The notes under the pieces: generated by a model
Told to the model about the DNA's origin: nothing
The model's database searches: none
Seen by the model: the letters and a program-made list of their open reading frames with translations, nothing else
Source of the DNA: a virus
Direction: 5' to 3' (one strand)
IMG/VR virus record: IMGVR_UViG_3300021168_000077
Span: 1-27,219 of that record
Length of the DNA stretch: 27,219 nucleotides
Shown here: in pieces, positions 1 through 27,219 of the stretch
Position numbering within the stretch: position 1 is the stretch's first letter
Layout: each line of letters opens with the position of its first letter
Made by a program: the position numbers and the translations under genes

Positions 1-2
1 TC

Positions 3-749
3 TATCCCTATCCGTTCCAGTTCGATCCCTCGCAATTTTCGAACAAGTACAGTCCGTACAACGGCGTCCCGCTGCCCAGCTTGGCGAATTACGCCGGCAT
101 GCCGACCGACGCGCACGGCAATCCGATCGGCAGCTACCAAGCGATCGTGGCTCAGCAACAGGCCGCCACGCCGGGAGCCGCGCCGCCGATGGCTCCGTCG
201 ACGTCGATCAACTCGAGTCCATTTTCCGGCGTTCAAATCCCGCAAGGCCAGAATGACGCGGCCTATCAGCCGCGCGGCGGTTTGAATATGCAACAATGGC
301 AGGCGCTAACGCCGCAGCAGCAACTCGCCGCCGGCGCGTCGCTAGGTCAGGTTCAAGCTGGCGTAGCTGCGACGCAGCCCGACAGCTTCGTCGCCTCCCA
401 CAACAATCCCAGTGGCGGTTCGCCCGGAGCAGGCGCGTATCTCCAGGGTTTAGGCGCAACCGCTTTCAACCAGATGGCTAACCAACCAGCCGCCGCGCCC
501 CAGGCTCCGTCGACGCCCGCGCCCGACATGGGCAAAGCTTATCTCCAGGCGCTCGCCAATCCTGGCCAGGTGACCACGCCTGGCGCGACGGTGCCTCAAT
601 CCGCATTGCCCTCGAGCCAGTCGGGCGTCCTGCAGCAATTCCTGCAGAACTGGCAGAACAAGGGAGCCCCAACCACAGGGGCCGGAAACTACAACAACCA
701 AGGGTTCTTCGCAGGACTCCAGGGAGGCCAGAATGCCCAACCCAGCTGA
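3..749 (+). CDS. Gln/Ala/Pro-rich protein, 5' end outside window
   Basis: The frame is open from the first in-frame codon at 3 to the stop at 749, so the gene begins upstream of the window. An internal TTG at 81 is not needed as a start. The product is rich in Gln, Ala, Pro and Gly and has no catalytic motif. It ends 17 bases inside the next gene and belongs to a same-strand run of four such genes. Low-complexity proteins like this are common among virion and internal-head proteins of podovirus-like phages, so a structural role is inferred from composition and position only. No family was recognised. Confidence 0.75.
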   Translation, partial: YPYPFQFDPSQFSNKYSPYNGVPLPSLANYAGMPTDAHGNPIGSYQAIVAQQQAATPGAAPPMAPSTSINSSPFSGVQIPQGQNDAAYQPRGGLNMQQWQALTPQQQLAAGASLGQVQAGVAATQPDSFVASHNNPSGGSPGAGAYLQGLGATAFNQMANQPAAAPQAPSTPAPDMGKAYLQALANPGQVTTPGATVPQSALPSSQSGVLQQFLQNWQNKGAPTTGAGNYNNQGFFAGLQGGQNAQPS

Positions 750-1035
750 CATTCTCTCCGAAGAAACCGACGAAGATCCGGAAGACCAACTCCGGATGCA
801 ACTGGCTCAGGGTCAGGGCAACAACCTCGCCGGCGCACCGCAACCGCCCGGGCAAGCCGGCCTGGCGGGCCAGGGGCCGCCGCAGCCGATGGCTCCCTCG
901 CCCAACGTGCCTGGGCCGCTCGCCGCCTTGGCTAAGCGCCCAGGCAAACCGCATATCAAGCTTAAGAGTCATCCGCCGAAGAAGGGCAAGCCACGCATCA
1001 AACTGAGGGCGTCAGCATATGGCGGGACCATTTGA
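733..1035 (+). CDS. Small Pro/Gly-rich protein with basic C-terminus
   Basis: This is a 100-residue protein starting at ATG 733 after a strong AGGGAGG ribosome site at 721-727. It overlaps the previous gene by 17 bases and the next by 17. The N-terminal 25 residues are acidic, the middle is Pro/Gly/Gln-rich, and residues 68-92 are strongly basic with a repeated KPHIKLK / KPRIKLR pattern. The basic tail could bind DNA or an acidic partner in the virion. That is inference. No family was recognised. Confidence 0.75.
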   Translation: MPNPADILSEETDEDPEDQLRMQLAQGQGNNLAGAPQPPGQAGLAGQGPPQPMAPSPNVPGPLAALAKRPGKPHIKLKSHPPKKGKPRIKLRASAYGGTI

Positions 1036-2641
1036 TTGGGCCAGGTACGTCACTGGCGACACCGACAATCCGGAAGAGGACATCGGCCAATGGGCCGACG
1101 CCAACCAGAAGCGGAACCGCGCCGCGCTCGGGCTCGACGCCAATGGCAACCCGTTGCCGGCGGCCGCAGCGGCTCCTGCAGCCGCCGCCGCGCCGACTCC
1201 AGCGGGCCCGGGCGCGGCCGCGCAAGACCCGAACGCGCAAGCCGCAGCCCAAGCGCAAGCCTCGAGCACGCTGCCGCCTAACCAAGAGCCGAACGCGACC
1301 AAGACGCCGGTCAGCCTCGGCCACTTGATGATGAACCTGCAGCAATACAACGAGCGCGAACAGGGCTTCAATCAGGCGCTCGGCATGGGCTTTGCCGCCT
1401 TTGCCCAGCCGCGCGATCGGCAGATGGTCGCGGGGATGTTTAACACCACGCCGGCCGATCCGACTAAGATCGCGCAGACGCAGATGAGTCTGAGCACACA
1501 GCAACAAGGCCAGGACCGCGCCAACGCCATTAGCATCATCGCTAACGATCCGATCAGGGGCCCAGCGCTCGCGGCGCAACTGCATATGGATTGGGGCGCG
1601 CTCAAAGCCGGCCTGGTCACCGATCCTGCTATGGCCGGGAAGATCGCGGAGGCGCTTGGCACGCCGTCCGAAGCGATCCGAAATCTCACCCAGCTTGGCC
1701 ACATGGGCGGCGGACCTGGCGGACCTGGCGGACCTACCAGACCCAACGGAAGCCCGCTGATCAAGGATCTCACGACCGGGATCACGACCAGCATCGCCGG
1801 TCCGGAGTCAGCCCCCATGATCTCGGCACAGAACGCCTGGCGCGCGGCGCATCCTGGTCAGCCGGATTCGGCCATGCCGTGGCAAGTCGGCAATCTGCAA
1901 TCGTTCAATCAGTACACCACCAACGAGAAGGGAAAGGAGGACGATCGCGCTGCAGCGTCGGCGGCTCTTCCCGATAACAATGAAACCGCCATGCGGCTGC
2001 AGAATGATCTCGAGACGCTACGAGACTCGCCTGGTTTGAAGAGCATCCTTACGACGTCGGGTAAGCGAGCAATCGCTCAGCAAGTCTTGAAAGATCCTAA
2101 TCAGAACGACGCCGCGACGATTCTGGCGAATAATGTGGGACTAACTCAACAAGAAGCAGACGCGATGGCGCTTCTGAAGCGCGTTGGCGGCGCGACGACC
2201 GAAACGGCGATGAAGGGCATGGCCGGCACCGGTACGCGCGTTACGCAAGCGGAGGTTGGACCGCTGAAAGACGCGATCACCACGACGCAGAACCTGAACC
2301 AGAGCTACGATTCCTACATCCATGGGGCGCTCGGCAGCGCGATCACGCGAGCAAAGAAAACGATCGCCACAAATTTCGGCGCGACCGGCAACGTCAAAAA
2401 CATGGACCCGCAATATACGCCGTGGTTGGACGACAATTTCAAGCCTGGCGGCGAGCTCTACAAGGAAGGCGGCGGCGCGGAGGCGCTTCCGGCGGCCAAG
2501 CCTATTCCGCCCGATATGTTGGCTCAGGTGAGACAAGAAGCCTCGAACTATCCCGTTGGGAAAGACGATCTTCTCGACAACCTGCAGCAAGCGGGGTTCG
2601 ACACAAAGAGGCTGCGTCATATGCCGGTTTCGGGATGGTGA
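1019..2641 (+). CDS. Ala-rich phage protein, probably virion-associated
   Basis: This is a 540-residue protein starting at ATG 1019, with GAGGG about ten bases upstream, overlapping the preceding gene by 17 bases. Residues 1-35 look folded and acidic. They are followed by an Ala/Pro-rich linker (about 45-85), a Gln-rich helical part (about 100-200), a Gly-Gly-Pro stretch near 230 and a longer helical C-terminal half. No enzyme motif, signal peptide or membrane segment is clear. Size, position and composition fit an internal virion or injected protein, but the family is not recognised and the function is not established. Confidence 0.8.
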   Translation: MAGPFDWARYVTGDTDNPEEDIGQWADANQKRNRAALGLDANGNPLPAAAAAPAAAAAPTPAGPGAAAQDPNAQAAAQAQASSTLPPNQEPNATKTPVSLGHLMMNLQQYNEREQGFNQALGMGFAAFAQPRDRQMVAGMFNTTPADPTKIAQTQMSLSTQQQGQDRANAISIIANDPIRGPALAAQLHMDWGALKAGLVTDPAMAGKIAEALGTPSEAIRNLTQLGHMGGGPGGPGGPTRPNGSPLIKDLTTGITTSIAGPESAPMISAQNAWRAAHPGQPDSAMPWQVGNLQSFNQYTTNEKGKEDDRAAASAALPDNNETAMRLQNDLETLRDSPGLKSILTTSGKRAIAQQVLKDPNQNDAATILANNVGLTQQEADAMALLKRVGGATTETAMKGMAGTGTRVTQAEVGPLKDAITTTQNLNQSYDSYIHGALGSAITRAKKTIATNFGATGNVKNMDPQYTPWLDDNFKPGGELYKEGGGAEALPAAKPIPPDMLAQVRQEASNYPVGKDDLLDNLQQAGFDTKRLRHMPVSGW

Positions 2642-2644
2642 CCG

Positions 2645-3889
2645 ATGGCTGATAGAATCCAGGGTCTGCCTGGCTACCATCGCGCGCAGGACGATCTGCC
2701 GCCGACGCAGCCGCAAACCGTTTTCCCTAAGTCGCAAGGGAATCAGCAACCGGCTGCGCCGGATGCGACGCCTATTCCCGGTTTGCCGGATTATAAACGG
2801 GCGACGCCAACATCTTCGACTGCCGCGCCGGCAAGCCAGAACAGCCTTCTGTACGACATGTTTCATCCAACTGATGCCGATCTTAGCCGGCCTCAGACCT
2901 GGCATGATTGGCTGACCAAGACCTACAGTCCCTCCGCGAGCCAGGTGGGCTCCGCGGCGCTTGACGACGTTTCTTTCGGCACAGCCGACGCTATTCAGTC
3001 GAAGATTACAGGCGAGAATGTCGGCAATATCCGCGCTCGCACCGCGGACGCCCAGGCCGCGCTCGGGCCGATGGGCCCAGTCGTCAATGCGCTGACTTAC
3101 GCCGTTCCTGGGACCGGCGAACTAAAGTTTGCCGTCACGCCAGGCAGGCTTATTCACAGCGCTGCGGAGCTCGCCAACGCAGGGCGCTACGGCACGGCGG
3201 CAGTGGAAGGCGGCACTGCGGCGGCGCTGAGTTCGGCTGGGCACCAGGCCGGCGATCCTAACGGCATCGATGCTCTGAAAGTCGCCAAGGACGCTGGCTG
3301 GGGCGCGGCGGGCGGCACGGTGATGCAGGGACTAGGCGACGTCACCGCGCCTGTGGCGCAGAAGGTTGGAAACTGGGCGACAGGCAAGCCAGGGACAAGC
3401 AGCGAACAATGGTCAAGCAACCCGCAAGATAATTGGCGCGCACGCGCTGCGGCTGGCGATCCGACTCTGCAGGGCGACATTGCGGTTTCCCAGGCGACGC
3501 TGCCGCCAGATCATCCAGCGCAGCCGGCGCTCGCCAAGGTGCAGGGCGCGCTCGCTCAGCCAACGGATCCAGGCAATGTCGCTCATGCCGTGACCGGCGC
3601 GGGAGCTTGGTACGGGTCGAAATTACTAGGCGGCGACGAGCTTACTCAATTGGCGGCTGGCGGCATATCGCCGTTCGCCTCGAAATATTTCGTCAACAAG
3701 CCAGCGCAAATGATTAATACGGTTGATCGCAACATCAACGTCGGGCAGTCGATGGATCAACTCTATCCGGCGCTGACTAACAATCCGGCGTCAACAACTG
3801 ACACGTCAGGCTGGGCGAACGCTCTCCGCCAGGGTTGGATTGGCGGCGAGCGGTCGACCGACCAGGCTGGAGACGCTCAGTGGTGGTGA
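2645..3889 (+). CDS. Phage protein with Gly/Ala-rich central region
   Basis: This is a 414-residue protein beginning three bases after the previous stop. Near the N-terminus the motif GLPxYxRA occurs twice (residues 7-14 and 46-53), joined by a Pro/Gln-rich linker. From about residue 105 to 235 it is rich in Ala, Gly and small residues with weakly hydrophobic helices, a texture common in phage ejection or internal virion proteins. The last 13 bases overlap the end of the opposite-strand gene 3877-4104, so this is the end of the rightward block. A role in DNA ejection is inferred only from composition and place. Confidence 0.8.
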   Translation: MADRIQGLPGYHRAQDDLPPTQPQTVFPKSQGNQQPAAPDATPIPGLPDYKRATPTSSTAAPASQNSLLYDMFHPTDADLSRPQTWHDWLTKTYSPSASQVGSAALDDVSFGTADAIQSKITGENVGNIRARTADAQAALGPMGPVVNALTYAVPGTGELKFAVTPGRLIHSAAELANAGRYGTAAVEGGTAAALSSAGHQAGDPNGIDALKVAKDAGWGAAGGTVMQGLGDVTAPVAQKVGNWATGKPGTSSEQWSSNPQDNWRARAAAGDPTLQGDIAVSQATLPPDHPAQPALAKVQGALAQPTDPGNVAHAVTGAGAWYGSKLLGGDELTQLAAGGISPFASKYFVNKPAQMINTVDRNINVGQSMDQLYPALTNNPASTTDTSGWANALRQGWIGGERSTDQAGDAQWW

Positions 3890-4104
3890 CTGTTTGCGAG
3901 TTTGTTCTTTTCCGCTTGCGCGATCATCGCGTAGACCCGCATCTTACTTGCCACTAATTCTTCCGGCGTGGCGACATGAGCCGGGGGCTTAGGCTTGGCG
4001 GTCAGCTTGTCTACGAAGCTCGCCCACGCCATGAACACAGCGAAGAGCAAGATCCAGGGGCCGAACACAACGAGGTAGAAGGGGATTTCCTGTAGCACGA
4101 TCAT
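3877..4104 (-). CDS. Small single-pass membrane protein
   Basis: This is a 75-residue protein with one hydrophobic segment at residues 8-30, rich in aromatic residues, followed by a basic, Lys/Pro-containing tail with a helical stretch. It is the last gene of the leftward block and converges with the plus-strand gene ending at 3889, sharing 13 bases. AAAGGA lies just before ATG 4104. A GTG at 4098 would have better spacing and is a possible alternative start. The leader region repeats one found at 20612-20627. Function is unknown; an inner-membrane location is inferred. Confidence 0.7.
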   Translation of the reverse strand: MIVLQEIPFYLVVFGPWILLFAVFMAWASFVDKLTAKPKPPAHVATPEELVASKMRVYAMIAQAEKNKLANSHHH

Positions 4105-4114
4105 TGTCCTTTCG

Positions 4115-4130
4115 TGCTCTTATTTAGCGC
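4115..4130 (-). repeat. 16-base leader repeat, copy 1
   Basis: The plus-strand sequence tgctcttatttagcgc is identical at 4115-4130 and 20612-20627. In both places it spans the stop codon of a minus-strand gene (TAA inside CTAAATAAGAGC). A GAAAGGAC ribosome site follows downstream and serves the next leftward gene. It may be a duplicated leader, a weak promoter -10 region or a processing site. Confidence 0.6.
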
Positions 4131-5596
4131 GTAACTGCGCTGTCTTCAAGGGGCGCGGCGAGTTTTAATTTGCTGAAAACTGCCTCGTAAAGATCCTCTT
4201 TCTTCTGCAGCGCCTTGACCACGCGCCGATCGATGTCCGAGCCGGATAGATCGATATAGAGCACGTTCTCGCCGCGCTGCCCGCGGCGGTGGATCCGGTC
4301 CTCGTCCTGCGTGCGCGTATCGAGGCTGTAGGAGCTTTCGAAAAAGATCATCGTCGAGCAATGGTCGCGCGCCGCCGCGCCTCCTAACAGCGTGTGTCCG
4401 TACTTGATCGCTTCGCTCTGGCCGAGCATGTGCCGGCACTCCGAATCTTCGTTGAAACGGCGCTTTTGCTCCGTCACTTCAGCGGGCTTCATCTGCCCTT
4501 TGATGTAAGCTGGGAAATGCCCCTTGAGCGCCGTCGCGAGAATCTCGAACGTGTAGCGGTGTCGGTAGATGATGATCACCTTGCCCTCGATCTGAGCAAG
4601 CAGATCGAGCAAAACCGCCAGGCGCGGGTTCTTTTCCGGTTCGACCAGAACGCGCGGATCCCCATTTTCGTTGAGGATAAAACCGCACTGGATCTGCGAC
4701 AGTTTCTCGTATTTCGAAACAGCGATGTTGACCGCGACGATCTCAGTTTCCAACTCGAGAAGAAATTCATCCCGCATTTGTTTGTACTGGGCCGCTTGTT
4801 CGCCACTCATCTCATAAGTGCGAATGGTGAAATCTTTGCGCGGGAGCTCCGGAAGCCAGTCGGCTTTTTTGGCCTGGAAGATTACTGGGGCCATGATTCG
4901 CGCGAGCGTGTCGGCGTTTTTAACCCCTATGACTTGCTTGTTTTCCCAGCCGCCCATCTGACAAAAATTATTGCGAAACGCCCAGAATCGGACGCCCTGG
5001 AACAGCCCGATCGCACGCAATTGGGGATAGAGGTCATGTGGCCCCTGTGTTTGTGGCAATCCGCTCAGGCAACGGACGATCTTCGCCTCGAGGGCGAGTT
5101 TGAGCGTCGCCTTGGTTTGCTCACTGTCGTGCGTCTTGATCTGGATTGATTCGTCGATCGCCAGCATCGTCGGCTTGACTCGCATCCAAGCCATCACGCG
5201 CAGGAGAACCGCCGGCATCCGCACCGCTTCGTAATTGATGACCAGGATCGGCGGAGCGCCGTATTTCGTCGTAGCGAACCAGTGATCGTTAGCTTTCGAG
5301 CCCGAAACATAGATGAATGGCTGGAAGGCCAGCCCGTGCTTGAGTATCTCCTCAATCCAGCCAGGTTTAAACGAGTTGGGCGCAATCACCACTAAACGCG
5401 TGACAACTCGATTCTTCGCTGCGCAGTCGAACTCAGCCAAGGTTAGGAGCGTCTTGCCGAGCCCCATTTCCATGAAGTAGCCGACGCCGCGCTTGCCCTC
5501 GCCAAATCTCAGCGCCGCTTCCTGAACCGGATCAAGCTTCACCGTCTGATTCTCGCCAAGAACTCGTTTCGCTGTGCGTCCGTCGTCGTGAGCCAT
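4124..5596 (-). CDS. SNF2-family DNA helicase/translocase
   Basis: This 490-residue superfamily 2 helicase is of the SNF2 type seen in phage replication modules. Motif I is GLGKT at residues 45-49, the motif II position carries DESI at 148-151 in place of the usual DEAH/DEGH, motif III is a variant SGLPQTQG near 178-185, and motif VI is DRIHRRGQ at 433-440. These motifs support ATP-driven movement on double-stranded DNA, probably in replication or recombination. ATG 5596 leaves a 58-base overlap with the gene before it. A later start would cut the conserved region before motif I, so the overlap is accepted. Confidence 0.92.
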   Translation of the reverse strand: MAHDDGRTAKRVLGENQTVKLDPVQEAALRFGEGKRGVGYFMEMGLGKTLLTLAEFDCAAKNRVVTRLVVIAPNSFKPGWIEEILKHGLAFQPFIYVSGSKANDHWFATTKYGAPPILVINYEAVRMPAVLLRVMAWMRVKPTMLAIDESIQIKTHDSEQTKATLKLALEAKIVRCLSGLPQTQGPHDLYPQLRAIGLFQGVRFWAFRNNFCQMGGWENKQVIGVKNADTLARIMAPVIFQAKKADWLPELPRKDFTIRTYEMSGEQAAQYKQMRDEFLLELETEIVAVNIAVSKYEKLSQIQCGFILNENGDPRVLVEPEKNPRLAVLLDLLAQIEGKVIIIYRHRYTFEILATALKGHFPAYIKGQMKPAEVTEQKRRFNEDSECRHMLGQSEAIKYGHTLLGGAAARDHCSTMIFFESSYSLDTRTQDEDRIHRRGQRGENVLYIDLSGSDIDRRVVKALQKKEDLYEAVFSKLKLAAPLEDSAVTR

Positions 5597-5970
5597 AGGG
5601 CTTCAAGCGCATCCGCAGTCGGGGGATGATTGACGTTGTACTCGACTAGTTCGAGCGACATGGTCCCTTTCATCGCGAGGCTTTCAAGCCTGGCGGCGTC
5701 GAGCGGCCGCTTTTCGCGGATCGTTTCGATGCGCCGAATATGGCGCTCAGAGATGTTGAACATCGTCGATCGATCCCGCTTCCCGATCCTGATCTTCCGA
5801 TTCGGATCGAGAATCGAGAGCGCCGTGTCACGGCTGTAGAGGCGCATGAGTGGGATGAAGCCAAGCTCGAAGGCGGCGATCGCGCGATGCGCTTTGTCGG
5901 CGTCGGTATCGCGCGGCCAGCGCATTTTCGTCCTGAGCGCGGCTTCCTTGACCTCCTCGAGGACGCCCAT
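5539..5970 (-). CDS. Hypothetical phage protein
   Basis: The 143-residue form starting at ATG 5970 is chosen because this start lies one base after the upstream stop (TGAGATG). The frame is open to 6021, but that would add only low-complexity residues in an overlap. The product is mostly helical and charged, with a basic central segment (RKIRIGKRDR) followed by a possible helix-turn-helix-like stretch (ISERHIRRIETI). It sits between a winged-helix gene and the SNF2 helicase and could bind DNA. That is inference. No family was recognised. Confidence 0.75.
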   Translation of the reverse strand: MGVLEEVKEAALRTKMRWPRDTDADKAHRAIAAFELGFIPLMRLYSRDTALSILDPNRKIRIGKRDRSTMFNISERHIRRIETIREKRPLDAARLESLAMKGTMSLELVEYNVNHPPTADALEALWLTTTDAQRNEFLARIRR

Positions 5971-5971
5971 C

Positions 5972-6346
5972 TCAGCCGACTTGCTTCCATTTGCCGTCGC
6001 CCATGCGCTCGATGACGCCAACTTTGCGCAGTTCCTCGAGCCGCGAATTGACGGAATTTGCTGAAAAGCCGGCGGCCACGACTTTGGGCTGAAGGTCGAG
6101 CGCGCGCTTGGGTCCGGTCGAAAACTCCGCCATGATGATACCGTTGATGCCCTTCTTCAGATTCGGGCCTGGCGAGGCGCGCTTGTTGGTTTTCTTCTCC
6201 GCTCTTGGCAAGTGAAGCGTCGGCGCTTTCAATTTCGGCACGATTTCGGTGACCGAAACGTCTTCGACCGGCAGGAACTTGGCGATCATGGCGATCAGCG
6301 TATCGGACGCGATCGTGAACCCGATCTTGAATTTGACCTGGCTCAT
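5972..6346 (-). CDS. Winged-helix-like DNA-binding protein
   Basis: This 124-residue protein starts at ATG 6346, which overlaps the upstream stop as ATGA; the longer frame to 6367 is not favoured. The N-terminal half is unassigned, with a basic linker at about 50-70. The C-terminal 55 residues read as a winged helix: a first helix, then FSANSVNSRLEELRKVGVIE as helices 2-3, then the short wing DGKWKQVG at the extreme C-terminus. It is likely a DNA-binding regulator or replication accessory. The target is unknown. Confidence 0.75.
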   Translation of the reverse strand: MSQVKFKIGFTIASDTLIAMIAKFLPVEDVSVTEIVPKLKAPTLHLPRAEKKTNKRASPGPNLKKGINGIIMAEFSTGPKRALDLQPKVVAAGFSANSVNSRLEELRKVGVIERMGDGKWKQVG

Positions 6347-6624
6347 AGGCGGGCCTCGATGCCACAATTGACCTGGTGAACGATCGTTGCTGCGCGAATG
6401 AGATCAGCCAGGTCGCGCGATTCCATAAGGATCTCGACCTCCTTATCGCAGAGCTTATGGGCTAGGCGTTCTTGGCGCGCGTCCGTGGTTTCGACCGGCG
6501 CAGCGACAGTTGGGCAGAGATTTCTCAGCGGTGATAAGAGAACCCAGACGGCGAAAAAACACACAGCAAGCACGGCGCACATGTTGAGCGCGCCTTGCCA
6601 AAACGCTTCCTTCTCTGGCGTCAT
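6343..6624 (-). CDS. Small membrane-anchored protein
   Basis: This 93-residue protein has one hydrophobic segment at about residues 12-31 and a charged, helical domain after it (about 48-85). The start ATG 6624 overlaps the upstream stop as ATGA and the stop overlaps the next start the same way, which fixes both ends. The predicted form is N-terminal anchor plus soluble helical domain. No family was recognised and no function can be given. Confidence 0.75.
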   Translation of the reverse strand: MTPEKEAFWQGALNMCAVLAVCFFAVWVLLSPLRNLCPTVAAPVETTDARQERLAHKLCDKEVEILMESRDLADLIRAATIVHQVNCGIEARL

Positions 6625-6965
6625 CGCGCGGCCCTCCGGATCTTCGCCATGCGGACAACGTGGCCCATAGAACGGCTAGGGATGACCGCTGGCGTGGGTT
6701 GGACGACGGAGGCGGTTTCGATCGCGACGAAGCCCAGTTTGTAGCCCAGCGCACGCGCCACGGCGTTGAGCGAGGCGGCTTGCGGGCGGCGCGTTTCTCC
6801 GGAGAACCAGTTCGCCAGCGTTTGTGTCGAGACGCCCGAATCCTCGTGGATCTGCTTGTAGGTCGCGCCGCTGCCCTGAACGACCGTTCTGAGCTCGTCG
6901 ATAATCGGGTCTTTCTCGACGAAATTGTAGGATTTGTAAGTGAAGCCTTTAATCGTCATCGTCAC
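6621..6965 (-). CDS. XRE/Cro-type helix-turn-helix protein
   Basis: This 114-residue protein has a lambda-repressor-like helix-turn-helix at about residues 22-78. The turn and recognition helix read YKQIHEDSGVSTQTLANWFS, and the next helix is LNAVARALGYKLG. The GTG at 6965 overlaps the upstream stop as GTGA; an ATG at 6959 is the alternative start. It has no protease or dimerisation domain of a classical CI repressor. It is probably a small transcriptional regulator or DNA-binding accessory carried inside the replication block, not placed beside the early promoters. Confidence 0.85.
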   Translation of the reverse strand: MTMTIKGFTYKSYNFVEKDPIIDELRTVVQGSGATYKQIHEDSGVSTQTLANWFSGETRRPQAASLNAVARALGYKLGFVAIETASVVQPTPAVIPSRSMGHVVRMAKIRRAAR

Positions 6966-7327
6966 ACCATGAACTTGGGCGGGAGGGGGATATCGCGGTC
7001 GTGCGGCCGCCAGATGTGCAGCGTGTACGGGTGGCAGCTAATATGATCCTTGGCGGTCAGATGCAGCTGCATCGCCGTGACGTCGCCAAGAAACGCCTTC
7101 TTGGCGATCTCCATCTCCGCCCAGGTGGGCGTGCGTTGCTGGCCCCTTACGGAGACGGAAATGTGGTCCCAGCCATCGCCATTGGAGGCGAGAACCTTGA
7201 GCGCGGTCATTTGGCCAGGCACCGGGATGATGAACGCGCCGTTGCCGCCGTCGCCATAGGAACCATAGCTCTCGAGCACGAAGGAATCGCGAAGCCGGAA
7301 CTGATCGAGGTTGTGCAGGTCACGCAT
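6962..7327 (-). CDS. DUF7694-type phage protein
   Basis: This is a 121-residue protein. The core (WDHISVSVRG, PTWAEME, then a Met-Gln-Leu-His segment, and YTLHIWRPH with IPLPP near the end) matches my memory of the widespread small phage family named DUF7694, whose members end in a similar HxWRP...IPxPP pattern. Function of the family is unknown; the repeated His and Trp residues could form a metal or ligand site. The start ATG 7327 overlaps the upstream stop by eight bases; a longer frame to 7441 has only shadow-like sequence. The end overlaps the HTH gene as GTGA. Confidence 0.85.
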   Translation of the reverse strand: MRDLHNLDQFRLRDSFVLESYGSYGDGGNGAFIIPVPGQMTALKVLASNGDGWDHISVSVRGQQRTPTWAEMEIAKKAFLGDVTAMQLHLTAKDHISCHPYTLHIWRPHDRDIPLPPKFMV

Positions 7328-7613
7328 TGCCAGTCCTGGCGACTTTTTCGACCAAGGTGCGCATGCCGCGCTCGATATCGACGACCGGCGGATCGTCGGT
7401 TCCAGGCGGCCTCGCTGCCTGAGCGTAATTGATGATCTCATCCCAATGCAGGCTCTCGCCGGAAACCATGCGGGCGATCAAAGTCGTGATTTGGTCGAGA
7501 GATTCTTTAGCCGCCGGCGAAAGCTCGTCCCAAGACGAGCCAGTGCGAATCTGATACTTCATCGCCTGCGCGATGCCGCCGATTGCCGGATAGTTCACTT
7601 TATTTGTCGCCAT
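7320..7613 (-). CDS. Hypothetical phage protein
   Basis: This is a 97-residue protein from ATG 7613; the longer open frame to 7790 reads as an Arg-rich shadow of the neighbouring gene and is left out. The product is helical and soluble, with a SSWDELSPAAKESLDQI segment at about 26-42 and an acidic HWDEIINYAQ helix near residue 56. It overlaps the nuclease gene before it by 19 bases and the DUF7694-type gene after it by eight. No family was recognised. Confidence 0.75.
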   Translation of the reverse strand: MATNKVNYPAIGGIAQAMKYQIRTGSSWDELSPAAKESLDQITTLIARMVSGESLHWDEIINYAQAARPPGTDDPPVVDIERGMRTLVEKVARTGNA

Positions 7614-7981
7614 ACAAGCCAGTCTCTCAGGGTTTCGGCGTGCGGTCCGTAGCCGCCGCCAGGGGGAAAGGAATCCGCCTTGGTCGCTGTTCTCGCCCAG
7701 TCGTGGATGAACATGACCTTGGTCTTTTTGTCCCAGCCGATCAGGGCGCAGATTCCGCCGGCCTTGATGTAACGCTCGCCTTCTTCCCATTGGCGCAGCG
7801 TCGGCGCGAACGACTGATGTTCGACGAGCTTGCCTTCAGCGAGCAGGTGTGGGTGATCGGGAAACTTGATTGCCATGTCCAATAGCCCAACGGCGCGTCT
7901 GTCCTCGTGCCGGCGGGCGTATGCTCCAAGGCGACGACAATCTGCCACAAGCTTAGTTTTAAGTGTGCTTTCAAGGTTCAC
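7595..7981 (-). CDS. VRR-NUC-like nuclease (PD-(D/E)XK fold)
   Basis: This is a 128-residue protein. The pattern D35 ... E49-x-K51 ... Q64 followed by a helix and AGGICALIGW resembles the VRR-NUC nuclease core (acidic residue, ExK, conserved Gln, then a C-terminal strand). Phage VRR-NUC proteins are often found near SNF2 helicases, as here, and act as structure-specific DNA nucleases. The start is GTG 7981, because GGAGG lies eight bases upstream; the longer frame begins with a TTG inside the previous gene. The family call is by motif only. It could instead be another restriction-like fold. Confidence 0.65.
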   Translation of the reverse strand: MNLESTLKTKLVADCRRLGAYARRHEDRRAVGLLDMAIKFPDHPHLLAEGKLVEHQSFAPTLRQWEEGERYIKAGGICALIGWDKKTKVMFIHDWARTATKADSFPPGGGYGPHAETLRDWLVWRQIK

Positions 7982-8003
7982 CTCCCCATCCTCCAGAAGC
8001 GGT

Positions 8004-8207
8004 TCATTCGCGCTTCCACTTTGGTCGAAGGGCAAACGTCATAAGGACGCGATTAGATTGCGCATCGTGTGCGATCAGGAGCTCGTGATGCAGAAACACG
8101 AGCTTGTGCTCGTTGACTTGCTGATGAAGGAGCTTCGTTATCGAATCGAGAAAGCTCTCCACGCGCGCCTTTGTTTCCTCGATGGCAATCTCGACCTTTT
8201 CATTCAT
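8004..8207 (-). CDS. Small helical hypothetical protein
   Basis: This 67-residue protein starts at ATG 8207, which overlaps the upstream stop as ATGA; the frame is open further to 8240 but the overlap decides the start. It has an N-terminal amphipathic helix of alternating charged and hydrophobic residues (about 2-30), then a His-rich stretch (LLHQQVNEHKLVFLHH) and a basic C-terminus. It may be a small dimeric helical protein. There is no recognised family. Confidence 0.7.
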   Translation of the reverse strand: MNEKVEIAIEETKARVESFLDSITKLLHQQVNEHKLVFLHHELLIAHDAQSNRVLMTFALRPKWKRE

Positions 8208-8416
8208 TCGCCCTCGTCCTCCGCCTGGTAGAACTCGCAAACCGTCTGGTGAAGATCGAACGCAATCAACGCATCGACGATGAATTCAGCCTCGGGCATC
8301 GCCTGTCGCCAGAGCTCTTCCGGCAAGCGCCGACCGTTGGGATCTTTGATCAGGCCTAGCTTGCGCGCCGCTAGGCAGCGAGCAAGGAACTCAGAGAGCC
8401 TTATCGCCGCTCTCAT
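8204..8416 (-). CDS. Small hypothetical phage protein
   Basis: This is a 70-residue soluble helical protein with a basic N-terminal half and an acidic C-terminal half ending EDEGE. Both ends are set by four-base ATGA overlaps (8413-8416 upstream, 8204-8207 downstream). It has no motif or membrane segment. It belongs to the run of tiny genes between the SSB-like gene and the nuclease. Confidence 0.7.
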   Translation of the reverse strand: MRAAIRLSEFLARCLAARKLGLIKDPNGRRLPEELWRQAMPEAEFIVDALIAFDLHQTVCEFYQAEDEGE

Positions 8417-8583
8417 GGCTTCCGGTCCCTGATAAGATTAGCGAGTTCCCTAGCTTGCCTCGCTATGGGCTCCATCTGACGCGCGCAGTATTTGACCCCG
8501 TCTCGGTAACCCCAGAGATACGAAACGATCATCGCCACACTGACGAGCGCCGCAATAGCGAGGTTCTCCCAGTTGACGCTCAT
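8413..8583 (-). CDS. Tiny single-pass membrane protein
   Basis: This is a 56-residue protein starting at ATG 8583, overlapping the upstream zinc-binding gene as ATGA. A hydrophobic helix at about residues 8-26 is followed by a basic helix (GYRDGVKYCARQMEPIARQA), giving an N-terminal anchor with a short cytoplasmic or periplasmic tail. The longer frame to 8673 is a shadow of the zinc-ribbon gene. Function is unknown. Confidence 0.7.
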   Translation of the reverse strand: MSVNWENLAIAALVSVAMIVSYLWGYRDGVKYCARQMEPIARQARELANLIRDRKP

Positions 8584-8759
8584 GGCGCGGGCCGCCAGAC
8601 AACGGGCGAATCCAGAAGCTTGCGCAGCGCTTCGCGGTCCACTGGATCGGAAATCTCGGCAAGCCACTGGCAAGTGAGGCAGCGTTTACGCACCTGGCCA
8701 AGCGCGTCGTAAACGGGACAGCCGCAATCGACGCAGATGAAGGTGGGTTCGTCGCTCAT
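8580..8759 (-). CDS. Zinc-ribbon micro-protein (CxxC...CxxC)
   Basis: This 59-residue gene reads from ATG 8759 to TGA 8580-8582 and is joined to both neighbours by ATGA overlaps. It begins MSDEPTFICVDCGCPVYDAL. A second pair, CLTC, at residues 27-30 completes a Cys4 zinc-ribbon-like arrangement. The C-terminal half is helical. Such small zinc proteins can bind nucleic acid or host proteins; which applies here cannot be read from the sequence. Confidence 0.7.
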   Translation of the reverse strand: MSDEPTFICVDCGCPVYDALGQVRKRCLTCQWLAEISDPVDREALRKLLDSPVVWRPAP

Positions 8760-9349
8760 GGCTTCAACAGAAGTCCGAGCGCAGTTTGCAGCGCTCTCGA
8801 GGCTTGCAGGATGTGAAACTGAATGAAGTACGGATTGTAGTCGCCAACCTCGGCAAGTTCCCTTGCTCCCTCGGCGTGCTCGATCACGGCGTCGAGTGCC
8901 TCAGACATCACGTCGCGCTTGCCTGGGATCATCGCTTGCTTGAGATCCGGCCGCTCGTGCTCCTCGATCGCCTGAATGACGACTTGGCATTCGGAGTCTA
9001 CGACTGCGGGATGATCGCCAGCGGCTTTCGGATACTCGCTCATCGGCTCGACGCTGGGTGCGAAGAAAGCGTCTTGGAGATATTTGCGAAGCGCTTCAGT
9101 CGGGATCGGCTTCGACGTCGGCCGCAGCGTGCGCAGATGCGGATCCGACATGCGGGCAATGAAAGCTCTGCCCAAGTCGGGCACGAACTTGTCGTCGAAA
9201 TTGCCGCCGCCAGGATGGCTGCAGGGGGCGTAAAAGGCCGCGCCTGGCGAGGCAACCGCATAGCCAAACTCGAGCCGCTGGAAGGCGATCAGCGGCGCTT
9301 TGCGCACCAGGTCAAGAAACCCACTATCGTCGATCTTGGGAAGAATCAT
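8756..9349 (-). CDS. Hypothetical phage protein
   Basis: This is a 197-residue protein from ATG 9349. The N-terminal third is compact with Gly, Pro and aromatic residues (FGYAVASPGAAFYAPC, then HPGGGNFDDKFVPDLG). The middle is Pro-containing, and the last 90 residues are helical and acidic. The start overlaps the small gene before it by 26 bases and the stop overlaps the zinc-ribbon gene as ATGA. There is no catalytic motif I can name, and the family was not recognised. Confidence 0.75.
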   Translation of the reverse strand: MILPKIDDSGFLDLVRKAPLIAFQRLEFGYAVASPGAAFYAPCSHPGGGNFDDKFVPDLGRAFIARMSDPHLRTLRPTSKPIPTEALRKYLQDAFFAPSVEPMSEYPKAAGDHPAVVDSECQVVIQAIEEHERPDLKQAMIPGKRDVMSEALDAVIEHAEGARELAEVGDYNPYFIQFHILQASRALQTALGLLLKP

Positions 9350-9506
9350 GCTTGCGTCTCACCAGACCGGGGTAAAACTTGGCGTACTTCGCCAGAATGC
9401 GTTTGGCGTTTTTGCGCGTCATCGGCTCCCCCCGACTGTCGTTGGCGAGCGCGATTAGCTTCTCTAAGCGCGCCAGCGTCGGACGATCGGGGGGAGTTTC
9501 CACCAC
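9324..9506 (-). CDS. Small basic helical protein
   Basis: This is a 60-residue protein from GTG 9506, which falls two bases after the TAG of the SSB-like gene (9509-9511). A GTG at 9503 is the alternative. It is highly basic, with two predicted helices (LARLEKLIALAND and KNAKRILAKYAKFY), and could contact DNA. It overlaps the next gene by 26 bases. The call rests on position and plausible composition. Confidence 0.55.
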   Translation of the reverse strand: MVETPPDRPTLARLEKLIALANDSRGEPMTRKNAKRILAKYAKFYPGLVRRKHDSSQDRR

Positions 9507-9508
9507 AG

Positions 9509-10462
9509 CTAGAACGGGATATCGTCGTCGACAACGCCGGACTCACCTCTGGTTTCGACTGGGCGAGCGCCACGTTCCGACATTGCGTCGCGGGGGGATG
9601 ATGCACGACGCACTGTCGCCTCCCCATCGACGTCCTCGTCCTCGTCCGCCGTGGCGAAAGCGACGTTCTTCCACTGGTCGAACAGCGGCTCGGTGATCGC
9701 GGAAAGGGCCGGATCGGTGTAGCCGTCGCCGCGATATTTGTAGCCGAAGTAGGCTTCGCCGGTGGGCCCGCGGTTCTGCACCGCGACGACCTTGTAGCGC
9801 TGGAAGAACGGACTGAGCGGCCGCGCGTCGACCATGGCGAACAGCTTGCGCGCCTCTTTCACGCCCGATCGCGTGTTCAAGGTCAGCGCCAAAGTGTTCC
9901 ACTCAGGCAGGAACCAGAGCACCTCGAAGGTCAGCGTCGCCGCCGGCGGGCTCGAGGGATCGTCGATGCGGCTCGAGCCAAACTCAGCCAAGCCCGATTC
10001 CTTGACCGTGCGCGCGAGCTTCCAAGTGTAAGTCTTGGGGTTCATCGGGTAACGCACATGGAACTCGCCTTCCGGCGGATCCCAATGGATGAAGTCGCGG
10101 GCGCGGGCGAGAATGCCACGATCCTCGCCAGGCGAGCGCGGTGCCCAAAGGTTGTACGTCTGTCGGCGCATGATCGGCACGCCGATGAACTCAGGCCCAA
10201 GCGATTCGGTCAGCGTCGTGTGCCAGAATTCGCCCGCGCGGGCTTCGCCGGGATAATCGACGCATTCGGGGTTCGACGCCTGGAGGAGCTTGATGCGCGG
10301 CAGCATCCGCTGACGCGGATCGATTTCGCCCCAGCTTTCCACCTTTTGCTTCCCTTGCAGATGCGCCGGCAGCGCGTTTTTGCTGACCGGCGTGACATCG
10401 TTGACCATGACTGTCTTGCCTTCCCTGATCGTGTAGCGGGGCTTCGTCGCGAGGTCGCTCAT
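9509..10462 (-). CDS. Candidate single-stranded DNA-binding protein
   Basis: This 317-residue protein starts at ATG 10462 (ATGA overlap). The folded part (about 45-265) is beta-rich with many aromatic and basic residues, including LPRIKLLQ, which I associate with a widespread phage replication-region family. After it comes an acidic, disordered segment and a C-terminus DDDIPF, the signature tail of bacterial single-stranded DNA-binding proteins that recruits partner enzymes. It sits between a replication-region gene and nuclease and helicase genes. The SSB role is inferred from the tail and context; an OB fold cannot be confirmed from the sequence alone. Confidence 0.7.
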   Translation of the reverse strand: MSDLATKPRYTIREGKTVMVNDVTPVSKNALPAHLQGKQKVESWGEIDPRQRMLPRIKLLQASNPECVDYPGEARAGEFWHTTLTESLGPEFIGVPIMRRQTYNLWAPRSPGEDRGILARARDFIHWDPPEGEFHVRYPMNPKTYTWKLARTVKESGLAEFGSSRIDDPSSPPAATLTFEVLWFLPEWNTLALTLNTRSGVKEARKLFAMVDARPLSPFFQRYKVVAVQNRGPTGEAYFGYKYRGDGYTDPALSAITEPLFDQWKNVAFATADEDEDVDGEATVRRASSPRDAMSERGARPVETRGESGVVDDDIPF

Positions 10463-10620
10463 CGGCTCGCCTCCGCAACGGCGCGAGCACGTTTGCGCAA
10501 TTTGTCGATGCGCTTGAGCCGCTCACAAGTCGCGGCCCAATCCTCGCCGTCCGCTTTTTTGCCCACATAAATCCGGCACAGTTCATCGATTTCGTCGAGG
10601 AGCTTGATGAGGGCGCTCAT
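10459..10620 (-). CDS. Tiny helical protein
   Basis: This 53-residue protein starts at ATG 10620 (ATGA overlap with the gene before) and ends in an ATGA overlap with the SSB-like gene. The frame is open further upstream to 10716, but only as an Arg-rich shadow. It is almost entirely amphipathic helix with a basic second half (LKRIDKLRKRARAVAEA) and may form a coiled coil. Function is unknown. Confidence 0.7.
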   Translation of the reverse strand: MSALIKLLDEIDELCRIYVGKKADGEDWAATCERLKRIDKLRKRARAVAEASR

Positions 10621-11111
10621 TTCGACCTCGTCAGCGACACATAGCGGGCGACGGACGTCTTGAAGACGTCGTCGGGCGGCTCTTTGCCCTTGTCCTCGGT
10701 TTCGCTGCGCGCCCAAGCGCCCAGAGTTAAGGCGTTGACTGTCTCAATGATCATGCCGCCCTGTCCATTGTCGCGCAGGTATTCATAGCCCTTGGGCTTA
10801 TCGAGGATTGAGCACGACCAACGGCGATTGAGGCCGACGAGTCCATAACCGGGGATTCGGATGTTCTGGATTCCGTGCGCGTCGAAGCAGGCCGGGACGC
10901 GCGTGTAGGAGAGATCTTTGTCGAGCTTATTAAGCTCAGAGATCGTCGACGCCATCGATTCGAGTTCTTCACGCATGTCGGCGTAGAACCTGACGAGATC
11001 AGGGGCTTCGTTGACGCTGATGGCGGATTCGGCTTCTGCGAAGAGGGCGGCGCGGGCCGTTTCGAGCGCCTTTTTCGCCGCTTCGCAGGCGGCTTGAGTC
11101 TCGGGTTTCAT
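10617..11111 (-). CDS. Phage replication-region protein, helical N-terminus
   Basis: This is a 164-residue protein from ATG 11111, the first gene after the promoter at 11169-11196. Residues 1-70 are helical and acidic. The C-terminal 90 (DLSYTRVPACFDAHGI, a beta stretch, then TVNALTLGAWARSE and VARYVSLTR) match my memory of a widespread small phage family that sits beside recombination or ssDNA-binding genes. The family name is not certain and its function is not established. The longer frame to 11153 would run into the promoter leader and is not favoured. Confidence 0.75.
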   Translation of the reverse strand: MKPETQAACEAAKKALETARAALFAEAESAISVNEAPDLVRFYADMREELESMASTISELNKLDKDLSYTRVPACFDAHGIQNIRIPGYGLVGLNRRWSCSILDKPKGYEYLRDNGQGGMIIETVNALTLGAWARSETEDKGKEPPDDVFKTSVARYVSLTRSK

Positions 11112-11168
11112 TGCTATCGTTGCTCCATGTTGCGGGGCTTCGCCGGCTTTCACGGCGTCGCAAGGCGC

Positions 11169-11196
11169 AACATATCGCTCGATAGAACAATGTCAA
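11169..11196 (-). promoter_or_regulatory. Sigma-70-like promoter for the leftward replication block
   Basis: Reading leftward, a perfect -35 box TTGACA (11196-11191) is followed by 16 bases and a -10 box TATGTT (11174-11169). Transcription would start near 11162, about 50 bases before ATG 11111. It lies in the only gap between the Pro-rich gene (stop at 11219) and the replication block, so it is well placed to drive 11111 down to 3877. Confidence 0.7.
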
Positions 11197-11218
11197 CGTT
11201 TAGTAGACGGCAAACTGT

Positions 11219-11947
11219 TCAGGATCGATTAAAAAGCCTGGATAAGTCGAGCGCCGTTGCCTGGCGGCCAAAACCGCTCGGGCCGTAACGCGACAACGCG
11301 CCGCCTGACCAATCCTGATTTTGTGCGGCGATCGGGACAAAGGGCGAGTTGCCAGGCGCGGGTGCAAGCGCCGTTGCGCTGCCTGGGATCCGCGCGCCCG
11401 CTGGCCTATTCGAGCCTCGCGCCACGGCAGGGTTCGATACTGGCCGCGGCCGCGGCGGCGGCAGCGGAGCGGCAACGGCCGGATAAGCATCCGGCGTTAC
11501 ACCTCGGGCTTGCGGCAGAATGGACGGTCCAGGCGGCATTGGCGGCCCCATGACCGGCATCACGCCACGCGCTTGCGGCAGGATCGAAGGTCCGATCGGC
11601 GGGCTAGCGCCAGCACCGCCTGAACTTCCGCCCACAACCTGACCAGGCACCGGCGGAGTCGGAGCGCCTGGCGGCATCGGCGCGGGCGGTTGACCTCCGC
11701 TCACCAAGCCCGGAGGCACCGGCGGACCGCCGCCGGCGAGCGCCGCGGGCACCGGCGAAGGATTGTTGAGCGGATTGCCGTTGTTGCTCAGCGTGTCCGC
11801 CGCCGCCGGCTGCACCGGGTTGGCGTAATTCATGCTGCGCATGATCGAGGCTTGCGTCGCGGCTGGAAGGCCAGCGAGCCAAGACATAAAGCCGCCCTGG
11901 TCGCCGGTGCCGGAGTCAGGCGTATCGCCGGGAGCAAAGACCGCCAT
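11219..11947 (-). CDS. Pro/Gly/Ala-rich protein with repeated GPSILPQARGV
   Basis: This 242-residue low-complexity protein starts at ATG 11947, six bases after the previous stop region. The 11-residue motif GPSILPQARGV occurs twice, at 119-129 and 140-150, although the DNA of the two copies differs at several third positions, so the repeat is held at protein level or is old. The first 45 residues and the last 40 look more ordered. There is no enzyme motif. It is likely a virion-associated or host-interaction protein, and the family is not recognised. Confidence 0.75.
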   Translation of the reverse strand: MAVFAPGDTPDSGTGDQGGFMSWLAGLPAATQASIMRSMNYANPVQPAAADTLSNNGNPLNNPSPVPAALAGGGPPVPPGLVSGGQPPAPMPPGAPTPPVPGQVVGGSSGGAGASPPIGPSILPQARGVMPVMGPPMPPGPSILPQARGVTPDAYPAVAAPLPPPRPRPVSNPAVARGSNRPAGARIPGSATALAPAPGNSPFVPIAAQNQDWSGGALSRYGPSGFGRQATALDLSRLFNRS

Positions 11948-11952
11948 GGCCG

Positions 11953-12312
11953 TTATCGCTGCGGGCTGTTAACGCGCGGCGGCCCGAAATCGCTGGGATA
12001 CTGGGCCCCTTCGACTTGCGGCTGAACGTCTTCTGCAGGGGGGCGATCGTCATACTCGGCCTTAAACGCTTCGACGCCGATCGATTCGATGTAAGCCGAG
12101 CGCTCGCGCTGTTCGTCACCGATCGTCTTTACCGGCTCGGGCGGCGGATAAGCCTCGCCTTCAACGCGTTCGATCGGAAAGCGTCCGCCTCCGGAGGCGA
12201 TGATGCGATTATCCTGCACCGCGGGCGGCGGATAATTGTCTTCCTCTGTGCGCAGAGGCGGAGGATCGCGGCGTTGCGGCTGTGGCGGCGGGCGTCGGGG
12301 AGGTTGAGCCAT
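11953..12312 (-). CDS. Proline-rich hypothetical protein
   Basis: This 119-residue protein from ATG 12312 has an upstream GGAG. The N-terminal 40 residues are Pro/Arg-rich (MAQPPRRPPPQPQRR), with three PPP runs in the first half. The second half is acidic with a short helix near 60-85. It belongs with the next gene (six-base spacing) as a pair of low-complexity proteins. Function is unknown. Confidence 0.7.
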   Translation of the reverse strand: MAQPPRRPPPQPQRRDPPPLRTEEDNYPPPAVQDNRIIASGGGRFPIERVEGEAYPPPEPVKTIGDEQRERSAYIESIGVEAFKAEYDDRPPAEDVQPQVEGAQYPSDFGPPRVNSPQR

Positions 12313-12336
12313 GAATGGACTCCGGGTCAGGGCCCC

Positions 12337-12684
12337 TCAACGAGCATCCATCAAAGCGTGCAGCTTAGCAATGCCCTGAAATCGCTCGTCGCCGTCTGGA
12401 CAGGGGATGAATTCGAGCGGCGGCAAAGCAATGTCGATTCGTTCCTCTGTGCTGAACCGTTCGCTACTGTGTTGAACCGGCTCAGTACGGCGCGGCGCGA
12501 GCGCGGTGAAACACTTTTGAGGTTTGGGATAGTGCCAGACTGAAAACAGGTGACATTTCGCAGCCGCGGGGTTTGGCCACATCGACGTCATGGCCAGAAA
12601 AAGGATGCAGGGGCGGCGGAGTAGGGCTCCCCGACGATGGAGACTCCGCACACAGCGCCGTCGCGCTGGCCCCTGCAAGCTCAC
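12337..12684 (-). CDS. Small protein with possible signal peptide
   Basis: The GTG at 12684 overlaps the upstream stop as GTGA, which supports this 115-residue frame. An Arg-rich N-terminal region is followed by a short hydrophobic stretch and PAAAKC near residues 39-44, resembling a signal sequence with a long basic n-region; a later start at ATG 12591 would lose most of it. The rest holds no recognised motif. Together with the two membrane genes before it, export is possible, but the call is tentative. Confidence 0.5.
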   Translation of the reverse strand: MSLQGPARRRCVRSLHRRGALLRRPCILFLAMTSMWPNPAAAKCHLFSVWHYPKPQKCFTALAPRRTEPVQHSSERFSTEERIDIALPPLEFIPCPDGDERFQGIAKLHALMDAR

Positions 12685-12902
12685 AGAACTTCGTCCTCAA
12701 GCTCCTTAACCTTGGCTTTGAGCTTGTCGACATCCATGGTCAGGATCTCGAGCCCCTGCAAGTAGGTTTCGCCCAAGCCTTTCATTTGAATCTCGAGCGC
12801 TTTCGCCAGGCGCTCGCCGCGCGCCATGAGCATGCCCAACTCAATCGCGCAGACCAGGCCGATGCCGATGATCACCAAGTCGAGCGTAGTCGTGAGCGTC
12901 AT
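12681..12902 (-). CDS. Small membrane protein with coiled coil
   Basis: This 73-residue protein has a hydrophobic helix at residues 7-26 and then a continuous helical, heptad-like stretch to the end (LAKALEIQMKGLGE ... DKLKAKVKELEDEVL). It is fixed by ATGA upstream and GTGA downstream. The anchor-plus-coiled-coil form recalls inner-membrane spanins but is short for them, and no endolysin or lipoprotein partner is seen. The neutral call is kept. Confidence 0.7.
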   Translation of the reverse strand: MTLTTTLDLVIIGIGLVCAIELGMLMARGERLAKALEIQMKGLGETYLQGLEILTMDVDKLKAKVKELEDEVL

Positions 12903-12988
12903 TTCAGCCCGAACAGAGCGAGGAGGATCTGGCCGCCATAGGCGATCAGAAACATGAACGCGAGAACAGTAAGCGGATCGAGCCTCAT
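12899..12988 (-). CDS. 29-residue transmembrane micro-peptide
   Basis: An ATG at 12988 opens a 29-codon frame ending TGA 12899-12901. It overlaps both neighbours as ATGA. After a short MRLDP start, nearly all residues up to the terminal LK are hydrophobic, giving one membrane helix. Exact coupling on both sides is the main reason to accept so short a gene. It could be holin-like or a membrane regulator; nothing distinguishes these. Confidence 0.6.
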   Translation of the reverse strand: MRLDPLTVLAFMFLIAYGGQILLALFGLK

Positions 12989-13176
12989 ACTGGATGCTTA
13001 TGTCGCTGAGCGCGCGTCATCTGACCGCGTTTGACGCCCAATTTGGTGGGCTTGTTGTGCCCCTTCTTGAGCTCGCCGGCTTTCTGCAGCGTCGACGTCG
13101 CGATTGCATAAGCGCTCGAGGTCGAGTGCCCCTTCGCTTTGATTCGCTTCACTGCGGCGTCGAGGATTTTCGGCAT
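12985..13176 (-). CDS. Small basic phage protein (PKILDxxVKxIKAKG family)
   Basis: This is a 63-residue basic protein from ATG 13176, sharing one base with the upstream stop (TGATG). MPKILDAAVKRIKAKGHSTS, then AYAIATSTLQKAGELK, matches a small protein I recall from many tailed phages, usually with no assigned function. The basic C-terminus (KPTKLGVKRGQ) could bind DNA. The frame open to 13245 is a shadow of the Ig-domain gene. Confidence 0.8.
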   Translation of the reverse strand: MPKILDAAVKRIKAKGHSTSSAYAIATSTLQKAGELKKGHNKPTKLGVKRGQMTRAQRHKHPV

Positions 13177-13718
13177 CACGGCACCGCAATCGCGTTCGAA
13201 GTGGCGTTGGCTGAGCCCGCAGCGTTGCTCGCGGTGACGCGACACGAAACGTTGGTTCCGCTGTCGGCCGCCTGGACGGTGTAGGTCGACTGCGTTGCGT
13301 CGGCGATCGGTGTGCCGCCGCGCAGCCAGGCATACGCATAGCTGGTTGGCGAATATTGCCAGATGCCTTGGGTGCAGGTGAGCGTCGTGGTGCCGGTGAC
13401 CGCGGGCACAGTGGTGTTCACCGGCGCGAGGTAGTCGCCCATGGCGTTGCTGATCGCGTCCGCCATATCGGTGTTCGCCAGATTGCCGCCTTTGCCGATA
13501 TTGATAATCGCCAAAACTTCGTTGGTGAACGGCGTGTTCGCCGCTTGGCCAGGGATCAATCCAGCCGGCGCGGTTTCCATCGTCGTGTCATGCGTCGTGG
13601 TGTCCGGATCGAGCAAAGCGACGATGGCGTTGAGCTCTGCCGCCTTATTCGGATACCATTTGTAATTCTTGGCGACGAGCTCGAGCTCGCCTTGGAAAGT
13701 CACGACATCGTAGGACAT
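13176..13718 (-). CDS. Phage protein with C-terminal Ig-like domain
   Basis: This 180-residue protein starts at ATG 13718 (TGATG junction). The N-terminal 100 residues are a small mixed domain with Thr/Asp-rich loops. The C-terminal 75 read as an immunoglobulin-like beta sandwich: a Cys in TLTCTQG, Trp in YAWLRGG, then DSGTNVSCRVTASNAAG with the second Cys. Ig-like domains in phages usually sit on capsid or tail surfaces and bind carbohydrates weakly. A surface-exposed virion role is inferred, although the gene lies in the leftward block. Confidence 0.75.
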   Translation of the reverse strand: MSYDVVTFQGELELVAKNYKWYPNKAAELNAIVALLDPDTTTHDTTMETAPAGLIPGQAANTPFTNEVLAIINIGKGGNLANTDMADAISNAMGDYLAPVNTTVPAVTGTTTLTCTQGIWQYSPTSYAYAWLRGGTPIADATQSTYTVQAADSGTNVSCRVTASNAAGSANATSNAIAVP

Positions 13719-14221
13719 CAGTAGTTGTCTCCTCGAAGAAAGCCGCCTCGACCTGGCACGCAATTGCAATAGGGCCAGTTATTTTGCGCGCCGCTTTGCT
13801 CGCCAAGCGCCTGGCCTAGCCCTTGGAAGTTTAACTGTTGCTGCGCAAGCGCCCGATTTTGCTGCACCTGAGCTTGCTGCGCGTGAGCCTGACTTTGCAG
13901 CATCATGCGCTGGCGCATCTCCTCAGTGATCTGATGATACGGCAGTGGATTCATCGCCGCTTGCGCATGGTCTTGCTGACGCAAGCGATGCGCTGCATCC
14001 GCGCGATCGCGCCAGGCGTGAGCGATCTCTCGCCAACCGTCGATATCCCCTCGGACGTGCTCAAGCTGGCGCTCGAGGTCATCGATGCGCGCCTTGAGCT
14101 CAGCGATCTCCGCGTTGGGCTTGATCGAAGAGAGAAGCTCCTTCGATGAGGAGTCGCTCGAAGTTTGCCGCTTCGCGACTGGGATCATCGCTAGGAGTGC
14201 TAGAGTCGACATCAAACCCAT
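13718..14221 (-). CDS. Gln/Ala-rich protein with N-terminal hydrophobic segment
   Basis: This 167-residue protein starts at ATG 14221 with a strong GGAGG seven bases upstream, so the start is firm. Residues 2-16 are hydrophobic and could be a signal or anchor. Residues 35-80 form a charged heptad-like coiled coil. Residues 105-145 are Gln/Ala-rich, and the end holds CNCVPGRGG. The first 122 bases lie inside the end of the methyltransferase gene in another frame. Family and function are not recognised. Confidence 0.75.
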   Translation of the reverse strand: MGLMSTLALLAMIPVAKRQTSSDSSSKELLSSIKPNAEIAELKARIDDLERQLEHVRGDIDGWREIAHAWRDRADAAHRLRQQDHAQAAMNPLPYHQITEEMRQRMMLQSQAHAQQAQVQQNRALAQQQLNFQGLGQALGEQSGAQNNWPYCNCVPGRGGFLRGDNY

Positions 14222-14819
14222 TTTTGTCCTCCTCCCGCCAGCTTATGCGTGACGCGGTGAACAGTCCATCCTGATTTTTCTCCGGAAAGAAACAAAACCA
14301 GCCAAACGGCATCGCGCCTTGCTTCAGCTTTTTACCCTTCCAGCCAGGCCTGTGCATCATCGGCAGTCGTTCGACGCCGATAAAGACATGGTGCAAATGT
14401 TGCATGATGTCGGAGCGGCCCGCGCCCTCAAGCGCCATCAGCCGCAGGAGCACATAGACCGGCAGACCAAGCTTGAGCCCGTGGCGAATGAAAGCGTCGG
14501 CCCAGCGGTAAGGCGGATTGGTCACAATCGCCTGGAGGTAGGTCACATTGCAGGATTTGAAAAAATCGATGCCGGTCTGGATCTCCGAATCGCGCCCTGC
14601 ATAATCGACCAAGTCGTGGCTGATCACGCGCCAGCCGCCAGCCAGGAGCTCCCGCGAAATCGCGCCGCGGCCGGCGCACGGTTCGAAGAGTACGCGATAA
14701 AGGTCGAGGGCTCCGGTGCGAATCAGCGCGCGCGTCGCTTCCGGCGGCGTTTCACGCAAATCGTAGGCGCGGTCTTTGAACTTGCCCTTAACCGCGCCCT
14801 GTCGCGATTTCGCTTTCAA
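14100..14819 (-). CDS. SAM-dependent DNA methyltransferase (NPPY type)
   Basis: This is a 239-residue protein from TTG 14819, which overlaps the upstream stop as TTGA. Motif I is FEPCAGRGAI (residues 45-54) and motif IV is NPPY (101-104), the catalytic signature of N6-adenine and N4-cytosine methyltransferases. Related phage proteins as I recall them carry RLPMMHR and end soon after a GWFxF ... RISW segment, so the 40-residue tail after RISW is unusual and overlaps the next gene. It probably modifies phage DNA against host restriction; the target base cannot be told from motifs alone. Confidence 0.85.
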   Translation of the reverse strand: MKAKSRQGAVKGKFKDRAYDLRETPPEATRALIRTGALDLYRVLFEPCAGRGAISRELLAGGWRVISHDLVDYAGRDSEIQTGIDFFKSCNVTYLQAIVTNPPYRWADAFIRHGLKLGLPVYVLLRLMALEGAGRSDIMQHLHHVFIGVERLPMMHRPGWKGKKLKQGAMPFGWFCFFPEKNQDGLFTASRISWREEDKNGFDVDSSTPSDDPSREAANFERLLIEGASLFDQAQRGDR

Positions 14820-14992
14820 TTGACTCGCCCCAGCGGTTCCTTGAGTTCCTCGAGGATGACCGCAACCAGCTTGATCAGCGCTTCTTCCGGCGGGCACACG
14901 CACGCAACCGGCTCATCCGCTTCGAAAATGACCAGGCTTAAGCGGCCGCAGTTCTCGCAGCGCGCGACCGACAGTCCGTTGCCTTCAATCAT
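14816..14992 (-). CDS. Zinc-binding micro-protein (CxxC...CxC)
   Basis: This 58-residue gene runs from ATG 14992 to TGA 14816-14818, coupled upstream by ATGA and downstream by TTGA. Cysteines at residues 12, 15, 31 and 33 form a compact knuckle (CENCG ... CVCP), followed by an amphipathic helix of about 20 residues. It probably binds one zinc ion. A regulatory or nucleic-acid-binding role is possible. Confidence 0.7.
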   Translation of the reverse strand: MIEGNGLSVARCENCGRLSLVIFEADEPVACVCPPEEALIKLVAVILEELKEPLGRVN

Positions 14993-15105
14993 TTGCAGCG
15001 CTCAATCACGTAAATGATTACGCCTAGAATTACGCAAAACTCGCCGATAGACCAGCTAAGCTGATCAAGATTCGTCGTCCAAGTCGGCGGCGAATGCTCA
15101 ATCAT
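14989..15105 (-). CDS. 38-residue transmembrane micro-peptide
   Basis: ATG 15105 overlaps the stop of the DpdA-like gene as ATGA, and the TGA at 14989-14991 overlaps the next start the same way. A soluble N-terminal 20 residues precede a hydrophobic helix (FCVILGVIIYVI) and a short C-terminal ERCK. It sits between two DNA-modification genes, but no role in modification can be read from it. Confidence 0.65.
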   Translation of the reverse strand: MIEHSPPTWTTNLDQLSWSIGEFCVILGVIIYVIERCK

Positions 15106-15809
15106 GCCGCCATCCTATCGACAAAGGCTTGGGCTTCGCGCCAGTCGTTTTGATTGCGCCCTTGCCGCCTGGCTGAATAACTCCACGCCATGCTGTCAGC
15201 CGATTCGAGGCAATCGCGGATCGCTTTGACGCTAAGACTTGTGGTCTTGAGGCCAAACCCGTGTAATCGAAGATCAGGACGCGCATCGAGGATAGCCTCT
15301 AGAACAGCCAGAACAGCCCCAGGATTGCCGTTGCGCTTACAGACGCTGCCGACGCCCACATAAGCGCCCTTGGCCAGTCTTGAGCCATAAGCGAGGACGT
15401 GAGCTCCGTAATCGGGGGGCGCGTAGCCTTGCAGAACCGGCATAATGGCGATCCCGCCAGTATCGAGGGCGACGAGCGCGTCGTAACGCTCGATCGTCAA
15501 CCGCTGATGCTCAGCAATCGTCAAACCTGTCTTGGCCAGCATCGCCGGCTCGCACATGTAATCCTGAGCGACCGCGGTGATGAGATTAGGCGCAGCCCAT
15601 TTGCGAATCATCTCAGCATAAACCTCGACCGGCTCGGGATAGCCGCCATGCTTAGCAATCGTGGTGAATGCGCCCGAATCCATGATCCAGGGCTGGTCAG
15701 TAAACTTGCTCTTGCGCCCCTTGGGTCCGATTAGCGTTGAGACACTGACGAACACCGGGCCCAGGTGCTTGGCGTCGGAAGGATGGTGGACGCCGACATA
15801 GAATTTCAC
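15102..15809 (-). CDS. dpdA: DpdA-like 7-deazaguanine DNA transglycosylase
   Basis: This 235-residue protein starts at GTG 15809, overlapping the primase-helicase stop as GTGA; it begins VKFYVG as family members do. It has the TGT-like signatures DSGAFT (44-49, cf. DSGGF of tRNA-guanine transglycosylase), AQDYMCEP (81-88, D83), GVGSVCKR (152-159), HGFGLK (183-188) and SADSMAWSYSAR. Phage DpdA proteins exchange guanine in DNA for a 7-deazaguanine base, which protects against restriction. No folE, queC, queD or queE is in the window, so the base would come from the host or from elsewhere. The family call is strong; activity and product are inferred. Confidence 0.88.
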   Translation of the reverse strand: MKFYVGVHHPSDAKHLGPVFVSVSTLIGPKGRKSKFTDQPWIMDSGAFTTIAKHGGYPEPVEVYAEMIRKWAAPNLITAVAQDYMCEPAMLAKTGLTIAEHQRLTIERYDALVALDTGGIAIMPVLQGYAPPDYGAHVLAYGSRLAKGAYVGVGSVCKRNGNPGAVLAVLEAILDARPDLRLHGFGLKTTSLSVKAIRDCLESADSMAWSYSARRQGRNQNDWREAQAFVDRMAA

Positions 15810-18349
15810 TTGCCGCGGCCTTTCCACGGTTCCATCGCATCGCCCTCGCGCCAGTCGTTGGGCATGTCGTCATTGGGCTCGAGCTCCCAATGCGAGCGCA
15901 GCGGAACGCCGAGAACCTGGCTGAATAAGCGTTGTAACGCGCCGATCTTGTACTTGAACAAATACTCGCCGTTGGCGAGACTTTCTAATAAGCCGGCATG
16001 AGTGTAGAGCGCCAAAACGGCATCGGCCAAAACAGGTTGCCGAAATCCCATATCCTTGCATGCTTTTCTGACACGCTGCGTGATGTGAAACGAGCGGAAA
16101 GGCATAGCAATATCGAACCCGCTGTGAATCGTGCCGTTTTCGAGAATTTCTTTGGCGACGAGTTGAGTCGGCGTCAGTTGCTCCGCCGCAACGTCGGCGT
16201 CGCGCACCGCAGAATGAGTCAAGTCTTCCACTTGTGCGATATCGTCAGGCGCGCAGTCAATCAAAAGCTTGACGTAAGCCTGGCGCACGTCATCGCGCTT
16301 CAAAAAGGCGGCGTAATCCCGGTAGAACGGTTTCGCCTCTCGGTTCATACGGTCTTGGAATTCGCCAGGCAAAAGGCCTTCGCTCGTTGCGGTGATTGAC
16401 GTCACCTGGAAAATTCCGCGATCTGCGCCCCTCGAAAGACCAGGATTGGGCTCATTCGATGTGAAGGCCAATCGAGCAAAGGTTATGTGCGTTGTTGGAT
16501 TTTGGTTTTTAAATTCGCCAGAAATTTTGGTCGAACGGATCAGGTCTTTTATCGTTTCAATGACTTCCGACTTCGAGACAACTTCGTCGTGATTGACCCA
16601 AAGTCTATCCACGTAATTTGGAATGTAGAACTGGCTCTCAAACGCTTTCATGCTCCCTTTGCCGGCATAATTGCCAAACACAGCTTCCGCAAAATCCTGG
16701 CAGAGAAAAGTCTTCCCGGTGCTCTGATCGCCGGTGCAGACAAGCGCGACTTGTTGTTTTTTGCCGGGATGTTTCAGCGTCCAGCCAAAATGCGCCTTAA
16801 TCCATTCCATACGCCCTTTGTGGTTCTTGGTGACAAGGCTTAGCATGTGATCAAGCTTGTCGATGCACTCAGCCTTGAGCGCCTCATCGATTGTCTTCGC
16901 CGGCAGAATGTAAAGGCCAGCCCATTTATTGAAGATCAGGCGCGAATGCGGCGGCGCGTAATCATTGTCAGGAACGATTACGCCTTGGCGAGTCACACGA
17001 ACAATGGAGCCAGGCGGATAATCGGGATGAATCTCAACGTCGGTGACATCCTGACGGAGCTTCGACTTGATGAAGATTGGAAACGCTTCGACTGGCTTTT
17101 TCTTGGTTTGAATCAAGTCGGGCGCATGGCGAAGCGTCAAGCTCTCGCGAGTGAAGATGAATTGCGCCTGGCCTTCGCGAAAGGCTTGGCGGTCTATAAA
17201 TGCGCCCTCGCCCAGATGGAACAGATACCGCTCCGCGAAGTCTTCAAGCAGGGTTGAATCTGCGCCGACGTTGAGAACCGTGCGCAGCGCCTTGCGCGCT
17301 TCGTCGCCAAAGAAATTGCCGATTCCGGTCCAGCCCATGACGTCGAGGCGCGCAGGATCGGCGTCGAGGCGCTTGCGAGCGAATTGGAACATCTCCAGGC
17401 ATTCCTCGCGATCCGCCGGCTTGCCGCGCTGCTGACAAATGTGTTCGAGCAAAAGCTCAGCGTGCGAGGGATCCGCGATGATCGCGCGCGAGGCGCGCGA
17501 GAACACGACATTGGCGTTGATCGCCTGGCCGTCCCGGACGATGCGCGCCATGAGCTCGGAGAACGCGCGCCGCTTCGAATAGTCCTCCCAGGCTTTCTGG
17601 CTGACGATGTTGAGAATCGACGCGAACGCTGCAGCGCGGACAATCTGAAAGAACTCGACCGGCGCAGCCCCTGTTCGCCAGCGTGCAGCGGGCCCCTGGC
17701 CGCTCTCCGCGCGCCAGGTGATCAGATCATAGTCGACGCCGTTCTCGTGCCACAGGAGGCTTCCTGGCGCGATCGTCGTGACCACATGCGCGTTCGAGCC
17801 TTTCTTGATCGCCGGCGCGTAATTGATGGCGATGCCGCGGCGCGTGTCCTCGAGCGTGAACGCCTTGGGCTTGAAGCCGGAATATTCCTCGTCCAGGCGT
17901 TTCGCTTCGTCGTCGCGGAGCTTGAACAGGATCGACGTCGCAATCGGCTTCGAAGCGCGGCCAAACGCATAGCGCGACGTGATCCCAAGCCTGGCGCATG
18001 CGGCGAAGAAACACTCGTTGATCGATTGATCCGGACCAAAGAAGCGAACTTCGACGACGCCGTTCTGCAGATAGGCGAGCGCGTTGAGCTTCTGCTTGCG
18101 GTCGTTGTCAATCCAAACGCGAAGATCGTCGTCGGTCTGATGAAGCTTCTCGTCCTCGTCGGGCGGCAGCGGCTTATCCGCGCGCGGCAAGCAATAATGA
18201 ACCGGAGCCATGAGTTGACGCGCCGCGAGCACGGTGAGCTCGCGCTGATCCATGACGGTTTTCTTCTGATCAGCCGGTAAATCCAACGTCCAATCGACGT
18301 CGGGCACGAGTTGCACGACAGAACCATCGGGCTTAGGCTGTTTAGGCAT
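15806..18349 (-). CDS. Primase-helicase with SF3-type helicase domain (DUF5906-like)
   Basis: This 847-residue replication protein starts at ATG 18349, with GAGG seven bases upstream; an earlier ATG at 18367 is less well supported. The N-terminal half is unassigned but fits the primase-like part of such proteins. The C-terminal half holds the helicase: Walker A GDQSTGKT (about residues 540-547), Walker B VNHDE (about 585-589) and sensor FTSNEPNP near 630. It would unwind DNA and probably prime synthesis at phage forks. No DNA polymerase is visible in the window. Confidence 0.9.
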   Translation of the reverse strand: MPKQPKPDGSVVQLVPDVDWTLDLPADQKKTVMDQRELTVLAARQLMAPVHYCLPRADKPLPPDEDEKLHQTDDDLRVWIDNDRKQKLNALAYLQNGVVEVRFFGPDQSINECFFAACARLGITSRYAFGRASKPIATSILFKLRDDEAKRLDEEYSGFKPKAFTLEDTRRGIAINYAPAIKKGSNAHVVTTIAPGSLLWHENGVDYDLITWRAESGQGPAARWRTGAAPVEFFQIVRAAAFASILNIVSQKAWEDYSKRRAFSELMARIVRDGQAINANVVFSRASRAIIADPSHAELLLEHICQQRGKPADREECLEMFQFARKRLDADPARLDVMGWTGIGNFFGDEARKALRTVLNVGADSTLLEDFAERYLFHLGEGAFIDRQAFREGQAQFIFTRESLTLRHAPDLIQTKKKPVEAFPIFIKSKLRQDVTDVEIHPDYPPGSIVRVTRQGVIVPDNDYAPPHSRLIFNKWAGLYILPAKTIDEALKAECIDKLDHMLSLVTKNHKGRMEWIKAHFGWTLKHPGKKQQVALVCTGDQSTGKTFLCQDFAEAVFGNYAGKGSMKAFESQFYIPNYVDRLWVNHDEVVSKSEVIETIKDLIRSTKISGEFKNQNPTTHITFARLAFTSNEPNPGLSRGADRGIFQVTSITATSEGLLPGEFQDRMNREAKPFYRDYAAFLKRDDVRQAYVKLLIDCAPDDIAQVEDLTHSAVRDADVAAEQLTPTQLVAKEILENGTIHSGFDIAMPFRSFHITQRVRKACKDMGFRQPVLADAVLALYTHAGLLESLANGEYLFKYKIGALQRLFSQVLGVPLRSHWELEPNDDMPNDWREGDAMEPWKGRGK

Positions 18350-18406
18350 GGCCCAGCCTCGGTCCATTGTCGTCTTGGTTGGGAATTGGGCGAGGGTTGT
18401 CGATCG

Positions 18407-18440
18407 GGGCGCATCCTGTTTTGAGCGGCAGGATGCGCCC
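18407..18440. repeat. Perfect 12-bp hairpin before the primase-helicase gene
   Basis: Arms gggcgcatcctg (18407-18418) and caggatgcgccc (18429-18440) are exact inverted repeats around a ten-base loop. It lies in the 137-base gap between the stop at 18487 and the primase start. No T-tract follows on either strand, so it is not a standard terminator. An attenuator, RNA-processing stem or protein-binding site is possible. Confidence 0.65.
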
Positions 18441-18486
18441 TAGCGTCAGACTCGATCAAGCTTGCGAAAAGTTTTCCACTGACCCG

Positions 18487-18708
18487 CTAGCGCTTGTGCG
18501 TCGCCTCGCGCGGTCCTACGAGCGGCGCGTACAGTTGCATGTTGGCTAATGCGATGATGCACTCTGATTCGGTCTTGCTCGGATAATCGAACATCAACAA
18601 TCCGAGCACTGATTCGTAGGCGTGATGATCCCAGTCGAGCGTGCGCGGCGCGAGCTTCTTGCACTGCGCATGATAGTACGCGTAATAGTCGGAGCGGCCG
18701 CGCTTCAT
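18487..18708 (-). CDS. Small hypothetical phage protein
   Basis: This 73-residue protein starts at ATG 18708, which overlaps the upstream stop as ATGA; a TTG at 18753 is not favoured. It is rich in Tyr and His (SDYYAYYHAQCKK, LDWDHHAYE) with a helical hydrophobic middle. No motif was recognised. It is followed by the hairpin gap and then the primase-helicase. Confidence 0.7.
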   Translation of the reverse strand: MKRGRSDYYAYYHAQCKKLAPRTLDWDHHAYESVLGLLMFDYPSKTESECIIALANMQLYAPLVGPREATHKR

Positions 18709-18896
18709 ACCCAGCCGCCGCGCCCAATCGGCGGCAATAAGCGCGCCAAGCAAATCGGGCAGAGGCGCTTGTCTTGATCGCCCTCAACCGTAGCCACGCG
18801 TACGACGCGATAATCGTCGCTGGAACACGGTTGGCAATCGGGGCGCGTGAAGCCCTCGCATTTAAGCGGCGTCGGCGGGTCTTGGTCGTTTGACAT
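18705..18896 (-). CDS. Cys-rich micro-protein, possible zinc finger
   Basis: This 63-residue protein from ATG 18896 has five cysteines: an isolated one, a CQPC pair in the first half and a CPIC pair in the second half (RLCPICLARLLPP), which could bind zinc. A GTG lies directly before the ATG. It overlaps the previous gene by 35 bases and ends with an ATGA overlap. Function is unknown. Confidence 0.65.
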   Translation of the reverse strand: MSNDQDPPTPLKCEGFTRPDCQPCSSDDYRVVRVATVEGDQDKRLCPICLARLLPPIGRGGWV

Positions 18897-19083
18897 CACC
18901 CATCTTCAATTCAAGCTCAGCCAGGGTATCCGAGACGAGCGCCCACTTTTTCGCTAAGTGCGCGTCAAGCGGCGCGACCGCTTCCATCCGCGCCATCGTC
19001 TGTTGCTTGAGGTAGGCGATCAGAGCTTCCGGCTCGTCGAGCACGAGGGCTACGGCGAGCGTTCCTGCGATATCCGCGGTCAT
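18862..19083 (-). CDS. Small helical protein
   Basis: This 73-residue protein from ATG 19083 has AAGGGA upstream. It is predicted to be mostly helical (ALIAYLKQQTMARME, then LVSDTLAELELKMGD) and ends with a basic Pro/Arg stretch. Its first 119 bases lie within the 3' end of the HTH gene in another frame; the natural composition here favours this frame in the overlap. No family was recognised. Confidence 0.65.
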   Translation of the reverse strand: MTADIAGTLAVALVLDEPEALIAYLKQQTMARMEAVAPLDAHLAKKWALVSDTLAELELKMGDVKRPRPADAA

Positions 19084-19402
19084 TGAGTTCTTTCCCTTCA
19101 AACAATTTGCGCATGCCTTCGTTGATCGATTCGGTCTGCGCTTCCGTCACGATCTCCGCCCAAACGCGCGCTTCGCCATATTGCTCAAACGCCTGCTTGG
19201 CGTTTTCGTGCGCGGCTGTGTGCTCGTAGTTGGTGATATAGCGAATGGCGTTTGGCGTTACAGCGAAGGTGCGCGCGATGACTTTGATCGGCACGCCCTT
19301 CAACGCAAACGCGTAGACGGCGACGCGTTCGCCGGTCGAGAGCTTGCGGTCGCGCGACGTCGATTTGATGCCGGCGAGCGTATCCGTGTCCAGGTAGGTC
19401 AT
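18965..19402 (-). CDS. Helix-turn-helix protein with unusual Arg-rich tail
   Basis: This 145-residue protein from ATG 19402 is coupled to the zinc-ribbon gene by ATGA. Residues 22-58 carry a sigma-region-4 or homeodomain-like helix-turn-helix (LSTGERVAVYAFALKGVPI, then IARTFAVTPNAIRYITNY). The last 35 residues are Arg- and Ser-rich and read like an out-of-frame shadow of the next gene. The stop may have moved downstream by a frameshift, or the overlap is real. It is probably a DNA-binding regulator. Confidence 0.7.
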   Translation of the reverse strand: MTYLDTDTLAGIKSTSRDRKLSTGERVAVYAFALKGVPIKVIARTFAVTPNAIRYITNYEHTAAHENAKQAFEQYGEARVWAEIVTEAQTESINEGMRKLFEGKELNDRGYRRNARRSPRARRAGSSDRLPQATDDGADGSGRAA

Positions 19403-19569
19403 GCTTCCTCACAATCGTTCCACGCGTCGCAATAAGGGCATTGCCACTCGCTGGCCTCGTCCTGTACGCGTTCGCGCCCACAATTCCAACATTCGCGGCG
19501 CATGCTCTCCTCCACCATTTGGTCGTGAAGAGCGTCTAGCTGCGCTTGTTCTTGTTCAGAGATGGGCAT
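19399..19569 (-). CDS. Zinc-ribbon micro-protein
   Basis: This 56-residue protein starts at ATG 19569, two bases after the upstream stop. A helical N-terminal half is followed by CWNCGRERVQDEASEWQCPY, making CxxC and a second CPYC pair that would bind one zinc ion. The longer frame to 19815 is an Arg-rich shadow. It is coupled to the HTH gene by ATGA, so the two may act in the same process. Confidence 0.7.
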   Translation of the reverse strand: MPISEQEQAQLDALHDQMVEESMRRECWNCGRERVQDEASEWQCPYCDAWNDCEEA

Positions 19570-19571
19570 GA

Positions 19572-20045
19572 TCAATCCTCCTGCAAGAGGTTGTGCAAGT
19601 GGCCGCCCACTGCGGTGATGTCGTCGGCCTTGTCGTTTGCGACCAGGTTGGTGACCACGCCATCGGGTCCGCGCATGATTTCGAGCGAGATCATTTTGCC
19701 GCCTTGCTTGTCGAAGGCGTTGAGGATCACGACCTCTTTGCGGTCCTGGCGATCGCTCGGCCTGAGCCCGATCGGATGATCGACGTCCTCGTAGGCTTGC
19801 CAGGCCTCCGACCAAAACAGGTAGCTTACGACGTGCTTGCGATACGCTTTGAGCATCATGCGCATCGCTCCGATTGTGGCGTATTTTTCGTCATCGCCAT
19901 GCCACGGCGTGGCGATCATGGCGGGCGGCCGATCCTTGAACTGGACGACAAACGCCGGCGTGAGCTCCGCGCCAGGCTTGCCAATGAGCACATGCTTCGC
20001 CTGGTTGACGCCAGAGTCGAGCAACTGGTCGATGGTCATGGTCAT
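19572..20045 (-). CDS. Hypothetical phage protein
   Basis: This is a 157-residue soluble mixed alpha/beta protein. The start ATG 20045 overlaps the upstream stop as ATGA. It has no clear catalytic motif; possible landmarks are the WHGDDEKYATIG segment near residue 48 and FDKQGGKMISLEIMRG near 111. It lies among small early genes of the leftward unit. Family unknown. Confidence 0.75.
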   Translation of the reverse strand: MTMTIDQLLDSGVNQAKHVLIGKPGAELTPAFVVQFKDRPPAMIATPWHGDDEKYATIGAMRMMLKAYRKHVVSYLFWSEAWQAYEDVDHPIGLRPSDRQDRKEVVILNAFDKQGGKMISLEIMRGPDGVVTNLVANDKADDITAVGGHLHNLLQED

Positions 20046-20332
20046 ATCAGGCTCTCCGCTTCCGCTTTCATCCGAGCTTCACGATTGAGCGCCGCGCACA
20101 AGCGCTTAGCATTCTCCAAGGCTTTGCTATAGGCGGTGCCACGCCCGCGCTCACGACCGGCGTGCAGCTTATCCTCGAGCGCGACCAGGCGGACGACGCC
20201 CTTGGCGCGCTCGGAGATCATTTTCGGCTCAACGCCGATTTCGACCTCAAGGATTGCGACTTTGCGATAGACGCCCTTGCATGACGAGGGCATTTTCGCA
20301 GAGGCGGTCATGACGATGAATTCGGTTTTCAC
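20042..20332 (-). CDS. Small hypothetical phage protein
   Basis: This 96-residue protein starts at GTG 20332 (GTGA overlap). The N-terminal part is a beta-like segment (YRKVAILEVEIGVEP) and the C-terminal half is a basic helix. There is no membrane segment. It is coupled to both neighbours. Function is unknown. Confidence 0.7.
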   Translation of the reverse strand: MKTEFIVMTASAKMPSSCKGVYRKVAILEVEIGVEPKMISERAKGVVRLVALEDKLHAGRERGRGTAYSKALENAKRLCAALNREARMKAEAESLI

Positions 20333-20562
20333 CGCGGTGTCTTTCCGTTGAGCGCGCGCTCAAGCTTGGCCTTAAAGGCGTTGCTGACGTTGCCGGCGAC
20401 GATGATGCGCGGCTGCAGCCTGGTTTGCTCGCCATGCTTGAGGACATGGTCGAGGTAGGCTTGCGCGCCAGTGCGCGAGGTGAAGTCGCGATGATGCACG
20501 CCGTCTTTGAAGACCCACCAGATGGGCGAATCGGGTTCCGGCTTGATTTCGTAATTGGGCAT
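20329..20562 (-). CDS. Small hypothetical phage protein
   Basis: This 77-residue protein starts at ATG 20562 with AAAGGA five bases upstream. A Trp-Trp motif (SPIWWVFKDGVHH) in the first third suggests a small beta-hairpin domain, followed by a helix and a basic C-terminus. The longer frame to 20595 adds only leader sequence. It lies just downstream of the repeat at 20612-20627. Confidence 0.7.
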   Translation of the reverse strand: MPNYEIKPEPDSPIWWVFKDGVHHRDFTSRTGAQAYLDHVLKHGEQTRLQPRIIVAGNVSNAFKAKLERALNGKTPR

Positions 20563-20611
20563 GAGCGTCCTTTCGAGGGTTGGGCATGAACGCATGAGGG
20601 TTCTGCGCTCA

Positions 20612-20627
20612 TGCTCTTATTTAGCGC
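20612..20627 (-). repeat. 16-base leader repeat, copy 2
   Basis: Identical to 4115-4130 (tgctcttatttagcgc). It covers the stop of the gene ending at 20617 and precedes the leader of the gene starting at 20562, about 50 bases downstream, ending in the same GAAAGGAC ribosome-site core. With a TTGCTA 16 bases before TAAATA it could act as a weak promoter. Confidence 0.6.
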
Positions 20628-20862
20628 TTTCCTTGTGCTTAGCAAGCGCGGCGTGCTTCAAATTATGGGCGAGATCAATGATCTCGTGCGCGCTATCCAT
20701 CACCTGGTTGACCAAATACTCGAGCTTCTCCGGATAGTCGGGATCCGGATGGGCGTTGAGAGCTTTGGCCTCACGCCCCATGCGGGCGAGCGCCTTGGTT
20801 AATTTGAGATAGGCGAACTCGAATTCGAATTCGGAACCGAGTTCTGCAGGTGTGAGACTCAT
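20617..20862 (-). CDS. Small helical protein
   Basis: This 81-residue protein is joined upstream by an ATGA overlap at 20859-20862. It is helical, with a FEFEFAYLKLTKALARMG segment and a His-rich C-terminal helix (DSAHEIIDLAHNLKHAALA). It may form a four-helix dimer. No family was recognised. Confidence 0.7.
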   Translation of the reverse strand: MSLTPAELGSEFEFEFAYLKLTKALARMGREAKALNAHPDPDYPEKLEYLVNQVMDSAHEIIDLAHNLKHAALAKHKESAK

Positions 20863-21098
20863 TGGTCATGGTCCTGGTGAAACTTCCAATCGCCATAATC
20901 GGCCGCCGGATCGTCGTCGTTTTCGTTGTCCCGATCGTCGATCGCGCGGATGGCTTGAACGACGCGCGACCAAAAGCCATCGGTGGTGCGGTTGGCGCAG
21001 TGGATGGCCCAGGCGAGGGCGTTGAAGAGGCCGCGGTCTTCGACCAGGGTTTCGGCGTGTTCTTGCGCCTCACGCTGCAGGCGGTCAGGGTTGCTCAT
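20859..21098 (-). CDS. Small acidic hypothetical protein
   Basis: This 79-residue protein from ATG 21098 has AAAGGA upstream. The first 50 residues are helical (RLFN-type core with a WAIHCANRTTDGFW segment). The rest is acidic and Asp/Asn-rich (DDRDNENDDDP), a composition seen in DNA-mimic and inhibitor proteins but not specific to them. Function is unknown. Confidence 0.7.
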   Translation of the reverse strand: MSNPDRLQREAQEHAETLVEDRGLFNALAWAIHCANRTTDGFWSRVVQAIRAIDDRDNENDDDPAADYGDWKFHQDHDQ

Positions 21099-21111
21099 GG
21101 GCGTTGTCCTT

Positions 21112-21321
21112 TTAGCTATCTGAGGGTTCGAAGCGGCCGAAACTGGCGCGCACGAGGCGCGACTCGACCATGGACGTGAGGATGTCGAGTTGCGTGCAAT
21201 CGAGTTCGCTGCCGCTGGCCAGGTCGCATTCGTCGCGAATGGCTTGCGGGTTCAGATTGGCGACGCGCAGCAAACGTTTGCTGATACGGTCCGCCAGTTT
21301 GCTGAGATAAGCGCGTTGCAT
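21112..21321 (-). CDS. Small basic helical protein, first gene after promoter
   Basis: This 69-residue protein from ATG 21321 has a clear AGGAGA site nine bases upstream. It is basic and helical at the N-terminus (YLSKLADRISKRLLRVANL) with an acidic middle. It is the first gene downstream of the promoter at 21437-21466, separated by a 109-base leader that contains the hairpin at 21338-21360. Function is unknown. Confidence 0.75.
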   Translation of the reverse strand: MQRAYLSKLADRISKRLLRVANLNPQAIRDECDLASGSELDCTQLDILTSMVESRLVRASFGRFEPSDS

Positions 21322-21337
21322 TTGCGTATTCTCCTAT

Positions 21338-21360
21338 GAGGCTCGCCCGTCCTGAGCCTC
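21338..21360. repeat. Leader hairpin
   Basis: gaggctc (21338-21344) and gagcctc (21354-21360) are perfect seven-base inverted repeats around a nine-base loop. The structure sits just upstream of the AGGAGA ribosome site of the gene at 21321, so it could influence its translation. No T-tract is present. Confidence 0.5.
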
Positions 21361-21436
21361 AATTTGCCTGGCGTTGCGGCCCTCTTTCCAACTATCATTT
21401 GGACGATTTGGCAACCAGGTCGTTCTTTCGATGAAT

Positions 21437-21466
21437 ACTATATGGGGGCTATCATGCGCTTATCAA
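21437..21466 (-). promoter_or_regulatory. Early leftward promoter with shared operator cassette
   Basis: Leftward -35 TTGATA (21466-21461), 18-base spacer, -10 TATAGT (21442-21437). The -35 and the following bases belong to an 18-base sequence (plus-strand tatcatgcgcttatcaag, 21450-21467) identical to the one in the promoter at 23462-23489. It overlaps the last codons of the gene ending at 21463 and would serve 21321 and genes beyond. Confidence 0.65.
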
Positions 21467-22116
21467 GTGCGCAAAGTGCGATGATATTGATAATAATTGC
21501 TGTCATCGACGGCTTGGTCGTATTCCCGCGTGCTCATTTGCGCGTCGGTTGGAACGAAGCGAAGGCGGCAAAAATTGAAAGCTTCCTGGCTGGAGGCGAA
21601 ACGGCGTTCGTCGTAAGCGGGATGGCCGCGCAGGGGTCCGGTTTCGCTCTCGCGCCAAGCCCAGCCAGGTTTCTCGCCCCGATCGAATTCGATGGTGAAA
21701 GTTTGGCTCGGGCCGCCCAAGGGGTCTTTGAGCGTGTGAGCTCCGGCGAAACGGGAGGCGCGCGGATTGGCGCGGCCGACGTCGAGGGCGGCGAATTTTG
21801 AACGTTTGACCTGGTCGGCGGCGACGCGCAGGCGATCGCGAATCGCGGCGTTCACGTATTTGTGGATAAAGGCCTCGCGACCGAGCGAACGGTATTCGGC
21901 GGCCACTTTGGGGTAGCGCATTTGACCGGCGTGCCAGGTTCCGGCGGCGCGGAGGCTCGCCATCGTGGCGGGCCGCAACCCTGACGCGCGGGATACAACT
22001 GAAGGTTTAACGCCCTCGCAGAGGGCGGCGTAAAAGGCGCACATTTCGTCGAAGGGGAGGCGCATTGCATGTCGATCTATTTGGTTTTCCACAATGTCGG
22101 CGAATGGGTTTTCCAT
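21463..22116 (-). CDS. Early protein with helix-turn-helix-like segment
   Basis: This is a 217-residue protein from ATG 22116 with a GAGGA site six bases upstream. Residues 22-60 contain FDEMCAFYAALCEGVKPSVV, then SRASGLRPATMASLRAAG, which reads as a helix-turn-helix. The middle is basic, and the C-terminal 70 residues are beta-like with Trp and Arg. It is a possible DNA-binding or packaging-related protein. It lies next to the long inverted repeat, which may contain its promoter. Family not recognised. Confidence 0.75.
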   Translation of the reverse strand: MENPFADIVENQIDRHAMRLPFDEMCAFYAALCEGVKPSVVSRASGLRPATMASLRAAGTWHAGQMRYPKVAAEYRSLGREAFIHKYVNAAIRDRLRVAADQVKRSKFAALDVGRANPRASRFAGAHTLKDPLGGPSQTFTIEFDRGEKPGWAWRESETGPLRGHPAYDERRFASSQEAFNFCRLRFVPTDAQMSTREYDQAVDDSNYYQYHRTLRT

Positions 22117-22136
22117 TTTCAGTCCTCAGAACATAT

Positions 22137-22311
22137 TAGAACGCTTGGGACTTTAGTTCGCTAATACGGTTTAGGTCTATAACTATTGCGCGAGAGAAAA
22201 GAAAAAATCCGCTAGCATGGAAATCCATGTCAGTGAAAACGAGATCATGTTGTCTCGCGCAATAGTTTTAGGGGTAAATCGTATTAGCGACTTAAAGTCT
22301 GAGGGCTTCTA
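22137..22311. repeat. Long imperfect inverted repeat, possible origin or divergent control region
   Basis: Arm A is 22149-22195 and arm B is 22253-22299; they match as inverted copies at 40 of 47 positions. Both then have seven unmatched bases and an inverted pentamer (TAGAA 22137-22141, TTCTA 22307-22311). The 57-base spacer is A-rich on the plus strand and contains the exact palindrome catggaaatccatg (22216-22229). Both flanking genes run leftward. The region 22117-22409 holds no gene. It could be a replication origin or a symmetric regulator site. Confidence 0.75.
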
Positions 22312-22348
22312 TAGAACCCTATCAGACTAAGCGGAGAACCTCTCAAAC

Positions 22349-22372
22349 GCCGGCGCGAAGTCTCGCGCCGGC
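22349..22372. terminator. Strong GC hairpin, terminator-like
   Basis: gccggcgcg (22349-22357) and cgcgccggc (22364-22372) pair perfectly around a six-base loop. No T-tract follows. It lies 38 bases past the stop of the 31-residue gene when read leftward, and after arm B and a TTCTATAGAA palindrome when read rightward. It may end the leftward unit from 23428, or a short rightward RNA. Confidence 0.5.
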
Positions 22373-22409
22373 TCGCCAGTTCTGTCAATCTCCCGAATGC
22401 CCGTTTCCC

Positions 22410-22505
22410 TTATCCGCCAAACCAAACGCAGCAAACGAACGCGCCAAACCCAGCAAACAAGCAAACCAAAAAGCCCGTCCAATCAAGCTTGTCATCAAGG
22501 CTCAT
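22410..22505 (-). CDS. 31-residue transmembrane micro-peptide
   Basis: ATG 22505 overlaps the previous stop as ATGA; the frame ends TAA 22410-22412. A charged start (MSLDDKLDW) is followed by a hydrophobic helix containing FAGFGAFVCC. It is the last gene of the glycosylase unit. The longer frame to 22673 is a shadow. Confidence 0.6.
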   Translation of the reverse strand: MSLDDKLDWTGFLVCLFAGFGAFVCCVWFGG

Positions 22506-22753
22506 CGCAAACCTCCCTTGAAACTGAACCGCGCAAGCCAGGTCGGACCAAGCCGATTGCGCAACCCATGCAGCAATGGCGCGTGATCGCTCGGCAAACA
22601 GCGACCGTAAACGTGGTCGCCCCAGGCCTTCATGAGCTCGGCCTTCCAATGGCGGCCATGGTGCAGCTGCCAATAGGCCAAAGCTTGCAACTCGGCCGGC
22701 GAAAGGCGCGCGCCGCGTTGCGGCCGCTTCTCGCGTGTTTTTGTCTTTTCCAC
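22502..22753 (-). CDS. Small basic phage protein
   Basis: This 83-residue protein starts at GTG 22753, where AGGAAAGG lies nine bases upstream; the frame to 22792 has only a TTG. The sequence is basic at the start (EKTKTREKRPQRGARL), then AELQALAYWQLHHGRHWKAE as a helix and LRNRLGPTWLARF near the end, a pattern I associate with small proteins of alphaproteobacterial phages. Function is unknown. Confidence 0.7.
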   Translation of the reverse strand: MEKTKTREKRPQRGARLSPAELQALAYWQLHHGRHWKAELMKAWGDHVYGRCLPSDHAPLLHGLRNRLGPTWLARFSFKGGLR

Positions 22754-22757
22754 TTTG

Positions 22758-22841
22758 TTAAACCTTTCCTGTTGCCAGCATCGCCAGTGCAAAGACTAGC
22801 GATGCAAATGTTAAGATGTTTGGTAGTATAGCGCCGATCAT
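22758..22841 (-). CDS. 27-residue transmembrane micro-peptide
   Basis: ATG 22841 overlaps the glycosylase stop as ATGA, and the TAA at 22758-22760 lies four bases before the next GTG start. Almost the whole product is one hydrophobic helix (LPNILTFASLVFALAMLATG). It is accepted on coupling and composition only. Confidence 0.55.
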   Translation of the reverse strand: MIGAILPNILTFASLVFALAMLATGKV

Positions 22842-23428
22842 GCCAAGCACTCGACATGATAGGCGCTAACGGCGTCCGCGCTTGCCAATGAGCGGTTGGC
22901 GCGCGAACCGGCGACGGTTTCGCACCAGGTATTCCACCAATGGCGCGCGCCGCCTGTTTCTAAGCATAGTTCCAAGTAATGCTTGATCTTGGCAAGCTTA
23001 GTATTATGCTTTACTGTTTTCGCAAGCTTAAACGCGCTCTCGCCAAGACCAAGTCGGCGCAAGTTGTGGGTGTCGAGGCATGAGGCCTCGAGACCGCAAA
23101 TTTGCGCAACGAACGCCGCCTTGACAATGCCGAGACCTGGCACGTTCGACAAGACGTCGACCGCGCCAATGGCGTCATTGACTTGGCAAGCCTTGACGAT
23201 TGCAGCGTGAAGCACATGCTTATGCTCGAGAGCATAAGCATAGCCATCGCGCTTGCTGCCAAACAGATACTTCGATGTTGCGCCGTTGGCGCGGACATCG
23301 CGCATCTGGTTGGCGACGGAGCTCAACGGTTGCTGGATTGTGCAGAGCACAAAGCCGATCACGTCGACGAGTCCATCGGGCGAGGCAAGCGCATGCGCTT
23401 GCATGATAGGCATATCGCGGTCATACAT
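22838..23428 (-). CDS. HhH-GPD DNA glycosylase-like protein
   Basis: This is a 196-residue protein from ATG 23428 (GAGA six bases upstream); earlier in-frame ATGs at 23440 and 23449 are possible. A helix-hairpin-helix VPGLGIVKAA (about 96-105) and the LDTHNLRR segment with the catalytic-type Asp (D119) match HhH-GPD base-excision glycosylases. The position of the endonuclease III catalytic Lys is Val, which suggests a monofunctional or altered enzyme. It has its own promoter and may act on damaged or modified bases in host or phage DNA. Confidence 0.75.
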   Translation of the reverse strand: MYDRDMPIMQAHALASPDGLVDVIGFVLCTIQQPLSSVANQMRDVRANGATSKYLFGSKRDGYAYALEHKHVLHAAIVKACQVNDAIGAVDVLSNVPGLGIVKAAFVAQICGLEASCLDTHNLRRLGLGESAFKLAKTVKHNTKLAKIKHYLELCLETGGARHWWNTWCETVAGSRANRSLASADAVSAYHVECLA

Positions 23429-23461
23429 GATAAGTCTCATTAACCTCATTAGTACCAATGA

Positions 23462-23489
23462 GATATAAGGCTTATCATGCGCTTATCAA
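23462..23489 (-). promoter_or_regulatory. Early leftward promoter of the glycosylase unit
   Basis: Leftward -35 TTGATA (23489-23484), 16-base spacer, -10 TATATC (23467-23462); start near 23455, with ATG at 23428. The -35 region lies in the 18-base cassette shared with 21450-21467. Confidence 0.65.
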
Positions 23490-23505
23490 GCGCATATCAT
23501 GCGCT
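23473..23505. repeat. Repeated operator-like sites
   Basis: tatcatgcgct occurs on the plus strand at 23473-23483 and 23495-23505, 22 bases apart (about two helical turns), overlapping the spacer and flanking the -35 of the leftward promoter. A third copy is at 21450-21460. This is a typical layout for a repressor or activator operator. Confidence 0.65.
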
Positions 23506-23552
23506 ATGTTAGCATGGCAGCTATGCCGGAGCTCGGGGCCAATTGTGGCGCG

Positions 23553-23581
23553 ATGTCCGATAATGTTAAATTATCGGACAT
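23553..23581. promoter_or_regulatory. Perfect 12-bp-arm palindrome, probable operator
   Basis: atgtccgataat (23553-23564) and attatcggacat (23570-23581) are exact inverted repeats around gttaa. No T-tract follows. Its place in the middle of the divergent region fits a dimeric regulator site controlling one or both directions. Confidence 0.7.
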
Positions 23582-23730
23582 GACATGCGCCTTGCTGCGC
23601 GCCCAATTTAAACACATCCGCCTTGGTCTAATCGCTATTGCGGAAACGCAGAAGGCCCCCCTTGAGGTTTTCTGATTTGGGGCCCCGGGCGCACTTAAGT
23701 CATGCCTCGGAATGTGTTAAACTATACCAC

Positions 23731-24162
23731 ATGACAAACTGTGAATACTGCGAACGAATCTTTAATGCCAGTCTTCACGAGTTGTTTTGCAGTAATCGCT
23801 GCTGTACGGCTTTTTCGCGTGAGAGGGATCTTGCGGAGAGGTTGGAGGCGTTATCAATTCCAGAGCCGAATAGCGGCTGCAAATTGTGGTTGGGCCAATT
23901 AAATTCGAGGGGTTACGGGCAACTTCGCATCAGGAGAAAGTTTCGAAGAGTTCATCAAGTTGCTTACGAGCTTGCGAAGGGGCCTATTCCGCCAGGCAAG
24001 ATGATTTGCCACACATGCGATGTACAGATTTGCATAGAGGCTAACCATCTTTATGCCGGAACGGCGAAGACGAATTCGGACGATATGTGGCGGCGAGGGC
24101 GCGCTCCGAAAACTTGGCGGCGGCTTCAGCGTGGCGCTGACGCGCGGTGGAAATCGGGTTAA
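23731..24162 (+). CDS. HNH endonuclease
   Basis: This is a 143-residue protein from ATG 23731; an open frame further upstream to 23638 is not favoured. The N-terminus has a Cys-rich zinc-binding segment (CEYC ... CSNRCC). The C-terminal half is an HNH core: RRVHQVAYELAKGPIPPG, then CHTCDVQICIEANHLYAG with the metal-site His and Asn. HNH proteins beside terminase genes can assist DNA packaging cleavage (as HK97 gp74 does), or can be homing endonucleases; position favours the first without proving it. No ribosome site is obvious. Confidence 0.85.
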   Translation: MTNCEYCERIFNASLHELFCSNRCCTAFSRERDLAERLEALSIPEPNSGCKLWLGQLNSRGYGQLRIRRKFRRVHQVAYELAKGPIPPGKMICHTCDVQICIEANHLYAGTAKTNSDDMWRRGRAPKTWRRLQRGADARWKSG

Positions 24163-24170
24163 ACCAGGCC

Positions 24171-24689
24171 ATGAGCCTTCCGGCCTATCCCTGGGACGCC
24201 CGTCCGGACGCGATGCCTCTCACCGCGGACGAGGTGTGTGAAGCCCTCTACCAAGCGGAGGGCGACATCACCGCGGCCAGCCAGCGGCTGAAGGTTGGCT
24301 CGCTGATTTTGCGCAAGTTCATCGAGCGTTCCTCCCGCGCCAGAGCCGTGGTCAGAGAAATGGACATGCGGCTGGCGGACAAGGCGCGATCGAAGCTCGC
24401 CCAAGCTCTGGACGATCACGACAATCGGCGGGTGGATTGGGCGATCCGGTACGTTCTGAACTCGAAGAACGCGCGTCCGTTGGGTTGGGCCAGCAGCGAT
24501 CCGAGCGAGGACGCTCAGCGCAACGCGCTTGCGGGTCCTCTCGTCACGCTGAACCTTCCGCCGGCGCAATGGGCGGACGGCACGGCGATTGGGCCCAGAG
24601 AGCTGGCGCGCAACGTGATCGAGTTGCATCCCTCGTCCCAGCTGCCAACGATCCCGAAGGCAAGCGAGACGGACCCCAGTGACCGATGA
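24171..24689 (+). CDS. Terminase small subunit-like protein
   Basis: This 172-residue protein starts at ATG 24171, eight bases after the HNH stop; an ATG at 24147 would overlap it. The N-terminal 70 residues form a helix-turn-helix-like unit (LTADEVCEALYQAEGDITAA, then SQRLKVGSLILRKFIE), followed by a long helix and a Pro-rich tail. Immediate overlap (11 bases) with TerL supports the small-subunit role of binding packaging sites. The call rests mainly on context, since small terminases are poorly conserved. Confidence 0.75.
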   Translation: MSLPAYPWDARPDAMPLTADEVCEALYQAEGDITAASQRLKVGSLILRKFIERSSRARAVVREMDMRLADKARSKLAQALDDHDNRRVDWAIRYVLNSKNARPLGWASSDPSEDAQRNALAGPLVTLNLPPAQWADGTAIGPRELARNVIELHPSSQLPTIPKASETDPSDR

Positions 24690-26010
24690 CGCCGATTTCG
24701 ATCTGGTCGACGAGCTGGAGGCCAAGCTCGCCCCGGCGATCATCCCGTACATTCCGCGCCCGCATTTTCGTCCGCTGCATGCGAGCCAAAAGCGGTGGAT
24801 TTTCGCCGTCGCCCATCGCAGGGCTGGAAAAACCGTCGCCCTGGTCAACCAGCTGATCAGAGCCGCTCTATCGAACCCGCGACGTCATCCGCCGCCCCGG
24901 TATGCCTATGTTGGGCCCTCGTTCGACCAGGTGAAGGATTTATGTTGGGCCTATTTGAAGCACTATGCTGGCGGTTACCCTGGGGTGCGTTTTCTCGAGG
25001 GCGAGCTGACGGTGATTTTCCCGCATGGGGCGACGATCCGGCTGTATGGCGGCGGGCAGGCTTATGAACGGATCCGGGGGATTTATCTCGATGGCGCGGT
25101 GTTGGACGAATATCCCTTGCTCAATCCGCGCGCTTGGACCTCTGTGGTTCGCCCCACTTTGGCGGATTACCGGGGATTCGCGGTCATTTCCGGCACCAGC
25201 AACGGCGACGACCATTTTCACGCCGTCAAGCTCAAGGCCGAAGACGACGAGCAATGGGATGTATTCGACATCAAGATTACTGACACCGGGGAAGACGCGC
25301 TGAGTTTCGAAGAGCAAAGGGAATTAACGCGCGATATGCCGGCGGACGAATACGCTAGAGAGATGCTCAATGCTTTCGATGCGCCGGTCGAGGGCGCGTA
25401 TTATACGGAGAGCCTGAACGCCATCCAATCCCAGCATCGCATCGGTTCAGTTCCTGTCAATCTTTCCGGCACTTTGATCACCGGTTGGGACATCGGCATT
25501 CACGATTTTACTTGCATTTGGGTGTTTCAGTTGGTTGGCAAGGCGATTCATTTCGTCGATTACATTGAGGATCGGGGGCACAAGGCCGAGCATTATCTGA
25601 ATATTCTGGATCTAAAGGCGAAAGCTTGGGGGGTGCCGTTCAAGGCGCATATCCTGCCGCATGACGTCGAGGCGCGGGAGTGGATTTCGGGCGAGAGCCG
25701 GCGTTTCGGGCTGATGGACGCGACGCCGACGCCGATTCTGACCGCGGAACGCGTTTCCGACGCCGATGGGGTGAGCGCGGTGCGGGGAATTCTGGGGATA
25801 AGCTGGTTTGACGAGCAACGCTGCCGGCGGGGGCTGGCGCGGCTTCGAGGCTACAAGAAATCGAAGTTTGGCACGCCGGTGCATGACGATCACAGCCACG
25901 GCGCGGACGCGCTGAAGACGGTGGCGGTGGGGTTGCCGCATGTGACGGCGCTGAGTTCGAGCCTGAGTTTCGGCCGGCGACTGAGAAGGCGGATCCGGGG
26001 GCTTGTTTAG
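24679..26010 (+). CDS. terL: Terminase large subunit
   Basis: This is a 443-residue packaging motor from GTG 24679, overlapping the previous gene by 11 bases. The ATPase half has Walker A AHRRAGKT (45-52) and Walker B VLDE (141-144), and the SGTSNGDD segment near 171-178 fits the coupling motif. The nuclease half has Asp in TGWDIGIHD (D271) and DDHSHGAD (D410), with another candidate at D329, forming the RNase H-like site. It cuts and pumps DNA into capsids. Length is typical. Confidence 0.95.
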   Translation: MTDDADFDLVDELEAKLAPAIIPYIPRPHFRPLHASQKRWIFAVAHRRAGKTVALVNQLIRAALSNPRRHPPPRYAYVGPSFDQVKDLCWAYLKHYAGGYPGVRFLEGELTVIFPHGATIRLYGGGQAYERIRGIYLDGAVLDEYPLLNPRAWTSVVRPTLADYRGFAVISGTSNGDDHFHAVKLKAEDDEQWDVFDIKITDTGEDALSFEEQRELTRDMPADEYAREMLNAFDAPVEGAYYTESLNAIQSQHRIGSVPVNLSGTLITGWDIGIHDFTCIWVFQLVGKAIHFVDYIEDRGHKAEHYLNILDLKAKAWGVPFKAHILPHDVEAREWISGESRRFGLMDATPTPILTAERVSDADGVSAVRGILGISWFDEQRCRRGLARLRGYKKSKFGTPVHDDHSHGADALKTVAVGLPHVTALSSSLSFGRRLRRRIRGLV

Positions 26011-26039
26011 CTCACCGGCAATCTGCTAGCGTGACGCAG

Positions 26040-26252
26040 ATGAGCACGCATGGGATTCGGATTCGCGCCGATCGAGTGACGCTGAGTGTCAGTCCGGAAC
26101 AGCAGGAATGGCTGAACGGTTTGGCGCGGCGGTACGGCGTTTCAGTCAGCGACATTTTGCGTCGCCTGATCGACGAGACGCGGGGCGCGTATTTGACGCC
26201 GTGCGACGCACGCTCGTCACGGGAGACGGGTAGTCAACGGGAAGCCGCTTAA
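26040..26252 (+). CDS. Ribbon-helix-helix protein
   Basis: This is a 70-residue protein from ATG 26040; a GTG at 26031 is the alternative. The pattern IRADRVTLSVSPEQQEWLNG (strand, helix 1), then YGVSVSDILRRLIDE (helix 2), is typical of ribbon-helix-helix DNA-binding proteins, with a polar disordered tail after about residue 48. A small transcriptional repressor within the packaging-structural block is likely. Confidence 0.75.
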   Translation: MSTHGIRIRADRVTLSVSPEQQEWLNGLARRYGVSVSDILRRLIDETRGAYLTPCDARSSRETGSQREAA

Positions 26253-26271
26253 CCCAAACTGGAGGACGCGC

Positions 26272-26964
26272 ATGGGTCAAGGATTTTACGCCTACATTCA
26301 GCCGATCGACGACGCCGCGCATCCTGATCAGGGGCTTCCTGGCGGCGGGCGTCCGGGTCATCGTCCCGGTCGTCCCGGCCGGCCGATCGATCCTGGCTTT
26401 GGCTGGGGCGGCGGCGAGCGTCCCGGTCATGGGCTTCCGCGGCCGCCGCACACTTGGCCGCGCCCGCCTGGCGGCGGCCTTCCGGTCGATCCCGAATGGG
26501 GGATTCCGGAGGGCGGGCACTTGCATCCGGACCATGGTCTGCCGATCCATCCGATCGATCCGGAGCATCCCGATCAAGGCTTGCCGGAAGTTCCCGGCGT
26601 CGAGCCGCTGCCGCCCGATCCGCCCCCGGGCACGGTGTGGCCGCCTTTGCCGCCCGACGTTCCCGCCGGCCGCGCGCTCGCGCTGGTGGCGATCGAGGGC
26701 GTCGGCTATCGCTACGTGGTGATCGAGATTGGCGAGCGGCCGGTCGATCCGGATTACGGCGTCGAGGAGGGAACTCCGGAGCATCCGGACGTGCAGCCGC
26801 CGCGCCCTGGCGTTCCGCCGCGGCCCGGTCAGGGGCTTCCGGGTCAGCGTCCGCCGGTCGCCGGTCAGCCGCTGCCGCCGCAGCGTCCCGGTCAGCCGCC
26901 GCAGCCTGGCCAGGGCTTGCCGCAACCGCCGACTGCCCAGCCCAAGCCCGGGCAGCGGCGTTAA
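26272..26964 (+). CDS. Pro/Gly-rich repeat phage protein with VWPPLP core
   Basis: This 230-residue protein from ATG 26272 has GGAGG six bases upstream. A repeated motif of the form [HRQ]P[DG][QH]GLP occurs at about residues 17-23, 50-56, 85-91, 99-105, 184-190 and 211-217, within otherwise Pro/Gly/Arg-rich sequence. A conserved ordered core at 120-155 (TVWPPLPPDV ... LALVAIEGVGYRYVVIE) matches a protein I recall after terminase genes in phages of Rhizobiales. The function is unknown. It has no signal peptide. Confidence 0.8.
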   Translation: MGQGFYAYIQPIDDAAHPDQGLPGGGRPGHRPGRPGRPIDPGFGWGGGERPGHGLPRPPHTWPRPPGGGLPVDPEWGIPEGGHLHPDHGLPIHPIDPEHPDQGLPEVPGVEPLPPDPPPGTVWPPLPPDVPAGRALALVAIEGVGYRYVVIEIGERPVDPDYGVEEGTPEHPDVQPPRPGVPPRPGQGLPGQRPPVAGQPLPPQRPGQPPQPGQGLPQPPTAQPKPGQRR

Positions 26965-26977
26965 GAGATCCGGACCA

Positions 26978-26997
26978 GGGAGGCTGAAAGGCCTCCC
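26978..26997. terminator. Hairpin after the repeat protein gene
   Basis: gggaggc (26978-26984) and gcctccc (26991-26997) pair around a six-base loop, 13 bases after the stop at 26964. No T-run follows, so termination would be weak or factor-dependent. A perfect gggttaaccc palindrome follows at about 27011-27020, next to the start of the next gene. Confidence 0.5.
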
Positions 26998-27020
26998 ACA
27001 CTCTAACCGGGGGTTAACCC

Positions 27021-27219
27021 ATGAATAAATTGGTGCTTTCAGCCGCCTTGCTCGCCGCGATCGGCGCGCAACCGGCGCATGCGACGCTGCAGATCGAGGT
27101 CTTCGACAACGGCTCGCTGATCGACAACATCACCGGCATCACCACGGGCGCGGCTTCGCTCACCGCCAGCGACGCCAATTTCGCCAACATCACGATCGCC
27201 GCGCAGGGCCGTCCGATCC
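27021..27219 (+). CDS. Secreted protein, 3' end outside window
   Basis: ATG 27021 opens a frame that runs off the window. The first 21 residues are a clear Sec signal peptide (MNKLVLSAALLAAIG, then AQPAHA as the likely cleavage site). The mature part starts TLQIEVFDNG and is beta-rich with repeated Ile-Thr and Ala-Ser-Asn patterns. Exported proteins are unusual in a phage structural region and could alter the host surface. The family is not recognised from the visible 66 codons. Confidence 0.75.
   Translation, partial: MNKLVLSAALLAAIGAQPAHATLQIEVFDNGSLIDNITGITTGAASLTASDANFANITIAAQGRPI

Follow-up and report, generated by a model that had tools for sequence, protein, structure and literature searches.

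A candidate direct-repeat operator at the predicted leftward early promoters of a metagenomic podovirus and its relatives

Recognition of direct repeats is uncommon among bacterial regulators (PMC9723621). ArdK of plasmid R388, a small HTH protein, represses five entry-phase promoters, to different degrees, and at these promoters the -35 box is repeated directly (GTATTGACACCTATTGACA); it is for ArdK that repression of several promoters through direct-repeat operators including the -35 box has been proven (PMC9723621). The locus described here lies in a window of 27,219 nucleotides, positions 1 to 27,219 of the linear IMG/VR virus record IMGVR_UViG_3300021168_000077. As in the ArdK regulon, a direct repeat includes the -35 box and is common to several promoters of the replicon, designated P1 and P2 in the window and P1 to P3 in its relatives. 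In R388 the repeated element is TTGACA, recurring every 10 bp, whereas the phage unit is CTYGATAAG with an 11-bp period and has its second copy in the spacer; moreover, the ArdK regulon belongs to a plasmid, whereas the array here belongs to an uncultured phage. Judged by this comparison, the repeat logic appears to match the known ArdK type and not to be categorically new. No KorA/ArdK-family protein was recognised with Pfam among the phage's DNA-binding candidates, and a Foldseek comparison of the model of one of them, a 217-aa HTH protein, with ArdK (7bca) gave an E-value of 2.0 only.

The alphaproteobacterial LexA box, GTTC-N7-GTTC (PMC3323433), is also a direct repeat with an 11-bp period, but its sequence differs. 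It was rejected as an identity for the phage repeats, occurring in the window at chance level only and not at these promoters. Arc and MetJ, which are RHH proteins, bind tandem short palindromes in arrays; the phage sites are likewise tandem, short and about one turn apart, and the phage has an RHH gene. Ochrobactrum phage vB_OspP_OH (MT028492, L058), a relative with 49% terminase identity, has homologues of the phage's HTH proteins and, like the window, several early promoter-like sites with a common repeated element (MT028492, positions 1-6000). That element, however, is an inverted repeat resembling TGTGACAGNCTGTCACA and placed upstream of the -35 box; the window's motif is absent, a search with the motif pattern giving a single match with two mismatches. 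The early promoter-like sites of phage OH also have a common -10 box, TGGTAAAAT. Upstream repeats were seen by eye in two distant phages (L005 and L010).

In the window, exact copies of the 18-mer TATCATGCGCTTATCAAG are present at 21450-21467 and 23473-23490, as a sequence-only reading of this DNA had claimed, and the promoter boxes proposed there also stand: a TTGATA -35 box followed by N16 and TATATC (P1) or by N18 and TATAGT (P2). With up to 3 mismatches, the 18-mer was found at 3 places, against 0.01 expected from shuffles. Part of it, TATCATGCGCT, is exact at 23495-23505 too; this copy, which that reading had correctly located and treated as an extra, belongs to the P1 array, whose period is 11 bp, as its third unit. 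The array nature of the cassette had been overlooked, as had a degenerate third site at 20618-20645 (P3). The 18-mer thus falls within 11-bp direct repeats, WTGATAWGCGC, arrayed as three units at P1 and two at P2; the -35 box (TTGATA) comes from one unit, and its neighbour occupies the spacer ahead of the -10 box. Read leftward, P1 is ATGATATGCGC-TTGATAAGCGC-ATGATAAGCCT-TATATC and P2 is TTGATAAGCGC-ATGATAGCCCCCA-TATAGT. Self-matches at lag 11 numbered 23 at P1, compared with 8.5 in shuffles, and 0/2000 shuffles scored as high. The features of the three promoters are as follows.

23473-23505, minus strand: P1 candidate operator array, with units at 23495-23505, 23484-23494 and 23473-23483 (from sequence and shuffles).
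23479-23493 and 23490-23504, minus strand: P1 array palindromes, GCGCTTATCAAGCGC and GCGCATATCATGCGC respectively (from sequence).
23462-23489, minus strand: P1 predicted promoter, with -35 TTGATA at 23484-23489, a 16-bp spacer and -10 TATATC at 23462-23467.
21450-21471, minus strand: P2 candidate operator, with units at 21461-21471 and 21450-21460 (from sequence and held-out matrix).
21437-21466, minus strand: P2 predicted promoter, with -35 TTGATA at 21461-21466, an 18-bp spacer and -10 TATAGT at 21437-21442.
20618-20645, minus strand: P3, a degenerate third promoter (predicted), with -35 TTGCTA at 20640-20645, a 16-bp spacer and -10 TAAATA at 20618-20623.

P2 was found independently by a consensus scan (10/12 matches), and the stop codon of gene 21463-22116 falls within its operator; P3 comes after gene 20617-20862, overlapping its stop codon. 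A search of the IMG/VR viral collection with the 18-mer recovered no species other than the window's own, of which G001 (IMGVR_UViG_3300021181_000016) has it at both places. The ends of G001 overlap by approximately 145 bp, and it was therefore taken as a complete genome of approximately 45.4 kb. Exact copies of the palindrome GCGCWTATCAWGNGC in this genome are confined to P1 (two) and P2 (one). At 23426-23440 of the window, where the first P1 gene has its start codon, the operator unit recurs in inverted orientation (CATGATAAG read on the plus strand).

Searches with the window's proteins recovered syntenic relatives, seven of which share the design CTTGAYAA-N2-ACTCGATAAG in at least one corresponding promoter, giving eight motif-bearing phages with the window included. 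Set side by side, the promoters have the consensus CTTGATAAnCACTCGATAAG, followed after a few bases by the -10 box. The P1 promoter aligns with P1 of the seven relatives, and P2 is kept at the same position in L012/L040 and other relatives. P3, weak in the window, has counterparts in L037, L038, L039 and L055, and also in L040, there without a GATAA copy. Sites were ranked with a matrix built from promoters that had been selected and lined up by eye, the phage under test being held out of training (for the window and L040, both). Some promoter ranked first in 7/7 relatives, and P1 or P2 in 6/7: P1 in L033, L037 and L039 (P3 second in the latter two), P2 in L034 and L040 (P1 second in both), and P1, P2 and P3 together taking first to third place in L055. 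P3 ranked first in L038, but P2 there was 10th and P1 14th. Among the 54,396 positions of the window, P1 ranked 5th, P2 6th and P3 20th, and the top match, at 10796, lay within a coding region.

Periodicity of 11 bp across the whole 47-bp stretch was not significant in most relatives, partly since the first unit was often shifted by 1 bp, and in most relatives it is the two-unit core that would carry the case. The motif pattern had 0 matches in the outgroup G008 (60% terminase identity), and more distant relatives had no promoter-like pattern matches; megablast of the window gave no match among 50,697 phages, and no prophage relative came from searching genome contigs with the terminase alignment. 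The proposal that one regulator controls two transcription units is well supported by conservation, the spacer-embedded repeat recurring at corresponding promoters of seven other phages while being absent from the outgroup, except in its count: because P3 is promoter-like in six phages, three units are probably controlled, rather than two.

What the sequences show is the repeats, their placement with respect to the -35 and -10 boxes and the fact that corresponding promoters keep them; we infer transcription, repression in preference to activation, and the identity of the protein reading the operator. On balance it seems probable that one phage-encoded regulator, most simply a repressor, is bound head-to-tail over the -35 box and spacer and switches the early gene blocks jointly. 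P1, P2 and, more weakly, P3 would be leftward early promoters of the host sigma-70 type, usable at once on infection; as good sigma-70-type sites, they should fire on entry. Each would carry a tandem operator of 9-bp units, CTYGATAAG, arranged head-to-tail every 11 bp (one helical turn), and a phage-encoded DNA-binding protein, itself a product of these early units, would fill the repeats side by side on one DNA face, excluding RNA polymerase. All early units would then be turned down jointly after an initial burst, with P1, which has three units, the most tightly held. Repression is the simplest reading because a protein over the -35 box and spacer would exclude polymerase, and timed shut-off of early genes would fit better than lysogeny, since no integrase (PF00589) was found in seven records, including the complete G001.

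In favour of a bound repressor, the second unit lies in the spacer, which sigma-70 does not require. That a protein bound in the spacer usually blocks polymerase, and that the -35 and -10 boxes match well as they stand, makes it improbable that the repeats are the sites of an activator or alternative polymerase factor, although one HTH protein (18965-19402) is faintly similar to sigma-70 region 4 (E 0.02). Still harder to credit would be that promoter conservation or an old duplication accounts for the whole pattern, the repeat being read by no regulator: each array does include the -35 box as one of its parts, and P1 and P2 have one and the same 18-mer, but the spacer unit is conserved across phages along with the -35 box, while the flanks of P1 and P2 differ. 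Replication iterons were rejected, the repeats staying in register with the -35 and -10 boxes at several promoters, as was a host operator, for which six scattered single matches in 84,980 species genomes were about the chance number. A DnaA box needs a CACA end, which TTATCATGC lacks, and this identity too was rejected.

Four DNA-binding candidates, of which one is the Cro-like HTH protein at 6621-6965, were compared as possible readers of the operator. The other three, and the first gene of the P1 unit, are as follows.

22838-23426, minus strand: first gene of the P1 unit, HhH-glycosylase-like by eye.
21463-22116, minus strand: 217-aa HTH protein of the P1 unit, encoded between P1 and P2, with a recognition helix that varies among phages.
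18965-19402, minus strand: 145-aa HTH protein, the most likely predicted operator reader, with a conserved recognition helix.
26040-26252, plus strand: RHH (CopG-family) protein, encoded downstream of terminase, the second candidate.

The leftward early region of the relatives has a similar order: P1, one or two small genes, the 217-aa HTH gene, P2, small genes, P3, the 145-aa HTH gene and primase. Gene 22838-23426 had no match in Pfam or PHROGs. The small genes after P1 are HhH-like in the window and L039, and most relatives (L033, L034, L037, L038 and L040) have a GP88-family gene in place of the 22838-23426 type. Adjoining primase, gene 15102-15827 is similar to phage queuine tRNA-ribosyltransferase (phrog_1279, E 6e-62). 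An HNH endonuclease gene (23728-24162) lies between P1 and the gene upstream of terminase; none was seen at that place in L012.

The likeliest reader, tentatively and at somewhat less than even odds, would be the 145-aa HTH protein. Its family is present in 7/7 motif-bearing records that reach the gene, so that, among the three regulators named by the sequence-only reading, it alone was found wherever its region was covered, and its recognition helix, NA[IV]YYITN, is nearly invariant, as is the operator. A Y54R change occurs in exactly the window and L012, whose unit is ATGATAAG and not TCGATAAG; because these are sister phages, the matched change in protein and operator would count as one evolutionary event and is suggestive only. 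G008 and Ochrobactrum phage OH, both without the motif, have members of the family too. The Cro-like protein, another of the three, appears disfavoured: its family is in G001, G006, G002 and G003 and is not in G004, G005 or G007, of which G005 (44.7 kb), a motif-bearing record, is close to full length. A Cro/CI-like HTH protein conserved with the operator, as lambda-type immunity would have, was thus not found.

The RHH protein would rank second. As a late product binding tandem short palindromes, it would shut off the early promoters when late genes start, a role that we consider possible but doubtful. It has an RHH_1 domain and is encoded downstream of terminase in nine records, including 7/8 motif-bearing phages, and the unit CTTGATAAG, a short near-palindrome once per turn, suits RHH arrays. 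The operator scarcely varies, yet the predicted DNA-contact strand of the RHH protein does (S, N, K, T), and, unlike in the Arc and MetJ systems, the covered part of one motif-bearing relative with a near-perfect operator (L033/G009, a partial record) has no RHH gene in the 8.6 kb downstream of terminase. Less plausible again is the 217-aa protein as an autoregulator made from P1 and controlling P2 too. This predicted HTH protein is encoded between P1 and P2 wherever both are covered, and in 8/8 motif-bearing phages, and it is a distant paralogue of the 145-aa protein (hhalign 94.7%, E 6e-8). Yet almost every phage has a different recognition helix in this protein, against a nearly invariant operator; the window's version resembles the L033 and L034 proteins (49%) more than the L012 protein (36%), although the window and L012 have matching operators; and the family is also in G008 and G015, both without the motif. 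Models of the 145-aa and 217-aa proteins were of moderate confidence (mean pLDDT 70 and 80, respectively) with helices placed as in HTH proteins in each, and Foldseek against the PDB gave only weak HTH-like matches for either.

A further element lies in the P2 leader.

21338-21360, minus strand: P2-leader hairpin, with the loop AGGACGGGC invariant in seven phages and a covarying stem, just before the ribosome-binding site.

The other copies, at 5220 in L012, 701 in L034, 6493 in L037, 6660 in L038, 7183 in L039 and 7118 in L055, are also downstream of P2, mostly adjoining the ribosome-binding site, and a conserved GCAACG stretch precedes the hairpin. Changes on both sides of the stem were seen at 5/7 pairs, with a covariation score of 0.50; shuffles scored 0.18, and sliding never gave more than 0.27. 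Rfam gave no match to the hairpin at gathering scores, and it is possibly a new structured RNA. A broader scheme, which we regard as speculative and rather unlikely as a whole, is that direct repeats in the -35 box and spacer of every early promoter are bound by head-to-tail oligomers of an HTH family unnamed in Pfam and PHROGs, comprising the 145-aa protein and its 217-aa paralogue, and that this family, along with structured leaders of which this hairpin is an example, times early genes across the whole podovirus clade.

These data provide a mapped early regulon with a defined candidate operator for a podovirus clade, the close members of which come solely from metagenomes in this analysis, and name a few proteins as candidate readers. 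A phage repressor family using direct-repeat recognition would, if true, be a useful case, and the differing operators of close relatives allow protein to be compared with site.

Two other elements were seen in the region. Upstream of the 217-aa HTH gene is a long inverted repeat (22137-22311; 62-nt arms, 79% complementary, DNA fold z -7.1), whose centre, ACTGACATGG..CCATG, is common to L012 (approximately 4260-4430) and L015 (approximately 4600-4780), while the arms differ. Between P1 and the terminase genes, at approximately 23655-23700, is a G/C-rich conserved element, GGGGCCCC ... AGAA..CTNAAGGGGGGCCTTCTG or variants, which could be a packaging site or terminator and is found at a similar place in L033, L034, L037, L038, L039, L040 and L055.
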